Source: a virus. Taken from it: a stretch of DNA of 49,599 bases. The translations under genes and the position numbers were made by a program. Within the stretch, counting starts at the first letter, position 1, and every line of letters begins with the position of its first letter. The notes beneath the pieces are model-generated. The model did not search any database. It was not told where the DNA came from and was given only the letters and a program-made list of their open reading frames with translations. The stretch lies in IMG/VR virus record IMGVR_UViG_3300046674_000334, positions 1 through 49,599 of that record, one strand, 5' to 3'. Below, in pieces: positions 1 to 49,599 of this stretch.

Positions 1-128
1 GGTGGCTGCCAGGTCTGCCGGGTTCAGAACCTCCGGTGATCTTGGCCTGTTGCTCAATGATCATGCTCCGCTGTCACGCAATGTGACGGCGCTTTTGCCG
101 CGCAACGCGGCCAGTTGGAGTGATCAAC
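1..128. other. Left-end non-coding segment
   Basis: The 128 bases before the first gene show no convincing coding frame. They hold two small inverted repeats: GTCAC/GTGAC around position 80 and GCCGCG/CGCGGC around position 100. Because the terminase genes follow directly, this is where a cos or pac site would be expected, but nothing in the sequence proves it. Whether base 1 is a physical genome end cannot be seen. Confidence 0.4.
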
Positions 129-305
129 ATGGAACTGTTTTGCTGGATTCTCGCTGCCCTCATCGCCCACGGTGCGCTGGTCACGGTGGCCGTAGTTGGC
201 AAGCCGCGGCGCCCCGTGACCGGCAGGTCTGCCGCAGTGGTCGTCTTCCTCTCGGCATGTGAGGTGACGGGCCTTGCCCTGGTGGCGACCGGGGTCCTGC
301 GATGA
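129..305 (+). CDS. Small two-helix membrane protein
   Basis: This 58-residue protein has two hydrophobic stretches, about residues 3-23 and 35-55, separated by a basic loop containing KPRRP. It is probably an integral membrane protein with a short hairpin topology. ATG 129 is preferred over the in-frame GTG at 120 because a GGAG lies about 8 bases upstream. Its stop overlaps the ATGA start of the small terminase gene. Function is unknown; nothing marks it as a holin beyond size and topology. Confidence 0.6.
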   Translation: MELFCWILAALIAHGALVTVAVVGKPRRPVTGRSAAVVVFLSACEVTGLALVATGVLR

Positions 306-775
306 CCAAGGGTGGTGCACGCGCACGGTCGGGGCCGGCCCCCGATCCGAACGCGCTACGACGCGAACGGGACGCCGGCGAGTGGACGATCCTGCCCGCC
401 GAGGGCCGCCAGGGCGCAGCGCCTGACTGGCCCCTGACGTCGCAGACCGACCGCGAAGCCGATCTGTGGGATGACCTGTGGTGCAAGCCCCAGGCCCTGA
501 TGTGGGAGAGGTACGGGCAGGACGTCGAAGCGGCGCTGTACGTTCGTCGGCTTGTCGAGGCTGAGGCTCCGGGCTCCCCGGTGGTCTTGTCGACGCTGGT
601 CCGGCAACTGTCCGATTCCCTTGGGCTGTCAACGCCAGGGATGCGCGCGAACCGGTGGCGCATCGACCGCCAGGCCGAAGTTGAAGAGCGCCCGGCGAAG
701 TCGACGAGGACGGCCAAAGCTGCCCCGAACTCGGCGCGCGCCAGGCTGAGAGCGGTGCCCGGTGGTAGCGGCTGA
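302..775 (+). CDS. terS: Terminase small subunit (putative)
   Basis: A 157-residue protein directly upstream of, and overlapping, the large terminase gene. A charged N-terminus with many Gly, Arg and Pro residues is followed by a helical core (about 50-120) and a basic tail, as in actinophage small terminases. In that role it would recognise the packaging site and load the large subunit. Identification rests on position, size and composition; no clear helix-turn-helix was recognised. It overlaps both neighbours, implying translational coupling. Confidence 0.7.
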   Translation: MTKGGARARSGPAPDPNALRRERDAGEWTILPAEGRQGAAPDWPLTSQTDREADLWDDLWCKPQALMWERYGQDVEAALYVRRLVEAEAPGSPVVLSTLVRQLSDSLGLSTPGMRANRWRIDRQAEVEERPAKSTRTAKAAPNSARARLRAVPGGSG

Positions 776-2396
776 CGACGGTACCTGGCCGCTGGGCTTC
801 CCCACGCTGTTCGTCGTTCCGGACTGGATTGCCCAGCATTGCCGGATCCAGTCGGTCGGTGGGCTAGTCACGACGCCGCAGCCGTTTGAGATGTACGACT
901 GGCAGCTGCGGGCCACGGCCAGCTTCTACCGGGTCCGGCCGAAAGCCGAGCTTGGGCAGCTGTCGACGGCGTTCCATTACCGACGCGGCCAGGTGGTGGC
1001 ACCGCAGAAGTCCGGCAAGGGCCCGTGGACTGCAGGCATCGTCGCCGCCGAGGCGGTGGGGCCGGTACTGTTCGGCGGCTGGTCGGCCGGCGGTGAGCGG
1101 TACGACTGCCGGAAGTACGGGTGTGGCTGCGGGTGGGTGTACGAGTACGAGCCCGGTGAACCGATGGGACGCCCTTGGACGACACCGCTGATCCAGATCA
1201 CCGCGACGAGCGAGCAGCAGACGGACAACGTCTACCGTCCGCTTCAGGCGATGATCCGGAACGGCCTGCTGGGCGAGCTGATGAAGGTTGGCGAGCAGTT
1301 CATCCGCCTGCCGAACGACGGCCGGATCGACGTCGTGACCTCGAGCGCTCAGTCCCGTCTGGGCAACCCGATCACCTTTGCGATCCAGGATGAGACGGGG
1401 ATCTGGACCGAGGGCAACAAGATGACGAAGGTCGCGACCACGCAACGCCGCGGCCTGGCGGGCATGTCGGGCCGTTCGCTGGAGACAACGAACGGTTGGG
1501 ATCCGTCGGAGAACTCGGTGGCCCAGAAGACTGCGGAGACGAAGCAGACCGACGTCTACCGCTTTCACCGTCTCCCGCCCAAGGGCCTGTCCTACACGAA
1601 CAAGGCTGAGCGGCGGAAGATCCACGCGCACGTCTACGAAGGCTCCACGCACATCGACCTCGACGCCATCGAGGGCGAGGCCGCCGAGTTGATGGAGAAG
1701 GAGCCGGCCGAGGCTGAGCGCTTCTACGGCAACCGGATCGTCGCCGGTATGGGTGCGTGGCTTCAGCAGGACCGGTGGGACGGCCGCAGGGACGTCCTGG
1801 ACGTGCCGGACGGCACCCGCGTCGTCCTCGGATTTGACGGCTCCGACGTCGACGACTGGACCGGACTGCGGGCCGAGACGCTGGACGGCTATCAGTTCAC
1901 GCCGTTGTACGGGCCGGACCATCGACCGACGGTGTGGGATCCGGCCGAGTGGGAGGGGCAGGTGCCGCGCCTGGAAGTCGACGCCGCGGTAGCTGAGATG
2001 TTCGACCGGTACGACGTGATCCGCATGTACGCGGACCCGCCGTACTGGACGAGCGAGGTCGCCGCATGGCAGGCCCGGCACGGCGAGAAGCGGGTGACCG
2101 AGTGGCACACCACCCGGGCGGTGCAGATGCACGCCGCTTGCGAGCAACTGCTGACCGACGTGGTGAAGGCAGACAGCACCTTCCGGCACGACGGATGCGA
2201 GACGACGTCCCTGCACGTGCGGAACGCCCGCAAGGCTGCGAGGCCAGCGAACCGGTACGTGCTCAGAAAGGCCAGCGTGCACCAGAAGATCGACCTGCTC
2301 GTGTGCTCTGTCCTCGCCCACGAGGCGGCCACGGACGCCGTCGCCTCCGGCCAGGCCAAGCCCAAGAAGCAGTCCAAGATGCTGATCATGCGATGA
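762..2396 (+). CDS. terL: Terminase large subunit
   Basis: A 544-residue packaging motor with N-terminal ATPase and C-terminal nuclease domains. A deviant Walker A (VAPQKSGKGPW, about residues 79-89) is followed by a Walker B ending in Asp-Glu (FAIQDETG, D210-E211). The nuclease part shows the acidic cluster LGFDGSDVDD around D359 and the late motif MYADPPYW near 422-430. It would use ATP to pump DNA into the prohead and cut the concatemer. GTG 762 overlaps the small subunit gene; the portal gene follows after 13 bases. Confidence 0.95.
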   Translation: MVAADDGTWPLGFPTLFVVPDWIAQHCRIQSVGGLVTTPQPFEMYDWQLRATASFYRVRPKAELGQLSTAFHYRRGQVVAPQKSGKGPWTAGIVAAEAVGPVLFGGWSAGGERYDCRKYGCGCGWVYEYEPGEPMGRPWTTPLIQITATSEQQTDNVYRPLQAMIRNGLLGELMKVGEQFIRLPNDGRIDVVTSSAQSRLGNPITFAIQDETGIWTEGNKMTKVATTQRRGLAGMSGRSLETTNGWDPSENSVAQKTAETKQTDVYRFHRLPPKGLSYTNKAERRKIHAHVYEGSTHIDLDAIEGEAAELMEKEPAEAERFYGNRIVAGMGAWLQQDRWDGRRDVLDVPDGTRVVLGFDGSDVDDWTGLRAETLDGYQFTPLYGPDHRPTVWDPAEWEGQVPRLEVDAAVAEMFDRYDVIRMYADPPYWTSEVAAWQARHGEKRVTEWHTTRAVQMHAACEQLLTDVVKADSTFRHDGCETTSLHVRNARKAARPANRYVLRKASVHQKIDLLVCSVLAHEAATDAVASGQAKPKKQSKMLIMR

Positions 2397-2409
2397 GGGT
2401 GGGTGCGCA

Positions 2410-3840
2410 GTGGAACGAACCGACGTGCAATGGCTCACTCACCTGATCCGGTGCCACGACAAGGTGAAGCCCGGCCTGCAACTGCTCGACAACTACTACG
2501 AGGGCAAGCAGCCGCTGAGCTACATGGCTCCCGAGCTGCAGGCCGAGCTTCAGGAGTCTGTGCGCCAGGTCGTCATCAACTGGCCGCGCCTGGTCGTAGA
2601 CAGCCTCGAGGAGCGGCTCGACGTCGAAGGCTTTCGTTTCCCTGGTGAGCCGACCGCAGACGAGGAGCTGTGGCGGATCTGGCAGGCCAACGACATGGAT
2701 ACCCAGTCCCAGCAGGGGCATCTCGACGCGCTGATCATGGGTCGCGCCTACGTGGTGATTGGTACCCGTGAAGGGGACGACAAGACCCCCCTGATCACGG
2801 TCGAGAGCGCGCTCGACATGTACGCCGAGTTCGATCCGCGGACCCGCGAGGTCATTGCCGCGGTGAAGCGTTGGTCGGTGGACGACGAGGACGGCAAGGT
2901 CGAGCACGCAACCCTGTACCTGCCGGACTCGACGTCCTGGTGGGTAAAGGAAAAGGGTCTGTGGATCGAGGACAAGGACCACGCCCGCGACGATCACGAA
3001 ATCGGCGAGGTCATGGTCGAGGTTCTTGCGAACCGTCCCCGGCTGAAGAACTCAAACGGTGTCAGCGAGCTCGCGGACGTCATTCCGTTGTCCGACGCAG
3101 CGTGCAAGATCGCCACGGACATGATGGTGTCCGCCGAGTACCACGCCACTCCGAGGCGCGTCGCGTTCGGCTTTGGCGAGGAGGACTTCGTCGACGCGAA
3201 TGGGCGGAAGGTCTCGGCGTTCAGCCGGATCATCGGCCGGATGTGGGCGACGGAGAAGAACCGCAAGGAGGACGGTGCCGACGTCATCCAGTTCCCCGAA
3301 GCCCTGCTGACCAACTTCCACCAGACGCTTACCGCCTTGGCGGTCCTGGTGGCCAGCCTGTCTGGCATGCCGCCGCACTTCCTCGGCCAGGCGGCCGACA
3401 ACCCCGCGTCCGCCGACGGCATCCGCTCCTCGGAAACTCGCCTGGTCAAGCGCGCAGAGCGTCGTCAGCGTGGCGACGGCGGTACCTGGGAGCGGGTGAA
3501 CCGCAAGGTTCGGCGCTTGGTCGATGGCGATTGGAGCCCCGAGGCCCGTTCGCTGGAGACGATCTGGCGGGACGCTTCGACGCCGACGATCGCGCAAAAG
3601 GCGGACGCTGCGGTGAAGCTCTTCACGGCGAAGATCGTGCCCTTGCGGCAGACCCGTGAGGATATGAGCTACACCCAGGCGCAGATCCAGCGCATGGAGG
3701 AGCAGGACGAGCAGGCTGCCCAGGACGTAATGCAGCGCATCATGGGCGGCGACCTGGCCGCCCTGGAGGCGGGCCCGAAACCGCCCGCTGAACTCATCCT
3801 GCCGGAGCAGGCCGCGTCCGAGCCGGTTCCGGTGAGCTGA
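2410..3840 (+). CDS. Portal protein
   Basis: A 476-residue protein of the SPP1-gp6-like portal type. Early features are the helical segment LDNYYEGKQPLSYM and a conserved acidic/Trp region; a long helix-rich crown-like C-terminus contains EEQDEQAAQD. It should form the dodecameric ring at the capsid vertex through which DNA passes and to which terminase docks. Its place between terminase and the minor head gene is canonical. Confidence 0.92.
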   Translation: MERTDVQWLTHLIRCHDKVKPGLQLLDNYYEGKQPLSYMAPELQAELQESVRQVVINWPRLVVDSLEERLDVEGFRFPGEPTADEELWRIWQANDMDTQSQQGHLDALIMGRAYVVIGTREGDDKTPLITVESALDMYAEFDPRTREVIAAVKRWSVDDEDGKVEHATLYLPDSTSWWVKEKGLWIEDKDHARDDHEIGEVMVEVLANRPRLKNSNGVSELADVIPLSDAACKIATDMMVSAEYHATPRRVAFGFGEEDFVDANGRKVSAFSRIIGRMWATEKNRKEDGADVIQFPEALLTNFHQTLTALAVLVASLSGMPPHFLGQAADNPASADGIRSSETRLVKRAERRQRGDGGTWERVNRKVRRLVDGDWSPEARSLETIWRDASTPTIAQKADAAVKLFTAKIVPLRQTREDMSYTQAQIQRMEEQDEQAAQDVMQRIMGGDLAALEAGPKPPAELILPEQAASEPVPVS

Positions 3841-3841
3841 C

Positions 3842-4903
3842 GTGCCGACGCCCCGGACCGCGGAGGAGCTTGGCCTGGCCTTCCACGCGGCGCAGGCGCG
3901 CAGGGCGAGGCTCACAGCGAACGAGATTCAGCGTCTGTGGGCCCAGCTGGACCGCCGCAACTTCACTGCCTCGTGGAACAGCTCGGTCGGCCCGAGGGTC
4001 ATTCGAGCGTTGACCGCCGGCCAGCTGGCATCGGCGGCCGCCGCGGACGAGTACGTGGACGCGGTCGCAGAAGCCGAGGGCGCGGATCCGGAGCGGGCCG
4101 GCCGCGTCCGGCCCGAGGGCTTCGCTGGTGTGGCGGCGGACGGCCGGGCGCTCGAGTCCCTGATGTACCTGCCGCTGATCACGTCGAAGACGCGGATCGG
4201 GGCGGGCCAGTCGGTAGACGACGCGCTGATGGCTGGGCTGCGGCAGGCGCTGCGAATCGGGGCGTCGGAAGTCACGCAGGCTGGCCGAGGAGCGGTGGGA
4301 ACGTCGATGACGGGCGCCCGGACCATCCAGGGCTACGTGCGAGTCGTGCAGCCTCCCGCCTGTTCCCGGTGCGTGATCCTGGCGGGCAAGGAGTACGGCT
4401 GGAACAAGGGATTTCAGCGGCATCCGAAGTGCGACTGCATCCACCTACCGACCACGCTGATCGCGCGGAACCGGGCCGGCCGCGGGTCGATCGGCTCTGG
4501 CCGGTTCTCTCCGACGACACGGCCGGGTGAGGGCGGCCGTGGATTCCTCGACCCCCGGGCGTACTTCAACACCCTGTCGCGTGCCGAGCAGGACAGGGTG
4601 TTCACGGCGGATGGCGCCCGTGCGATCCGCGAGGGCGGTGACATCAACGCCATCGTGAACGCGCGCCGCGGCATGTACACCACGACGTCGGGGCTGCGTG
4701 CGACGCGGGAAGGCACCTCGCGCCGCGGCGAGTTCTACCGGGCCGAGAGGCGCCGGGACGTTGCCGCGGGCCGCGTCCGGGCTGACATCGGCCGCAGGTA
4801 CTCGCTGACCACCGCCCGGCTTCTGCCGGAGGAGATTTTCGAGCTCGCCGGCTCCCGCGATCAAGCGATCGCGATGCTCCGGCGCTTCGGCTACATGGGG
4901 TAG
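3842..4903 (+). CDS. MuF/VG15-like minor head protein
   Basis: A 353-residue protein starting with GTG one base after the portal stop. About residues 175-205 carry the family signature: CSRC, then GW..GF.RHPKCDC, a Cys/His cluster probably binding zinc. Minor head proteins of this group attach inside or near the portal and may be injected with DNA. The C-terminal 130 residues are basic and Arg-rich and do not match a toxin or protease that I recognise. The order portal, MuF, scaffold is standard. Confidence 0.85.
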   Translation: MPTPRTAEELGLAFHAAQARRARLTANEIQRLWAQLDRRNFTASWNSSVGPRVIRALTAGQLASAAAADEYVDAVAEAEGADPERAGRVRPEGFAGVAADGRALESLMYLPLITSKTRIGAGQSVDDALMAGLRQALRIGASEVTQAGRGAVGTSMTGARTIQGYVRVVQPPACSRCVILAGKEYGWNKGFQRHPKCDCIHLPTTLIARNRAGRGSIGSGRFSPTTRPGEGGRGFLDPRAYFNTLSRAEQDRVFTADGARAIREGGDINAIVNARRGMYTTTSGLRATREGTSRRGEFYRAERRRDVAAGRVRADIGRRYSLTTARLLPEEIFELAGSRDQAIAMLRRFGYMG

Positions 4904-4964
4904 CCGATCCCACCTGACCTGGCGCAAGGCCCGGTCACTGATCCCGCAACGGGAGCGCATCACC

Positions 4965-5660
4965 ATGCAGAACACGCGAAACCGCTGGCTTTCCGCTGCC
5001 CAGAGCGCGGACTGGTTCCAGCTCACCCGGCACGACGACCCCGAGCCGGCCAATCCGGATTCGGCCGACCCGGCCGAACCCGAGGGGGAGCCGGACGGAG
5101 CTCCTGAGGGCGAACCGGAGGGCGCCGACAAGCTTGGCGACGCCGGCAAGAAGGCCCTCGACGCCATGAAGGCCCAGCGCGCCGAGGCCAAGAAGGCGGC
5201 CGCCGCCGAGAAGAAGCGCGCTGACGAACTCGCCCGCAAGGTGGCGGAGTTCGAGGACCGCGACAAGTCCGACCTGGACAAGGCTACAGAGAAGGCCGAG
5301 CGCGCCGCCGAGGCAGCATCCAAGGCCACTGCGCGGGCCGTCCGCGCGGAAGTGAAGGCCGCAGCAGCTGACTTTGCTGACCCTGAGGACGCCGCCCCTT
5401 TCCTCGATCTGACCGCGTACACCAGCGACGACGGGGAGATCGACACCGAGGCGATCTCGGCCGATCTCGAAGCGCTGCTGGAGCGCAAGCCGCACCTGCG
5501 TCGCCCGGCCGCCGAGCCGGAGAAGAAGAAGCAGCCCAAGCCCGACCCGGGCCAGGGTGCACGCCCCTCGCAGCCCGTGACGGATTTCCGCACGGCCAGC
5601 CCCGAGGAGTACCGGGCGGAGCTCGCCCGGATCGCTCCGGGATTCCGCCCCCGCTCGTGA
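4965..5660 (+). CDS. Capsid scaffolding protein
   Basis: A 231-residue protein: acidic, Pro/Glu-rich segment (25-55), long Ala/Lys/Glu coiled coil (about 60-125), and a short C-terminal conserved patch TASPEEYRAELARIAPGF, which in scaffolds binds coat protein. It would guide prohead assembly and then leave or be degraded. Residues W17-D24 read WFQLTRHD, nearly identical to W10-D17 of the major capsid protein (WFRLDRHD). A gene for a Prp-like protease overlaps its 3' end by four bases. Confidence 0.88.
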   Translation: MQNTRNRWLSAAQSADWFQLTRHDDPEPANPDSADPAEPEGEPDGAPEGEPEGADKLGDAGKKALDAMKAQRAEAKKAAAAEKKRADELARKVAEFEDRDKSDLDKATEKAERAAEAASKATARAVRAEVKAAAADFADPEDAAPFLDLTAYTSDDGEIDTEAISADLEALLERKPHLRRPAAEPEKKKQPKPDPGQGARPSQPVTDFRTASPEEYRAELARIAPGFRPRS

Positions 5661-5845
5661 TCCGAATCCGTGCCCGTTTGGGCGACGGGCGCACCTCCAT
5701 CGAGGTGACCGGACACGAGGAGCACGCCGTGGACGGCCGCGTCTGCGCGGCGATCACAGCCATCACTCAAACCGCGCTGCTGGGCCTTGAGCAGTACGCC
5801 CTGCAGTACCCGGACCTCGTGTCCGTATCGATCACCGAGGAGTAA
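5657..5845 (+). CDS. Prp-like cysteine protease (putative capsid maturation protease)
   Basis: A 62-residue protein resembling the ribosomal-processing cysteine protease Prp (formerly DUF464). It shows the expected Gly-His (GHEEHA, H20) and, ten residues on, Val-Cys-Ala-Ala (GRVCAAITAITQT, C30), which would be the His/Cys catalytic pair. Prp cleaves the N-terminus of ribosomal protein L27 in Firmicutes, and in staphylococcal phage 80alpha cleaves scaffold and capsid N-termini. Usual Prp proteins are about 105 residues, so this is a compact form. GTG start overlaps the scaffold stop; capsid gene follows after 3 bases. Confidence 0.72.
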   Translation: MIRIRARLGDGRTSIEVTGHEEHAVDGRVCAAITAITQTALLGLEQYALQYPDLVSVSITEE

Positions 5846-5848
5846 TCC

Positions 5849-7171
5849 ATGACCACACAGACGGCTGCCAAGCCGTGGTTCCGGCTCGACCGCCACGATG
5901 TGCGGTCCACCCTGCCGGCCGCGATTCAGGCGGCGATGCAGAACGGCCTTCTGGACCGCACGTTTCAGGAGGCGCTGCGCCCCGAGTTCATCTTCCCGGC
6001 GATCGCCGATCCGGAGCCGTGGCAGGGCGGGCTTGGCGACACCAAGACGATGACCCGCAAGGGTCTGATCGCGCCGGACACCACCCCGATCACCGGTTCG
6101 GACCCGTCGACCGGGTCCTACGGCGTCGAGCAGTGGTCCGTCACGATGGACCAGTACGGTAAGTCGATCGACACGAACCTGCTGAACAGCCGAATGATGC
6201 TGGCGTCGAAGTACCTGGCAGACGTTCAGACGCTCGGCATCCATGCAGGGCAGACTCTGAACCGGATCGCCCGCGACAAGCTCTACGGCGGATACGCGGG
6301 CGGCCGGACCTGGGTGACCACGGCCGGTAGCTCCGACACGTCGATGATTGTGGACTCGGTCACCGGGTTCACCAAGGTTCTCGTCAACGGCGTGCCCGTC
6401 GCGGTGTCCGCGTCGAACCCGCTCACGGTCTCCATCGCCGGTGTCGCTAACACCGTGACCGGCGTGAACGTGGGCACGAAGACGCTGACTCTCGGCACGG
6501 CCCGCGCCGACGTGGTCGGCGATTCGGTTGTCGCCGCGAACGCCCCGACGACCATCCGGCCGGGCGCTCAGACGACCGCCTACAACCTGGCAGCAGGCAA
6601 CCTGGCCACGTTCGCCATGTTCCGCGCCGCAGTCACCCGGCTGCGGAAGATGAACGTTCCGACGGTGAACGGCAACTATGTCGCTCACATCGACCCGGAC
6701 ACCGAGAGCCAGCTGTTCGCGGACTCCGAGTTCAAGCAGCTCTACCAGGGCCGCGGCGACTCCGACGTGTACCGCAACCTGTCGATCGGCACATTCGGCG
6801 GACTCGACTGGGTCCGCAACAACGAGGTGCCCACCATCGCTGCGGGCAACCCGGCAACTGGCGGCACCGCGGTTACGGTGCACCGCCCGGTCGTGGTTGG
6901 CGCCGGCGCACTCGTCGCCTCGCCGTTCGAGGACCAGGCCGGTCTTCTCCAGGAAACCGGCGTGGCGGACGTTCCGGAGATCGCGATGCTCGACGTGGCG
7001 CCGGGCGTGCAGGTCGCCCGGATCGTGCGCCCGCCGCAGGACCGTCTGCAGCAGGTCGTCGCAACCACATGGGCGTGGACGGGCGACTACGGGGTGCCGT
7101 CCGACTCGCTGGCCAATAACGATCCCGCCCTCTACAAGCGCGCGGTTGTGCTGGAGCACTCCGAGACCTGA
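5849..7171 (+). CDS. Major capsid protein
   Basis: A 440-residue protein placed directly after scaffold and protease, with an excellent start. The region about 165-235 is a Val/Thr/Gly-rich beta insertion resembling the insertion domain of P22-type HK97-fold coats; the flanking parts carry the shell fold (for example NMNVPTVNGNYVAHIDP-like text near 270-290). It builds the icosahedral head. The N-terminal WFRLDRHD (10-17) matches the scaffold and is a candidate processing site. A strong hairpin follows the stop, fitting very high expression. Confidence 0.9.
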   Translation: MTTQTAAKPWFRLDRHDVRSTLPAAIQAAMQNGLLDRTFQEALRPEFIFPAIADPEPWQGGLGDTKTMTRKGLIAPDTTPITGSDPSTGSYGVEQWSVTMDQYGKSIDTNLLNSRMMLASKYLADVQTLGIHAGQTLNRIARDKLYGGYAGGRTWVTTAGSSDTSMIVDSVTGFTKVLVNGVPVAVSASNPLTVSIAGVANTVTGVNVGTKTLTLGTARADVVGDSVVAANAPTTIRPGAQTTAYNLAAGNLATFAMFRAAVTRLRKMNVPTVNGNYVAHIDPDTESQLFADSEFKQLYQGRGDSDVYRNLSIGTFGGLDWVRNNEVPTIAAGNPATGGTAVTVHRPVVVGAGALVASPFEDQAGLLQETGVADVPEIAMLDVAPGVQVARIVRPPQDRLQQVVATTWAWTGDYGVPSDSLANNDPALYKRAVVLEHSET

Positions 7172-7179
7172 CCGATCCT

Positions 7180-7207
7180 CCCGCCGGGGCCGAGAGGCCC
7201 CGGCGGG
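7180..7207 (+). terminator. Strong hairpin after the capsid gene
   Basis: A perfect 12-base-pair GC stem (CCCGCCGGGGCC with its complement) closes on a GAGA loop of the stable GNRA class, nine bases past the capsid stop. There is no T-run, so it may stabilise the 3' end of the capsid mRNA or partly terminate rather than act as a simple intrinsic terminator. Confidence 0.7.
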
Positions 7208-7229
7208 CTCAACGTAAGGGAGGTCTCAG

Positions 7230-7625
7230 GTGCGCGTCGTCGCCAAAGAGGCATTCAGGTTCTTCTACAACCACGTCCCAGTGGACGTGGCCAAGGGCGA
7301 CGTCATCGACTCCGACGCCGCCGTCTATCTCCTCAACGCGGGCGCACTGGTCAGGCCTGACGATGAGGACGCTGAGTCGCTGGCCGCCGGGCTGGCCGCT
7401 CCGCTGGGGGACAGCGCGGACCCGCCGGGACCGCCTGCCGAGCTGGACATCACAGCAAGCGCCGGCGACGTTCTGGCGTGGGTCGGCGACGATCCGGAAC
7501 GGGCCGCGGAGGCTCTTGCCGCGGAGACAGCGAAGGACAAGCCGCGGTCGACGCTGGTGAAGCAGCTGGAGAAGATCGCTCCCGCCGAGCCGGTTGCGCC
7601 TCCCGCGCCGACTGTCGGGGACTGA
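7230..7625 (+). CDS. Hypothetical head protein downstream of capsid
   Basis: A 131-residue protein with a GTG start after GGGAGG. The N-terminal half (RVVAKEAFRFFYNHVPVDVAKGDVID) looks like a small beta domain; the C-terminal part has a helical motif GDVLAWVGDDPERAAEALAAE followed by a basic helix, joined by an acidic Pro/Gly linker. Such proteins are common between capsid and connector genes in actinophages. A role in head completion or decoration is possible; no function is established here. Confidence 0.65.
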   Translation: MRVVAKEAFRFFYNHVPVDVAKGDVIDSDAAVYLLNAGALVRPDDEDAESLAAGLAAPLGDSADPPGPPAELDITASAGDVLAWVGDDPERAAEALAAETAKDKPRSTLVKQLEKIAPAEPVAPPAPTVGD

Positions 7626-7637
7626 GGGGAGGCCGCT

Positions 7638-8261
7638 ATGGCATTGCCACCGCTCGCCACAGCGGCCGACCTCGAGGCCGCGGGCGCCACAGGGAGCGAT
7701 GCCCAGCTGGAGTTGGCGCTCCGCCGCGCTTCGGCCCGGGTGCGCCGCTACACCCGGCAGGACATCACGTTCGTCATCGGCGACACGATCGACCTGCCGG
7801 GCGGGGAACGGGTGCTGCGCCTGCCGCAGTACCCGCTCGTCGTCGACAGCGGCCACCCGCTGACGGTGGTCGAGGTCGCCGACTTCAGCGGCATCGAATG
7901 GACGGCGCTCGAAGACCGGGACTACTCGAGGCTCGGCAACGAGCTGACCCGCGGGTACCCGTGGCAGGCTCCGACACGGCTGATGGGCTGGCCGTACAGC
8001 CGGGCGCAGGGCGTGTGGGCACCCAAGGTGCGGGTGACCTACTCGCACGGATTCTCGGAAGTCCCGGACGACATCGTCGACGTGGTCCTGGACTTGGCGA
8101 CGATGAACCTGGCCAACCCTGAGAACCTGCGTCAGGTCTCCATCGACGACTACCAGCGGACGTTCGCGTCAGAAACGATCGGCAGCGCCTCGCTGACCAG
8201 GAACCACAAGGAAGCCCTGCGCCCGTTCCGGCGGTCGGCGTTCTCGGTGGCACCGTCGTGA
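7638..8261 (+). CDS. Head-tail connector (adaptor) protein
   Basis: A 207-residue protein with an N-terminal helical region rich in Ala and Arg (LELALRRASARVRRYTRQD) and a central beta segment with LPQYPLVVDSGHPLTVVEV, the layout of gp6/gp15-like adaptors that sit below the portal. It is first of four closely spaced connector and tail-completion genes and overlaps the next by four bases. It should form a ring extending the portal channel. The family call rests on architecture and position. Confidence 0.75.
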   Translation: MALPPLATAADLEAAGATGSDAQLELALRRASARVRRYTRQDITFVIGDTIDLPGGERVLRLPQYPLVVDSGHPLTVVEVADFSGIEWTALEDRDYSRLGNELTRGYPWQAPTRLMGWPYSRAQGVWAPKVRVTYSHGFSEVPDDIVDVVLDLATMNLANPENLRQVSIDDYQRTFASETIGSASLTRNHKEALRPFRRSAFSVAPS

Positions 8262-8671
8262 ACGCCCTCGATGTCACGCTGGCAGCCGGCCGGGCGGAGG
8301 CCGAGGCCCGCATGCGGGAACAGGTCCGCGTGTACCGGCAGGGCGCGGACGTCTTCGACCGGGCCACGGGGCAGACCTTGCCCGGCCCGCAAACGGTCTT
8401 CTACACGGGCAAGGCCCGTGTGAAGGGAATCGCCGCGTCAACGGGCGAGGACACGGAGGCGGGCGAGCGCGAGGTCGTGCTCCGCGAGTACGAGATCGGG
8501 CTGCCATGGGCGACGACCTTGCCCCCTGGGGTGCGTCTCCTGCCCGGCGACCGGGTGGAAGTGCTCACGTCAGGAGACCCTCGCATGGCTGGTCTCATCT
8601 TGTGGGTCACCGGGTCTGTGTTCAGCGAGCAGTCGACGGCCTGGCGAATCAGGACGGAGGACCGCTCGTGA
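8258..8671 (+). CDS. Head closure/stopper-type protein (DUF6093-like)
   Basis: A 137-residue GTG-started protein, mostly beta, with a sequence like ALPWATTLPPGVRLLPGDRVEV (split here by memory of the family) that resembles the head-closure proteins annotated DUF6093 in Streptomyces phages. It is expected to form the stopper ring that seals the filled head. It overlaps genes on both sides by four bases, as in other connector operons. Confidence 0.65.
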   Translation: MNALDVTLAAGRAEAEARMREQVRVYRQGADVFDRATGQTLPGPQTVFYTGKARVKGIAASTGEDTEAGEREVVLREYEIGLPWATTLPPGVRLLPGDRVEVLTSGDPRMAGLILWVTGSVFSEQSTAWRIRTEDRS

Positions 8672-9069
8672 CTGGCAGCCCGTTCGACATGCGTGACGTC
8701 CGGCGCCTGCAGCGCCACCTGGTGCGAGGTATCCCGCGGGCCAGGCGCGACACTCGGGCGGTCGTCGCCCGAGGCGCTCTGAACATCAAGAAGGAGTGGC
8801 GGCAGAACGCTCGCCAGTCCGCTCCGAAGCACGCTCCGTACTATCCGCGGACCGTCGGCTTCGACGTGCTCACGTTCGGCCCGGACCAGGTCTTGGCGAT
8901 CATCGGCCCGGACAAGTCCGGTGCTCAGGGCGCACTCGGCAACCTGCTGGAGTACGGGTCGGTGAAGAACCCGCCGCACAACGACGGCGGCCGCGCCCTG
9001 GTCAACGAGGTGCCGAGGTTCGAGGCGCAGATGGCGCTCATCCTGGAGCGCGGATTGACGTGGTGGTGA
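8668..9069 (+). CDS. HK97 gp10-like tail completion protein
   Basis: A 133-residue basic protein starting at a GTG that overlaps the previous stop. It begins with an Arg-rich helix and a segment KKEWRQNARQSAPKHAPYYPRTV, followed by a small beta part ending in LLEYGSVKNPPHN; this order is that of HK97-gp10/minor-tail completion proteins, which sit at the top of the tail. An earlier in-frame ATG at 8506 lies entirely inside the preceding gene and is not used. Confidence 0.72.
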   Translation: MTGSPFDMRDVRRLQRHLVRGIPRARRDTRAVVARGALNIKKEWRQNARQSAPKHAPYYPRTVGFDVLTFGPDQVLAIIGPDKSGAQGALGNLLEYGSVKNPPHNDGGRALVNEVPRFEAQMALILERGLTWW

Positions 9070-9073
9070 GCCG

Positions 9074-9484
9074 ATGACGACACCCGCCGTCCTGCCCCAC
9101 GTCGACGCCGTACAGGCCGCGCTGACCGGAGGCGGGCTGACCGTCTACGTCGGCGGCACGCCCACCGATACCGGATGGGCACCGCCCGACAAGTTCGCCG
9201 TGATCTACCCCGACCCTGGGATGGCCAGCCGCGCATCCCTCGCTGGGGAGCGCACCGACTTCACGAACCTGGTTCAGGTGACGTGCGTGGGCGCCTCGGT
9301 GGAGCGCGCTCTGTGGGTGGCCGACAAGGTACGCCAGGCTCTGTCCGGGCCGCTGACGGTAGCCGGACGCAAGACTTGGCAGCCCGAGGACCAGGGCGGT
9401 CCTCCCATTCAGCGCGACGACGACGTGACGCCGCCGCTCTGGTACGTGCCGGTGCAGTACCAGATCCAGTCCATCCCCTCCTGA
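9074..9484 (+). CDS. Tail terminator protein
   Basis: A 136-residue protein of the size and place of gpU-type tail terminators: after the gp10-like gene and before the tail tube gene. It has an alternating helix/strand pattern, with FTNLVQVTCVGASVERALWVADKVRQAL in the centre resembling the family's strand-helix unit. It would cap the growing tail tube and form the joint with the head. Confidence 0.72.
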   Translation: MTTPAVLPHVDAVQAALTGGGLTVYVGGTPTDTGWAPPDKFAVIYPDPGMASRASLAGERTDFTNLVQVTCVGASVERALWVADKVRQALSGPLTVAGRKTWQPEDQGGPPIQRDDDVTPPLWYVPVQYQIQSIPS

Positions 9485-9497
9485 CAGGAGAAACCCC

Positions 9498-9830
9498 ATG
9501 GCGCTTCTCGCGCAGCAGGTCATCGCCCGGAGCGGCCTGACCCCGACCTACTCGGCTGCCGCCGCATCAACCACGGTGACGTGTGGCGACCGCAGCTTCC
9601 TGCACGTCAAGAACACCAACGGTTCGAGCATGACCGTGACGGTCGCGGCGACAGCCCAGGTCGACGGCCAGGCCGTGGCCGACCTTGTCGTCACGGTCCC
9701 GGCGACGACCGGCGACAAGATGATCGGCCCCATCTCCAACAAGCTGTTCGCCAGTCTTGCTGATGGCGTCAGTGCATCGATCACCTACTCGTCGACCACG
9801 AGCGTCACCGTCGCCAACCTGGTCATCTGA
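9498..9830 (+). CDS. Small beta-rich structural protein
   Basis: A 110-residue Val/Thr/Ser/Ala-rich protein with a strong upstream AGGAG and good ATG. The pattern of alternating strands (FLHVKNTNGSSMTVTVAAT; VVTVPATTGDKMIGPI) suggests an Ig-like or jelly-roll fold typical of phage decoration or capsid/tail surface proteins. It lies between tail terminator and major tail protein and is followed by a terminator, suggesting abundant product. Whether it decorates head or tail cannot be decided. Confidence 0.6.
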   Translation: MALLAQQVIARSGLTPTYSAAAASTTVTCGDRSFLHVKNTNGSSMTVTVAATAQVDGQAVADLVVTVPATTGDKMIGPISNKLFASLADGVSASITYSSTTSVTVANLVI

Positions 9831-9847
9831 CCCCACCCACCCTGTAC

Positions 9848-9875
9848 GCCCCGTGCCGTCGGCCGGGGCTTTCTT
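9848..9875 (+). terminator. Intrinsic terminator before the tail tube gene
   Basis: A stem GCCCCG/CGGGGC, extended inward by GCC/GGC around a bulged T, is followed by TTTCTT. It lies between the small structural gene and the major tail protein. It may attenuate read-through into the tail genes or protect the upstream message. Confidence 0.75.
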
Positions 9876-9894
9876 CATGCCCTGAGGAGGGCCC

Positions 9895-10377
9895 ATGTCT
9901 GACCTGATCAGTGACGGTAAGACCCGCGTGGCCTGGCTGTCGACCTGCGCGAACATCAACGCGCCGACCGTGGCCGAGCTCAACGCCGGAGCCGACTACA
10001 CCAAGCGGATCACCCCCGACGGGCTCAAGGTCGACCCCAGCACGGCGGACGTCGACACCAGCTCGCTCGCGTCGAAGTTCGACACCAAGACGGTCGGCAG
10101 GGTGGGATTCGAGACCGAGGTCACCTTCAAGCGCGGTGACATCGGCGGGGCTGACGATGCCCCGTTCTCGACGTTGAAGTACGGGGTCAGCGGCTACCTG
10201 GTCGTGCGGCGAGGCATCGACTACGCCACGGTCTGGACAGTCGGACAGAAGGTCGAGGTCTACCCGATCACCTGCGGCGAGCCCGCAAACTCCAGCCCGG
10301 CGGCGAACGAGGTCATGAAGTTCGTCAGCCCGATGAAGGTCACGGACCCGCCTGCCACTGCTGCGACGGTCGCCTGA
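9895..10377 (+). CDS. Major tail (tube) protein
   Basis: A 160-residue protein preceded by GAGGAGG and followed directly by the tail assembly chaperones, the invariant siphovirus order. The fold pattern is beta-rich with one helix; the segment GYLVVRRGIDYATVWTVGQK and a C-terminal Ala/Thr tail match actinophage tube proteins. It polymerises into the tail tube around the tape measure. The upstream terminator suggests separate control of its expression. Confidence 0.85.
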   Translation: MSDLISDGKTRVAWLSTCANINAPTVAELNAGADYTKRITPDGLKVDPSTADVDTSSLASKFDTKTVGRVGFETEVTFKRGDIGGADDAPFSTLKYGVSGYLVVRRGIDYATVWTVGQKVEVYPITCGEPANSSPAANEVMKFVSPMKVTDPPATAATVA

Positions 10378-10895
10378 TGCCGGACATCAAGGAACTTCTG
10401 GCCAAGGCCAGGCCGCGCGAGCGCACGATCAAGCTGCTGCTCGCCGGGGACATCGCCGGAGAAATCGAGCGCCTCGAGGGCAAGCTGCGGGAAGTATCGG
10501 AGGACTGGCAGCCCGGCGACCTCACCGACCAACACCCAGGCAAGGCGATCTCGGCGCAGATCGCCAAGTTGCGCGAGCAGGCCCGGGAGTCCGAGGCGGA
10601 GTTCAAGCTGCGGAACATCGGCGACGAGGCGTACTCGTCGCTGATGGCCGCGCACCCTGCGACGAACGAGAACGAGGGCTTCGACTCGGTGACGTTCCCA
10701 CCAGCCCTGATCGCCGCGTCGTGCGTCGACCCGGTCATGGCCGTGGACGACGTCAAGGCGTTGTTCGAGGTCATCACTCAGGGGCAGATCAAGGACCTGT
10801 TCGACGCCGCCTGGGATGTCCACAACTCCTCGGGACTCGTCCCTTTCTCGCTGGCCGGCTCCGCACTCCTGGCGGCCCTTGGCGACGTGAAGTAG
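10377..10895 (+). CDS. Tail assembly chaperone (short, gpG-like)
   Basis: A 172-residue, mostly helical acidic protein encoded between tube and tape measure genes. It begins at the ATG overlapping the tube stop. Position and helical make-up identify it as the first chaperone, which binds the tape measure and recruits tube subunits. Translation runs normally to TAG 10893-10895; a fraction of ribosomes should shift at 10841-10847 to make the longer product listed separately. Confidence 0.85.
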   Translation: MPDIKELLAKARPRERTIKLLLAGDIAGEIERLEGKLREVSEDWQPGDLTDQHPGKAISAQIAKLREQARESEAEFKLRNIGDEAYSSLMAAHPATNENEGFDSVTFPPALIAASCVDPVMAVDDVKALFEVITQGQIKDLFDAAWDVHNSSGLVPFSLAGSALLAALGDVK

Positions 10896-11209
10896 AAACC
10901 GCACGGGCGTGGCACGTTCCCCGCTCGGTCTTCCTCGGCCGCGTCGTCGCCCCTGGCGAACCGCTGTTCACCGAGGAGGACCGGGCGTGGGCGCTCGCCC
11001 TGGCGGAAGTCGAGGCGGACACCTGCCCCGACTGCGGTGAGCCCTGGTCAGAGGCCACCAACCAGGAGAACGAATTCGAGTACAAGGCCGCCCTTGTGAT
11101 GTGCCACGCCTGCGCCACCTCGGCAAAGGCTGTGCGCGCTCACCAGGACAACAAGGGCTCGACCGACGGACTCCACGTCCACATCCAGCACCGCAAGAGC
11201 AGGAGGTGA
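10377..11209 (+). CDS. Tail assembly chaperone, -1 frameshift product (gpGT-like)
   Basis: The second frame, -1 to the short chaperone, is open to 11209 and has no good start of its own. Reading 10377-10847 then re-reading from 10847 gives about 277 residues. The added part contains CPDC (near TCPDCGEPW) and a later CHAC, suggesting a zinc-binding module. The slip site is C CCT TTC at 10841-10847 in the correct X XXY YYZ phase. Programmed frameshifting here is conserved in long-tailed phages; the exact ratio is unknown. Confidence 0.82.
10841..10847 (+). promoter_or_regulatory. -1 ribosomal frameshift slippery site
   Basis: The heptamer CCCTTTC lies in phase as C CCT TTC (codons GTC CCT TTC). 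After a one-base slip Pro reads CCC and Phe reads TTT, so pairing is kept in both sites. It lies 48 bases before the zero-frame stop and leads straight into the downstream -1 frame. GC-rich sequence follows, which could form a stimulating structure. Confidence 0.75.
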
Positions 11210-11212
11210 GCC

Positions 11213-14200
11213 GTGGCCGTCCGTACCGTCACCGTCCGGCTCCGCGCCGACATCTCCAACTACACCCGCGGGATGCGGCAGGCCTCGGACAACACGTCCC
11301 GTCTCGCCAACGCGAGTGCGGCCACTGGTGCGGCGATGCTCGCTGGGTTCGCAGTCGCAGCCGCAGCTGCGGCGAGGTTCGACAAGGCCCTGAGTGGCGT
11401 TCGCGCAGTCTCCGGTGCGACGTCGGCCCAGATGAAGCAGCTACGTGCCGCCGCGTTGGACGCTGGTAAGACAACCTCGTTCAGCGCGACGGAGGCGGCA
11501 AATGCCGAGGCGGAGCTGGCTCGCGCTGGTGTCTCGGTCGCCAACATCACCGGAGGCGCCCTGAAGGGGGCCCTGGCGCTGGCCGCGTCTGGCCAGGTCG
11601 ACGTTGCCGAGGCTGCAGTGACGGCAGCCCAGGCCATGAACACGTTCGGCCTCCAGGGCAAGGACGTCACGCACATCGCCGACCTCCTCGCGGCCGGTGC
11701 GAACAAGACGGCTGCCGACGTGCACGGCTTGGGTATGGCGATGCGCATGGGCGGCCTGCTTGCCCACCAGACGGGCCTGTCCATTGAGGACACCGTCGGT
11801 ACCCTGTCCGCGTTCGCTGACCACGCGCTGATCGGCTCCGACGCCGGTACGTCGCTGAAGACGATGCTGCAGCGGCTCGTTCCGCAGTCCAAAGAGGCAC
11901 AGGCCGCGATGGACCAGATCGGCTTCTCGGCCTACGACTCCACTGGCAAGTTCGTCGGGCTGTCCGAACTCGCCGGCCGGATGAAGACCAGCTTCAGCAA
12001 ACTGACGCCTGAGGCCCGCAACAGTGCCATGGCCACCATCTTCGGCGCGGACGCCGTTCGGTCCGCAACGATCCTGTACGAGCTCGGCTCGGACGGCATC
12101 GACAAGTACGTCAAGAGCGTCAACGACTCCGGCGCCGCCCAGCGCATGGCCGCCATCCAGACCGACAACCTGATGGGCGACCTCGAGCGCCTGCGCGGCG
12201 CCCTGGAAGTCGCCCTCATCGAAGGCGGGTCTGCGGCAAACGGCGCCCTGCGCGACATGACCCAGTGGGTCACCGCACTCGTCAACGCCTACAACGAGCT
12301 GCCGCCCGGCCTGCAGCACGCGGTGACTGGCTTCATGGGGATCGGTGGCGCGGTCGCATTCGTGGCGGGCGGGATGCTCCTGCTCCTGCCCCGGATCGCC
12401 GCGACGCGGGCGGCGCTCGTCTCGATGGGCGTCACCGCGACGACGGTGCGGGCCGCCATGATGGCCCTGGGCCGGCTCACTCTCGTCGTCGGCGGTCTCG
12501 CAGCGGTGTCCTTCGGTGTCGAGACACTGATGAAGCAGTTCGACGAGGCACCGCCCAACGTCACGAAATTGACCAATGCCCTAGTGGACTTGGCAGTCAA
12601 GGGCAAGGCGGGCGGTGAGCTCACCAAGGCGTTCGGAAAGGACCTGGACGGGTTCGGGGAGTCGGCCGCCCGTATCGCCCACGCGGGCGTCCTCGACAAG
12701 GTCGGCGACTCCCTTTACAAGATCACCCACTTCGGTTCGGACGCAGTCGACCTCACCGAGGCGCGCGACCAGGTCAACAGCCTCGACGAGGCCCTGGCCG
12801 GGCTCGTCTCTGCCGGATCCCCGGATGTGGCAGCGGAAGCCTTCAAGCGGATGGCGGTCGAGGCTGAGGCGCAGGGCACGTCCACGGAGAAGCTGCGGAC
12901 ACTGCTGCCGCAGTACTCCGAGGCGCTGTCCGGGCTGGACACGTCGCAGAAGCTCGCGGCCGGCGGGCAGAAGGAACTCGGCGACGCGGCCGCTATGACC
13001 GCGGATGAGATGAAGGACCAGCGGAGCGAGGCGGAGAAGCTCACCGACGCCCTGAAGACGCTGAACGGGATCAACATCTCGTCGGCAGAAGCGGAGATCG
13101 GTTTCCGGAAGTCGCTCGCCGACCTCACTGGCGCTGTGAAGGACAACGGCCACAGCTTGGACGTCACCACGGAGAAGGGCCGCGCGGTCAAGGGCGCGTT
13201 CCTCGATGCGGCAAAGGCGGCGATGGACCACGCCGAAGCTGTCGGCGAGCAGATGAACTCCCAGGAGGCCGGTCAGATCGTCCTGGAGAAGGACATCGGG
13301 TTGCTGAAGAAGCAGATGGCCGCGGCCGGGTTCTCGGCGGACGCGATCGAGAAGCTCACCGGCGCCTACCTGCAAATGCCCGGGGTCGCGACGACGACGA
13401 TCAGCGCCGAGACCAAGGGCGCCATGGACAACCTGAAAACCGTCCAGGACAAGATCCGGAACACGAAGGGCCGCTCGGTCACGATCAGCGCCCTGACGAA
13501 GGCCGCCGAGCAGCAGCTGAAGGACCTCGGGTTCAAGGTCACGCACATGAAGAACGGGAAGGTGAGCGTCACTATCCCGACCGGGCCCCCGAAGAGCGCC
13601 ATCTCGGCGATTCAGCGGGCGATCAATGCCCTGCGGAACAAGAACATCACCATCACCACGTATCGGCGGACGATCGCCACCAGCAATACGTCCGGCCGGC
13701 CCAGCTCCGGCGAGGGCGGGGAGTCGAAGTACGCGCGCGGTGGCCTGGTCCGGCGCTATGCCGCGGGCGGCGCGGTGCAGATGTTCCCGGGCGGCGGTCC
13801 CATCGTCGGCCCGGGTACGGGCACCTCGGACAGCATCCCAGCGCTGGTCAGCAACGGCGAGTACGTCATCAAGGCCGACGCGGTCCGCAAGTACGGCGTC
13901 GCAATGCTCGACCGGATGAACGCCAAGCGGTTCGCCTCTGGTGGTCTCGCCGGGTTCACGTACACCCCGACCGGGGCGTCCGTGCTGGGCGGTCCGACCG
14001 ACGCCAAGGAGCGGTACGACAAGGAACTCGCCGACCTGAAGAAGGCCTGGGAGGACCTGAACAAGGCGTTGTCCGACGCGAAGAAGAAGGCCAACTCCCT
14101 CAAAGATGCCGAACGGAACTTGTCGAAGGTCCGCCACGGCCATCACACAGCTCGGCAGCTGGAAGCGGCGAAGGACCGGGTCGCCGACGCGAAGAAGGCG

Positions 14201-15259
14201 AAGAAGGCCGCGGACAACAAGGTCAAGGCGGAGCGCCAGGACGTCTACGACGCGGACAAGGCGCTCGGTGTGAAGAAGGGGGCCAAGGCTCCCACCTCGT
14301 TCAACCTGGCGGCCTACCAGCTCCAGCTGTCGAAGTCTTTGGCCGCGACGGAGAAGTGGCGCTCGAACCTGTCGAAGATCGGGAAGCGGGGAGGTGAGGA
14401 GGTTCGGGCCCTGCTGGAGTCCATGGGCGAGGACGGATACTCCCTCGTCAACGCTCTCGCGGGCGCATCGGACAAGCAGTTCAAGGACATCGTGTCCAAG
14501 CTGCAAAAGACCGGCGAGGCCGCGAAGGCGACTTTGGCCGACTTCACCCAGCAGCTCGGCGCAGCGACCAAGACCAACCAGCAGTTCGCCACGGACCTGC
14601 AGACCCTCGCCTCGAAGGGATACGGGGACCTGGCACAGGCTCTCGCGGCGCAGGGCGACGCCAACGCCCAGGCGCTCGCCCACACAGCAGCAACCGGGAA
14701 GCCGGCCGACGTCGCGAAGGCCAACGCCGCAGTCGGCGCAGCCGGCGGGACGCTGTCCGGCGACGACCTCTCCAACGCCCTGCTGCTGCTCACCACCCTG
14801 CGGGGCGGATCAGGGCGCGGGTATGCCGAGCTGCTCGCGGCGGGGCTGGACCCGGGCACCATCCGGGACCTGGTCCCCAAGATGCTCGACCAGCTCAAGA
14901 AGCTGCCCGGCCAGTACCGGGACGTGTTCCTGAAGCAGTTCACCGCCCAGACCGGCATCAAAACGATGGCCCGCGGCGGCATCCTCACCGGACCCCAGAT
15001 GGTCCTCGGAGGCGAGGCCGGGGTGCCCGAGTCGTGGATCCCCCACGACGGGTCCGCCCGGTCTCGGTCCCTGCTGCAGGCCACCGCCCGGCTCATGGGC
15101 TACGACGCCCGCCCGGCCAGCCGCTTCGGCTCCAGCAGCGGAAGCGGTGGCGGTGCGCACTACGACCAGCGCGTCACCAACCTGACTCTCAACGGGGCCA
15201 AGCAGTCCTCCGCCGAGCAGGCGCGCGACATGGCACGCCAACTGATGTTCATCGGCTGA
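11213..15259 (+). CDS. Tail tape measure protein
   Basis: A 1348-residue protein, by far the longest in the window. Residues about 60-330 carry the TP901-type tape-measure domain (for example NAEAELARAGVSVANITGG, MRMGGLLAHQTGLS). Hydrophobic helices lie near 370-440, long coiled coils around 940-1010, and Gly/Ser-rich repeats AARGG- or YARGG-like (with LVSNGEYVI) in the second half. It sets tail length: at about 1.5 angstrom per residue, near 200 nm. GTG start follows the frameshift product by three bases with GGAGG upstream. Confidence 0.96.
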   Translation: MAVRTVTVRLRADISNYTRGMRQASDNTSRLANASAATGAAMLAGFAVAAAAAARFDKALSGVRAVSGATSAQMKQLRAAALDAGKTTSFSATEAANAEAELARAGVSVANITGGALKGALALAASGQVDVAEAAVTAAQAMNTFGLQGKDVTHIADLLAAGANKTAADVHGLGMAMRMGGLLAHQTGLSIEDTVGTLSAFADHALIGSDAGTSLKTMLQRLVPQSKEAQAAMDQIGFSAYDSTGKFVGLSELAGRMKTSFSKLTPEARNSAMATIFGADAVRSATILYELGSDGIDKYVKSVNDSGAAQRMAAIQTDNLMGDLERLRGALEVALIEGGSAANGALRDMTQWVTALVNAYNELPPGLQHAVTGFMGIGGAVAFVAGGMLLLLPRIAATRAALVSMGVTATTVRAAMMALGRLTLVVGGLAAVSFGVETLMKQFDEAPPNVTKLTNALVDLAVKGKAGGELTKAFGKDLDGFGESAARIAHAGVLDKVGDSLYKITHFGSDAVDLTEARDQVNSLDEALAGLVSAGSPDVAAEAFKRMAVEAEAQGTSTEKLRTLLPQYSEALSGLDTSQKLAAGGQKELGDAAAMTADEMKDQRSEAEKLTDALKTLNGINISSAEAEIGFRKSLADLTGAVKDNGHSLDVTTEKGRAVKGAFLDAAKAAMDHAEAVGEQMNSQEAGQIVLEKDIGLLKKQMAAAGFSADAIEKLTGAYLQMPGVATTTISAETKGAMDNLKTVQDKIRNTKGRSVTISALTKAAEQQLKDLGFKVTHMKNGKVSVTIPTGPPKSAISAIQRAINALRNKNITITTYRRTIATSNTSGRPSSGEGGESKYARGGLVRRYAAGGAVQMFPGGGPIVGPGTGTSDSIPALVSNGEYVIKADAVRKYGVAMLDRMNAKRFASGGLAGFTYTPTGASVLGGPTDAKERYDKELADLKKAWEDLNKALSDAKKKANSLKDAERNLSKVRHGHHTARQLEAAKDRVADAKKAKKAADNKVKAERQDVYDADKALGVKKGAKAPTSFNLAAYQLQLSKSLAATEKWRSNLSKIGKRGGEEVRALLESMGEDGYSLVNALAGASDKQFKDIVSKLQKTGEAAKATLADFTQQLGAATKTNQQFATDLQTLASKGYGDLAQALAAQGDANAQALAHTAATGKPADVAKANAAVGAAGGTLSGDDLSNALLLLTTLRGGSGRGYAELLAAGLDPGTIRDLVPKMLDQLKKLPGQYRDVFLKQFTAQTGIKTMARGGILTGPQMVLGGEAGVPESWIPHDGSARSRSLLQATARLMGYDARPASRFGSSSGSGGGAHYDQRVTNLTLNGAKQSSAEQARDMARQLMFIG

Positions 15260-15270
15260 GGGGAGGTCGC

Positions 15271-16128
15271 GTGACATACACACCAGGACAGGCACTGGGC
15301 GGCTTGATGGCCACGCTCGGCCCTCTGCCGCTCGGCTCCGTCGACGAGCAGGGCGTGGCCTGGCGCCTGCAAGAGATGGACGGCTGGGATTCCCCCGACG
15401 TGCGGGCGGAATCCCAGCTACGGGAAGCGGACCACGGCGCGTGGCCGAGCCCGGTGTATCTCGGCGAACGGCCCATCACCTTGGGCGGATCGATCGAAGC
15501 GCCGGACCTGGCCACGCTCGACGGCGCCATCGACCGGCTGCGGGCACTGCCCCTCATGGGCACCGTGCTCACGGTGATGGAGACGGTGCCAAAGCAGGCC
15601 GTGGTCCGCCGCTCCGGGCGGATCCTCATCAAGTACGTGACCGACACCGTGGCGTCGTACAGCGTCCTGGTCACGGCCGCCGACCCGCGGCTGTACGCCA
15701 CGGCAGAGACCGTGACCACCCTCCGGCTACCCACCGTGACCGGAGGCCTCACGTTCCCGGTCACGCTGCCAATGACGATCGACGCAACGGTGGTCGCCGG
15801 AGACACCACGGTCGTCAACGCCGGATCGATCGACGCCCGGCCGCAGCTGCGCATCGCAGGGCCGGTGTCCCAGCCGCTCATCTCGGTGACGGGACCGGAC
15901 GGAACGTCGACCTCCCTGCTGTACGGCGGGGACATCGACGCGGGGGACTGGCTGGACCTGGACTGCGACGCGCACACCGCCGACTACAACGGCGTCGCGT
16001 CCCGCCGGTCGCTGGCCTCCGGCACGTGGCCGGTGCTGCAGCCCGGCGCCTCCAACCTCGCGTTCCGGGCAGGTGCCTACTCGGCCGCCGCCACCCTGAC
16101 CGTCACCTACCGATCCGCCTGGATGTGA
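15271..16128 (+). CDS. Distal tail protein
   Basis: A 285-residue protein directly after the tape measure. GTG 15271 follows GGGAGG; a longer in-frame reading begins inside the tape measure gene and is rejected. The N-terminal part has the Dit-type motif GVAWRLQEMDGWDSPDVR, strands and a later ITVS/YRSAWM-type end. Dit forms the hexameric hub joining the tube to the tip. Its place matches all siphovirus tail clusters. Confidence 0.8.
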   Translation: MTYTPGQALGGLMATLGPLPLGSVDEQGVAWRLQEMDGWDSPDVRAESQLREADHGAWPSPVYLGERPITLGGSIEAPDLATLDGAIDRLRALPLMGTVLTVMETVPKQAVVRRSGRILIKYVTDTVASYSVLVTAADPRLYATAETVTTLRLPTVTGGLTFPVTLPMTIDATVVAGDTTVVNAGSIDARPQLRIAGPVSQPLISVTGPDGTSTSLLYGGDIDAGDWLDLDCDAHTADYNGVASRRSLASGTWPVLQPGASNLAFRAGAYSAAATLTVTYRSAWM

Positions 16129-16135
16129 GGCACGC

Positions 16136-17170
16136 ATGACCATCACCGCGTTTCCGATCAACGCCTCGTCAGGCAGCCCCTCCTACGCCTCGCAGAGCTT
16201 CCGTCAGGCCCTGGCCGCGCTCCTGTCCCCGGGGGCGGGCGGCCTGCAGGTACAGGCTGGCGTCCGGCCCGGCGGCGGTCTCGCCGTATCTGTGGCCGGG
16301 ACCACCATCACCATCACCGCCGGGGCCGGCGTGGTCCAGGGCGGCTCCTCGGCGGTTCAGGGCCCGTATCTGTTCTACTCCGACGCCTCCGTCACCAGGA
16401 CCCTGACCGCCGCGAACGCGACGAACCCCCGGGTGGACCTGGTGTACGCGCGGATCCGGGACACCGACGCCGATGCGTCCGGCGCCCGGGACGGCGACGT
16501 GCTGTACCTCGCGGGTACGGCTGCCGCGTCGCCGGTTGCTCCGACTCCCGCCGATCCGTCGTACATCGTGCTCGCCACGATCAGCGTGCCCAAGTCGGGC
16601 AGCGGGTCGCCGTCGGTGTCGACCGCGACCCGCGCGTACACGGCGGCCGCGGGCGGCGTCACCGTCGGCTCGGTTGCCCCGGCCGCCCCGTACACCGGGC
16701 AGCTGTGGGACTCCGGAGACGGGCTGCGGCGCTGGACCGGCACCGAATGGCGGTACCTGAAGTACGACCCGCAGGTCTCCAAGCAGATCAGCGCCCCGGG
16801 GAGTTTCCCGGTCACCGCCACATTCACCGACTTCCTGGCAGGCCAGTGGCCGCCGTTGACGTTCACGGTGCCGCCGTCCGGCATGGCATGGATCTCCATC
16901 GGCGGGGCCGTCCACAACCAGGTCACCAGCACGTCCACAGTCTGGGTCGTCTGGCGTGCAAGCGGCGGCTACACGGCTGCCGCGAACGCCGAGAACGGCG
17001 TGGCCGCTGCTGGCGGCCGCACCTACGCCACCCGGCGCGTCCTCGTCACTGGAATGACGCCCGGCGCGTCCGTAACCCTGACACCGCAGTGGTACGTCTC
17101 CAGCGTCGGCACTGTCGGCACGCAGACGTTCACCACGTCCGGGCAGATGAGCGTGGAGCCGATCGCGTGA
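16136..17170 (+). CDS. Minor tail protein (tip/fibre)
   Basis: A 344-residue protein rich in Ala, Gly, Thr and Val. Its first 170 residues (LVYARIRDTDADASGARDG, then APTPADPSYIVLATISVP) match the shape of baseplate or fibre-stem proteins; a C-terminal 120-residue beta domain could bind the cell surface. It sits between Dit and another tip protein and is followed by an overlapping GTG. Receptor binding is an inference from position. Confidence 0.65.
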   Translation: MTITAFPINASSGSPSYASQSFRQALAALLSPGAGGLQVQAGVRPGGGLAVSVAGTTITITAGAGVVQGGSSAVQGPYLFYSDASVTRTLTAANATNPRVDLVYARIRDTDADASGARDGDVLYLAGTAAASPVAPTPADPSYIVLATISVPKSGSGSPSVSTATRAYTAAAGGVTVGSVAPAAPYTGQLWDSGDGLRRWTGTEWRYLKYDPQVSKQISAPGSFPVTATFTDFLAGQWPPLTFTVPPSGMAWISIGGAVHNQVTSTSTVWVVWRASGGYTAAANAENGVAAAGGRTYATRRVLVTGMTPGASVTLTPQWYVSSVGTVGTQTFTTSGQMSVEPIA

Positions 17171-18249
17171 CCCGCGGCCGCCCGGTGGAGCTGGACTGGT
17201 ACGGGTGCGACCTCAGGTCCGGGCAGATCATCGAGCAGCTGCAGGCCATCACTTCCCCGCCGCTGTCCCGAAAGCTCGGTGCGTCCACCACGGCCACCAT
17301 GTCGCTGACCCTGGACGGGGCACCCCGCGAATGGGAGGCCGCAACCACGCCAGGGCGCACGATGCTCGTCCCCGTTGACCGGGCCACGGACCTGCCGATC
17401 GGCGCCTGGCTGACCCTGACCCGGGCGGGTGGCTCAGCACCGACGGTCGAGCTGGGTGGCGCTACCCCCGAGGCGTACTTCGACCGCCGGTACACGGCGC
17501 CGGTCTCCCAGTTCGGTGTCGACCAGGCAGTCCTCTTCACCCAGACCGGCGCCCCGCTCGGCGTGGACGCACCGCCGTTCGTCTTCGACGCTCCGGCCTC
17601 CGGGATCCTCGGGTCGTACAGCGTGGGCGACGGTGACGACCGCACCATCTTGTCCGTGTGGCAGGAGCTCACGGCCGGCGGCGGACCCGAGTGGACGGTC
17701 GACACCGCCTGGAACAACGACAGGACCGGTTTCACCTTGCCGATCCGGGTCCGCGCACAGATCGGCACGGTCACCACCACCCCTGAACCGATCTTCGACC
17801 TGCCCGGCAGCATCTCCAGCTACACGCTCAACGAGTCCTACGAAGAGGGCAAGGGCGCTACCAGCGTGCTGGCGTCCGGCGAGGGCGAGGGCACCTCGCG
17901 ACTGCGCTCCGAGCTGGTAACCGCCGATGACCTGCTGGCCGCCGGGTACTGCCGTTGGGAGCACCGCTACACCCCAGCAGACGGCCTGACCGACCCCGAC
18001 CAGCTCACCGCCCACGCCCGCGAGGAACTCGCCGTCACCCGCGCCGGCGCCACCGTCTGGACCGTCGAGGCCGTCGCCTCCCGGGCACCGCGCGTCATCG
18101 CCGACTTCGGCCTGGGCGACAGCATCCGCATCGAGATCACTCGCTCACCGCGGCACCCCAACGGCGCCACCACAGTGGCCCGCTGCTGGTCCTGGTCTCT
18201 CGACCCCGGCCAGGACCGCATCTCACCGATCCTCGTGGAGGACTCCTGA
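17167..18249 (+). CDS. Minor tail protein (tail hub-type)
   Basis: A 360-residue beta-rich protein. It begins at GTG 17167 overlapping the previous stop; an earlier ATG at 16705 lies in the preceding gene. The N-terminal half (VELDWYGCDLRSGQIIEQL) and a domain ending in GLGDSIRIEITRSPRHPNG resemble tail-associated hub proteins of actinophages with an OB-like piece. It probably forms part of the tip between the distal tail protein and fibres. No peptidase motif was seen. Confidence 0.65.
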   Translation: MTRGRPVELDWYGCDLRSGQIIEQLQAITSPPLSRKLGASTTATMSLTLDGAPREWEAATTPGRTMLVPVDRATDLPIGAWLTLTRAGGSAPTVELGGATPEAYFDRRYTAPVSQFGVDQAVLFTQTGAPLGVDAPPFVFDAPASGILGSYSVGDGDDRTILSVWQELTAGGGPEWTVDTAWNNDRTGFTLPIRVRAQIGTVTTTPEPIFDLPGSISSYTLNESYEEGKGATSVLASGEGEGTSRLRSELVTADDLLAAGYCRWEHRYTPADGLTDPDQLTAHAREELAVTRAGATVWTVEAVASRAPRVIADFGLGDSIRIEITRSPRHPNGATTVARCWSWSLDPGQDRISPILVEDS

Positions 18250-18986
18250 TGGCCCGACAACTGAAGCAGCTCCCACCGGATATCACGACGCTGGCCCGCG
18301 AGCTGGCCCAGCTCCGCCGGGAAATCCGGGAGCTCAGAGCGTCTAAGCGCGCCGGGCATACCGCGTTCTCCACGGGCGGGCTGACGCTCACCGACGACGA
18401 CGGCAACACTCTGGCGGAGATGGCCTCCGACTGGGACGACCGCGGCATGGCCGCCATGGCCGTGTACGACACCCGGGACACAGCCGAGTACTACGCCGCC
18501 CTCGCCGCCGGCGACCTGTGCTTCGGCGTGCGCGGGGTCAACCGCACCCAGGATGAGGGCCGGGTGGCGTTCAGCCAGATCGACGAGACCCTGTTCGAGC
18601 TGCTGATCTCCTCGGGCAGCGCCCCTGAGAATTCGCCCGCACTGATCAACATGTACTCCGCGACCGGCCTCGTCACGGCGGACAGCGAGGTCACGGTCAC
18701 AGCTGACGTCATGAACGTGAGCGGGCTGTTCAACGCGGGGAACGTCGCCTACGGGACGATCAACATCACGCCGTCAGCCGCGAACACCCCGACGTCGGTG
18801 AACGTCAGCGGATTCGCCCTGGCGGGGACCACGTTCACGGCCCAGGCCACCCCGGTCACCTCGGTGCCCGGCACGACCGTGCTCGGGGTCGGCGCGGTGA
18901 ACCCGACCGCGACCGACGTCACCCTCTGGCTGACCCGAGCAAATACCACCTCAACCGGCGTGAACTGGATGGTGATCGGACAATGA
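18249..18986 (+). CDS. Minor tail/fibre protein with N-terminal coiled coil
   Basis: A 245-residue protein. Residues 10-35 (ITTLARELAQLRREIRELRA) form a trimeric-type coiled coil, followed by a Gly/Asp segment and a beta C-terminus rich in Thr and Val with a final NWMVIGQ. This layout fits a homotrimeric tail fibre or tip appendage. The start overlaps the previous stop as TGATG. Confidence 0.6.
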   Translation: MARQLKQLPPDITTLARELAQLRREIRELRASKRAGHTAFSTGGLTLTDDDGNTLAEMASDWDDRGMAAMAVYDTRDTAEYYAALAAGDLCFGVRGVNRTQDEGRVAFSQIDETLFELLISSGSAPENSPALINMYSATGLVTADSEVTVTADVMNVSGLFNAGNVAYGTINITPSAANTPTSVNVSGFALAGTTFTAQATPVTSVPGTTVLGVGAVNPTATDVTLWLTRANTTSTGVNWMVIGQ

Positions 18987-19213
18987 CCACGGAACCCGAG
19001 CCGGACCCGGACCCGCCCGTCTTCCAGCCGTACCTGTACTACAAGGTCACGGCACGGGACGACACCGAGACCTGCGTGAACTACCTCAAGATCTACGAGA
19101 TCGCCCAGTGCTACTCGAACAACGGGATCGTCCGGGTCTTCTGCTCCAAGTGCCGCCACGACATGCGGCTCCTGACCGCCGAGCTCCTCGACCCGCAGCC
19201 TGAAGTCTCCTGA
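18983..19213 (+). CDS. Small Cys-containing protein at the end of the tail operon
   Basis: A 76-residue protein with an acidic, Pro-rich N-terminus (EPEPDPDPPVFQPYLYYK) and a C-terminal FCSKCRHDM. The four Cys residues could bind one metal ion. It overlaps the fibre gene by four bases and is followed by a terminator, making it the last gene of the tail transcription unit. Its role is unknown. Confidence 0.62.
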   Translation: MTTEPEPDPDPPVFQPYLYYKVTARDDTETCVNYLKIYEIAQCYSNNGIVRVFCSKCRHDMRLLTAELLDPQPEVS

Positions 19214-19231
19214 TCCGCACCACTCATCCTC

Positions 19232-19260
19232 AGCCCCGAGCCCACCGGTCGGGGCTTTTC
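19232..19260 (+). terminator. Intrinsic terminator between tail and lysis genes
   Basis: The stem AGCCCCGA/TCGGGGCT with a nine-base loop is followed by a T-rich run (TTTTC). It ends the tail operon and lies directly before the endolysin ribosome-binding site. Confidence 0.85.
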
Positions 19261-19277
19261 TCATGCCTGGAGGCCTG

Positions 19278-20210
19278 ATGGCCACACCACTGTCCGCCGA
19301 GAGATTCCTGCAAGCGCTCCGCGACGAGGGCCTGGAGGTCATCGAGGTCGGCAACTGGCGCACCCACAACCGCAACAGCAAGGGCCCGTGGGGTCCGGTG
19401 AACGGCGTGATGATCCACCACACCGTGACCAGCGGCACCGCGGCCACCGTGCGGATCTGCCGGGACGGGCACAGTGCCCTCCCCGGACCGCTGTGCCACG
19501 GCGTCATCGCGAAGGACGGCACCGTCCACCTCGTCGGCTACGGGCGCGCGAATCACGCGGGGCTCGGCGATCCGGATGTGCTTGCCGCAGTCGTCGCCGA
19601 ACGCGCCGCGCCCGCTGACAACGAGGCCACCGTGGATGGCAACCGGCATTTCTACGGTTTCGAGTGCGAGAACCTCGGAGACGGCAAGGACCCGTGGCCC
19701 GCCGCGCAGCTGCTCGCCATCGAGAAGGTGGCGGCCGCGATCTGCCGCGCGCACGGCTGGGACCGCCGTTCGGTGATCGGGCACCTGGAGTGGCAGCCCG
19801 GGAAGGTCGACCCGCGCGGCTTCACGATGGCGTCGATGCGCGACCGGGTTGAAAAGCGGCTCGGCACGAAGACCACGCCTGCGCCGCCGAAGCCCGCTCC
19901 GCCGAAGCCCGTCAAGCCGTCCGTCTCGCTGTCCAAGCTGATCGCCGCTGCTCGCTCGAACCCTTCCGCAGCCGGCACCCCGGTCACGTACTCCGGCGTG
20001 AAGACCGTAGAGGCCGCGCTCGTCGACGCCGGGCTGCTCGCGAAGAAGTACAGCGACGGGCACTTCGGCTCCGTCACCGTTCAGGCCTACGCCGCGTGGC
20101 AGCGGTCCAAGGCCGGCGGGGGCTACAAGGGCAAGGCCGCCGACGGCGTCCCCGGCAAGGCCTCCCTCACCAAGCTCGGCGCCCGCCGAGGCTTCACCGT
20201 CACCGACTGA
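19278..20210 (+). CDS. Endolysin (N-acetylmuramoyl-L-alanine amidase, amidase_2 type)
   Basis: A 310-residue lysin that cuts the amide bond between muramic acid and the stem peptide. The catalytic domain (about 15-190) shows GVMIHHTV (zinc His near 47-48), a central NHAGLGD and GHLEWQPGKVDP with H169, K176 and D178. A Pro/Lys linker (about 197-212) leads to a C-terminal wall-binding domain ending GVPGKASLTKLGARRG. ATG 19278 is chosen because GGAGG at 19269-19273 precedes it; ATG 19263 has no such site and abuts the terminator. No signal peptide, so release needs the holin. Confidence 0.92.
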   Translation: MATPLSAERFLQALRDEGLEVIEVGNWRTHNRNSKGPWGPVNGVMIHHTVTSGTAATVRICRDGHSALPGPLCHGVIAKDGTVHLVGYGRANHAGLGDPDVLAAVVAERAAPADNEATVDGNRHFYGFECENLGDGKDPWPAAQLLAIEKVAAAICRAHGWDRRSVIGHLEWQPGKVDPRGFTMASMRDRVEKRLGTKTTPAPPKPAPPKPVKPSVSLSKLIAAARSNPSAAGTPVTYSGVKTVEAALVDAGLLAKKYSDGHFGSVTVQAYAAWQRSKAGGGYKGKAADGVPGKASLTKLGARRGFTVTD

Positions 20211-20231
20211 CCTCACAGAAACGGACTACCC

Positions 20232-20579
20232 ATGAAGATCTTCGGCAGAGAGCCCGCTCTCATCATCGCCAGCATCTCCGGCGCCCTGTCGCTGCTCGTC
20301 AGCTTCAACTTCGGCCTGAGTGGCGAGCAGGCTGGCGCGATCGTCGCCGTCGTGTCCGCCGTGTTCGCCGCAGCCACCGCAGCCATCACCCGGCCGATCG
20401 CCCCGTCCGCGTTCACCGGCCTCGTCGCTGCGGCGGTCGCACTGCTCGCCGCCTACGGGCTCGAGGTCTCGGCCGAGACCGTCGGCGGCCTGAACGCCCT
20501 GGTCCTCGCCGTGCTCGCCCTCGTGACCCGAGGCCAGGTGTCCCCGGCTGCGAAGCCTGCTCGCCCGACGGGCGTCTGA
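20232..20579 (+). CDS. Holin
   Basis: A 115-residue hydrophobic protein after the endolysin. Two to three membrane segments are visible (about 8-27, 33-52 and 58-90), with a short charged N-terminus and a Pro/Ala/Lys cytoplasmic tail. Its size, topology and place define it as the likely holin, forming holes that let the amidase reach the wall. The class is not decided. Confidence 0.8.
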   Translation: MKIFGREPALIIASISGALSLLVSFNFGLSGEQAGAIVAVVSAVFAAATAAITRPIAPSAFTGLVAAAVALLAAYGLEVSAETVGGLNALVLAVLALVTRGQVSPAAKPARPTGV

Positions 20580-20605
20580 CCAACCTCGCACCAGGAGGCA
20601 TGCAC

Positions 20606-20938
20606 GTGGACGCTGCGACGCTCGGCGCGGTCGGTGTCATCATCGTCGGGCTCGCAACGGCCGCGGGCGCTTGGATCGGGAAGCGCGGGGAGAACCGCGT
20701 GTCGCAGTCCGGTGCCGTCCTCGGCGGGTACTCGTCGCTCGTCGACAACTTGCAGGAAGAGCGGGACAAGGCGCAGCAGCATCTCGCCGAGAACGAGGTA
20801 CGTCTCGCCGCGGCCTACGCCGAACTCGCTGGTGAGCGTGCAGGAAAAGCCGAGCTGCTTACGCAGATCACCGAGCTGACTACCGAGAACGCCCGGCTGC
20901 ACGCCCGCATTTCCGAGCTTGGAGGGACCCCGCTGTGA
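20606..20938 (+). CDS. Membrane-anchored coiled-coil lysis-cassette protein
   Basis: A 110-residue protein with one N-terminal membrane helix (about 5-25) and a long coiled coil (VDNLQEERDKAQQHLAENEV onward). GTG 20606 lies 7 bases after AGGAGG; ATG 20600 is too close to that site. Similar proteins accompany holins in actinophages, perhaps as a second holin or a spanin-like connector. The coiled-coil length suits spanning the periplasmic-type space, but the role is inferred from context. Confidence 0.65.
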   Translation: MDAATLGAVGVIIVGLATAAGAWIGKRGENRVSQSGAVLGGYSSLVDNLQEERDKAQQHLAENEVRLAAAYAELAGERAGKAELLTQITELTTENARLHARISELGGTPL

Positions 20939-21627
20939 CGCACCGCAGTCCGAATGTTCTCGCGCGCCGGTGGCGATCGTTCGCGCTTGCCGCTGTTCTG
21001 CTGGTGCTGTCCGGCGCTGTTCTCCTTGTGTGGATCCGCATTGAAGCTGAAGCTCAGCGCACCCAGCAGGTAGCGGCGGAGGCAGACCGTAGAGGTGACG
21101 CGGTGAGCACTCTGGCCGGGGACGTGCGGACCCTGCGCGCACAGATCCAGGCCGAGGGAGGAACCCCGGCGGCGCCTGATCCGTCGCGGGCTGTCGAAAA
21201 CCTGCCCGACCGAGCCGCGGTGCCCGTGCCCATCCCCGGTCCGCCCGGACCGCAGGGCCCCAAGGGCGACACAGGGGATGTCGGTCCTACGGCCACCCCG
21301 TCGCCAGGCCCGTCGGGTGCAGCCGGCCGCGCAGGCACTGACTCAACCGTGCCTGGTCCCGTTGGCCCGCAGGGTGAGCAGGGTCCTGCTGGTCCGCCAG
21401 GAGCGGACGGCAAGGACGGTGTGGACGGCAACGACGGCGCCGACGGCAAGGACGGCCAGACGTGTCCGGACGGATACTCTCTCCAGGCCCCGTCGGATGA
21501 TCCGGATGCCCTGGTGTGCCGCCGTGATGGCGCTGAGCCTCCATCATCATCGTCCGGCGCCCGTAAAGGCCTCCTCGGTCTCGGCGCCCTCACAGCAACT
21601 GCGATGTACAGGAGACTCGATGTCTGA
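20935..21627 (+). CDS. Membrane-anchored collagen-like protein
   Basis: A 230-residue protein with a signal-anchor helix (about 16-34), a short coiled coil (about 40-72), then Gly-X-Y repeats at 102-118 and 141-175 (for example GPPGPQGPKGDTGDVGP and GPAGPPGADGKDG), flanked by Pro-rich linkers. Cys 177 and Cys 195 lie just after the repeat and may lock a trimer. Collagen-like stretches in phages often form rigid trimers on tails or envelopes; here, with a membrane anchor and in the lysis cluster, display on the cell surface is possible. It overlaps its neighbours on both sides. Confidence 0.7.
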   Translation: MTHRSPNVLARRWRSFALAAVLLVLSGAVLLVWIRIEAEAQRTQQVAAEADRRGDAVSTLAGDVRTLRAQIQAEGGTPAAPDPSRAVENLPDRAAVPVPIPGPPGPQGPKGDTGDVGPTATPSPGPSGAAGRAGTDSTVPGPVGPQGEQGPAGPPGADGKDGVDGNDGADGKDGQTCPDGYSLQAPSDDPDALVCRRDGAEPPSSSSGARKGLLGLGALTATAMYRRLDV

Positions 21628-21751
21628 TGCCCCGCCCCGTCATGTGGACCCGCACACGGGTGACACCGTTCCCCGGCCGCCGGCACCGCAGTACGCAGGG
21701 CTGTTCGTCGCACCGCCAGCCCTGCCGCCGCTGGACGACGAACCAGAGTGA
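21620..21751 (+). CDS. Short Pro-rich hypothetical protein
   Basis: A 43-residue protein with a GGAGA four bases before its ATG, overlapping the end of the collagen-like gene by 8 bases. It is Pro-rich (PPRHVDPHTGDTVPRPPAP) and ends in acidic residues. It is last in the late operon, just before a strong terminator. Its only support is the ribosome site, overlap and position. Confidence 0.45.
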   Translation: MSDAPPRHVDPHTGDTVPRPPAPQYAGLFVAPPALPPLDDEPE

Positions 21752-22074
21752 CGAACGCCCCCGCTGCCCTTCTGGGCGGCGGGGGCGTCTTCGTGTTTGG
21801 AGTCAGACCGGGGCAGGTCCGCTCCGGTGAAGCCGATCCCACCTTCGCCGCCGGGGCCAGTGGCGACGATGGAAGCCTCCTTGCCGTCGGGCATGCGCAA
21901 CAGAACCGCCTTCGCGTTCAGTACGTCCCAGGCAAGGCTGTCGTCGTCAGACCCGATAGCTCCGTGCCACTGCTTGAGGCCGGGCCCGTCGGCGTACACG
22001 GTGAAGCGCGCGTACACGGGCTTCTCCACGCCATCGATCACAACCTGAGCTTCGCTCTCGTATCGCTTCGCCAT
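21640..22074 (-). CDS. Small Streptomyces-type hypothetical protein with read-through extension
   Basis: A 144-residue leftward protein. The first 90 residues (MAKRYESEAQVVIDG; TVYADGPGLKQWHG; LLRMPDGKEASIV) look like a conserved small beta protein seen in Streptomyces. After about residue 92 the text becomes Ser/Gly-rich and low in complexity because the frame runs through the terminator stem and antisense to the 43-residue late gene. The ancestral stop was probably lost or lies elsewhere. No ribosome site is evident. Function unknown. Confidence 0.55.
   Translation of the reverse strand: MAKRYESEAQVVIDGVEKPVYARFTVYADGPGLKQWHGAIGSDDDSLAWDVLNAKAVLLRMPDGKEASIVATGPGGEGGIGFTGADLPRSDSKHEDAPAAQKGSGGVRHSGSSSSGGRAGGATNSPAYCGAGGRGTVSPVCGST
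21757..21786. terminator. Bidirectional terminator ending the late operon
   Basis: A 13-base-pair stem with one G-U pair (GCCCCCGCTGCCC against GGGCGGCGGGGGC) closes on TTCT. It lies just after the last late gene and inside the reading frame of the leftward gene 21640-22074, so it could end transcripts from both sides. Confidence 0.8.
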
Positions 22075-22154
22075 GCGGCCAGTGTGCACCCGATCACTGA
22101 CAGCGGAGCCGTACAAGCCTGACAAGCCCACCCCTACCGAAGGTTGATGTCCTC

Positions 22155-22184
22155 CTGACACAGGCCAACTCCATGGTTGATAAT
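22155..22184 (+). promoter_or_regulatory. Promoter candidate with inverted repeat upstream of DUF4031 gene
   Basis: CTGACA (22155-22160) and GATAAT (22179-22184) are spaced by 18 bases and point to gene 22220. The -10 region lies in a partial inverted repeat, TTGATAA with TTATCCAA, that could serve as an operator. The segment is markedly richer in A and T than its surroundings. Confidence 0.55.
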
Positions 22185-22219
22185 GACAGTTATCCAATAC
22201 TTCACCATGGGGAGACGGT

Positions 22220-22642
22220 ATGGCCGTGTACGTGGATGAGACCAAGGACTGGACCTTCATTGCGAAGGCGCGGGGGCTCCGGCACACGCACTGGTGTCAC
22301 CTCACCGCCGACACCGAGGATGAGTTGCACGCCTTCGCCGCCAAGCTCGGACTGCGCAGATCTTGGTTCCAGAAGAAGTCTGACCAGGACTACCGCTGGC
22401 ACTACGACATCGTGCCGTCGAAGCGCGCCCAGGCTGTCCGCATGGGGGCTCAGGAGGTTGATCGCCGCTTTGTGGGCCAGCTGATGATCCGCCGCCGGGA
22501 AGAGCGCGACGGCGTCGAACCCGGCGCCGAGGTTGGACCGCGTTGCGGTAACAACCCGAACGTCCGCCTCAGTGCGGGCGACCAGCAGGCCGTCGACGAG
22601 TTCAAGGCATACCTGCGCCAGCGGAAGCAGGGCGCCGCGTGA
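22220..22642 (+). CDS. DUF4031-family protein
   Basis: A 140-residue protein. Its first 80 residues fit the DUF4031 pattern: MAVYVDE, HCHLTADTEDELHAFAAKLGL (as WCHLTADTEDELHAFA), RRSWFQ, then HYDIVPSKR and a final GA motif. Members are found across actinobacteria with no settled role. A variable tail (about 90-140) follows. A GGGGAGA ribosome site is present, and it overlaps the recombinase gene by four bases, so the two are co-translated. Confidence 0.72.
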   Translation: MAVYVDETKDWTFIAKARGLRHTHWCHLTADTEDELHAFAAKLGLRRSWFQKKSDQDYRWHYDIVPSKRAQAVRMGAQEVDRRFVGQLMIRRREERDGVEPGAEVGPRCGNNPNVRLSAGDQQAVDEFKAYLRQRKQGAA

Positions 22643-23673
22643 CTGCTCTCGCTCCGCGCCCGTCAGCAGAGCTGTCGACCGACCGGCACGACCCCCGTGA
22701 CGACTGGCCCGACGAAGCCCGCGCCCTCGCCGACCACCTCGCTGGCATCTACGGCGACCGAGACCCGCTACCCACCATCGCCGGAGGATGGATCGCCCGC
22801 CAGAAGTCCCGCCACACCAGGCGGGCCTACGCCCGAACCTTCCGGAGCTGGGAGGAGTACGCGCGCTCCACCACCATCCACCCGCTCCAGGCAAAGCTGC
22901 CGCTCGCCGACGCCTACGCCAAGCACCTCGCCAAGACCCCCACCCGGCTTGGCAAGCCGCCGTCCGAAGCGTCCCAGGCGCAGGCACTCGCCGCCGCCGG
23001 ATCCTTCTACACCTACGCCGCCCGACTCCAGGCCGTCGACGCCGACCCCTTCGCGGCCGTCAACCGGCCCTACGTCGACCCCGACTACTCGCCGACCGAG
23101 GGCATGACCGAGGAGGAGACGACGCGCCTCATCGAGACCGCGCGTGACTGGGCGCCCCGCTCCTACGCCCTCGTCATGCTGCTGTACCTCACCGGCGCCC
23201 GCGTCGACGAACTCCTCTCCCTCGACGCCGAACAGCTCGGCTACGACCGCGGGCACCGCACGCTGCCCCTCACGCAGAAGGGCGGGAAGAAGCGGCCAGC
23301 CCCCGTGCCGCCGCTCGCCCTCGACGCGCTCCTCGCCTACCTCGGCGACCGCACCGACGGCCCGCTGTTCGCCACCGACTCCGGCCGCCGCTGGACGCAG
23401 CCCGAAGTGTGGAAGCACCTTCGCGTCCTCGCCCGGCGCGCTGGCCTACCGCAGGCCGCCACCATCAAGCCGCACACGCTGCGGCACCAGTTCATCACCG
23501 ACAACCTCGCCAACGGCGTCCCGCTCCAAGACGTCCAAGACGCCGTCTCCCACTCCGACCCGCGCACCACCCAGCGCTACAACCGGCGGCGGCGCCAGCT
23601 CGACAACCACCCCGCCTACGCCCTCGCAGCCAAGCTCGCCAAGAGGCTCCAGCCCGAAGGAGAAACCGAATGA
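22639..23673 (+). CDS. Tyrosine recombinase (XerC/D-like), first of two
   Basis: A 344-residue recombinase with an N-terminal SAM-like core-binding domain (about 55-140) and a complete catalytic domain: R188 in LTGARVDEL, a Lys in TQKGGKKRP, H279 and R282 in PHTLRH, H305 in SHSDP and nucleophile Y314 in TTQRY. It should cut and rejoin DNA by a 3'-phosphotyrosine. GTG overlaps the DUF4031 stop. Its form is nearer to host Xer proteins than to the typical integrase at 26794-28185. It might resolve multimers, act as a second integrase or serve a passenger element. Confidence 0.9.
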   Translation: MTALAPRPSAELSTDRHDPRDDWPDEARALADHLAGIYGDRDPLPTIAGGWIARQKSRHTRRAYARTFRSWEEYARSTTIHPLQAKLPLADAYAKHLAKTPTRLGKPPSEASQAQALAAAGSFYTYAARLQAVDADPFAAVNRPYVDPDYSPTEGMTEEETTRLIETARDWAPRSYALVMLLYLTGARVDELLSLDAEQLGYDRGHRTLPLTQKGGKKRPAPVPPLALDALLAYLGDRTDGPLFATDSGRRWTQPEVWKHLRVLARRAGLPQAATIKPHTLRHQFITDNLANGVPLQDVQDAVSHSDPRTTQRYNRRRRQLDNHPAYALAAKLAKRLQPEGETE

Positions 23674-23858
23674 CGTCGGTGTTCATCACCAAGCGCGGGG
23701 ACCGTTACCACTCGCGGGAGGACTGTGGCTCGGTCATCGGCGCCCAAAGAACTGCGGTGACGATGGGATGGACCGTGCACCCGGTCGAAGAGGTGAACCT
23801 GACCGAAGCCGAGGAGCGCGGGAAGGGCAAGCCCTGCCCTCTATGCGCGGCCAGCTAG
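23670..23858 (+). CDS. Small zinc-binding protein (Ada-like YH...C / PC..C motif)
   Basis: A 62-residue protein containing YHSREDC near residue 13 and a terminal KPCPLC, with a helix between. This arrangement is that of the small metal-binding modules often fused to nucleases (Ada-type Zn-binding domain). It starts within the recombinase stop codon and has AAGGAG upstream. It is co-transcribed with the recombinase; its job could be DNA binding. Confidence 0.6.
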   Translation: MTSVFITKRGDRYHSREDCGSVIGAQRTAVTMGWTVHPVEEVNLTEAEERGKGKPCPLCAAS

Positions 23859-23876
23859 GGCGCGAGGGGCAGCCGC

Positions 23877-24209
23877 TCACAGCACCCCGAGCTCGGTGTC
23901 CGGCCGGCAGTGGATGCAGGCCCGGATCCCGTCGGCGAGGGCGGCGAGGGCCTGCTCGCGGGTGATGGCCCGCTGCCGTTTCCCAGCCATCCGGCACCCG
24001 CCGACGTGCACCTCTACGGGCGGCCGGCCGACGCCAATGCCGAGCTCGACAACCCAGTCCGGGGTCGGCGGCCGCCGCTCCTCGCCCTGCCGCTTCTCCC
24101 GCTCCTGCTGCTCGGCCGCCGCGATAGCTTCGTCGATGCGAGCCACCCACATCGCGTACCAGGTCCTCAGGGTGCGGAGGCGCGGCAGGTCGGGTGGGAG
24201 GTCGTACAT
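23877..24209 (-). CDS. DUF6233-like protein
   Basis: A 110-residue leftward protein recognised by PPDLPRLRTLRTWYAMWVA near its start, DWVVELGIGVGRPPVEVHVG in the middle and ACIHCRPDTELG at the end. This is the pattern of DUF6233 proteins, common in Streptomyces chromosomes and plasmids. It lies convergent to the recombinase operon. The role is unknown. Confidence 0.72.
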   Translation of the reverse strand: MYDLPPDLPRLRTLRTWYAMWVARIDEAIAAAEQQEREKRQGEERRPPTPDWVVELGIGVGRPPVEVHVGGCRMAGKRQRAITREQALAALADGIRACIHCRPDTELGVL

Positions 24210-24273
24210 GCGTTCGAGTCTACTCGTGGCAGCATGAACCCACCGCGACGGACGCCGACGAGAGGGGACCCGC

Positions 24274-24594
24274 ATGACCGATGCTGACCTGCTGCGATCC
24301 CTGGGCGTCGACCCGGCGCAGCTGGACCCTGCCCCGCCATGGACGCCGCGCGTCGGAGCTGAGCGACTCGACGGCAGGCATCCGTGCGCGCGCTGCGGTG
24401 AGCCTGCGAGAGCAACCGTGGGCGTCGATACACCCGACCATGGCCGCCGCTGGCTGGACCGCTGCATGCCGTGCCTCATCGCCACCACCCCGCGCGGCGG
24501 CCCCCGCGGACCACTCGCGGACACTGTGGCCGTTCTGCGGGATGCAGCTCGCGAGGCTGGGGTCGCCCTGAGCATCGTGACCGACGAGTCGTAG
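24274..24594 (+). CDS. Hypothetical protein with zinc-ribbon motif
   Basis: A 106-residue protein preceded by GAGAGGGG. The centre carries CARCGEPAR and, some 25 residues later, CMPC, a probable zinc ribbon. It lies divergent from the DUF6233-like gene across about 65 bases that should hold both promoters. It resembles Streptomyces hypothetical proteins; no function is known. Confidence 0.65.
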   Translation: MTDADLLRSLGVDPAQLDPAPPWTPRVGAERLDGRHPCARCGEPARATVGVDTPDHGRRWLDRCMPCLIATTPRGGPRGPLADTVAVLRDAAREAGVALSIVTDES

Positions 24595-24603
24595 CCTGCC
24601 GCC

Positions 24604-24807
24604 GTGGACAACCAGCGCTTTCATCTGACCCTGACGGCCGACGGCAGGCCCGTCATGCGCGGCTGGTGGCCCGACCTGAAGACGGCCGAGAAGAAGTTCG
24701 CGGCCTGGGTTGGCGAGCGTGGCAGCAGGGCCGGCACCCGAATCACTCTCACCGACGAAGCGGACGGCGGGCGGGTGCTGAAGTCCTGGCCCGACGAGGG
24801 CCGCTGA
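24604..24807 (+). CDS. Small hypothetical protein
   Basis: A 67-residue GTG-started protein (HLTLTADGRPVMRGWWPDLKT; later GTRITLTDEADGG) with a beta-helix-beta character. It follows the zinc-ribbon gene closely and is likely in the same unit. Ribosome site is weak. Function unknown. Confidence 0.6.
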   Translation: MDNQRFHLTLTADGRPVMRGWWPDLKTAEKKFAAWVGERGSRAGTRITLTDEADGGRVLKSWPDEGR

Positions 24808-24896
24808 TGGCCAGCCGCAGTCCAGCCCGACTGTCATACCGGCCCGCTACCGTGGACTCATCACATTCGCGCCTATGGCTGGGCGCAGCTACGAGA

Positions 24897-24930
24897 CCGC
24901 CCCGCCCGGAACAGCGCCCGGGTGGGGCGG
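24897..24930. terminator. Bidirectional terminator between convergent genes
   Basis: A 13-base-pair stem with one G-U pair (CCGCCCCGCCCGG against CCGGGTGGGGCGG) and an 8-base loop lies between the + gene ending at 24807 and the - gene ending at 24938. No long T-run is seen on either side. Confidence 0.6.
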
Positions 24931-24937
24931 ACGTGCG

Positions 24938-25162
24938 TCAGCTGTCTTCAGGCTGCTGATGGAGTGCGGCCGCCTTCGCTGCCATTTCCAACTCGTACCG
25001 CCCTTGCCCGTCGGCTTCGGCGGTCACCGCGGCCTGGAACGCTGCCGCTGCCTCACGCCACGGCTCCCAGCGGTCTTCGGTGTACGGCTCGCTCAGGGCC
25101 TGCTCCTGCGCGGCCAGAGAAGCACGCGCCAGTTCGATCAGTTCATCACTCGGTTTTGCCAC
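24938..25162 (-). CDS. Small helical hypothetical protein
   Basis: A 74-residue leftward protein starting at a GTG (AKPSDELIELARASLAAQEQ); a TTG at 25192 would add ten residues. It is helical and rich in Ala and Glu, with WEPWREAAAAF in the centre. It ends next to a terminator. No family with known function is recognised; the starts lack a clear ribosome site. Confidence 0.5.
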   Translation of the reverse strand: MAKPSDELIELARASLAAQEQALSEPYTEDRWEPWREAAAAFQAAVTAEADGQGRYELEMAAKAAALHQQPEDS

Positions 25163-25344
25163 GAGCCGGATCGTAAACGGCGGGTCTGACAACGAGCCGC
25201 CAACACCGCTTTCGCACGTCCGGAAGGTCTCTGACCTGCACCGTTCGGGGCGCCCCGAAGCGTTCCATCACTTTGCGGACACCCGCAAAGTGAAAACGCC
25301 TTTCACTTACGCGCTGTCGCGAAAGCGATGACCTCAGCCGGAGG
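25163..25344. other. Inverted-repeat-rich intergenic region
   Basis: This stretch holds a 16-base perfect palindrome TTCGGGGCGCCCCGAA (25244-25259) and a perfect 11-base-pair hairpin TCACTTTGCGG/CCGCAAAGTGA with ACAC loop (25268-25293). A related CTTTCACTT follows at about 25300. No gene is seen. The repeats could be operators, structured RNA ends or scars of recombination. Confidence 0.6.
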
Positions 25345-25440
25345 TCACGGCTGGTCGGCGACGAACGTGCCCTTGCCGCGCACCGTGACGACGAGACCCC
25401 GCTCCCGCAGCATGTTCATCCAGCACACCGTGGCCTGCGC
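25345..25440 (-). pseudogene. GntR-type winged-helix fragment
   Basis: The last 31 codons of a leftward frame read QATVCWMNMLRERG followed by LVVTVRGKGTFVADQP, an excellent match to the end of a GntR-family winged helix (recognition helix and wing). The part upstream (PSVRHWA) may be the start of the motif with residues missing, and no regulator body or proper start precedes it. It looks like the remnant of a repressor gene. It overlaps, antisense, the short + frame at 25412-25534. Confidence 0.5.
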
Positions 25441-25534
25441 CCAGTGCCGCACCGAGGGCATGGACTGCGTCGCCGCCGGCGAGCTTCGGCAGGAGTACCG
25501 GGCGGCGAAGGAGCGGGCGAAGCAGCCTCGATGA
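25412..25534 (+). CDS. Short CxxC protein, possibly a truncated gene
   Basis: A 40-residue frame reading FIQHTVACAQCRTEGMDC then GELRQEYRAAKERAK. The Cys pattern and basic helix look like the end of a small Streptomyces zinc protein. It has no ribosome site at its ATG, and its 5' end lies on the GntR fragment, so it could be a 5'-truncated relic rather than a working gene. Confidence 0.3.
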   Translation: MFIQHTVACAQCRTEGMDCVAAGELRQEYRAAKERAKQPR

Positions 25535-25781
25535 AGGCGTCCGTGCGAGCCCTGTAACGCCAAGCGCTCCTGCGTTACAGACACTTGGCGCGGGCAAGAC
25601 TCTGACCAGCAGCCACACGATGTGTCGGAGTTATGCGCACAGTGTGTGCGGTGGGCACATTTATCCACTGGATCACTCTGGACAGCGCGTCAATAGTGAG
25701 TCAGTCTCATCCCGGGAGCCGACGCCCGCTTGTGCTTGTGGTCATGCATTTCCATGCCCGGATTGACTCGCTCGCTGGTGC
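25535..25781. other. Non-coding region with overlapping inverted repeats
   Basis: No gene is supported here. CTGTAACGC (25552-25560) pairs with GCGTTACAG (25572-25580), while the overlapping CGCCAAG (25558-25564) pairs with CTTGGCG (25584-25590), so two folds exclude each other. The rest is moderately A/T-rich for this genome and carries no clear promoter. Confidence 0.5.
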
Positions 25782-26009
25782 TCAGCCCAGGAGGTCCGCG
25801 ACGTGCACGTGCAGCTCCCGTGCGATCAGCAGGAGATGGCTGATCTTCGCCTCTCCGCCGTACTCAATTCGCTGGATCGTGCTGCGGTCGATCCCAGTGA
25901 GCTCGGCCAGCCGTTCCTGCGTAAAGTCGAGCTGCAGCCGCTGCACGCGCACGCGGTCGCCGATCGCCCGTCGGGCGTCGAGGATCCACTGCTGGTCTGG
26001 GGGCGGCAC
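25782..26009 (-). CDS. XRE-family regulator (Cro/C1-type HTH)
   Basis: A 75-residue leftward DNA-binding protein that is essentially one HTH domain: TQERLAELTGIDRSTIQRIE forms the two recognition helices, then ISHLLLIARELHVHVADLL closes the five-helix fold. It starts with GTG. A palindrome AAGATGATCTT lies 19 bases upstream and could be its operator. It may be a second regulator in the lysogeny region beside the main repressor. Confidence 0.82.
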   Translation of the reverse strand: MPPPDQQWILDARRAIGDRVRVQRLQLDFTQERLAELTGIDRSTIQRIEYGGEAKISHLLLIARELHVHVADLLG

Positions 26010-26241
26010 CCCACAAACGCTGCGACCAAGATGATCTTATGTCCGCAGCAAAATTGAGGCATTCTTTGATCTTGTACTAGTGGGTGCGGTCGATTGAGGA
26101 CCCACCCCCCGAGCCGCCCAGCCCTACGGCGCCCTGGCATATGCCGTAGGGCTGGGGCTACTGTCCTAGATTCGAACGCGTGTTCACCCCTCCGAGTGAA
26201 ACACGCCTGGCCTGCGGTTCTCGGTCGACAGGGAGGGAATC
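26010..26241. promoter_or_regulatory. Divergent control region with strong inverted repeats
   Basis: Between the XRE gene (-) and gene 26290 (+). It holds AAGATGATCTT (26028-26038), a perfect 14-base-pair repeat CCCAGCCCTACGGC/GCCGTAGGGCTGGG with 12-base spacer (26117-26156), and GCGTGTTCAC against GTGAAACACGC (about 26178-26206). The A/T-rich stretch 26036-26085 probably holds promoters. Confidence 0.6.
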
Positions 26242-26289
26242 ATGCGCGTCACCCTGGCGAAGGCCAGCCCAACCCACAGGAGACCCGGC

Positions 26290-26535
26290 ATGGAACGCAA
26301 GAAGCTCTTCGACCTCTACGAATGGGACCCCGGCATCTGCTTCCGCCACCCCGACAAGGGAGTCGTGGACACCACCGTCATCAGGACACTCCGTCCCCGG
26401 TTGGGACCGGCCGAGGACGTCCGAGCTTGCCGTCAGTGCGTGGTCGCCATGGAGGCTGAGCGACGCGCGAGGGCAATGGAACTGGGTGTCGAGTACGAGC
26501 CGGGGCAGGCGGGTACCCCGCTGGATCACCACTAA
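26290..26535 (+). CDS. pRL2-8-like plasmid/phage hypothetical protein
   Basis: An 81-residue protein with KLFDLYEWDPGICFRHPDKG, then VDTTVI, GPAEDVRACRQCV and YEPGQAG, the pattern of Streptomyces proteins named after plasmid pRL2 orf 8. Two Cys pairs suggest metal binding. ATG 26290 has AGGAG 7 bases upstream and fits the family start; ATG 26242, after a very strong GGGAGG, would add 16 residues and is possible. The family is shared by plasmids, phages and chromosomes. Confidence 0.65.
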   Translation: MERKKLFDLYEWDPGICFRHPDKGVVDTTVIRTLRPRLGPAEDVRACRQCVVAMEAERRARAMELGVEYEPGQAGTPLDHH

Positions 26536-26793
26536 TCGCAGGTGAGAGCCCATCGAGTGGGGCGGAACCTGGGGAGAATCTGGGGAGCGAGCGCTTGCGG
26601 GGGGCGCTCGGGGGGATCCAGTTTTGAAGCTCAAAGGAAGTGTCGGGCAGTCAAGGGCATTCAAAGGCAGCAGGTCAAGGCACGAATGGAGCCACAGGCG
26701 AGAGACGTCGCAGGTCGGACCAAATGAGTCGGACAGAACCCGGCGTACAGGCCGACTCGTCTGCCGCTCAAGCCTCTGACCTGGGGCTAAGGG
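26536..26793. other. Probable attP region
   Basis: A gene-free stretch at the 3' end of the integrase gene. It contains one copy of a 19-base repeat (26569-26587; the other is at 26819-26837 inside the integrase 3' end), an inverted repeat CGAGCGC/GCGCTCG (26588-26610), three copies of TCAA(A/G)GGCA-like text (26651-26682) and TCAA/TTGA around 26794-26806. These are typical of arm-type integrase and excisionase sites. The crossover core itself cannot be named; no tRNA 3' end was recognised. Confidence 0.6.
26569..26587 (+). repeat. 19-base direct repeat, copy 1 (arm-type site candidate)
   Basis: CTGGGGAGAATCTGGGGAG, itself two CTGGGGAG units spaced by AAT. The identical 19 bases recur 250 bases downstream. 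Such paired direct repeats flanking the attP core are expected binding sites of the integrase N-terminal domain. Confidence 0.8.
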
Positions 26794-28185
26794 TCAATTT
26801 CCTTGATCCAGCGGGATGCTGGGGAGAATCTGGGGAGATCCATTAGTGCCCGAGATCCCCGCTGCCTGCTTCGCCGCCACATCCGCCGTCGAGGCGGGGG
26901 CACCGGCGCTCCCAGAGGTAACCCACCTGCCCAGCGCCGCAATTGCCATTGTCCCAGACTTTGGCATGAAGTGCGTGTACGTCCGCAGCGTGAAGGCGGG
27001 ATCCGTATGCCCGAGCCAGGCAGCCAGCTGCGTGATCGTCTCCCCCTCGTGGAGCACGATCGAGGCGAACGTGTGGCGGGTGACGTGGAAGCCATCCTCC
27101 CGCGGCATGTTCCACTCCTTGCGCGCCCAGGGCTTTTTCCCGTTCGCCTGGACGTACTCGGTCTCAGGCTCCGGAATGACCCCAGCCCTGGCGAGGGCCG
27201 GCTTCCACTGCTTGTCGTCGAACGTGGTCCGATTGATCGCTCCGCCCGAAAGACCCTTAGTTCGCGTAGTGGTCACTAGGAGACGAACTGTCACCAATGG
27301 GCGCTTACCCCATGGCAGGCTCGGCCGGTTGGGGTCGATCCAGGGCAGGGTCACCTCCACCGTGGGGAAGATGTTCGCGTACTCCTTGACGGCCGCCGCC
27401 AGCTCGGGAGGACACGGAGCATCCCGCAGCTTGCCTCGCTTCGGCGGAGCGAACGCCAGCTTGCCGCCGACCTTCACCACCTGGCGCCGGACGTGGATCT
27501 CCTCGCCGTCCACATCGTCCGGAGAGAACCCAAAACACTCGCCCTGCCGAAGTCCCGCTCCCACGGCCAGATCCATCAGAATCCGGTAACGGTCTCCAAG
27601 TTCCTTGCGCACCGCGGCAACGGTCTCTTCCGCCCAGGCCTTCGCCTTTGATGGCGGCGCGGCCGGCGGCGACAAGTCCTCGTCCCTGAAGGGGTTGTCG
27701 GGAATGCGCTTCGCCTTATGCGCGGCCTGCAGGATCGACGAGAAATGACGCCACGTCACAATGACGGTGTTGACGTCGATGTCCTGCTCGGCCCGGATCA
27801 GCCAGCGCCGGATCTCGTCGGGGCCAATCCTGTTCAAAGGCATGCTGCCGATGTGCGGCAGGATGTGCTTGAAAATGCGTGGCTTCATCGACTGCTTTGT
27901 GCCCGGCGACAACCGAAGGTTCGGCCACCAGGTGCCCTCGACGTACTCCTGCAGCGTGATATTGCCGTCGCGCGGGTCGTAGAACGTGCCGCGACTCGAA
28001 TCCGTAGCGCTCGCCTTCAGCCACGCCTTCGCCGGGGCTTCCTTGTCGAACGAGCGGTCACGGACTCCAGGGATGCCGGCGACCCGCCACCGCTTGCCCT
28101 TCCCGTAGCGGGCCGTCTTCCGGCGCTCTCCCGTTGCAGGGTCAGGCCGCTTGCTGTACCAGCGATCTTCGATGTATCCCGGCAC
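26794..28185 (-). CDS. int: Phage integrase (tyrosine recombinase)
   Basis: A 463-residue protein with N-terminal arm-binding region (1-60), SAM-like core-binding domain (about 75-165) and catalytic domain: R213 in GAGLRQGE, Lys about 249 in PPKRGK, H367 and R370 in HVTRH, H393 in WLGHTD and nucleophile Y403 in LRTYTH. This is the actinomycete type with a long insertion (about 280-360). It would integrate the phage at a host attB. GTG start after GAAGGGA. The neighbouring repressor and att-like repeats support this as the true lysogeny integrase. Confidence 0.94.
   Translation of the reverse strand: MPGYIEDRWYSKRPDPATGERRKTARYGKGKRWRVAGIPGVRDRSFDKEAPAKAWLKASATDSSRGTFYDPRDGNITLQEYVEGTWWPNLRLSPGTKQSMKPRIFKHILPHIGSMPLNRIGPDEIRRWLIRAEQDIDVNTVIVTWRHFSSILQAAHKAKRIPDNPFRDEDLSPPAAPPSKAKAWAEETVAAVRKELGDRYRILMDLAVGAGLRQGECFGFSPDDVDGEEIHVRRQVVKVGGKLAFAPPKRGKLRDAPCPPELAAAVKEYANIFPTVEVTLPWIDPNRPSLPWGKRPLVTVRLLVTTTRTKGLSGGAINRTTFDDKQWKPALARAGVIPEPETEYVQANGKKPWARKEWNMPREDGFHVTRHTFASIVLHEGETITQLAAWLGHTDPAFTLRTYTHFMPKSGTMAIAALGRWVTSGSAGAPASTADVAAKQAAGISGTNGSPQILPSIPLDQGN
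26819..26837 (+). repeat. 19-base direct repeat, copy 2
   Basis: Exact second copy of the 19-base repeat at 26569. It lies within the last codons of the leftward integrase gene (encoding the text PQILP), so the coding sequence there is also part of the putative attachment site. Confidence 0.8.
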
Positions 28186-28208
28186 GGGTGATCCCTTCGC
28201 AAGCGCCG

Positions 28209-28649
28209 CTACGCGAGGACAACTTCAGGGGACTCCATCGTAACGATCTCGCCCTCCCACTGCTGGAACCACTGCCCCCCGGCAAGGAGCTCTTCGAGGG
28301 ACGGATTGAGTGCCTGCACGAACTCCTCGACGCTCGCGGTGGGAGCGACGCTCAGAACGACAGCGCCCTTTCGCTCCCGTATCTCCACGAGAGGAGCCGG
28401 CGAGAATTCGGAGACCTGGTAAACGACCCGCAAAGGGCTGCCCGGCGAAGCGATGGAGACTATCTCGCCCCGCCACAGCTGGAACCAGTTGGCGAGTACT
28501 TCCTCCGTGATGCGGTTGAGGTCCCGCGTGAACTGTTCAGGCGTTGCGTGGCGATCGACGCGGATCCGTACAACACCGCGGCCCTGGTAGCAGTCGACAA
28601 TCACGCCCGGGGCAAGGTCGTCGGCGACTTCGTACATGACACGCAGCAT
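28209..28649 (-). CDS. Hypothetical protein with two tandem copies of one domain
   Basis: A 146-residue leftward protein built from two similar halves of about 68 residues: LRVMYEVADDLAPG ... NWFQLWRGEIVSIASPG and LRVVYQVSEFSPAP ... QWFQQWEGEIVTMESPE. Each half is strand, helix (Glu/Arg-rich), then a WFQ.W.GEIV turn. ATG 28649 has GGGAGGG upstream and is preferred to a frame extension. It lies just upstream of the integrase and may be co-transcribed. Function unknown; the duplication is evident. Confidence 0.72.
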   Translation of the reverse strand: MLRVMYEVADDLAPGVIVDCYQGRGVVRIRVDRHATPEQFTRDLNRITEEVLANWFQLWRGEIVSIASPGSPLRVVYQVSEFSPAPLVEIRERKGAVVLSVAPTASVEEFVQALNPSLEELLAGGQWFQQWEGEIVTMESPEVVLA

Positions 28650-28807
28650 GAGGCACCCTCCCAGTGGCCGGTGCGGATGTGACGGAGCGGTCAAAATCGC
28701 ACGGTTGTGGAAGAGTACGACTAGTTACGGGTGATCTACAATCGGTTCGGAAATTGTCTACTTGGGGACTATTCCGATCGAAGCAGATCCACTAGGGCTG
28801 GGGTGTG
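28650..28807. promoter_or_regulatory. A/T-richer promoter region of the leftward integrase unit
   Basis: No gene is seen. On the - strand a TAGACA and a TAGATC about 16 bases on could be the -35 and -10 for gene 28649. ACAAT and ATTGT form an inverted repeat around 28745-28763, a possible operator. Confidence 0.4.
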
Positions 28808-29239
28808 CTACGGCGTCTCACGCCTCGCGCGCTCATCCGCCTCGATCATCGCCCGCCAACGGCGCTGCTCCGCCTTGGACATGCCGCCCAGGTGGCCGAG
28901 GATGATGCGAACGTCCTCGTCATAGCCGGCGAGTTCGGTGGCCTCGTATCCCAGCCACTGGTTGGCCGCGGCTTCCTGCAGTCGTCGCAGCGAAACTCCG
29001 GTCGCGTTGGCGAGAGCTCGCAGTTGTGCGATCGGCGGCGGGTTGACGGGTGGCGTCTTGACCAGCTTCTGGATGGCCTGCTTGACGAGGCGGGTGCCTG
29101 TCTCGGGGTCGATCGCCCGGTCCGCCATCTCCTGGTAGGAGCGGCCCTCGTCTTTGGCTTCTTGGATGAGTCGGGACAGGGCCCCCATGGGGGACGGGTC
29201 AGTGGCCCGGGGGTCGTCGGCAGTTGCCGCGGCCTTCAT
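28808..29239 (-). CDS. Probable immunity repressor (HTH)
   Basis: A 143-residue leftward protein. An HTH-like region covers about 34-95 (SYQEMADRAIDPETG, then LRALANATGVSLRRLQEAAA). The C-terminal part, GYDEDVRIILGHLGGMSKAE followed by RRWRAMIEADERARR, matches Streptomyces phage and prophage regulators. ATG 29239 follows GAGGACGAGG; a GTG seven codons upstream is possible. It faces the Cro-like gene 29485 across a region with repeated GACGGATCGTC, the classic lysis/lysogeny switch. Confidence 0.78.
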   Translation of the reverse strand: MKAAATADDPRATDPSPMGALSRLIQEAKDEGRSYQEMADRAIDPETGTRLVKQAIQKLVKTPPVNPPPIAQLRALANATGVSLRRLQEAAANQWLGYEATELAGYDEDVRIILGHLGGMSKAEQRRWRAMIEADERARRETP

Positions 29240-29484
29240 GTCCTCGTCCTCTCGTGTCACGTCAGTACCGGCTGTCTCTCTCGGTGATAGGTGGCGCCGG
29301 AAAAGTAGCAGGTCAGTCAGTACAACCATCCTGGACTTGGGACGGATCGTCTATAGATCAATGCTAACGAGCCAAGAGATTTATCGATACTCGGGATCCG
29401 GCCGTCCCTGAGTTGTTGACGGATCGTCCCTGAAGGGGTTAACTCAAGGGCAGTGAAAGGCACCGCAGTAGCACTGGAGATCCA
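29240..29484. promoter_or_regulatory. Lysis-lysogeny switch region with two operators
   Basis: GACGGATCGTC occurs exactly at 29341-29351 and 29418-29428 (77 bases apart, about seven helical turns); each has GACG/CGTC symmetry. The second overlaps a rightward promoter TTGACG (29416) - 17 bases - TTAACT (29439). The first abuts TATAGA on the - strand (29349-29356), a good -10 for the repressor. A regulator bound at both could repress both ways and loop the DNA. Confidence 0.7.
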
Positions 29485-29727
29485 TTGAGCGTGCGATACA
29501 CACTCAGAGACCTTGAAACCCTCAAGAAGATCATGGAACACCCAGGTCGCGGAGCCCCGTACTCCATCCGAACCCTCGCCGAAGCGAGCGGAATATCCCG
29601 CTCACAAGTGGGACGCCTCGCCACCGGAGAGCTGCCTGACCTGCCCGTCAATGAAGCGCACCAAATGTCGGAGGCCCTCGGCGTCGCCGTCCTGGTCCTC
29701 TTCATGCCCCCCGCGTCCCCAAAGTAG
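29485..29727 (+). CDS. Cro-like HTH regulator
   Basis: An 80-residue protein starting at TTG after GGAG. YSIRTLAEASGISRSQVGRL makes an HTH, followed by a helical part NEAHQMSEALGVAVLVLF. It is the first rightward early gene, divergent from the repressor, so a Cro-type or early activator role is likely. The GTG two codons on would be less well spaced from the ribosome site. Confidence 0.75.
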   Translation: MSVRYTLRDLETLKKIMEHPGRGAPYSIRTLAEASGISRSQVGRLATGELPDLPVNEAHQMSEALGVAVLVLFMPPASPK

Positions 29728-29768
29728 GGACGCCGCGTCAACGAACTCCACCTGAAAGGAGTACCCCA

Positions 29769-30074
29769 GTGCCCAGGCTCGCCAAGGTCCCCACACCGCC
29801 CCCGCCGGGCTGCGTATGGATCCAGGAAGCGTCGCGACGTACCGGCCTCAGCGTGAAGACGCTCCACAACTACCGGCACCTCGACAAGGGACCCAAGCCG
29901 TTCCCCGTCGGCCGGAAGCTCGCCTACCCGATCGAGCACATCGACGCGTGGCTCCACCTCCAGAGAAACCCCGCCCCGGACGACGAGCAGGCCCGTCAGA
30001 GCCGGCCGCCGGAGCCTCGGAGGTTGCCCCAGCGCCAGCCGAAGAACGCACAGGAGCTCAGCCCCGCTGCCTGA
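29769..30074 (+). CDS. Excisionase-like HTH protein
   Basis: A 101-residue protein. Residues 15-65 form an AlpA/MerR-type winged helix: VWIQEASRRTGLSVKTLHNY, then GPKPFPVGRKLAYPIEHIDAW. Such proteins bend DNA at attachment sites and direct excision. The basic, Pro/Gln-rich tail follows. GTG start after AAAGGAG. Its early position beside the Cro-like gene fits expression on induction, though it lies apart from the integrase. Confidence 0.75.
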   Translation: MPRLAKVPTPPPPGCVWIQEASRRTGLSVKTLHNYRHLDKGPKPFPVGRKLAYPIEHIDAWLHLQRNPAPDDEQARQSRPPEPRRLPQRQPKNAQELSPAA

Positions 30075-30160
30075 CCGCAGCAAAAGAGGCCGCCCCGTAA
30101 CCGCGAAGCCGGGACGACCTCCGAGACCCACCAACCACTGACTGACGAAAGGCGGGCCCC

Positions 30161-30943
30161 GTGCCCAACATCATCGCATCCCCCGAGGCGGAAGTCGCGG
30201 AGCGCTTCAAGCGCGACACCGCCGACCACCAGATGATCGTCCTCCACGACGACGGCCTGTACCGCCACCTGCGGTTCACCAGCAACTCGCGCGGCTACGG
30301 CGCCTACTGGTTCGACCTGATCACTTGGCCGGGCGTCCTTCAGGTTCGAGGCGACATCGGCGAGTCCTACACCTTCTCCCGGCTGCTGGACATGTTCGAG
30401 TTCTTCCGCAGCCGCAATGGAGAGATCAACGCCCACTACTGGTCCGAGAAGCTCGACAACGGTCGGGAATCGGCGAAGGAGTACTCCGAGGAAGCCTTCC
30501 GGCAGCGCGTCACTGAGGCCTTCGTGGACGCTGTTCGTTGGAGCGAGACGCCGCGAGGCCTGGGCAAGGCGGTCCGCGAGGAAATCCTCAACAGTGGTTG
30601 CCTGGCTTGGGAGTCGGAAGCCCGCAAGGTACTGGAGGAGTTCGAGTTCGGCGTCACGTTCAAGGCAACGTGCTCTTGCGGCAAGACCGAGGCGTTCCCC
30701 GACGAGATCGACGCCATCCGCTGGCGCAGTAAGCACATCGAGGCTGGATACCGCGCCCACGTCTCCAAGGTCGAGCGTGTCCCTGGGTTCCAGTTCTCGG
30801 ACACGTGGGAGTGGAACTTCCACGACTACGACCGATGGTTCCTCTGGGCCTGCCACGCCATCGTATCTGGCATCGCCCGGTACGACCGGCTCGCCAGTTA
30901 CGGCCTGAGCGCCCTCGCCGCCCCGAAGGCGGTGACGTCATGA
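30161..30943 (+). CDS. Hypothetical early protein with a CxC...-containing centre
   Basis: A 260-residue GTG-started protein. The first half (LHDDGLYRHLRFTSN; YWFDLITWPGVLQVRGDIG; FSRLLDMFEFFR) is a mixed fold found in many actinophage early regions. The centre carries KATCSCGKTEAFPDEIDAI, suggesting a metal-binding hairpin, and the end has aromatic-rich FHDYDRWFLWACHAI. It overlaps the next gene by four bases and opens a chain of coupled genes. No function is known. Confidence 0.75.
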   Translation: MPNIIASPEAEVAERFKRDTADHQMIVLHDDGLYRHLRFTSNSRGYGAYWFDLITWPGVLQVRGDIGESYTFSRLLDMFEFFRSRNGEINAHYWSEKLDNGRESAKEYSEEAFRQRVTEAFVDAVRWSETPRGLGKAVREEILNSGCLAWESEARKVLEEFEFGVTFKATCSCGKTEAFPDEIDAIRWRSKHIEAGYRAHVSKVERVPGFQFSDTWEWNFHDYDRWFLWACHAIVSGIARYDRLASYGLSALAAPKAVTS

Positions 30944-31230
30944 CCGCCCCCCTGTCGCCGGAGCGCGAGACCGAGATCCGCGAGCGCCTCGGGTCGACCC
31001 TGGCTGCCCGCATGAGCGACGTAAGGATCCTCCTCGCCGAGGTGGACCGCCTCCGTGCCGAGCTGGCCGCCCTCCCGGCCCCGGTCGTAGAGACCGCCTT
31101 CCGTGACGGCCTCGGCAACGTCTGGCCTCTGGGCCACTTCCCCGCGGAGACCGAGGCGCGCGTCCTCGAGACCACCCCGACCATCCAGCGAACCGTTCGG
31201 ATCAGCGAGTGGACCGAGGTGGCGTCATGA
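30940..31230 (+). CDS. Small early protein with coiled coil
   Basis: A 96-residue protein. A helical first half (RETEIRERLGSTLAARMSDV then LLAEVDRLRAELAAL) predicts a coiled coil; the second half is mixed with TIQRTVRISEW near the end. ATGA overlap with the preceding gene. Similar proteins are common in Streptomyces phages and chromosomes. Function unknown. Confidence 0.7.
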   Translation: MTAPLSPERETEIRERLGSTLAARMSDVRILLAEVDRLRAELAALPAPVVETAFRDGLGNVWPLGHFPAETEARVLETTPTIQRTVRISEWTEVAS

Positions 31231-31484
31231 GCACCCCGATGACGCAGTTCCTCGCGGCCCTGTCTGGCGGCGACCTTCCTGCGGACGCCGTGCGAGAAGA
31301 GCGCTGCCTGCAGGAGCCGATCGGCTGCGGCAAGCCGCTGATCTCCGAGAACGGCGAAGCCCGAGTGTTCTGGGACGAGGACGAAGCCGCCCAGTACGAG
31401 GCGGAGTGGCAAATCACGGGCCTCTGCCCGGACTGCCAGGACCGTCTCACCGACACCGCCGAGATTGTGGACGGTGCGGCATGA
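31227..31484 (+). CDS. Small zinc-ribbon-like early protein
   Basis: An 85-residue acidic protein with C28 and C34 (RCLQEPIGCGKPL) and later CPDC (LCPDCQDRL), likely four zinc ligands, separated by a helix. The start overlaps the previous stop as ATGA and its own stop overlaps the next start. Similar Cys-rich proteins fill actinophage early operons; the role is unknown. Confidence 0.7.
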   Translation: MSTPMTQFLAALSGGDLPADAVREERCLQEPIGCGKPLISENGEARVFWDEDEAAQYEAEWQITGLCPDCQDRLTDTAEIVDGAA

Positions 31485-31786
31485 CGACGAACCCGCTGAT
31501 CGCCCACCTGGCCTGGATGACCGCGCACCCCTTCATCCCCGAGCTGCACCAGGACGACTGCGACGACATGGCGTGCGTCCGCTGCGAGCCGGTGAACTCG
31601 ATCGAGCTCCTGGACGTGCCGGCCGCCGACCTGGTGGCCAACCTCCAGCCCGACCCCGCCGATCGCATAGCCGCTGGCCTGGCCGCCGAGTACCGGCACC
31701 TCCTCCTCGACGCCGACCCGGGCAGCACCACCCCCGCGTTTGTCGACCTCCACCACCACAAGTCCTGCAGCAGGAGCACCCGATGA
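31481..31786 (+). CDS. Small acidic early protein
   Basis: A 101-residue acidic protein with DDCDDMACVRCEPV and a helix AADLVANLQPDPADRIAAGL, ending in a His/Cys stretch (LHHHKSCSR). Linked by ATGA overlaps on both sides. No domain with a known role is recognised. Confidence 0.65.
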   Translation: MTTNPLIAHLAWMTAHPFIPELHQDDCDDMACVRCEPVNSIELLDVPAADLVANLQPDPADRIAAGLAAEYRHLLLDADPGSTTPAFVDLHHHKSCSRSTR

Positions 31787-32265
31787 ACGCCGAGCAGTGG
31801 AACGAGCCGCGCCCGGCGGGCGCGCCGGACGCCGCCTACGAGTACGACGGCACGAGCTTCGACCTCGGCATCGCCCACCAGGACGTCTTCGGCACCGAGT
31901 GGACGTGGACCGGCACGTGGACCGAGGACGGCCAGCCGCTGATGCGGTCCGAGACCGCCCAGCCCGGATGCTCCCGCCCCGTTCCGCTGCCGGACGTCTA
32001 CCACGACCACGGGCCGCTCATCCCGATCCGCCCCCGTACCCTCCCGACCGCAGCCGAGTACCGGGCCGCAGTCGACCCGAACTACGCGGACACCGTCGCC
32101 GCCGGGTACGTCGAGTCGCGCGAAGCGTTCGGCGCCCGGATGCGGGCCTCGCGGGCACAGCCCACCCCGGTCATCCCGCAGGCGACCGGCCGGGTCCTCG
32201 TGCCCAGCCCGCTCGAAGACGGTGGCTTCCGCCGCTTCCTGAAAACCCTCCGGGGCGGTGCGTGA
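31783..32265 (+). CDS. phiSA1p31-related protein
   Basis: A 160-residue protein whose first 65 residues read YEYDGTSFDLGIAHQDVFG then EWTWTGTWTEDGQPLM, the shape of the proteins called phiSA1p31-related in Streptomyces. A Pro-rich middle and a Val/Arg tail follow. It is part of the overlapping early chain. No activity is established for the family. Confidence 0.65.
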   Translation: MNAEQWNEPRPAGAPDAAYEYDGTSFDLGIAHQDVFGTEWTWTGTWTEDGQPLMRSETAQPGCSRPVPLPDVYHDHGPLIPIRPRTLPTAAEYRAAVDPNYADTVAAGYVESREAFGARMRASRAQPTPVIPQATGRVLVPSPLEDGGFRRFLKTLRGGA

Positions 32266-32525
32266 TGGTCGCCAACCCGCGCTCCACCTCCCGCCGCCCC
32301 CAGGGCTCCTACGAGACCGACCGCGCGTTCTGGGGCGACGAAACCAAACTGCCGCCCACCACCGACGACCAGGAGCGGCGGGCAGCAATCCGCACCGCGG
32401 ACTACGTCGCCGGCCAGCACCCGCACCTCACCGGCGCACAGCTCGCCACCGACCCGATCATCCGCGCCGGACTCCTCGAACTCCTCGGCGCACTCGGCCT
32501 TACTAGGGGGAACCGCAATGCCTGA
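32265..32525 (+). CDS. Small early protein
   Basis: An 86-residue protein whose ATG shares its A with the previous TGA. It has a basic start (RSTSRRPQGSYE), an acidic middle and a helical end (AGLLELLGALGL). The next gene overlaps by eight bases, with its ribosome site (AGGGGG) inside this gene. Function unknown. Confidence 0.62.
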   Translation: MVANPRSTSRRPQGSYETDRAFWGDETKLPPTTDDQERRAAIRTADYVAGQHPHLTGAQLATDPIIRAGLLELLGALGLTRGNRNA

Positions 32526-32973
32526 GCAGACCACCAGCCTCGACGACATCGAGGCTCGCGACCGCCAGATTCTTCGAGCCTCCAGCAGCGACAGCGACGA
32601 CTGGGACGACGAGACCTGGGCTGCCTGGTTCCGCACCGCCGAACGCGTGCACGGCGATGGCGTCAAGCGGACCCCCCTCTTCGACAAGGTCGGCGCACAG
32701 CAGGCCCGGATCGCCGAGCTGGAAGCGAAGAACGCGGAGCTGGATCGTGCGCTCGACGAGGTGATGACCGAGCGGGACGGCATGCACGACGCCCTCGACA
32801 AGTTCGCCCTCGCGGTCGCCCCCGAGGATGTCATCGGCGAGCACTCCTCCGGCAACAACCCGTGGGCCAACGCGCTCGACCTGCTCACGCCGATGGCCGA
32901 GGTCGACAAGCTCCGCGCGGACAACGCCGAGCTGGAGAAGGCCCTCGGTCTCAACGAGGCGGCTGTCGCATGA
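32518..32973 (+). CDS. Coiled-coil early protein
   Basis: A 151-residue acidic protein with a coiled coil (about 60-95: ARIAELEAKNAELDRALDEV) and a second at the end (VDKLRADNAELEKALG). Two parts are joined by a short Gly/Asn turn. It overlaps its neighbours. The pattern suggests a partner-binding protein rather than an enzyme. Confidence 0.68.
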   Translation: MPEQTTSLDDIEARDRQILRASSSDSDDWDDETWAAWFRTAERVHGDGVKRTPLFDKVGAQQARIAELEAKNAELDRALDEVMTERDGMHDALDKFALAVAPEDVIGEHSSGNNPWANALDLLTPMAEVDKLRADNAELEKALGLNEAAVA

Positions 32974-33089
32974 ACCTCGCCGATCACGCCGCCGCGATCA
33001 TCACCAGCCTCATAGGCGCGACCGCCCTCTTCCTTCTCCTCTTCGGCCAGCGCATCAGCAACCGCATCAACCAGGGGGACCAGTCGTGA
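32970..33089 (+). CDS. Tiny single-pass membrane protein
   Basis: A 39-residue protein, too short for many gene finders, with one membrane helix (about 8-26: AAIITSLIGATALFLLLFG) and a polar end. It begins within the previous stop (ATGA) and overlaps the next gene by four bases, which supports it as real. Such small early membrane proteins may modify the host membrane or exclude other phages; this is only a possibility. Confidence 0.6.
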   Translation: MNLADHAAAIITSLIGATALFLLLFGQRISNRINQGDQS

Positions 33090-33547
33090 GCTCGCAGACC
33101 ACCGCGAAGCACCGGGCGCCGGATCGGATCGAGCTGCTCGAAGGCCGCATCCGAGATCTGGAGTCCACGGTCAAGTCCCTCACCTGCGAGCTGACCAGCA
33201 CTCTGCTCCGCGGCATGCGGGACGCCACCGCCCTCTATGACGCCCAGAGCGAGAACGAGGCGCTCAAGGCCAGGAACCAGCAGCTGACCAGCACGGTGAT
33301 CCGCGACGGCGCCGAGAAGACCCGCCTCCGCCAGGCCGTCATCAACGCCCGGCCGCGCATCACCGAGACCGTGCAGCGCCTCGACCGGCCCTACGTGTCC
33401 CACGTGCAGATCCCATACCCGGTGCCCGTCCAGCCCGCCGACACCGTCAACGAGCAGACGCAGCAGATGCCGATTCTCGATCTGCCCGAGACGGCCGCGT
33501 GGCCGAGCTACCGCCTGCGGTTCCCGGTTGGCCCGCAGGCCGCATGA
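33086..33547 (+). CDS. Coiled-coil early protein
   Basis: A 153-residue GTG-started protein. An N-terminal coiled coil (RIELLEGRIRDLESTVKSL) and a second helix (QSENEALKARNQQL) precede a Pro/Val/Gln-rich end. It closes the run of overlapping genes that began at 30161. Hairpin 33608-33636 follows. Function unknown. Confidence 0.66.
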   Translation: MSSQTTAKHRAPDRIELLEGRIRDLESTVKSLTCELTSTLLRGMRDATALYDAQSENEALKARNQQLTSTVIRDGAEKTRLRQAVINARPRITETVQRLDRPYVSHVQIPYPVPVQPADTVNEQTQQMPILDLPETAAWPSYRLRFPVGPQAA

Positions 33548-33607
33548 CCTGCCGGGCCGGCGGATGACGAAGGCCCCCGGCCCGGCACGCCAACGCCTCA
33601 CCCAAGC

Positions 33608-33636
33608 GCCCCTGTCGAGGCGAATTCGACAGGGGC
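33608..33636 (+). terminator. Hairpin between early gene groups
   Basis: A perfect 10-base-pair stem GCCCCTGTCG/CGACAGGGGC around a 9-base loop lies in the 118-base gap after the coiled-coil gene. It has no T-run. It is one of a series of GC-rich hairpins at breaks in the early operon. Confidence 0.5.
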
Positions 33637-33665
33637 ACCCCACCAGCATCCCAGAGGGAGAAGCC

Positions 33666-34673
33666 GTGACCACGATCAACGCCCACAAACTCCAGCGCCT
33701 CATCAAGCAGACCCGCCCGCACGTCAGCTCCGACGCCACCCTGCCGCCCATCAACGGCATCCGCTTCGAGTGCGACGGCATCCACGTCCACGCCCTCGCC
33801 ACGGACCGGTACACCTTCGCCGTGGCCCGCACGAAGGTCCGCGAGGAGACTGACGCCTGGTCCGCCACCGTCGCCGAGAAGGACCTCGACTGGCTGACGA
33901 GCTGGCTGGAGAGCCACGAAGGCGACACGATCCTCAACCTGTCCGTCGGCAGCAACGGGATCACCATCACCGACGACAGCAGCAAGCTCACCGTGCCGGC
34001 GACGGACCCGATCTTCCCGAAGTGGCAGAGCCTGTTCCGCGACGCACTGCAGGACGCCTCCACCTCCGGCGACCTGGTCGGCCTCGACACCAAGATGCTT
34101 GCCCGCTGGAAGCGCGCCGACACCCACCTTCGCGTCTGGCATACCGCGCCCGAGAAGCCGCTCCTGCTCGTCGGCGAGGACTTCCTCGGTCTGCAGATGC
34201 CCGCACGCTACGGCGACGACAAGGGCCGCGCCGCAGTACTGAGCGACTGGTCCGGAACTCTCGGACAGAAGAGCGAGCCCGCTGAGGCTCTCGCCCCGCT
34301 TCCGCAGCCGGGAGCCGTGGCGGAGATGGCGGAGACCATGCTCCGGCAGACCCTGCGATCCACGTCCGAGATGTTCAACGCCGACATGGACACCGAGAAG
34401 GGCCGCGCGGCCTTCATCGCCTGGGTCGAGGCCGGCAGTTACGCCTGGTCCGCGTACCGAATCCTGCAGGCGCTGAAAAAGGCCGACCCGGACCTTGCCG
34501 AGGCGACGGTCCGCGACCTCGCCGAGCAGCTGGAGGCGGGCGAGATCGGCGAGTGGGCGTGGGACGAGGCGGCCGCGGCCGGCCATGACCCGCAGGCCTG
34601 GCGCGACGACTACGAGGCCCGCCTCGCGAAGCTCGCCGCCAAGCGGGCCGCCGAGGCAGCACCGACCGCCTGA
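33666..34673 (+). CDS. DnaN-like sliding clamp protein
   Basis: A 335-residue protein recalling the beta clamp: PPINGIRFECDGIHVHALAT followed by DRYTFAVAR reproduces the clamp's ATDRYRLA motif (45-48), and later LTVPATDPIFPKW and VGEDFLGLQMPARY match clamp domain ends. Clamps ring DNA and tether polymerase and repair enzymes. At about 215 residues the clamp-like part is followed by a helical C-terminal extension. Encoded beside YqaJ and RecT, it may redirect the host polymerase. GTG start after GGGAGAAG. Confidence 0.72.
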   Translation: MTTINAHKLQRLIKQTRPHVSSDATLPPINGIRFECDGIHVHALATDRYTFAVARTKVREETDAWSATVAEKDLDWLTSWLESHEGDTILNLSVGSNGITITDDSSKLTVPATDPIFPKWQSLFRDALQDASTSGDLVGLDTKMLARWKRADTHLRVWHTAPEKPLLLVGEDFLGLQMPARYGDDKGRAAVLSDWSGTLGQKSEPAEALAPLPQPGAVAEMAETMLRQTLRSTSEMFNADMDTEKGRAAFIAWVEAGSYAWSAYRILQALKKADPDLAEATVRDLAEQLEAGEIGEWAWDEAAAAGHDPQAWRDDYEARLAKLAAKRAAEAAPTA

Positions 34674-34717
34674 CCCACCTGACCGGCAGGCGTCCGAGCT
34701 CCCCGCTCCGTCTGCCC

Positions 34718-34753
34718 GCCGCGGGCCGCCGAACCCCCACGGCGGCCCGCGGC
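34718..34753 (+). terminator. Perfect 14-base-pair hairpin after the clamp gene
   Basis: GCCGCGGGCCGCCG (34718-34731) pairs fully with 34740-34753 around an 8-base loop. No T-run follows. It lies between the clamp gene and the small gene upstream of YqaJ. Confidence 0.6.
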
Positions 34754-34777
34754 ACCCCACACCACCAGGAGAACCGC

Positions 34778-35023
34778 ATGAGCACTGCAACGCCCGTCAT
34801 CACCGAGGACACCGCCCGCCACGTGCTTTGGCACTACGGCGCCGACGGAGGCATGCAGCCCGGCAACGGCACGCAGCGCCTCATGGAAGCCATCGACGCT
34901 GCCGACATGGTCAACGTCGAGCGGCTCCGTCTCGGCTTCCCCGAGCTCGTCGGCACAATGCTCACCGCGAAGAACGACATGGACGGCATCGCCCGCCTGC
35001 AGAAGATCGTGGGTGCGGCGTGA
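34778..35023 (+). CDS. Small protein upstream of YqaJ
   Basis: An 81-residue helical protein with ARHVLWHYGADGGMQPG and a middle helix RLMEAIDAADMVNVERLRLG, ending LTAKNDMDGIARLQ. It overlaps the exonuclease gene by four bases after CCAGGAGAA. A role with recombination is suggested only by place. Confidence 0.66.
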   Translation: MSTATPVITEDTARHVLWHYGADGGMQPGNGTQRLMEAIDAADMVNVERLRLGFPELVGTMLTAKNDMDGIARLQKIVGAA

Positions 35024-35994
35024 CGCTCACCTTCCCCTCTGGCGCCACGGTCGTCCTCGGCCCGGACGCGCCGGCCGACGTATGGCACGCCATCCGCAAG
35101 ACCGGGCTCGGCGGCAGCGACATCCCGTCCATCTGCGGCCTCAACCCCTACACCTCCCCGATCGAGGTGTGGATGAAGAAGCGCGGCGAGACCCTGCCCC
35201 CGCGTAACGACGCCGTGCTGTCCGAGGCGGCCGAGATGGGCCACGAACTCGAGCCCGTCGTCGCCCGACGGTTCTCGAAAATGACGGGCCTGCCGGCCAT
35301 CAGCAACCCCGGCACGCTGCGCCACCCGACTCTCCCGCACATGCTCGTCAACCTCGACCGGGCCACGATCGAGAACGACGAGATGGGCGCCCTCGAGTTG
35401 AAGACCCGCTCGAGCTACGCACTGCCCGACTGGCTCGACGAGACCCCGATCGACGTGCAGATCCAGATCCAGTGGCAACTCGCGGTGACGGGCTGGTCGT
35501 TCGCGTACAGCGCCGCACTCATCGGAGGGCAGCGCACCATCGTCCACCGCATCGAGCGCGACCAGGAACTTATCGACGACCTGGTCCGCATCTCCACCGA
35601 GTTCTGGGGCTGGGTCCAGGACGGCATCAGGCCCCCGATCGACGCCAGCCAGGCCACCGGTCAGCTGCTCGACCGGATCCACGCCAACCCCACCGACAAG
35701 GTCGTCGTCGCCGACGCGATCGAGGTCGAGAAGTGGCTGAGTATCCGGGCCACCGCCAAGGAGCAGGCGTCGGCTGCTGAGGCTGCGATCACCGAGGCGG
35801 AGAACCACCTCAAGGACATCGCCGGAGACGCCACCGACGTCCACATCCGCGGCGAACTCGCCTACTCCTGGCGCCGCCGCAAGGGCCAGATCAGCTGGAA
35901 GTCCGCGGCGCTGGCCGCCGACCCCGACATCGACGCCGAGCTGTACCGCGGCGACGACACCCGTGTCCTTAACGTCCACTTGGAGAACCTGTGA
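35020..35994 (+). CDS. YqaJ-type exonuclease
   Basis: A 324-residue 5'-3' double-strand exonuclease of the PD-(D/E)xK class. Diagnostic parts are GGSDIPSICG (31-40), the helix with MGHELEPVVARRF (73-85), D113 in LVNLDR, E126-L-K128 in GALELKT and QIQWQLAVTG (149-158). A C-terminal coiled coil (about 250-290) follows. It resects DNA ends to give single strands for the RecT annealase encoded next, as in lambda Exo-Beta pairs. GTG overlaps the preceding stop. Confidence 0.9.
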   Translation: MTLTFPSGATVVLGPDAPADVWHAIRKTGLGGSDIPSICGLNPYTSPIEVWMKKRGETLPPRNDAVLSEAAEMGHELEPVVARRFSKMTGLPAISNPGTLRHPTLPHMLVNLDRATIENDEMGALELKTRSSYALPDWLDETPIDVQIQIQWQLAVTGWSFAYSAALIGGQRTIVHRIERDQELIDDLVRISTEFWGWVQDGIRPPIDASQATGQLLDRIHANPTDKVVVADAIEVEKWLSIRATAKEQASAAEAAITEAENHLKDIAGDATDVHIRGELAYSWRRRKGQISWKSAALAADPDIDAELYRGDDTRVLNVHLENL

Positions 35995-36776
35995 GCAACG
36001 CCCGCACCGCCGTCGCCCGCCGCGCCGAGAACGTCGGCCAGGTCGAGCAGGCCGGCGAGCAGCAGAAGCCGACCATGGCCCAGCAGATCGAACGGATGAA
36101 GCCGGAGATCGCCCGCGCCCTGCCCAAGCACATGGACGCGGACCGCATCGCCCGCATCGCGTTGACGCTGATCCGCAAGAACCCCGACCTCGCCAACTGC
36201 ACGACCGAGTCCTTCCTCGGCGCACTGATGACCTGCTCGCAGCTGGGCTTCGAGCCCGGCTCCCCGACGCAGGAGGCGTACATCATCCCGCGCAAGGGGC
36301 AGGCCGAGTTCCAGCTTGGTTACCAGGGCATGGTCACGCTCTTCTACCAGCACCCCATGGCGTCGTCGGTGAAGGTCGAGACCGTCCGTGAGAACGACTA
36401 CTTCGAGCACGAGGAAGGCCTCGAGGAGAAGCTCGTTCACCGCCCCTGCAAGACGGGGCCGCGCGGTCGCGCGGTGGCCTACTACTCCGTCGCTCGACTG
36501 ATCAACGGCGGGCGGACCTTCAAGGTCATGTACCCGGCGGAGGTCGAGGAGAGGCGCCAGAAGATGCCCTCCAAGAACAGTCCGGCATGGCGAGACAACT
36601 ACGACGAGATGGCCAAGAAGACCGTCCTGCGGAATCACTTCAAGGCCCTGCCCAAGAGCGCTGAACTCTCGCGGGCGCTGGCGCACGACGGGACCGTCCG
36701 CACGGACCTTGATCCCAACGTCATCGACGTGCCGCCCGAGTACCTCGAGCAGGCGCCCGCCGCCATCACCTCGTAA
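35991..36776 (+). CDS. recT: RecT single-strand annealing protein
   Basis: A 261-residue protein with the RecT/Redbeta-like features MDADRIARIALTLIRKNP, FLGALMTCSQLGFEPGSPTQE, AYIIPRKGQAEFQLGYQGM and WRDNYDEMAKKTVLRNHFKA, plus a short acidic C-terminus. It binds single strands made by YqaJ and anneals them, supporting recombination and genome ends joining. GTG overlaps the exonuclease stop. A strong hairpin ends the pair. Confidence 0.94.
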   Translation: MSNARTAVARRAENVGQVEQAGEQQKPTMAQQIERMKPEIARALPKHMDADRIARIALTLIRKNPDLANCTTESFLGALMTCSQLGFEPGSPTQEAYIIPRKGQAEFQLGYQGMVTLFYQHPMASSVKVETVRENDYFEHEEGLEEKLVHRPCKTGPRGRAVAYYSVARLINGGRTFKVMYPAEVEERRQKMPSKNSPAWRDNYDEMAKKTVLRNHFKALPKSAELSRALAHDGTVRTDLDPNVIDVPPEYLEQAPAAITS

Positions 36777-36789
36777 CCCATCCCGCGGT

Positions 36790-36820
36790 CGGGCCGCCCT
36801 GCCCGAAACAGGGCGGCCCG
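36790..36820 (+). terminator. Hairpin after recT
   Basis: CGGGCCGCCCTG pairs perfectly with CAGGGCGGCCCG around a 7-base loop (cccgaaa). It lies 13 bases past the recT stop and has no T-run. Loop length and stem text are like the hairpin at 43056-43084. Confidence 0.65.
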
Positions 36821-36917
36821 CAAACCCAGTGCACCACAGCCACGAAGGTCGACCGTCACATTTCGTCGCCTCCACCCCATAACTCAGGCGTCAGAGATAC
36901 CCCGAAAGGAGCGCCAC

Positions 36918-37289
36918 ATGGCCCGCCGTCTCACCGTCGCTGAACAACTCGCCTCCGCCGAGAAGGACGTACTCCTCACCAACATCGCCGACCAGTCCGA
37001 GTGGTCCCAGTTCCTCGTCATGCAGGCCGTTCTCACCTTCGGTCAGCAGAAGCCCGAGTTCTCGTGCAACGACCTGCGCGACGTCCTCCCAGACCTCGGT
37101 CACGGCTTCCTCGGTGTCGCCATCAACGCCCTCCGCGCCGGCGGCGTCATCGAGCACACCGACCGGATGGTCCCGTCCACCCAGGTCAACACCCACGCGC
37201 ATCGCATCGCGGTCTGGCGGCTCACCGGCCGCGGCTGGGCCATAGCCGCCGAGCGCACAGCCCGCACCCAGCAGCGGAGGGCGGCATGA
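36918..37289 (+). CDS. Winged-helix-like early protein
   Basis: A 123-residue protein after AAAGGAG. Predicted helices (WSQFLVMQAVLTFGQQKPEF, then NDLRDVLPDL and LGVAINALRAGGVIE) and a beta wing (THAHRIAVWRLTGRGW) fit a winged-helix DNA-binding fold. It follows RecT and may aid replication or gene control. It overlaps the next gene by four bases. Confidence 0.68.
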   Translation: MARRLTVAEQLASAEKDVLLTNIADQSEWSQFLVMQAVLTFGQQKPEFSCNDLRDVLPDLGHGFLGVAINALRAGGVIEHTDRMVPSTQVNTHAHRIAVWRLTGRGWAIAAERTARTQQRRAA

Positions 37290-37471
37290 GCGCCCTGCTG
37301 TGGATCCTCGCCGGCGTCCTCGCCCTGAACGTCCTCTTCGTCGTCCACCGGCTGTGGATCACCCGCCACCTCATCCCCGAAGAGGAGCGCGCCGCCGTCC
37401 GGGCCGAGCTCGCCGCCCGCTTCGACACCTACGCCGCCCACGTCGACCAACTGCCCGTCAAGGGGGAGTGA
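37286..37471 (+). CDS. Small membrane protein
   Basis: A 61-residue protein with one N-terminal membrane helix (about 3-22: ALLWILAGVLALNVLFVVH) and a charged helical tail (EEERAAVRAELAARF). It begins in the previous stop (ATGA) and its stop TGA supplies the A of the next ATG. Role unknown. Confidence 0.66.
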   Translation: MSALLWILAGVLALNVLFVVHRLWITRHLIPEEERAAVRAELAARFDTYAAHVDQLPVKGE

Positions 37472-38325
37472 TGAGCCGCCGCCCGATTCCCGCCGATGCG
37501 TTCGATCACGGTGACCCGAAGCGCTACCGCCGCGGCTGCCGCTGCGACCTTTGTGTAGAAGGGACCACCGCCGAAGTCCGCCGCAACCGATACCTCCGCA
37601 GCACAGGCCGAGGCGCCCTCATCAGTCCGACCCGGGCGGCTAAACACATCCACCGCCTCCGCGCCGTCGGCATGTCCGACCAGGACATCCAAGCCGCAGC
37701 GAACATCGTCGACGACGTCCTGTACCGAATCCTTCGCGGTGAAGGCCAGATCCACCGCGACACCGAGCGCCGCGTCCTTTCCGTCGCCCCGCTGAAGGAA
37801 GGCGCGTCAGGGTGCGGCGCGAGCGTTCCCGGCCTCGGCACCATCCGCCGCTTGAGGGCCCTCGCCGCAGACGGATGGACGGCTGCCGAACTTGCGCACC
37901 GAGTGGGCAAGCATAAGCAGTTCATCGTCTACCTGCAGAACTCCGAGCTCGACACGCAGGTCCGCCTCTGGGTGGCCGACTACACCCGCCGCCTCTGCGC
38001 CCAGCTGGCAGGACTCACCCCCGAAGGCGAAGGCATCGCGCCCCACATCGTGGGGCGGACCCGCACGCTGGCCGCGAAGAAGGGGTGGGTGGGCACCGCC
38101 TACTGGGACGAAGGCGACTTCGACGACCCAAACTTCGTGCCCGCAGTCAGCGACGAGATCCCCCGCACCAAGCTCGCAGCCCTGCGCCGCGCGGAGATCG
38201 TGCACCTCGCCAGCTTCGGAGTCTCCGAGAAGGAGATCGCGACCCGCCTCGGCATGGACGACACCTACGTCCACGACCTCATCCGTGACATGGGGAAGCG
38301 CTACCCCGCCGAGGCGGCGGCATGA
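37471..38325 (+). CDS. Helix-turn-helix protein with N-terminal Cys motif
   Basis: A 284-residue protein. The N-terminus has YRRGCRCDLCVEG, a Cys cluster typical of actinophage regulators. Three HTH-like units follow: RLRAVGMSDQDIQAAANIV, RALAADGWTAAELAHRVG and LASFGVSEKEIATRLGM. It probably binds DNA as an early or middle regulator. It overlaps both neighbours. Confidence 0.75.
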   Translation: MSRRPIPADAFDHGDPKRYRRGCRCDLCVEGTTAEVRRNRYLRSTGRGALISPTRAAKHIHRLRAVGMSDQDIQAAANIVDDVLYRILRGEGQIHRDTERRVLSVAPLKEGASGCGASVPGLGTIRRLRALAADGWTAAELAHRVGKHKQFIVYLQNSELDTQVRLWVADYTRRLCAQLAGLTPEGEGIAPHIVGRTRTLAAKKGWVGTAYWDEGDFDDPNFVPAVSDEIPRTKLAALRRAEIVHLASFGVSEKEIATRLGMDDTYVHDLIRDMGKRYPAEAAA

Positions 38326-38495
38326 ACACCGACCTGGACCGCGGCCCGGCCGCCGGTCGCCCGAAGCCCCCGGCGCTCCGCAAACCCATCCCGTACCGGT
38401 GCAGCGCAGGCCGCACTCCGTGCGGAAAGTCGGCCCGCTTCTTCGCCTGCGGCTGGCGCTGTGTGAACCACGCACCCGGCAGCCAGGCCGCCTGA
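38322..38495 (+). CDS. Small Cys-rich protein
   Basis: A 57-residue protein with four Cys residues (YRCSAGRTPCGK; FACGWRCVNHA) after a Pro/Arg-rich start, likely a zinc finger. It overlaps the HTH gene (ATGA) and ends before a hairpin. Too short to be listed by many gene finders, but the coupling supports it. Confidence 0.6.
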   Translation: MNTDLDRGPAAGRPKPPALRKPIPYRCSAGRTPCGKSARFFACGWRCVNHAPGSQAA

Positions 38496-38509
38496 CCGCA
38501 CACAACAAC

Positions 38510-38532
38510 GCCCCGCGGCGACACCGCGGGGC
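38510..38532. terminator. Hairpin between convergent genes
   Basis: GCCCCGCGG/CCGCGGGGC with loop CGACA lies between the + gene ending at 38495 and the - gene ending at 38553. It can serve both strands; no T-run. Confidence 0.65.
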
Positions 38533-38552
38533 AGAGGGGAGGGGGCGTGACG

Positions 38553-38783
38553 TCAGTCGGACTTCGCGGCGGGCTCGGACCACGGACCAGCCGGCGGGCG
38601 GACGGGCAGCTTGGCGCCAGGTCGCCGCAGGTACCAGCGGATGAACTCCCGAAGGACGCGAGCACGGGGGCTGCGGCCCTCGGGGTGTTGCGCCCGGGTG
38701 GCGGACTCGAACGGCAACCACTCGTCGTCGGGCGCGCGGAACTTCCGCTGGGCGTCGTAGCTGGCTTCGGTCTCGGACGTCAT
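38553..38783 (-). CDS. Ribbon-helix-helix-like regulator (putative)
   Basis: A 76-residue leftward protein: FRAPDDEWLPFESATRAQHP, then a helix pair RSPRARVLREFIRWYLRRPG and a Pro-rich end. The short strand, two helices and the LREFIRWYLR text fit small RHH DNA-binding proteins of actinobacteria. It is divergent from the CoiA-like nuclease gene over a region with four GTGGCCAC palindromes, the first only 20 bases from its start. It is the natural candidate to bind them. Confidence 0.6.
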   Translation of the reverse strand: MTSETEASYDAQRKFRAPDDEWLPFESATRAQHPEGRSPRARVLREFIRWYLRRPGAKLPVRPPAGPWSEPAAKSD

Positions 38784-38932
38784 GTCCGGAGGGTATCCGG
38801 TCGTGGCCACAGGCGGCAAGACGCATCGCCACGCTTTGTGGCCACAACTCTCTCTACGAACACGCTTGCTTTGTGGCCACAAAGACCGCTAGGTTTGTGG
38901 CCACAAGAGTTCCAGTACGAGAGGAGTAGTTC
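38784..38932. promoter_or_regulatory. Operator array of four GTGGCCAC palindromes
   Basis: Copies at 38803-38810, 38838-38845, 38873-38880 and 38897-38904. The last three extend to TTGTGGCCACAA, and the third to the 16-base palindrome CTTTGTGGCCACAAAG (38869-38884). Centre spacings are 35, 35 and 24 bases. They fill the whole gap between the divergent regulator (-) and nuclease (+) genes and so probably control both. Confidence 0.75.
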
Positions 38933-40024
38933 GTGACGAACGACAAGCTCTGGCACAGCGAGCTCGGTGATCTCGACATCACCAAGGCCGACCTGGGTCG
39001 GCCCGAGCTGCCTGAGCTGTGGGAGCTCCTTCTCTCCGACCGTCGCACCCCGATCTCTCGGCGCCAGCTGCAGTGCGGCGGCATCTGCCGCACGCTCGGC
39101 TACGTCGAATGGATGCACGTCTACGAGCGCCAGGGTCTGCGCGTTGCCGCGCACGAAGCCAAGACCGCCGAGCGGCGCCACGCCTCCAACGAAAGCCCCG
39201 AGCACCAGGCGTACAAGGAGCGCACGATCCGCGTCGCCACCGAGGCAGGGCACCGAGCCGAGGCGGAAGTGCGCACCCCGGACGGCAAGGTCCGAAGCGA
39301 CGTCCTGATCTATGGCGCTACCGACATGCCGACCGGCTTCGAGGTCCAGCGCTCGTTCGAGCCCGAGGGCACCATTAGGCGCCGCAACAAAGCCTCGAGC
39401 GACCACGGCATCCTCGCGGCCTGGCACACCGACGACACGCAGATGTTCAACCGGAACGAAGTCGCCTGGACCCGAACCGACAACCACCTGCCCCCTCGAG
39501 CAATTCGAGACGGCGCACACCTCCAAGTCCGCGGCGGATACCGCCACCTGGACATGGAGAAGTGCGATGAGCGGCGCGCCCGCCCCTGCCTGACCAAGAA
39601 GACCGGCAAGTGCGGCAAGTGGCACCCGGTCTCCTCGCCGCGGCAGATCTCCTACGACGACTTCGTGCGCGGCGTAGCCGCCGGCGAGGTCGTCCAGGCC
39701 GGAGTCAAAGAGTTCCGGACGACTTTCCACTTCTGGACCAACGCCCTCGAGCTCGAGCGCTACGAGGACACCATCGGCCGCTCCGTCCGCCCTTCCGGCC
39801 CTGCCCCGCGCAAGCCGGCCACCGGCTCCTCGGACCGTGACCCAACGTGTCGGGCGCGACCGCGCATCGAGATCAATCACGGACCTTGCTTCGACTGGAG
39901 CGACCGATCCCACTGGTCGCTCTTCGACCAGCCGTGTCGCCATTGCGGCCGTCTCACGCGCCTGCGCGACGACGCCGGTCGCCCCTCGCACAAGACCTGC
40001 GCCGAAGCGCAGTTCAGTCGCTGA
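38933..40024 (+). CDS. CoiA-like PD-(D/E)xK nuclease with C-terminal zinc motif
   Basis: A 363-residue protein. The centre resembles competence protein CoiA-like nucleases: a conserved helix SPEHQAYKERTIRVA (88-102), AEAEVRTPDGKVRSDVLIYG with D123, then TGFEVQRSFEP with E137 and Q139, and ILAAWHTDD. These could form the active site (D...ExQ). The C-terminus carries CFDW ... PCRHCGRL ... C, a zinc-binding unit. It would cut or process DNA. GTG after GAGGAG; expression probably depends on the palindrome array upstream. Confidence 0.7.
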   Translation: MTNDKLWHSELGDLDITKADLGRPELPELWELLLSDRRTPISRRQLQCGGICRTLGYVEWMHVYERQGLRVAAHEAKTAERRHASNESPEHQAYKERTIRVATEAGHRAEAEVRTPDGKVRSDVLIYGATDMPTGFEVQRSFEPEGTIRRRNKASSDHGILAAWHTDDTQMFNRNEVAWTRTDNHLPPRAIRDGAHLQVRGGYRHLDMEKCDERRARPCLTKKTGKCGKWHPVSSPRQISYDDFVRGVAAGEVVQAGVKEFRTTFHFWTNALELERYEDTIGRSVRPSGPAPRKPATGSSDRDPTCRARPRIEINHGPCFDWSDRSHWSLFDQPCRHCGRLTRLRDDAGRPSHKTCAEAQFSR

Positions 40025-40059
40025 CTCACCTATCCGTCCCGCTTGAAAGAAGACACCCC

Positions 40060-41133
40060 ATGGCTCGTGGCCACGGCCGGATCCTCACCAGCATTTGGGA
40101 GGACGCCGACTTCCTCGCGCTCGACGAGAGGGAACAGCGCCTCTACCTGTTCCTCATCTCGCAGCCGAACCTCAACCACGCCGGCCTGCTCGACCTGACC
40201 CTCCGCCGGTGGGCGCGCAAGTCCCGCGGTCTCACCGTGGCCGAGCTGGAGAAGCGCATCGGCACGCTGGAGGAGACCCGCTTCGTCGTCGTCGATGACG
40301 ACACGGAGGAGCTCCTCATCCGGTCGTTCGTCCGCAACGACGGTGTCTGGCGCATGCCGAAGGTCATGGGCGCCATGGTGTCCGGCGCCCTGGAGATCTC
40401 CTCGAAGAGGCTCCAGCAGGCGCTCCTCGACGAGATGGCCCGCATCCCGCTGGATGACCTGAGCGACGACCCGGCGAAGCTCCGAACCGGCGGTGAGGGC
40501 CCCTCGATCCGGCAGCAGGTTCGGGACCACATCGAGACCCTTCGCCGGGCCTTCGGCACCCCCACGCCCGACCCGTCGGGAAGGGGTTCCGTAACCCCCT
40601 CCGATACCCCTTCGGGAACCCCCTCCGATACCCCTGCCGAACGGGGTCCGAAAGCCTCTACGCGTGCGCACGCAGGCCCGCACGTGCGCGCGGCCCCTGC
40701 CCCTGCCCCTACCCCTGCCCCTGACCCCAGCCCCGTACAAGAGGTGGGGGGCGTGCCTGGCGATCAAAGCGAAGCGGGGTCGGCGATCGAGGTCTCACGG
40801 CCTGTCGGCCTCGCACCGATCGACGTTGATGGCTTCTCGATCACCGACACGATGCGCCGCTGGGTGGCCGCGACCTACCCCGGCTTCGACATCGAGCACG
40901 CCACCGCTCAGTTCGTCAGCCACTACCGATCCACCGGCGCTCGCCGCAAGTCCTGGCCCGACGCCTGGCAGAAGTGGATCCGCGACGACGCGAAGAAGGC
41001 CGCCGACCGCCAGCAGCGGTTCGCCAGCAACGTCGTCCAGCTCCCCTCCGGCCAGACCCTCACCGGCACCGACGCCACCGTCGCCGGCTGGGCCGCCCTG
41101 GCCGCCGACCTCGACACGGAGGACTCCGCATGA
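40060..41133 (+). CDS. Replication initiator / DNA-binding protein with embedded iterons
   Basis: A 357-residue protein. The N-terminal domain (1-115: RILTSIWEDADFLALDEREQ, then AGLLDLTLRRWARKS) is a winged helix like phage replication initiators. A low-complexity linker (about 168-245) contains TPSDTPSGTPSDTP and Ala-Pro repeats. The C-terminal part (ATAQFVSHYRSTGARRKSWP, DAWQKWIRDDAKK) is DnaD/DnaT-like. DNA of the linker holds 24-base repeats, as in lambda O. It probably opens the phage origin. The next gene overlaps and may encode the loader. Confidence 0.72.
   Translation: MARGHGRILTSIWEDADFLALDEREQRLYLFLISQPNLNHAGLLDLTLRRWARKSRGLTVAELEKRIGTLEETRFVVVDDDTEELLIRSFVRNDGVWRMPKVMGAMVSGALEISSKRLQQALLDEMARIPLDDLSDDPAKLRTGGEGPSIRQQVRDHIETLRRAFGTPTPDPSGRGSVTPSDTPSGTPSDTPAERGPKASTRAHAGPHVRAAPAPAPTPAPDPSPVQEVGGVPGDQSEAGSAIEVSRPVGLAPIDVDGFSITDTMRRWVAATYPGFDIEHATAQFVSHYRSTGARRKSWPDAWQKWIRDDAKKAADRQQRFASNVVQLPSGQTLTGTDATVAGWAALAADLDTEDSA
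40593..40635 (+). repeat. Iteron-like repeats within the initiator gene (putative origin)
   Basis: AACCCCCTCCGATACCCCT occurs exactly at 40593-40611 and 40617-40635, a period of 24 bases; an imperfect AAGGGGTT...AACCCCC inverted pair precedes it (from 40581). About 60 bases downstream is a run of TGCCCC hexamers (40693-40730). Iterons within the linker-coding part of the initiator gene are the plan of the lambda origin. Confidence 0.6.
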
Positions 41134-41876
41134 ACCAGAGAGAAGCTGCCGAGCTGCTCGGCCACTGTGCAGCCTTCGACAACCGCAAGCCGTCCGCCGC
41201 TGCTGCAGCCGCTTGGGCCGCCGCGCTCCACAACGTGCCCCTTGATGCTGACGCGAAGGCCGCAGTCGCCGCGTTCTACAGCACCCCGCCGAAGGACCCC
41301 GACACGAAGCTGTGGATCCAGCCCCACAACGTGACAACCCTCCGGACCAAGATCCGCAACGCCCGGTTGGAGAACTTTCAGTACCAGCCGATAGCTGACG
41401 AGACCGTCGGTGAGTACCTCGCCCGCTTTCGCGGCCAGGTGCAGGCCATCGCCTCTGGGCAGGTCGCTGGTCCCAGTGGGCACCTGGCACTCACAGGCGG
41501 CCCCTCGAAGCAGTTCATGCAGGAGCTCGAAGCGCGCGGCTGGGAAGGCAACCGCGAAGTTCCAGACTCCGATGAGGAGTCGCTCGTGGACACCGTCCGC
41601 CGAGCCGGGCCGCTCGGCGTCGAGTGCCCGGCATGCGGGGCCGGCCTCGGCCTCCCGTGCAGGAACGGCAAGGGCACCGGCAAGAGCGCGCTGGGCAAGC
41701 CGCTGCGCAAGCCGCACTCGGCTCGTATCCGAGAAGCATCCGGCGAGCAGCAGCTGACCGTGGAGCAGCGGGCCGCAGAGGAGCAGCGGATCCGTGAGGC
41801 GTCCGCCCAGGCCCTGGCGCGTTTCGCGGCCGAGGAGAACATCCCGGACGCGGAGATCGTCGAGGAGGCGTCGTGA
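41130..41876 (+). CDS. Possible helicase loader / replication accessory protein
   Basis: A 248-residue protein. The N-terminal 70 residues (AAELLGHCAAFDNRKPSAAA then AAWAAALHNVPLDADAKAAV) match a helical domain found after replication initiators in actinophages. The centre holds ECPACGAGLGLPCRNGKG, a zinc finger, followed by a long Glu/Arg helix. It overlaps the initiator gene (ATGA). A role in loading the host DnaB helicase is inferred from context; no Walker A is present. Confidence 0.55.
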   Translation: MNQREAAELLGHCAAFDNRKPSAAAAAAWAAALHNVPLDADAKAAVAAFYSTPPKDPDTKLWIQPHNVTTLRTKIRNARLENFQYQPIADETVGEYLARFRGQVQAIASGQVAGPSGHLALTGGPSKQFMQELEARGWEGNREVPDSDEESLVDTVRRAGPLGVECPACGAGLGLPCRNGKGTGKSALGKPLRKPHSARIREASGEQQLTVEQRAAEEQRIREASAQALARFAAEENIPDAEIVEEAS

Positions 41877-42172
41877 CCCGCCGCGTTCCGGCGCAGATGC
41901 CGGCCTCTCTCCGCCGCCGCAACGCACACCCGGCCCGCGGCGTGGCCTGCCCGCACTGCCGGGCGATGCCTGGCACCGCGTGCGTGGTCCGCAGCAACGG
42001 GCGGGTCATGCCGCAACCGCACCCGGCCCGCATGGCTGCCTGGGCCCGCACCGTGGCGTGCTGCCCCACCTGCCAGGTCGAGCCGACCACCCGCTGCCAC
42101 ACCAACGGCATCCCGCTCAACGACACCGTCCACAACTGCCGCTACCAGGAAGCCGAGGAGACCGCCGCATGA
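41873..42172 (+). CDS. Two-zinc-finger small protein
   Basis: A 99-residue basic protein with two similar modules: CPHCRAMPGTAC ... HPARMAAW and CPTCQVEPTTRC ... HN. Each is like the CPACG..PC finger of the upstream gene, so the module may have multiplied in this operon. GTG overlaps the previous stop. Nucleic-acid binding is likely. Confidence 0.72.
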   Translation: MTRRVPAQMPASLRRRNAHPARGVACPHCRAMPGTACVVRSNGRVMPQPHPARMAAWARTVACCPTCQVEPTTRCHTNGIPLNDTVHNCRYQEAEETAA

Positions 42173-42435
42173 AGGTTCGAGCCGACATCGCTGGCCTCAT
42201 CCGTGAGGGCCACACCAACGCCTCCATCGCTCACCGCCTCGGCTGCGACCCCGCCACCGTGGCCCGCGCCCGGCAGGCGCTTCGCCTCCCGGCTGCGGAT
42301 CAGCTGGGGCGGCTGTACGCCGAAGCGCTGCCGACCGGACGGGTGTTGGGCGACAAGCCCCGGGTGCAGACCTCTCCGGCGCAGGCCGCGGCGAACAGGC
42401 AGGCGCTCCTGGCCGCGCTCAAGGAGGCCGCGTGA
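42169..42435 (+). CDS. Small HTH protein
   Basis: An 88-residue protein with an HTH at about 5-35 (IREGHTNASIAHRLGCDPAT followed by VARARQAL), like resolvase- or ParB-type HTH units. A helical tail ends in LLAALKEAA. It overlaps neighbours on both sides. Probably DNA-binding in replication or regulation. Confidence 0.72.
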   Translation: MKVRADIAGLIREGHTNASIAHRLGCDPATVARARQALRLPAADQLGRLYAEALPTGRVLGDKPRVQTSPAQAAANRQALLAALKEAA

Positions 42436-42650
42436 CGTGCACGTTGGATGCCGACTCCGCCACGACCGCCTCCGCGCCCGTCTCCGGCCGCGTGACCCCC
42501 GCCGACGGCTCGGGCGACGCGGACACCCCTCCGAGGCCGTCACGCGGGCGTACAGCCACCCGCACGGGGCCGCCCGATGCCGACGTACAGATCCCCGGAC
42601 GGACCGAGATCGCCCTACGCCCCATGCAACCAACCCTCTGGAGTCTCTGA
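42432..42650 (+). CDS. Small Pro/Thr-rich protein
   Basis: A 72-residue GTG-started frame with low-complexity text (SGRVTPADGSGDADTPPRPS) and PMQPTLWSL at the end. AAGGAGG lies four bases upstream, it overlaps the preceding stop by four bases, and its TGA shares a base with the next ATG. That coupling supports it more than the sequence does. Function unknown. Confidence 0.5.
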   Translation: MTCTLDADSATTASAPVSGRVTPADGSGDADTPPRPSRGRTATRTGPPDADVQIPGRTEIALRPMQPTLWSL

Positions 42651-43045
42651 TGACCGAACGACCCGTCCGTATCCAGCGCAAGCGCACCAAGGGATGGCGC
42701 AAGCCCGAAGGAGCCCTATTCGTCGGCCGCGGCTCCGGGTGGGGCAACTCGTGGAAGATCGGCTCGACTGGCCACACCGTTCTGCCCGGCGGCTGGTACG
42801 ACAAGCGCCCACACCCGCCGCTCACCCGCGAGCAGGCGATCGCCAGCTTCATCAACGCCCACACGTTCGACATCGAGTACCTGCGCTCGATCCGCGAACG
42901 CCTGGCCGGCAAGGACCTCATGTGCTGGTGCCCGCTCGACCAGCCGTGCCACGCCGACTGGCTGCTGAAGGTCGCGAACTCGCCTCTCCCGCTGGAGGAG
43001 TTCGTCGACCACACCCCCAAGCCGAACGCCACCCCCACCTCGTGA
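42650..43045 (+). CDS. DUF4326-family protein
   Basis: A 131-residue protein with the DUF4326 signature: GWRKPEGALFVGRGSGWGN near 15-33, then IRERLAGKDLMCWCPLDQPC and HADWLLKVAN. The CWCP..QPCH motif may bind metal. The family is widespread in phages and bacteria with no agreed function. It ends before a perfect 11-base-pair hairpin. Confidence 0.82.
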   Translation: MTERPVRIQRKRTKGWRKPEGALFVGRGSGWGNSWKIGSTGHTVLPGGWYDKRPHPPLTREQAIASFINAHTFDIEYLRSIRERLAGKDLMCWCPLDQPCHADWLLKVANSPLPLEEFVDHTPKPNATPTS

Positions 43046-43055
43046 TCCGCAGCAA

Positions 43056-43084
43056 GGCCGCCCCTGCTCGTAACAGGGGCGGCC
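43056..43084 (+). terminator. Hairpin after the DUF4326 gene
   Basis: GGCCGCCCCTG/CAGGGGCGGCC around the 7-base loop ctcgtaa. No T-run. It is close in stem and loop to the hairpin after recT. Confidence 0.6.
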
Positions 43085-43115
43085 CCGGCCCATCCAACCA
43101 CCACCGGAGGAACCG

Positions 43116-43481
43116 ATGCCGATCCGCCCCGAGAACCGCGCCCGCTACCCGAAGAACTGGCCACAGATCAGCGTCTCTATCCGCACCGGCCGCGCAGCCG
43201 GACGCTGTGAATGCCTCGGCGAGTGTGGCCGCGGCACCCACGCCGGTCGCTGCCCGAACCTCAACGGCGGCCAGGCCTACGGCACCGGTTCGAAGGTCGT
43301 GCTCACCGTTGCGCACCTCGACCACACGCCAGAGAACTGTGCCCCGGCGAACCTGCGGGCCATGTGCCAGGGCTGCCACCTGCATTACGACCGCGACCAC
43401 CACCGTGAGACCGCGGCGGCCACCCGCCGAGCAGCCATTGAGGCCGCGGGACAGCTCGCCCTCGACGCCCCCACCTCGTGA
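43116..43481 (+). CDS. HNH endonuclease-like protein
   Basis: A 121-residue protein with VAHLDHTPENCAPANLRAMC then QGCHLHYDRDHH. H67, D69/H70, N79 and H88 with C84 and C87 fit an HNH nuclease with structural zinc; more Cys residues (CECLGECGRG) lie at 31-46. It lies in the early region, far from the terminase, so it is less likely to be the packaging HNH and more likely a homing-type or DNA-processing nuclease. Confidence 0.82.
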   Translation: MPIRPENRARYPKNWPQISVSIRTGRAAGRCECLGECGRGTHAGRCPNLNGGQAYGTGSKVVLTVAHLDHTPENCAPANLRAMCQGCHLHYDRDHHRETAAATRRAAIEAAGQLALDAPTS

Positions 43482-43489
43482 CCCCGGTA

Positions 43490-43522
43490 CCGCTCGCCCC
43501 TGAGGAAAGCAGGGGCGAGCGG
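43490..43522 (+). terminator. Hairpin after the HNH gene
   Basis: CCGCTCGCCCCTG pairs with CAGGGGCGAGCGG (13 base pairs) around the 7-base loop aggaaag. No T-run. Confidence 0.6.
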
Positions 43523-43561
43523 CCCGGACAGCCAACCACACCCCGAGCAAGGAGAACCCCG

Positions 43562-44269
43562 ATGACCGACCCGACCGCCCGCCCGGCCATGACGATGCGG
43601 GAGATTCGCGACCGCCTTGGCCACGCCCGTCCCGACGCCACGCCCGCCCCAGTCTGGATCGACGGCGACCCGCTCATGGAAGCCATCGCTGCCGCCGTGT
43701 ACGAGCAGTGCGACCGGCACCCGGAGGTCGCCGTGACCATCGACGACCCGCGCAACATCGCGGCTGTCGCCGCTGCGGTGGCCCGGCAGGTCCTCGGGAC
43801 CGCCGGACAGCAGCCCGCTTCCGTCGGCCCGGCCGCGCTGCACGACCGGATCGCTGTCCTGCTGGCGGAGAAGGACGGCTGGAAGTACGCGGAGGGTTTC
43901 GGTCTGCGCGACATGTCCGAGGCCACGCAGCGGCACTACGACAAGCTCGCCGCCGCAGTGGTAGCCGTGCTGCCCGCGCCCGTCGACCGGGTCGCGATCC
44001 TCCGCGAGGTTGCCGACGAGTGCGACGAAGCGGGTGCCGCGTACACGGGCCGCGCCCAGAACGAGCACGCCGGTGCCGCTTTCACGCTGATGGAGACGTT
44101 CCTCCGCAAAGCGAACGAGGCGGAATATGCGGCAACTCCCTGCGACTTCGTGGCCTGCGAGCCGGGCGGTGAGCCGTGCTCCACGCACGAGCGGCTGATG
44201 GCCCATGCGGAGGGCGAACACGAGCTGTGCGCCCCCGACTGCGGCAGCACTGCATCGCCCACCCCGTGA
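43562..44269 (+). CDS. Hypothetical early protein
   Basis: A 235-residue protein with AAGGAG before ATG 43562; a GTG at 43478 would overlap the previous gene but ignores the hairpin and ribosome site. It has a helical middle (MEAIAAAVYEQCDRHPEVAV; GWKYAEGFGLRDMSEATQRH) and a His/Cys end (CDFVACEPGGEPC then ELCAPDCG). Parts of it occur in other Streptomyces phages. Function unknown. Confidence 0.65.
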   Translation: MTDPTARPAMTMREIRDRLGHARPDATPAPVWIDGDPLMEAIAAAVYEQCDRHPEVAVTIDDPRNIAAVAAAVARQVLGTAGQQPASVGPAALHDRIAVLLAEKDGWKYAEGFGLRDMSEATQRHYDKLAAAVVAVLPAPVDRVAILREVADECDEAGAAYTGRAQNEHAGAAFTLMETFLRKANEAEYAATPCDFVACEPGGEPCSTHERLMAHAEGEHELCAPDCGSTASPTP

Positions 44270-44273
44270 CATG

Positions 44274-44311
44274 CCGGACGCCCGTCCGGGTCGTAGCCGG
44301 GCGGGCGCCGG
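44274..44311 (+). terminator. Hairpin with 7-base loop
   Basis: A 15-base-pair stem with one bulged A and one G-U pair (CCGGACGCCCGTCCGG side) closes on gtcgtag, four bases after the preceding stop. No T-run. Confidence 0.55.
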
Positions 44312-44344
44312 ACCACTTCACCACACACCCCGAAGGGGATCCAC

Positions 44345-44584
44345 ATGGCCACGTTCACGGCCCGCACGATCACCAGCATCCGCCGCGAGTGGGTCGTCCC
44401 CGCCGCCGAACCGTGGGGCGCACCGGCCGCCGAGGTCGGCAAGGCGTGGGCGGTTGCCGAACTCGCCTACCGGGAGCAGCACAACCTCCCCGCCGAGCAG
44501 CCGCTGCGCGACGACGCGCTCCGGTTCAAGGTCACCGACGAGGCGATCGTCATCAGCTTCACCGTCGAGGGGACGGACCGATGA
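44345..44584 (+). CDS. Small early protein
   Basis: A 79-residue protein with AAGGGGA upstream. It has an N-terminal strand (FTARTITSIRREWVVP), a helix (AAEVGKAWAVAELAYREQ) and a final strand FKVTDEAIVISFTVEG. It resembles small mixed alpha/beta proteins of actinophages. It overlaps the next gene by four bases. Confidence 0.68.
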   Translation: MATFTARTITSIRREWVVPAAEPWGAPAAEVGKAWAVAELAYREQHNLPAEQPLRDDALRFKVTDEAIVISFTVEGTDR

Positions 44585-44964
44585 TCCGCGAGGACCGTTT
44601 CCTGATCTCCCACCGCCCCTATGCCATCGACCTGGACAGCCTGCGCGTCGGCGACCCGTCCCAATCCGGCTGCCACTGGGCCATGGTCAACGCGGTCTGG
44701 TTCCGGCGTCGTCAAGGCGTGACCGTCGCCTGCATCGGCACCCTCCGCGACCTCCAGGACGCTGCCCCGAAGGACGCCGCCGAGTTCCTCGCCCGGCACG
44801 ACGACGGCCGGTACGGCGGGGACTGCAACGGCCGCTGGGACGGCGAGCACTACTGGGGCGCACAGAAGCCCGACGTCATCGAGGAGCACCTCGCGCTGCT
44901 GCGGCCGATGCTCGCCAACTACCCGAACGTTCCGGCCGGCTACGACGGCTGGTGGAGGTTCTGA
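44581..44964 (+). CDS. Small early protein rich in Trp/Tyr
   Basis: A 127-residue protein, conserved-looking text FLISHRPYAIDLDSLRVGDP, CHWAMVNAVWFRRRQGVTVA and DVIEEHLALLRPMLANYPNV. A possible substrate pocket is suggested by many aromatic residues, but no catalytic motif is recognised. Coupled to both neighbours by overlaps. Confidence 0.66.
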   Translation: MIREDRFLISHRPYAIDLDSLRVGDPSQSGCHWAMVNAVWFRRRQGVTVACIGTLRDLQDAAPKDAAEFLARHDDGRYGGDCNGRWDGEHYWGAQKPDVIEEHLALLRPMLANYPNVPAGYDGWWRF

Positions 44965-45155
44965 TGACCACCCCGCCCCCCCGCCCGATGCGCCTGACCA
45001 CCACCCCGCGGACCGCCGAGATCCTCCGCCGCTGCTACCGAGGCGAGCGCCCCGAAGCCGTCCTCGAACGAGCCGCCCGGATGCTCGCCGACGCCGACGG
45101 CCACCTCACCACCAGCGGGCGGATCAAGCCCGACCGCAAGCGGAAGGACGCCTGA
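44964..45155 (+). CDS. Small helical protein (RHH-like)
   Basis: A 63-residue protein: MRLTTTPRTAEILRRCYRGE, then a helix EAVLERAARMLADADG and a basic end. The strand-helix-helix order recalls RHH proteins. Shares bases with both neighbouring genes' stop and start codons. Confidence 0.58.
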   Translation: MTTPPPRPMRLTTTPRTAEILRRCYRGERPEAVLERAARMLADADGHLTTSGRIKPDRKRKDA

Positions 45156-45319
45156 TGGCCGCGCCTTCGAGCAGCCCCCGTGGCGAGCGAGCCGCCCGCC
45201 CCGGGGCCCGGTGGAACACCGAACTCCGCAGCGTCGGTGAGCGGGTCATACCCGATGACGCACCCACACCCCAGCCCAACCGGGTCACACGACGAGCAGC
45301 ACGACGGAGGAAGAAGTGA
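45155..45319 (+). CDS. Tiny basic protein
   Basis: A 54-residue frame rich in Arg, Ala and Pro, ending RVTRRAARRRKK. The ATG shares the A of the preceding TGA and the stop overlaps the following GTG. It could bind nucleic acid; little else can be said. Confidence 0.5.
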   Translation: MAAPSSSPRGERAARPGARWNTELRSVGERVIPDDAPTPQPNRVTRRAARRRKK

Positions 45320-45819
45320 CCGACCGCATCGCCTCGGACATTGCCGAGGTCCGTCTGAACCACCTCATCGACCGCGCCCGACGCGGCGCGCTCCTCCCCG
45401 CCGAGGCCGACCAGTTCACCACCGGACTCCGTGACCTCGTCCGGAGGCTGGAGGACACCGAGGACGACCTGCGCCGCGTGCAGCAAGCCGCCTGCCGCAC
45501 CGCTGAAAGCCTGCGGAACGCCGAGCAGCGCGCAGGGCAGGCCGCCGTGCTGCGGGAGGCCGCTGACGGGCTGGCTGCCGCGTTCGGTGACCCGATGGCC
45601 AAGCACATCGGCGCCCTCGGGGCCGCATGGCTGCGCCGCCGAGCCCGCGACATTGAGGCGGGACAGGCCGACCAGCCGCAGCAGCCCACCACCAGCCCGC
45701 TCGCTGGCATCGAGGTACGGCAGCCCTGCCCGTTCTGCGGCGACCACCAGATGATCCCGCGCAGCCAGTTCGTCGAGCACGTGGCCCGACTCCACCCCGA
45801 GCAGCAGCCCACCACCTGA
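45316..45819 (+). CDS. Coiled-coil protein with C-terminal zinc finger
   Basis: A 167-residue GTG-started protein. A coiled coil covers about 37-75 (LRDLVRRLEDTEDDLRRVQQ), then helices, and at the end CPFCGDHQMIPRSQFVEHV with a further His, a C2H2-type finger. Probably binds nucleic acid. Starts within the stop of the previous tiny gene after GGAGGAAG. Confidence 0.68.
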   Translation: MTDRIASDIAEVRLNHLIDRARRGALLPAEADQFTTGLRDLVRRLEDTEDDLRRVQQAACRTAESLRNAEQRAGQAAVLREAADGLAAAFGDPMAKHIGALGAAWLRRRARDIEAGQADQPQQPTTSPLAGIEVRQPCPFCGDHQMIPRSQFVEHVARLHPEQQPTT

Positions 45820-45831
45820 CCCACCGCCTCA

Positions 45832-45860
45832 CCGGTCGGCCGGACCCCACCCGGTCGGCC
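45832..45860 (+). repeat. Direct repeat CCGGTCGGCC
   Basis: The 10-base unit occurs at 45832-45841 and 45851-45860, 19 bases apart, in the 83-base gap between two genes. With GGCCGG between them, a weak hairpin is possible. It replaces the neat hairpins found at other breaks. Confidence 0.45.
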
Positions 45861-45902
45861 ATCCCACCCAGTCCCACCGCATGCCCGCAAGGAGCCGCCG
45901 CC

Positions 45903-46511
45903 GTGATCGACGCCCCGAAGTCCTGGCCCTGTGAACTCTGTGCACGCCCGTCCGTACCCCGCGTCCACGAAGGCTGCGCCGAACGCGTCCGCCAGAACCT
46001 CCTCGCCCTTCCCGGCCTGTACCGGCAGTTGGGCGACGCGCTCATCCCCGGACGGCGCGGCGGTGGCGGACGCTCCGGCACCCGCACCGCGCCGCTCCCG
46101 TGCAACATCGACGCACTCGATTTGCGATCCCGCGGGGGTATCGAGGGCGTCCTCGCCACCTGGGCAGCCGATCTCTGCGACCGGGAAGGGTGGACGCTCG
46201 CCGAGTACGGCTCGGTCGAGGCTGCCGTCGACGGGTACGCCGAGCTCCTCCTGAACAACCTGGTCATGCTCTGCGACGAGCACCCGGCGATAAAAGAACT
46301 CGGCGACGAGCTGAGGCAGATCGTCGGCCAGGCCCGGCGGGTCGTCACCGGAGAGAAGGCGCCGCGGAAGGTTCCCGTCGCCTGCCCGTGCGGCCACATC
46401 CTCAGGGTCTCCCTCGACACCCCCGGAGAGCAGTGCCGCGGTTGCGGCGAGCAGTACAGCCACCGTGAGCTCTTCGATCTGCCCTTCGCGGGACACCAGG
46501 TCGCGGCATAG
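45903..46511 (+). CDS. Protein with N- and C-terminal zinc ribbons
   Basis: A 202-residue GTG-started protein. CELCARPSVPRVHEGC opens it and CPCGHILRVSLDTPGEQC followed by GCGEQYS closes it, both zinc-ribbon like, around a helical core (WAADLCDREGWTLAEYGSVE; LLLNNLVMLCDEHP). It is the last gene of the main rightward early unit and is followed by a terminator. Similar proteins occur in Streptomyces phages and chromosomes; role unknown. Confidence 0.7.
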   Translation: MIDAPKSWPCELCARPSVPRVHEGCAERVRQNLLALPGLYRQLGDALIPGRRGGGGRSGTRTAPLPCNIDALDLRSRGGIEGVLATWAADLCDREGWTLAEYGSVEAAVDGYAELLLNNLVMLCDEHPAIKELGDELRQIVGQARRVVTGEKAPRKVPVACPCGHILRVSLDTPGEQCRGCGEQYSHRELFDLPFAGHQVAA

Positions 46512-46525
46512 CGGTACACGACGAA

Positions 46526-46555
46526 GCGGCCCCCACCCAACCGGGCGGGGGCCGC
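46526..46555. terminator. Bidirectional terminator at convergent genes
   Basis: GCGGCCCCC/GGGGGCCGC stem with inner CCC/GGG pairing, then ATTCG. It lies between the + gene ending at 46511 and the - gene ending at 46576. Confidence 0.7.
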
Positions 46556-46575
46556 ATTCGAGCGTTCGGCGAGGG

Positions 46576-46944
46576 CTACGCCATCTGCCGTCGCAGCACC
46601 CGCAGCGTGTCCACCCACGCCTGGGCCTGCGCGATGAAGAGGTCCGCCTCGGTGGCCTTGAGGTCGACCGACGTCTCGCCCTGGACGTACAAGACCACCT
46701 CGTCCGTGTCTGCGCCCTCATCCAAACGTGACAGCTCGGCGCGCATCAGGATCGGCAGCCCTTTCGGCTCCGGGCGGGGGCCGGCCAGCTGATACTCGGG
46801 CGACCAGTGGGCGGTCACCGCCGGGCCAAAGTCGTGATCCAGCGGACGCGAACGGTGCCTGCACCAAGCCGGGCACCGTGTCGGATGCGCCACGGCGGCA
46901 ATTTGTGGAGCGACGGGCGCGGGCCCAGGCAGTAACGTAGTCAC
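46576..46944 (-). CDS. DUF6907-like protein
   Basis: A 122-residue leftward protein: PTRCPAWCRHRSRPLDHDFG at the N-terminus, a Pro-rich middle, then DEVVLYVQGETSVDLKATEA and a final helix AQAWVDTLRVLRRQ. This is the pattern of the DUF6907 family found in Streptomyces. GTG start after AGGAAG. No function is known; the CPxWC text suggests metal binding. Confidence 0.72.
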   Translation of the reverse strand: MTTLLPGPAPVAPQIAAVAHPTRCPAWCRHRSRPLDHDFGPAVTAHWSPEYQLAGPRPEPKGLPILMRAELSRLDEGADTDEVVLYVQGETSVDLKATEADLFIAQAQAWVDTLRVLRRQMA

Positions 46945-47352
46945 GAGACTTCCTCTCCTAGCGGGGTGGATGGATCACCGATCAGCGGCTGCAACCGCTG
47001 GTTGAACCGGCCGGGCGTGACAGCGCCCGGCCGTTTTGCGTTCCAGGGCAACTGCACCCCAGGTCTCGCCGAACCGACTTGCGAAGCCAGGCAGTACATG
47101 AACACTAAATCGGGCCAAGGGGAACGCAGGGCGCCTCGGTCTGAATCCGGCTACCGGGTTTCCTCCGCGATCGACAATTGTGATATTGCAAAGTCGCAGG
47201 TCGGCAGGGAGTTTTTCCCTTCGGAGGGAGTATCTGACCTCGGGAGTTTCCTATGGGAAACCTCGGTCTCTCGCGAGGAACGTTGCCAGACACGCTCACG
47301 CCAGCTCCTACGTGTTGACCTGAAATCGACCATGGCTGCTCAGGAGTTGGCC
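46945..47352. other. Long non-coding region with orphan terminator
   Basis: About 400 bases with no gene. From 46983 a small hairpin CAGCGG/CCGCTG is followed by a perfect 10-base-pair stem CGGCCGGGCG/CGCCCGGCCG and TTTT (47008-47037) on the + strand, with no + gene before it. The part 47160-47270 is notably A/T-rich for this genome and has ACAATTGT, GATATT, two GGGAGTTT repeats and TCCCT/AGGGA, so it probably contains promoters or a small RNA. Confidence 0.6.
47008..47037 (+). terminator. Intrinsic terminator without an upstream + gene
   Basis: CGGCCGGGCG/CGCCCGGCCG with 6-base loop and a TTTT tail. On the opposite strand there is no T-run, so it acts rightward. It would end a transcript that starts in or antisense to the DUF6907-like gene. 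Confidence 0.8.
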
Positions 47353-47760
47353 TCAGTGCGGCAGAACCTCATCGAGGTAGGCCTGCACCGGCTCGAACAG
47401 GCCGTAGGGCACGTACTCGCTGATCGACGCATGGGCGACCCAGGCCACCGCGTCCAGCTCTTCGGCGTCGGCGACGTGCGCTTCGCCGGACAGGGCCTCG
47501 CAGGCGGTGTAGCTCATGAGACGGCTCGTCTTCGGGTGAACGCGCTCACCGAGCAGGCGGATTGCCTTCACCGTGAGGCCCGTCTCCTCCTCGGTCTCGC
47601 GCACGGCCGCATCCTCGGCGCTCTCGCCGGCCTCGATCGCGCCCGCGGGGAACTGCCACATCAGCTCGCCCTCCTTCACGCGGCGCCGCACCATCAGCAC
47701 CTGCCCGCCCTGGACGATGATCGCGGCAGAGATGCCGGGCTTGGTCTCGGTGTCGCTCAT
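47353..47760 (-). CDS. NUDIX hydrolase
   Basis: A 135-residue enzyme with a complete NUDIX box, G40, E46, R54, E55, E58, E59, G61 (AGAIEAGESAED followed by AAVRETEEETGL). It would hydrolyse a nucleoside diphosphate linked to another group, such as a dNTP-type or ADP-type compound, with Mg or Mn. ATG 47760 follows GGAGG; its start overlaps the stop of the upstream XRE-NUDIX gene (ATGA), so both are one leftward operon. Confidence 0.92.
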   Translation of the reverse strand: MSDTETKPGISAAIIVQGGQVLMVRRRVKEGELMWQFPAGAIEAGESAEDAAVRETEEETGLTVKAIRLLGERVHPKTSRLMSYTACEALSGEAHVADAEELDAVAWVAHASISEYVPYGLFEPVQAYLDEVLPH

Positions 47761-48392
47761 GCTGCCTCCAAGGCATTCAAGACGGGCGGATATATGCGGT
47801 CGGCGGGAATGAAGCGGGTGAGGCTGCTGCGGGGGACCCAAGCGACGTCCAGATTCTCGACGGAGTCCAGGTTCGCGGCCTCGCCAGCCAGGTAGGTGCA
47901 AAGCACGTAAGACGCCAACACGCCTGTCTGCGGGTGGACTCGGGAGCCGAGCTGCTTGTCGACTGCGCAGTGCACACCGGTCTCGGCGTGAGTCTCTTGG
48001 ATCGCGACGGACTCGACGCTGCCGCCCGGCTTGACCATCCCGGCCGGGAACTGCCAGGACAGGGCGGCGTCCCCACGGCGGCATACGAGCAGGACGTCAT
48101 CGGCGCGGGTCACGACGGCGATGGCGACACGAAGGGCCTGCGCCTGGACACGCTCCTCGGGCGGGCGGGACAGGAGGCTGAACCTGCGCTGCACCATCTC
48201 ACCCGCCTTCTCGTAGATCGTGTCCAGTGCCGCCTGCATCTCGACACGGGGCACGATGTCGGGCGTTGCGTGCCAGCCGGCCACCGTGCGCGGAGATGCG
48301 CCGATCCGATTCGCGAACGCCTCATTCGACATCCGAAGGGCCTCCTGCAACACGCAGGCAAGCCGGCCCGTCCACTGATCGACGACGTCCAC
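47757..48392 (-). CDS. XRE HTH-NUDIX fusion protein (likely sensor-regulator)
   Basis: A 211-residue protein. Residues 5-50 form an XRE-type HTH (LQEALRMSNEAFANRIGASP, RTVAGW) and about 88-205 a NUDIX domain. The box is degenerate: G118 is kept, but the usual Glu is G124, and REUxEE reads Q132-E-T-H-A-E137. It may bind rather than cut its ligand and so regulate. GTG 48392 after GAGGGG is preferred to an ATG at 48452, which would lie inside the TGCA repeats. Transcribed with the active NUDIX gene. Confidence 0.82.
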   Translation of the reverse strand: MDVVDQWTGRLACVLQEALRMSNEAFANRIGASPRTVAGWHATPDIVPRVEMQAALDTIYEKAGEMVQRRFSLLSRPPEERVQAQALRVAIAVVTRADDVLLVCRRGDAALSWQFPAGMVKPGGSVESVAIQETHAETGVHCAVDKQLGSRVHPQTGVLASYVLCTYLAGEAANLDSVENLDVAWVPRSSLTRFIPADRIYPPVLNALEAA

Positions 48393-48425
48393 TCTCAGCC
48401 CCTCACGGTCCGTTCGGCGGCGTGT

Positions 48426-48482
48426 TGCATCACAGCTGCACTGGAACTGCACTGGCGGTGCATCGGCTGCACCGCCACTGCA
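48426..48482. promoter_or_regulatory. Phased TGCA operator array
   Basis: TGCA occurs at 48426, 48437, 48448, 48459, 48468 and 48479: spacings 11, 11, 11, 9 and 11, about one helical turn. Most sit in (A/G/C)CTGCA(C/T) context, CTGCACTGG being repeated exactly at 48436 and 48447. The perfect repeat TGGCGGTGCA/TGCACCGCCA (48453-48477) joins the middle copies. It lies 34-90 bases upstream of the XRE-NUDIX start. Confidence 0.75.
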
Positions 48483-48544
48483 TCAGCGGCTCATTGGCCC
48501 TTAAGCCGCCTGGGCGTTGACTCGAAGGCATGGACGGCACCCGG

Positions 48545-48796
48545 TCACTTCCCCTTGGAGATCTGCTCGGCTCGCTGCGCGGTGACGCCGTCCATGATCT
48601 CGCCGATCTCGCGCCACGTCTTGCCGTTCGCCTTCAGTTCGAGGGCAACGCCCTGGCGGACAACGCGAAGTCGGCCGTCGATGGCGGTCGCGGTCTTGCG
48701 ACTGGCCTGGTACCGCTCGATGGGATCGCTGATCGTGTCGAGGACATCGAGAGATTCGACGACGTGTGCGACTGCGGTGTCGAGGGAGTTGGCCAT
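48545..48796 (-). CDS. Small HTH protein
   Basis: An 83-residue leftward protein: N-terminal helices (LDTAVAHVVESLDVLDTI; DPIERYQASRKTATAID) and a C-terminal HTH-like end RQGVALELKANGKTWREIGE. Such small proteins occur in Streptomyces with a GxSWREIG motif. It is divergent from the genes at the right end over a 213-base region. Likely a DNA-binding regulator. Confidence 0.72.
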   Translation of the reverse strand: MANSLDTAVAHVVESLDVLDTISDPIERYQASRKTATAIDGRLRVVRQGVALELKANGKTWREIGEIMDGVTAQRAEQISKGK

Positions 48797-49009
48797 GCCA
48801 TGAGAGTAGGGGCGATTCCGACTCTCTTCAAGCCTGCGCTTGACGACTGGCCGTGGACCCTCTACCTTTCAAATCAGAGCTTGAAAGCGCGGCTCACTCC
48901 TACCGGACTTGTCCGTCGAGGCGCGCCCCACAACAGCAAACGGGCCGGACACCGCGACTCCTACATCGCAGGCCGGCCCTCACCACCAGGATCTTTGAGA
49001 GGACCCCTG
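48797..49009. promoter_or_regulatory. Divergent intergenic region with inverted repeat
   Basis: The gap holds CTTTCAA/TTGAAAG with an 8-base spacer (48866-48887), an A/T-rich spot likely to contain a promoter or operator for one of the two divergent genes. GAGAGGA precedes the + gene at 49010. No gene is seen. Confidence 0.5.
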
Positions 49010-49363
49010 ATGGATGCCGTACAGCTTACCGGCGCCCCCGTCGCGCCGATCACCATGTCGCCGGCCGACGTCGCCGCGCACCAGGCCGCGTCCTACATCC
49101 GCCCGGCCCGCAACGCCAGCACCGACCGCGCCGCGGTTCGCTCCAGGATCTGCCGGGACACCATCGCCCAGCTGTCCGCGATGGACGCCCGCGAGATGAC
49201 GCCGGCCGACTTCGACCGCCTGACGCAGGCCAAGACCGAGCTCGCCGAGATCACGGCAAAGCTCGCCCCGGTCGACTCCGACCCGGACATCGACGAGGCG
49301 CTCCGCCGGGTTCGTGGCGGCCAGGCCCGCCGCACCGCTCCCGCTCTCGCGAAAGCCGCGTGA
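49010..49363 (+). CDS. Hypothetical helical protein near right end
   Basis: A 117-residue protein. After a Pro/Ala-rich start (TGAPVAPITMSPADVAAHQA) it is helical: TDRAAVRSRICRDTIAQLSA, then FDRLTQAKTELAEITAKLAP, with a basic end. It has a good ribosome site and overlaps the next gene by four bases. It may be transcribed toward the terminase genes if the genome circularises. Function unknown. Confidence 0.62.
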   Translation: MDAVQLTGAPVAPITMSPADVAAHQAASYIRPARNASTDRAAVRSRICRDTIAQLSAMDAREMTPADFDRLTQAKTELAEITAKLAPVDSDPDIDEALRRVRGGQARRTAPALAKAA

Positions 49364-49527
49364 TCGCCGTGCTCGGATCCAAGGCTCCGCGCACCGCCGA
49401 CTGCAAGGCCCCCAAGCCGAGCAGCATCGTCGAAGAGCCGGCCACGATCGCCGCTTGCCGCCGCGACTACGAGTCCGCAGCGGAATCCCGCGCCGCCTTC
49501 GCCCGCCAGCAGCGCACCCGGCGCTAA
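49360..49527 (+). CDS. Short protein at the right end
   Basis: A 55-residue GTG-started protein with two Cys residues (RTADCKAPKP; IAACRRDYESA) and a basic end. It overlaps the preceding gene and is followed by a terminator at the very end of the window. Function unknown. Confidence 0.55.
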   Translation: MIAVLGSKAPRTADCKAPKPSSIVEEPATIAACRRDYESAAESRAAFARQQRTRR

Positions 49528-49537
49528 CCCCCATACC

Positions 49538-49586
49538 GCCGCGGTCGCGCGGTGAGCCCCCAGCTCCCTCGCGACCGCGGCTTTCC
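49538..49586 (+). terminator. Terminator at the right end
   Basis: GCCGCGGTCGCG (49538-49549) pairs perfectly with CGCGACCGCGGC (49570-49581), followed by TTTCC, with a 20-base loop. It ends the last rightward unit about 20 bases from the window edge. Confidence 0.75.
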
Positions 49587-49599
49587 ACCCCATCCACGT

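Follow-up and report, generated by a model that had tools for sequence, protein, structure and literature searches.

A shortened Prp-family protein encoded by an actinobacterial phage and the N-terminal tag shared by its scaffold and capsid proteins

Results

Genes and features of the locus

The stretch of DNA analysed here, which we call the window, is a complete virus record from IMG/VR, 49,599 bases long, and belongs to an actinobacterial phage. Its head genes run in the order terminase, portal, VG15/MuF-like protein, scaffold, a small open reading frame (ORF) and major capsid protein. The features discussed below are listed here; an arrow marks the cut in a tag.

2410..3840, + strand: portal protein (SPP1_portal, E 1e-54); in the window it carries no tag
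3842..4903, + strand: VG15/MuF-like minor head protein (Pfam VG15, 29.2 bits; phrog_1522); relatives are labelled 'capsid maturation protease'
4965..5660, + strand: head scaffolding protein, 231 aa, with N-terminal tag WFQLTRHD (phrog_4708, E 8e-26)
5013..5036, + strand: scaffold tag WFQLTRHD, residues 17-24 (motif in 84/89 scaffolds; register as in canonical Prp tags)
between bases 5033 and 5034, + strand: predicted scissile bond of the scaffold, H23↓D24 (canonical Prp tag register)
5657..5845, + strand: mini-Prp, putative cysteine protease, 62 aa, GTG start (PF04327; hhalign; AF2 pLDDT 88.5)
5714..5716, + strand: His20 codon of mini-Prp (invariant in 54/54 relatives; counterpart of S. aureus Prp His22)
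5744..5746, + strand: Cys30 codon of mini-Prp (invariant in 54/54 relatives; counterpart of S. aureus Prp Cys34)
5849..7171, + strand: major capsid protein, 440 aa, N4-gp56-like, with N-terminal tag WFRLDRHD (phrog_1357, E 1e-25)
5876..5899, + strand: capsid tag WFRLDRHD, residues 10-17 (initiator Met of Prp-less relatives aligns to D17; P-site composition)
between bases 5896 and 5897, + strand: predicted scissile bond of the capsid protein, H16↓D17 (initiator Met of Prp-less relatives; P-site composition)

The phrog_4708 match to the scaffold starts at residue 24, right after the tag; Pfam Phage_scaffold also matches, under its cut-off (E 5e-6). On the capsid protein TIGR04387 scores 57.7 bits, slightly under cut-off, and a PDB search with this protein gave no usable match. 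The close joining of the three genes reported in the first-pass annotation is correct. Scaffold and Prp genes overlap by 4 bases, the Prp ORF starting within the scaffold stop codon region, and a gap of 3 bases separates the end of that ORF from the capsid start.

Two observations concern other genes. The label capsid or head maturation protease is common for VG15/MuF-like proteins, whose CxxC...HPxCxC pattern suggests a metal site. Elsewhere in the window lie two integrase-like genes on opposite strands (22639-23673, +; 26794-28185, -), both phrog_1; since it encodes two integrases, the phage is probably temperate.

The order scaffold-Prp-capsid recurs in 110 loci, mostly from IMG/VR (some of them sharing a contig), and GTDB genomes add 17 actinobacterial prophages with it. 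The sole tblastn match to the window Prp in 50,697 phage records is gp6 of Streptomyces phage Kromp, which occupies the same position and carries the GenBank label 'protease'.

A Prp homologue of 62 residues

Is the small ORF a Prp? The first-pass annotation had proposed so from a Gly-His pair and a following cysteine. Both are present in the 62-residue frame (G19-H20, and Cys30 in RVCAA, ten residues past H20), and the Prp profile PF04327 bears out the assignment: the window protein reaches 27.6 bits, barely above the cut-off of 27, and matches profile positions 1-53 of 90. In the genome search the window fragment reached 25.7 bits, under the cut-off. The same profile matches all 54 distinct relatives of mini-Prp (E <= 0.01). 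Run against the PDB, a profile of the mini-Prp family finds SMU.848 (2g0i; E 6e-5) and S. aureus Prp (4peo; E 0.005). Besides 17 actinobacterial prophages, the family pattern matches 34 others in GTDB genomes, for the most part Firmicutes Prps next to an L27 gene reading ...LQLFA↓HKKG; the sequence ...NLQLFA is the known Prp tag at the start of L27. Aligned by hhalign with 23 such L27-linked Prps, the mini-Prp family gives a probability of 98.9 and E 1e-17, and its His20 and Cys30 fall on the catalytic His and Cys of the host enzymes. Judged by profile comparison, the 62-residue ORF is a Prp homologue.

It is a much shortened one. The relatives of mini-Prp are all about 62-74 aa long, against about 95-120 for the usual Prp, and the second half is short by about 45 residues. 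Weak second-domain matches persist, and the C-termini are alike (...QYPDRVRF... in hosts, ...QYPDLVSV... in phage). Both features point to a possible internal deletion fusing helix 1 of Prp to the end of helix 2. The His-Cys loop has two residues fewer than in host Prps, and hhalign places the gap at Asp31, a residue almost invariant in host Prps that has no counterpart in mini-Prp. Loss of Asp31 abolishes the activity of S. aureus Prp (PMC9405229). At the position of Ser38, the relatives of mini-Prp retain Ser or Thr.

Structure prediction, which the first-pass annotation had proposed as a check, gave a divided answer. The AlphaFold2 model of mini-Prp is a strand-strand-helix (pLDDT 88.5). 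With Foldseek it matches nothing significantly in the PDB, S. aureus Prp standing at rank 17 (E 6.8, TM 0.44); in BFVD the top match is one phage mini-Prp model, A0A6J5LQL6 (TM 0.71, E 0.002). Given the PDB result, we do not make structure the main support.

A tag shared by scaffold and capsid proteins

The shared motif lies where the first-pass annotation had placed it, at residues 17-24 of the scaffold and 10-17 of the capsid protein. Six-frame translation of the 49.6-kb window yields exactly two instances of its strict form, W(x)FxLxR[HF][DENA], one in each of these proteins. When the two N-termini are compared blindly in 8-residue segments, exactly the tag pair is selected, and none of 300 shuffles matches its score.

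In related loci the strict motif is found in 84 of 89 distinct scaffolds, against 1 in 89,000 shuffled scaffolds, while the scaffold sequence around it varies. Five scaffolds are without it: L022 and L110 have close variants, L075 has another tag, and the others are L033, whose start at the contig edge lies past the tag position, and L030. Across 95 distinct related loci the tag is present in both proteins where both ends are covered, few variants aside. Its composition is Phe at P6, Leu at P4, Arg at P2, His or Phe at P1 and Asp, Ala, Glu or Asn at P1'; the residue after the tag is D, E, N or A in almost all sequences.

Tag spacing (W-F or W-x-F) agrees between scaffold and capsid with a Fisher p of 3e-8 when kinship is ignored; a tree-aware test finds 3 independent changes, 3/3 concordant, p 0.25. 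One locus, L297, is discordant. Covariation of the tag between the two proteins is suggestive, three changes falling short of significance.

Register and predicted cut site

The actinophage tag can be set against those of other phages. In the alignment of FNLQLF↓D (Acutalibacter), FDLARF↓D (actinophage scaffold variants) and FRLDRH↓D (window capsid), Phe at P6, Leu at P4 and Asp at P1' are common to all three, and P1 is aromatic or His. Compared with the canonical NLQxF↓A, the actinophage tag agrees at P6 (F), P4 (L), P1 (H/F) and P1' (D/A) and differs in lacking Gln at P3 and the usual Phe at P1. In S. aureus Prp, the P1 Phe stacks on the catalytic His, the P4 and P6 Leu lie at the dimer interface, and the P3 Gln bonds to Asp31 and Gly29 (PMC9405229). 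In actinophages, Asp31 is missing from the enzyme and the Gln from the tag, a double absence consistent with retargeting.

The first-pass annotation had credited this phage with a minimal Prp and a recognition motif of its own. A phage-encoded, shortened Prp is what the profile supports; the motif, by contrast, aligns register for register with the classical tag, F-x-L-x-x-[F/H]↓[A/D]. Nor is the system special to this phage. Phage-encoded Prps with scaffold and capsid tags occur more widely, and the window system is therefore a divergent branch of the Prp-type system.

The tag follows Prp

Three comparisons bear on whether the tag goes with Prp or with the neighbouring VG15 gene. The first concerns capsid relatives of the Komagataeibacter phage type, none of whose 81 loci has a Prp match. 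These capsids begin M-[A/G]-I-x-N-F-P, seven residues that correspond to D17-V-R-S-T-L-P of the window, and their initiator Met aligns to Asp17, directly behind the tag. VG15 is absent from these relatives as well, so they alone cannot separate the two genes.

Phages that carry VG15 and lack Prp can separate them. VG15 is common to 93 phage records, and Kromp is the only one of these with a Prp match. In all eight VG15-bearing, Prp-less representatives, scaffold and capsid N-termini share no segment better than shuffles.

The third comparison is with Prp-encoding phages. A shared N-terminal segment appears in all seven tested: the window, Kromp and five unrelated phages with full-length Prp, from Lactococcus, Oenococcus, Latilactobacillus, Acutalibacter and a faecal phage. 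The tags of these five, at both scaffold and capsid N-termini, are LNLQRFA, MKLQLFA/MNLQHFA, LNLQLFA, FNLQLFD and MLQLFA. (The Enterococcus record OR846610, returned by the Prp search, is a host chromosome with rplU-Prp-L27 and not a phage head cluster.) In an IMG/VR sample of other Prp-encoding loci, mostly Lactococcus-type, 45 of 49 have two-protein tags, dissimilar capsids included. Because the three comparisons agree, we conclude that tag and Prp travel together: the tag seen in the first pass is real on both proteins and follows Prp, not VG15.

The Lactococcus-type phages L318-L354 deserve separate mention. Capsids of 345 and 372 aa with unlike sequences are exchanged in the same cassette and the Prp tag stays, as if demanded of any incoming capsid protein.

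Tags on further proteins

The divergent relative L075 (IMGVR_UViG_3300016484_001067) has a different tag, of the LxSH↓D type, on three proteins beside a 74-residue Prp: VALASHD, VVLSTHD and AALSTHD, found on capsid, scaffold and portal. The sequences are those of the portal (277-330) MDTLQVPFRRAALSTHD, the scaffold (ORF ending 3747) LALPFRVVLSTHD and the capsid (near 3990) LRVPFQRVALASHD. An IMG/VR search with the L075 capsid returned only L075 itself.

The canonical tag also opens a tail-region protein in L301, Acutalibacter phage Fontainebleau (9917-10483) MKKKIFDLQLFD, and a tail-region protein in L303 (9722) begins MFETGLQLFA. Given these two starts, Prp may trim beyond the head.

Hosts

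PF04327 matches in 2 of 395 Actinomycetes genomes, each time within this phage cassette, and six actinobacterial host L27 proteins begin MAHKKG, with no N-terminal extension. Since the hosts are without Prp, the host could not cut the tag, and the phage cannot borrow the enzyme as 80alpha does in Staphylococcus.

Discussion

Homology, gene order and co-occurrence, shared and conserved tags, and hosts without Prp and long L27 are what we observe at this locus. We think it quite probable that the window encodes a self-contained Prp maturation module, in which a shortened enzyme acts on a retargeted tag and cuts scaffold and capsid. The phage would encode a Prp of 62 aa with a His20/Cys30 dyad, translated between its two substrates, that removes the N-terminal tag from both during head assembly. 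The enzyme would recognize W-F-x-L-x-R-[H/F] (P7-P1) and cut before Asp or Ala; the scaffold bond would be H23↓D24 and the capsid bond H16↓D17. Enzyme and tag would have arrived jointly, as a module, on a capsid type that otherwise starts right at that point. Within this scheme, catalysis, the exact bond, when it is cut and any contribution to assembly or head expansion are what we infer.

Could mini-Prp bind the tag and escort scaffold and capsid together without cutting? Such a pseudo-protease or chaperone would suit a protein with neither a counterpart of Asp31 nor the middle of the fold. In 80alpha, moreover, the N-terminal peptide on both proteins may help them fold through one chaperone, and assembly can do without cleavage (PMC5744158), so the tag may matter even uncut. 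A pure binder, however, would not need a His and a Cys that are invariant in 54/54 relatives, nor does it account for the Ser/Thr kept at the Ser38 position or for the D, E, N or A that follows the tag in almost all sequences. We regard this alternative as unlikely.

A second alternative is that the motif is a docking element between scaffold and capsid, or scaffold and portal, which lies beside Prp by coincidence. The scaffold N-terminus is essential for assembly of 80alpha (PMC5744158), and the motif could mark a contact point of scaffold and capsid arm. Its absence from Prp-less capsid relatives and from the scaffolds and capsids of Prp-less VG15-type phages, together with the same two-protein tagging in unrelated phages that encode Prp, makes this reading improbable.

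The GenBank label 'capsid maturation protease' in Kromp and many actinophages, like the name of phrog_1522 (head maturation protease), would make VG15 (3842-4903) the maturation protease and leave Prp another job. Yet Pfam assigns VG15 and no protease domain, the invariant CxRC...RHPxCxC pattern resembles a metal site, and the AF2 model (pLDDT 80) matches no protease fold in Foldseek. Prp is matched in Kromp alone among the 93 VG15 records, and the eight others inspected have no shared tag. We consider the proposal very improbable and, on the evidence of those 8/8 Prp-less phages, reject VG15 as the protease of the tag. That the phage Prp instead processes a host protein such as L27, its classical role, is scarcely credible, six actinobacterial L27s starting MAHKKG without extension.

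If the shortened Prp does cut scaffold and capsid, how did the module arise? Here we lean only slightly towards a fuller history. A ribosomal protease of the host type would have moved into the head operon, been pared to about 62 residues and had its active-site loop rebuilt without the normally essential Asp. A new tag would have co-evolved on scaffold, capsid and, in L075, portal, and enzyme and tag would move as a unit between capsid types. The result would be among the smallest dedicated capsid maturation proteases.

80alpha can do without trimming, which raises the question of why its scaffold and capsid are left to a ribosomal protease of the host at all. That phages encode Prp in hosts which otherwise have no need of it suggests that trimming is worth a gene; its role is therefore testable where the essential processing of L27 does not interfere. 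The shorter enzyme, its changed loop and the changed tag also form a natural set from which the enzyme residues that determine Prp specificity can be read. The pair of Prp and tag is present, uncommented, in many phage genomes, as the 45/49 IMG/VR loci from other phages attest. A limited literature search, in which absence proves little, found no publication on phage-encoded Prp with capsid tags, those of Kromp included, nor did it turn up N-terminal data from Kromp virions.

How does the window system compare with those already known? With Peptidase_Prp (PF04327, MEROPS C108), mini-Prp shares the profile match, the invariant G-H and C-A segment and the helix TALLGLE; it differs in its 62 aa against about 95-120, in the His-Cys loop shorter by two residues and in the absence of Asp31 and the middle part. 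A comparably short protein is in BFVD: A0A6J5LQL6, named 'Cysteine protease Prp' and assigned to an uncultured Caudovirales phage, has 61 aa and 35% identity (TM 0.71 to the mini-Prp model). In Lactococcus PLgT-1, Oenococcus Krappator149, Latilactobacillus TMW 1.1447 P1 and Acutalibacter Fontainebleau, Prp likewise lies in the head-gene cluster and scaffold and capsid are tagged, as is a tail-region protein in Fontainebleau; there, however, the enzyme is full-length, the tag is the canonical NLQxF and the Prp gene is mostly elsewhere, beside the portal. Kromp gp5-gp6-gp7 is the same cassette with the same tags, WFQLTRHD and WFRLDRHD, and does not differ in kind.

The closest functional precedent is 80alpha with its host Prp (PMC5744158, PMC9405229). 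Both systems have a Prp-family enzyme and a common N-terminal tag on scaffold and capsid, with a hydrophobic P6, Leu at P4, an aromatic residue (or His) at P1 and a small or acidic P1'. In 80alpha the protease comes from the host and the tag reads LxNLQxF↓A; here the protease is phage-encoded, the hosts are without Prp and long L27, and the tag reads WFxLxRH↓D, without Gln at P3. Prp processing of the 80alpha type is thus already known. What is new is a Prp that is encoded by the phage, shortened and paired with a retargeted tag, in hosts that have no Prp of their own.

Follow-up and report, generated by a model that had tools for sequence, protein, structure and literature searches.

The 76-aa protein encoded on the minus strand of an actinobacterial phage genome is very likely an Arc-like RHH autorepressor that gates, through four palindromes, an operon encoding a nuclease and a replication initiation protein (Rep). 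Comparative support for this reading comes from the palindrome array, the promoter geometry, protein-operator co-variation and partner swapping, while three steps are inferred by us: that the protein binds its sites, that it represses and does not activate, and when during infection the repression is relieved.

Genomic Context and Predicted Features

The analyzed DNA (49,599 nucleotides; hereafter the window) is a single IMG/VR viral record, IMGVR_UViG_3300046674_000334. The record is a temperate actinobacterial phage of the Streptomyces type, as it encodes an SPP1-type portal, a tyrosine integrase, a sliding-clamp-like protein, a YqaJ exonuclease and RecT. A few small genes 3' of RecT are followed by a hairpin terminator, the 76-aa regulator gene, a gap of 149 bases, the nuclease gene and the Rep gene. 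As stated in a preliminary description of this DNA, the 76-aa ORF (38783-38553, minus strand) and the 363-aa ORF (38933-40024, plus strand) are divergent. Elsewhere in the window (47353-48392, minus strand), an HTH-NUDIX gene precedes another NUDIX-like gene, for which PADLOC gives a PDC-S07 match (E 1.2e-17). The features discussed below are:

38509..38533, minus strand: hairpin terminator (z -2.8 on the minus strand), separating the upstream early operon from the convergent regulator gene
38553..38783, minus strand: putative Arc-like RHH regulator, 76 aa, ATG start, with a conserved R-x-[FVMIL]-R strand and a WYLRRPGAKLPxRP tail
38790..38795, minus strand: regulator promoter -10, TACCCT, 6 nt 5' of the ATG
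38800..38813: predicted operator 1, CGTGGCCACA core, in the -35/-10 spacer of the regulator promoter; position -23, kept across the family
38814..38819, minus strand: regulator promoter -35, TTGCCG, a sequence reading; the 18-nt spacer contains operator 1
38835..38848: predicted operator 2, TTTGTGGCCACAAC; position -58
38866..38871, plus strand: divergent nuclease/rep promoter -35, TTGCTT, a sequence reading; CTTG is about 90% conserved at the same offset in 42 relatives
38870..38883: predicted operator 3, CTTTGTGGCCACAAAG palindrome, in the spacer of the divergent promoter; position -93
38890..38895, plus strand: divergent promoter -10, TAGGTT, a sequence reading; 18-nt spacer
38894..38907: predicted operator 4, TTTGTGGCCACAAG, over the predicted transcription start of the nuclease operon; position -117
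38933..40024, plus strand: predicted CoiA-like PD-(D/E)XK nuclease, 363 aa, bearing zinc-type cysteines and, separately, a zinc domain at the C terminus; opens the controlled operon
40060..41133, plus strand: Rep (phrog_3171, E 1.6e-49), second gene of the controlled operon

Palindromes and Promoters in the Intergenic Region

The four GTGGCCAC sites previously noticed in the 149-base gap are present at 38803, 38838, 38873 and 38897, with the reported start-to-start spacing of 35, 35 and 24 bases, and three of the four copies do extend to TTGTGGCCACAA. As GTGGCCAC is expected by chance about 1.85 times in the whole window and about 0.004 times in 105 bp, the presence of four copies within 105 bp is not a chance arrangement. 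A fifth GTGGCCAC (40067-40074) was considered as an additional operator and rejected, since it lies within the chance expectation and forms a palindrome of only 10 bp; its position among the initial codons of Rep (MARGH) is probably fortuitous.

No canonical sigma-70 site was returned by a consensus promoter scan, and the -35 and -10 assignments, TTGCTT-18-TAGGTT rightward and TTGCCG-18-TACCCT leftward, are based on conservation across relatives of the regulator. Because the leftward -10 lies only 6 nt 5' of the regulator ATG, the regulator mRNA is predicted to be leaderless, and the same prediction follows for 56 relatives, in which TANNNT ends 6 or 7 nt 5' of the ATG. When the relatives are aligned on their sites, the divergent promoter appears as CTTG (about 90%) just 5' of the spacer operator, followed by a TAGNTT-like -10 and then a second operator. 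A longer reading of the regulator, of 109 aa from a TTG start, is disfavored by the homologous ATG that relatives use and by the -10 box 6 nt 5' of that ATG.

An Uncatalogued Family of Arc-Like Regulators

The RHH label that had been given to the 76-aa protein holds well for its family but weakly for the window protein by itself: PHROG 6506 (phrog_6506, 'Arc-like repressor') is matched by 27 of 29 family members with a best E of 1.2e-9, the window protein itself giving E values of 0.008-0.018. Pfam RHH_1 (PF01402) yielded no score above its gathering threshold (2 of 19 members matched, best E 0.1), so the family is not filed there. In the AlphaFold monomer (mean pLDDT 74), the chain is extended to residue 18 and forms helices at residues 19-32 and 40-53; no paired strand is visible in the monomer. 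Foldseek gives no RHH match to this model, an outcome expected of a fold that needs its dimer partner.

Relatives were gathered from 53 viral loci, 23 Streptomyces/Actinomadura loci and 29 of 393 surveyed Streptomyces genomes, yielding 93 distinct proteins. Four family members used as queries found no relatives among INPHARED phages, where only weak Burkholderia matches (E 0.3) were seen, and PLSDB contained no match to the window regulator and one weak Streptomyces plasmid match to a query of another class. No description of the family or its operators was found in the literature, with coverage of subscription journals being thin and novelty unproven. RHH autorepressors themselves are already known; what is most likely new is an uncatalogued regulator family with a natural, predictive recognition code.

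The Conserved Unit

The arrays recur when the palindromes are sought in other genomes. Palindromes at the canonical positions precede 73 of the 91 relatives with an inferred repeat, and five more after a shift of the start codon; there are three to four per array, at fixed positions of -23, -58, -81/-93 and about -116. An array score of at least 14 was reached by 50 of 93 regulator genes vs. 8 of 838 control genes. The nuclease does not travel with this arrangement. No family regulator occurs near the nuclease relatives in 24 loci (20 Streptomyces genomes and four viral contigs), and none of the regulator relatives has the nuclease as divergent neighbor, so that the search for the gene pair in other genomes, which had been put forward as a way to refute the preliminary description, goes against it. 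The nearest approach is a nuclease relative of 28% identity 3.3 kb from the regulator (L045/L080). L163 keeps the gene order of the window (YqaJ, RecT, ..., nuclease, Rep) with neither the regulator nor the palindromes, and in L160 a different minus-strand RHH gene sits between nuclease and Rep.

Partners are exchanged even between close relatives. Among regulators more than 90% identical, homologous first genes lie opposite in only 7 of 15 pairs; 41 of the 92 first genes facing regulators are singletons. Partner families that do recur, among them DUF6011 (8 loci) and WYL-domain proteins (5), face regulators of more than one class. On these sequence comparisons, the conserved unit is the regulator with its operators, not the regulator with the nuclease, and the latter is probably an ordinary cargo of the replication module and a chance partner of the regulator. 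Other rep operons led by the regulator family begin with a gene that resembles a GIY-YIG (L083) or, by eye, an HNH (L125) nuclease in place of the CoiA-like one, and nucleases seem to be drawn to the position ahead of Rep.

The Nuclease

The 363-aa protein is predicted, from its core fold and catalytic residues, to be a nuclease of the PD-(D/E)XK superfamily, to which CoiA-like proteins have been assigned (PMC1913061). The proposed D123 and E137xQ139 motif is conserved in its family (D123 and E137 in 18/18, Q139 in 17/18), along with H91 and zinc-type C48, C211, C219, C227 and H231. The protein also has a separate C-terminal zinc domain. Pfam CoiA_nuc (PF06054) scores below its gathering threshold (19.0 vs. 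20.3 bits), relatives giving 18.7-19.4 bits or no match. The model has an alpha-beta-beta-beta-alpha-beta core (helix 89-104, strands 108-114, 121-127 and 134-138, helix 145-157 and strand 161-166), and its structural matches are mostly PD-(D/E)XK enzymes (Can2, Vsr, Hjc, McrC and restriction enzymes), with VIA Z values of up to 8.8, a level that is middling by the tool's own warning. Nuclease relatives occur in 74 of 296 Streptomyces genomes (25%); in viral contigs they are found in replication modules, beside Rep or DnaB-like genes. This placement among replication genes favors a role in replication or recombination. The C-terminal zinc part (residues about 303-360; SHWS...PCRHCG...HKTCAE) also stands alone in many Streptomyces proteins, and the stand-alone domain is found near other members of the regulator family as well (L005, L066, L067 and L072).

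Protein-Operator Co-Variation

Residues are numbered as in the window protein, where two conserved arginines, R13 and R16, bracket residue 14. Its identity tracks the inner bases of the operator half-site. K or R at this position is found with ..TGTGG (GTGG; inner triplet TGG in 18/19), Q with ..TGTAG (GTAG; TAG in 12/12), S with ..TGTAC (GTAC; TAC in 15/16) and G with ..TGGTT (GGTT; GTT in 5/5), while V14 is found with ..TGCAT (GCAT; CAT in 12/12) when combined with N12 and with ..TGGC(T/A) when combined with Q12 (GC(T/A) in 6/6). The outer bases track the N-terminal arm: YD or YE accompanies (T/C)T, with T at base 2 in 21/21, and KT(P/Q) accompanies GG in 24/25. All four combinations of the natural 2 × 2 set, YD with K/R, YD with Q, KT with R and KT with Q, exist, each with the expected half-site. 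The co-variation of residue 14 with the inner triplet and of the arm with the flanks is the pattern expected if alternating strand residues read a palindrome.

Of the pairs at least 80% identical over residues 17-63, class and triplet are both shared in 84 and both different in 28, with no discordant pair (112/112, K and R being grouped). A tree-based independent-pairs test on the same residues agrees in direction, at about 3 to 0 on supported branches, a number too small for significance. The code is incomplete, since proteins with proline at residue 14 can have either GTAC or GTAG operators and L314 is the single case of M. Within these bounds, the operator palindrome appears to be predictable from strand residue 14 and the N-terminal arm.

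We also searched 2.9 million viral contigs blindly, with operator pairs alone, and then identified the adjacent gene. The regulator family lay beside 4 of 4 TTGTGGCCACAA arrays (RKFR type), 22 of 22 GTGGTTNACCAC arrays (all with G at residue 14; 17 new proteins), 29 of 30 GTGTACGTACAC arrays (S or P at residue 14, one M) and 11 of 14 GTGCATATGCAC arrays (all with N and V or A). Arrays of TGTAGCTACA were less specific, with 18 of 120 beside the family, nearly all Q or P. The other 102 lie elsewhere, mostly in low-GC contigs, where many start another small gene, MAKSKPIGVRFDL..., directly after the array. In low-GC viral contigs (L170-L187 and others), TGTAGCTACA arrays 21-23 bp apart stand directly 5' of a different small gene (MAKSKPIGVRFDLYKL..., RHH-like by eye), and some directly precede a PAPS-reductase-like gene instead; these arrays apparently represent a parallel autoregulated system in unrelated phages.

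The same strand-to-operator rules are followed by a second, distant RHH family of actinobacterial elements, which has no WYLRRPG tail. Its member L276 (RQIR) has GTAGCTAC operators, with three TGTAGCTACA, and L321, L328 and L331 (KTP arm, NRVIR/NRAIR) have GGTGCATATGCACC operators; the member in L160 (L160:6047-6241, NRVVR) has one GCATATGC core upstream.

Operators are not always confined to one region. A 99-kb record (IMGVR_UViG_2934965791_000001; G419, locus L223) carries 19 operator pairs at 71632-88608, as 19 copies of a promoter cassette, CTTGC-operator-TTAGT-operator. The 12 cassettes that were read (10.7 kb) each lie just 5' of a gene, and a family regulator of predicted Q type, L336, is encoded nearby. 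The pairs thus apparently form a regulon under one RHH repressor, with one promoter per gene.

Proposed Mechanism and Alternative Explanations

We propose that each operator, with half-sites TTTGTGG and CCACAAA, would be bound by a dimer of the 76-aa protein whose two-stranded ribbon (residues about 12-16, QRKFR) would enter the major groove, and that the protein would prefer TTTGTGGCCACAAA over TTTGTAGCTACAAA. Occupancy of operator 1 would block the regulator's own leaderless promoter and autorepression would keep its level low, while occupancy of operator 3 in the divergent spacer and operator 4 at the start site would block the promoter of the nuclease operon. Because operators lie in both promoters, with operator 2 between them, binding would be expected to shut both cooperatively. 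Repression would thereby gate the nuclease and Rep-initiator operon, which the terminator sets apart from the preceding early genes.

In the preliminary description, tight control of the nuclease was seen as fitting a module for superinfection exclusion, host-DNA degradation or DNA uptake; on such a view, regulator and nuclease would form a dedicated pair, with the regulator keeping the nuclease silent until needed. Conserved active-site residues and operators in both divergent promoters would suit such a module; however, the pair does not recur, the viral nuclease relatives belong to replication modules beside Rep or DnaB-like genes, and PADLOC gives no defense match for either protein, so we regard it as very unlikely. 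A type II toxin-antitoxin system, in which the RHH protein would be the antitoxin and the nuclease the toxin, is hardly credible: RHH antitoxins such as RelB do autoregulate through palindromes (PMC2812701), but here the genes are divergent without co-transcription, regulator relatives face dozens of unrelated partners, and the nuclease is common without the regulator (25% of 296 vs. 7% of 393 Streptomyces genomes). RHH-bound operator arrays serve as centromeres in some plasmids, and the array might then be a partition site bound by a ParG/omega-like RHH protein. We find this the least credible reading, as no ParA-like gene was recognized beside the array in the window, the sites coincide with promoter elements, and G419 apparently uses its 19 operator pairs as separate promoters.

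Two further possibilities accept binding or co-variation and interpret it differently. Activation of the divergent promoter from the spacer operator, in a MerR-like manner, would fit the location of operator 3 between -35 and -10, and both activation and repression have been described for the RHH protein AmrZ (PMC3325190). The spacer is nevertheless of normal length (18 nt), operator 4 covers the predicted start site and operator 1 is placed likewise in the regulator's own promoter, all of which makes activation very improbable. Co-variation could also reflect shared descent of adjacent DNA instead of recognition, given that regulator and operators are inherited together and that such short proteins yield a poorly resolved tree. 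Against this stand the discordance-free split even among near-identical proteins, the factorial combination of arm and strand and the obedience of a distant RHH family to the same rules, and we give shared descent very little weight. An RHH autorepressor acting on both promoters is the reading that we prefer, although the monomer model without paired strands, the Foldseek and Pfam results, the small tree-based test, the incomplete code and the TGTAGCTACA arrays outside the family count against it.

Implications and Comparison with Known Systems

Few proteins that read DNA are as small as RHH repressors, but a general residue-to-base rule has been hard to derive, the known members being too different. 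Here, about a hundred close relatives share one promoter architecture, and their reading residues vary in step with their operators, giving at least six classes in a factorial manner (arm × strand), which makes the recognition code directly testable in one natural family. For Streptomyces, the family also supplies small repressors that are presumably orthogonal, each with its matched promoter, and it suggests a way in which actinobacterial phages and other mobile elements avoid mixing up their switches. It is conceivable, though we hold it to be rather unlikely, that operator specificities have diversified because they define immunity or compatibility groups, in which a resident regulator shuts only incoming operons of the matching class and actinobacterial mobile elements escape by changing one strand residue along with their operators. 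Hints in this direction are that homologous partner operons, e.g., those led by DUF6011, are found with regulators from four or more operator classes, and that G419 has 19 operator pairs. Intact regulators also reside together in five cases, one of them within a single viral contig, and no such pair is of one class; this is uninformative on incompatibility because an all-different outcome is expected by chance in about 37% of cases.

Like the Arc repressor of phage P22 and PHROG 6506, the window family is small, of RHH type and phage-borne, with palindromic operators within the promoter, and regulator residues 12, 14 and 16 align by eye with the DNA-reading strand positions of Arc. It differs from Arc in its own tail, WYLRRPGAKLPxRP, in its predicted leaderless mRNA, in three to four operators across two divergent promoters with varied partner operons, and in operator sequences that shift systematically between relatives. 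CopG-type plasmid copy-number repressors are likewise small RHH autorepressors ahead of rep, and the window operon contains a Rep initiator; however, the window regulator is divergent from rep and not co-transcribed with it, and most relatives face no rep gene. The nuclease resembles the CoiA nuclease domain (PF06054) in its sub-threshold Pfam match, the PD-(D/E)XK-like core of its model and the D/ExQ motif, but has extra N-terminal and zinc-binding parts and a phage replication context, without a link to competence. Finally, G419, with one family regulator and 19 paired operators, resembles the stoperator-type regulons of temperate phages, whereas the window and most relatives keep their operators in one intergenic region.

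Follow-up and report, generated by a model that had tools for sequence, protein, structure and literature searches.

The NUDIX box has the form GX5EX7REUXEEXGU. MsNrtR is an autorepressor with a degenerate NUDIX domain that is released from DNA by ADP-ribose (PMC6800001), and NUDIX-HTH sensors for ADPr have been predicted in conflict systems (PMC9503650). Mobile elements of Streptomyces commonly encode NUDIX proteins. One of these proteins, Pif of pSAM2, blocks redundant transfer by acting in recipients, and AICEs carry mdp-nud-xre clusters, described as having separate nud and xre genes (PMC3218068). An HTH plus nudix gene of Streptomyces ICE01 is mentioned in a single sentence, with the data not shown (PMC9513070).

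Here we analyze a pair of genes, P1 and P2, from IMGVR_UViG_3300046674_000334, a virus contig of 49,599 bases, the whole of which we refer to as the window. P1 encodes an HTH joined to a degenerate NUDIX domain and P2 encodes an intact NUDIX protein, and a phased array of TGCA cores lies upstream of both.

The P1-P2 locus in a temperate phage contig

The window derives from a temperate phage of Streptomyces. Its terminase has a phrog match with an E value of 6e-150, integrase and repressor-like genes are also present, and in the portal-capsid region it is related at the DNA level to Streptomyces phage Kromp; a portal relative is found in 15 of 29 related contigs. The P1-P2 pair reads leftward among rightward phage genes (Table 1).

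Table 1. Positions of the P1-P2 genes and neighboring features in the window
Feature	Position	Strand
P2, NUDIX hydrolase of 135 aa with intact box; ATG at 47760, ATGA overlap with P1	47353..47760	-
P1, 211 aa, XRE-like HTH (residues about 8-75) and degenerate NUDIX domain (residues ~85-211); GTG start at 48392, stop at 47757	47757..48392	-
Phased array of six TGCA cores (48426, 48437, 48448, 48459, 48468, 48479; spacings 11, 11, 11, 9, 11), probable P1 operator	48426..48482	
Inverted repeat TGCACTGGCGGTGCA/TGCACCGCCACTGCA within the TGCA array	48448..48482	
Small 83-aa protein, just upstream of the pair	48545..48796	-

Both genes, their ATGA overlap, the G124/QETHAE box of P1, the perfect box of P2, and the spacings of the six TGCA cores all agree exactly with the original prediction from which this work began; the end coordinate that it gave to the operon, 48482, marks where the array stops rather than the end of a gene. 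The P1 start in Table 1 is favored because of a conserved N-terminus and a GAGGGG ribosome-binding site. A longer P1, starting at an alternative GTG at 48452 in the ORF listing, was rejected because that codon falls inside the TGCA array.

The small protein is often encoded upstream of the pair in prophages and was not found at ten loci that carry a methyltransferase-nucleoside diphosphate kinase (NDK) cassette (see below), so it is not core to the pair. Upstream of its gene, the window has an inverted repeat, CTTTCAA-N8-TTGAAAG (48866-48887), which is possibly a second operator. On the other side of the pair, in the interval from 46.9 kb to the end of P2, the + strand can form a strong terminator-like hairpin of 11 pairs followed by a T tail (47008-47033).

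A conserved division between enzyme and degenerate paralogue

P2 belongs to the NUDIX hydrolase superfamily, with a PF00293 match at an E value of 2.2e-23 and a full, perfect box, GAIEAGESAEDAAVRETEEETGL. The P1 NUDIX domain (residues 88-193, Pfam E value of 2.7e-12) has the NUDIX fold and lacks a complete catalytic box: in its box, GMVKPGGSVESVAIQETHAETGV, Gly124 replaces the first box Glu, Gln replaces Arg, and Ala136 replaces the first Glu of EE. For the comparison of boxes among relatives we used 71 (P2) to 73 (P1) rows, with evident duplicates removed, and MutT residue numbering. P2 retains G38, E44, R52, E53, E56, and E57 in 71/71 rows. In P1, E44 is gone in 73/73 rows and E56 in 72/73, and E53 and E57 are retained in 73/73. 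The loss is graded, with RETLDE in the rows from ICE-type cassettes and mostly QETHAE or QETHGE in prophage rows. Judging from their RETLDE boxes, the P1 members of ICE-type cassettes may still be active, and the assignment of P1 as a pseudoenzyme is unproven, E53 and E57 being still present.

In the NUDIX part of P1, pairwise dN is far below dS (e.g., 0.07 versus 0.45 for the window and the prophage-like locus L015), and by this measure the degenerate domain is under purifying selection. In the window, the P1 NUDIX domain shares 40% identity with P2, and in the tree one branch, with 100% SH-aLRT support, parts P1-NUDIX from P2. The degeneracy first seen in the window's sensor is therefore conserved among relatives, next to a partner whose box stays intact.

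The AlphaFold2 model of P1 (pLDDT of 90.4) matches NUDIX hydrolases. The top fold match of its NUDIX domain is an Ap4A hydrolase (Z of 17.8, rmsd of 2.2 over 123 residues), with many others close. Ap4A/Ap6A hydrolases share the top rank with NudC and MutT1, and these Z values are too close together to favor either a NudC- or an Ap4A-like specificity. Modeled alone, the N-terminal domain (pLDDT of 91.9) has the five helices of an XRE domain, and its closest structures are HigA2, P2 C, and P22 c2 at the moderate scores of Z 6-7.4. Weak PF20432/PF01381 matches are present in members of the P1 family. In its predicted fold, the P1 N-terminus most resembles an HTH of the XRE (lambda-repressor-like) type. 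A number of likely pocket residues, among them R105, R106, E133, E137, R151, H153, N174, D176, E179, and N180, are invariant in the P1 alignment.

The pair is carried by several kinds of mobile element

Relatives of P1 are found in 34 viral contigs and 17 genome contigs (one a weak 26% match), and a wider search of 392 Streptomyces genomes detects full-length P1 proteins in 36 of them. Conservation of the pair had been set beforehand as a test of the original prediction, and all 36 full-length relatives keep an adjacent NUDIX gene, read from the match table for these genomes as a second NUDIX match directly downstream, so the prediction was not refuted on this count. Among pairs checked with a script, the start of P2 falls within the P1 stop codon (ATGA/GTGA) with one or two exceptions; the script searched first for this overlap. 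A tblastn search of the GenBank phage collection gave no P1 relative and, for P2, distant NUDIX matches only, and plasmids give partial or weak matches only. We regard P1-P2 as a real, conserved regulator-enzyme pair that is probably functional.

Three kinds of context recur. In prophage-like contigs there are FtsK-like and DUF2637-type genes near the pair (the DUF2637 label was assigned by eye in these clusters, and a Pfam match was obtained on the cassette locus L211). At ten loci, L211-L220, a six-gene cassette lies divergent from the pair and encodes a methyltransferase, a 463-aa unknown protein, an HD-like protein (matching PF01966 with 18.5 bits, under the cut-off of 22), a CYTH-like protein, a TPR-like small protein, and NDK. 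The cassette (L211:3821-8451, also in L212-L220) is on integrative elements, and some of these loci have a relaxase, a DUF2637 protein, and an integrase-like protein close by; it looks like a nucleotide-handling module. The third context consists of Amycolatopsis elements with an NDK gene (L044). The pair is thus not phage specific and travels as cargo on mobile elements of different kinds. No gene recognized as belonging to NAD metabolism is beside the pair in the neighborhoods examined. On two prophage-like, window-related contigs, an FtsK/SpoIIIE-type ATPase near the pair (L003:164-2323) and its presumed counterpart (L015:2-4404) suggest that conjugation-type genes are present in phage-like elements.

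Array type follows the recognition helix

The array is positioned about 34-90 nt upstream of the P1 GTG. It is the only array of at least three phased TGCA cores in the 49.6-kb window, compared with 0.04 in shuffled windows, and TGCA elsewhere in the window is below chance (121 observed versus 152 expected). Part of it is made up of a 15-nt inverted repeat (48448-48462 / 48468-48482) whose arms are 93% complementary. The surroundings of the array contain no sigma-70-like promoter that we could find. A scan of the viral contigs and 384 Streptomyces genomes for runs of four exact TGCA cores spaced 11 bp apart was uninformative: most genome matches resemble near-perfect minisatellites, and the spacers of P1 arrays are just 43% alike within a locus. 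We also considered P1 as a master phage repressor and rejected this because the window has no second phased TGCA array and has a separate repressor-like region near the integrase, at 25.8-29.3 kb.

Among relatives, TGCA arrays are present in 46/47 rows with an RTVAxW recognition helix, with 11 bp by far the commonest spacing (73/112 gaps). Rows with RT[IV][ST]RW (class B) instead have GACA pairs 11 bp apart (21/24) and no TGCA within 110 nt (0/24), and the two RTVGKW rows have neither a TGCA nor a GACA array. The array-type changes needed are one on the HTH tree versus four on the NUDIX tree. L009 (TGCA) and L027 (GACA) group as sisters on the NUDIX tree (98%) and differ in both HTH and array, and L003 clusters with the window by its NUDIX domain, yet it has a class-B HTH and no TGCA. 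Arrays also occur upstream of HTH relatives that have other C-termini. L244 (Amycolatopsis), without a recognizable NUDIX domain, has TGCA at -63, -52, -41, and -30; L052 (Kribbella), with a different C-terminus, has TGCA at -62 and -40; and L245, with another C-terminal domain, has two phased TGCA cores upstream. More distant HTH relatives have two, one, or no TGCA. The arrays of L244, L052, and L245 hint at a wider regulator family.

The array is at a near-constant distance from the P1 start across relatives. Because array type tracks the recognition helix and relatives with the same HTH and other C-termini carry TGCA, the array very probably serves as the operator of P1 itself, and in these comparisons the array that was originally noted over the operon behaves as one. 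Approached in this indirect way, the refuting condition that P1 does not bind the array did not tell against the original prediction. The HTH adjoins the array on the DNA, so that a single recombination event moves both and their cosegregation is not proof of contact; this linkage alone could explain part of the cosegregation. The arrays of HTH relatives without NUDIX help here as an independent check on the operator reading.

Class-B operators have their GACA pairs ~115 nt upstream of P1 (L005, L013, L019, and others), and class-B loci have conserved CCAGACCCGAGC and GAGCACGGGAGC blocks beside the start codon. An AGTCAAC motif (TTGACT on the + strand, 48518-48523 in the window) is conserved at ~-120 to -140 from P1 in most relatives and accompanies both array classes.

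A proposed nucleotide switch and its alternatives

We propose that P1 and P2 together make up a nucleotide switch that is mobile and autoregulated, in which P1 senses a nucleotide through its pseudo-NUDIX domain and P2 removes it, and we consider this explanation reasonably probable. P1 would be a one-component regulator whose XRE-like HTH binds the TGCA cores, one per turn, on one face of the helix. The site overlies the presumptive promoter region of P1 itself, where a probably cooperative oligomer would repress, rather than activate, the P1-P2 operon. Since P1 keeps the fold and two box glutamates and has lost the others, its NUDIX domain probably binds a ligand of the nucleotide-diphosphate-X type without hydrolyzing it efficiently. 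Ligand binding would alter DNA binding and lead to more P2, and P2, as the intact paralogue, would hydrolyze the same or a related ligand and reset the switch. If the P1 sensor is a degenerate copy of the enzyme, the P1 ligand should point to the P2 substrate. The TGCA and GACA array classes are a natural test of DNA recognition within a small HTH family.

The loss of the catalytic box of P1 is also what would be seen if its NUDIX domain were a mere oligomerization scaffold without a ligand, with P1 still autoregulatory and P2 a housekeeping-type enzyme coexpressed as cargo. The TGCA arrays of same-HTH proteins with unrelated C-termini indicate that the HTH unit works without NUDIX, as a scaffold would allow; however, a scaffold needs neither the invariant residues of the likely pocket nor an enzyme partner that is always retained (36/36), and we find this explanation unlikely. 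Still less probable is that the array belongs to another regulator or is a transfer site of the clt/TraB kind. TraB binds short repeats, and FtsK/TraB-like genes are present in many relatives, but array type does not go with FtsK type (TGCA occurs with both c5 and c17, and so does GACA), and the array keeps its distance from the P1 start and is also upstream of HTH relatives without NUDIX. We rejected the clt/TraB reading because array type does not track FtsK type, and would be surprised if any form of it proved correct.

The remaining alternatives concern what the pair is for. As a proposal, it could serve in interference between mobile elements or in cleaning up a defense or damage nucleotide; by analogy with Pif, and from the contexts of the pair, a role in element competition is suggested. 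P2 might, like Pif in recipients (PMC3218068), block the redundant transfer or superinfection of relatives, with P1 setting the P2 dose. The pair occurs both in prophage contigs and in elements that have FtsK/DUF2637, relaxase, or integrase genes, and this fits such immunity, which we hold possible while leaning somewhat against it, and which is compatible with the nucleotide switch. Phages carry signal-degrading enzymes, and P2 could instead destroy a nucleotide of host defense, or clear an NAD signal, that P1 detects. The prediction of NUDIX-HTH sensors for ADPr in conflict systems is in its favor (PMC9503650), but the sole match in the defense library is a generic NUDIX candidate model, PDC-S07, and the nucleotide-type neighbors (NDK, CYTH, HD) sit in the ICE-type cassette and give no pointer to NAD. 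We consider this explanation quite improbable. The original idea that the pair responds to a nucleotide signal is plausible and partly supported; that the signal is made in anti-phage defense or NAD metabolism found no direct support, either in that generic match or in the nearest folds, and is speculation. More broadly, these genes may belong to modular regulators of actinobacterial mobile elements, in which the HTH and its TGCA or GACA array are exchangeable as a unit before different sensors. The commonest version here, a pseudo-NUDIX with an active NUDIX paralogue, would then be a nucleotide-controlled switch with which phages and conjugative elements compete. We offer this larger scheme tentatively and think it rather unlikely.

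Comparison with known systems

The original prediction took NUDIX-related regulators as its precedent. This precedent is an analogy: a degenerate-box NUDIX domain acting as sensor and autoregulation, both seen in NrtR, are proposed for P1 as well. In contrast with the N-terminal NUDIX domain and C-terminal winged HTH of the NrtR family, P1 has the reverse domain order, and the NrtR operator is a single palindrome near NAD genes rather than a phased array. P1 also differs in being on mobile elements with an intact NUDIX paralogue alongside. Because domain order and operator type both fail, we rejected membership of P1 in the NrtR family.

The resemblances to Streptomyces elements are by description. 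The HTH-nudix gene of ICE01 apparently has the fusion architecture of P1 and is also on a Streptomyces mobile element; its mention gives no partner enzyme, operator, or box analysis. In the mdp-nud-xre clusters of AICEs, NUDIX and XRE genes adjoin and are accompanied by an HD phosphohydrolase; L211-L220, with the pair, an HD-like protein below the cut-off, NDK, and a CYTH-like protein, may be comparable. These two reports are the closest that we found. Pif and P2 are both NUDIX proteins of Streptomyces mobile elements, and we know of no HTH-NUDIX partner of Pif. Searches of an open-access library turned up no account of the pair together with its arrays, and one may exist elsewhere. Published work already mentions Streptomyces elements with HTH-NUDIX genes or nud-xre clusters, and what appears to be added here is the pair with its arrays, which, judged from sequence, would represent a new form of NUDIX-domain regulation with coevolving phased operators.
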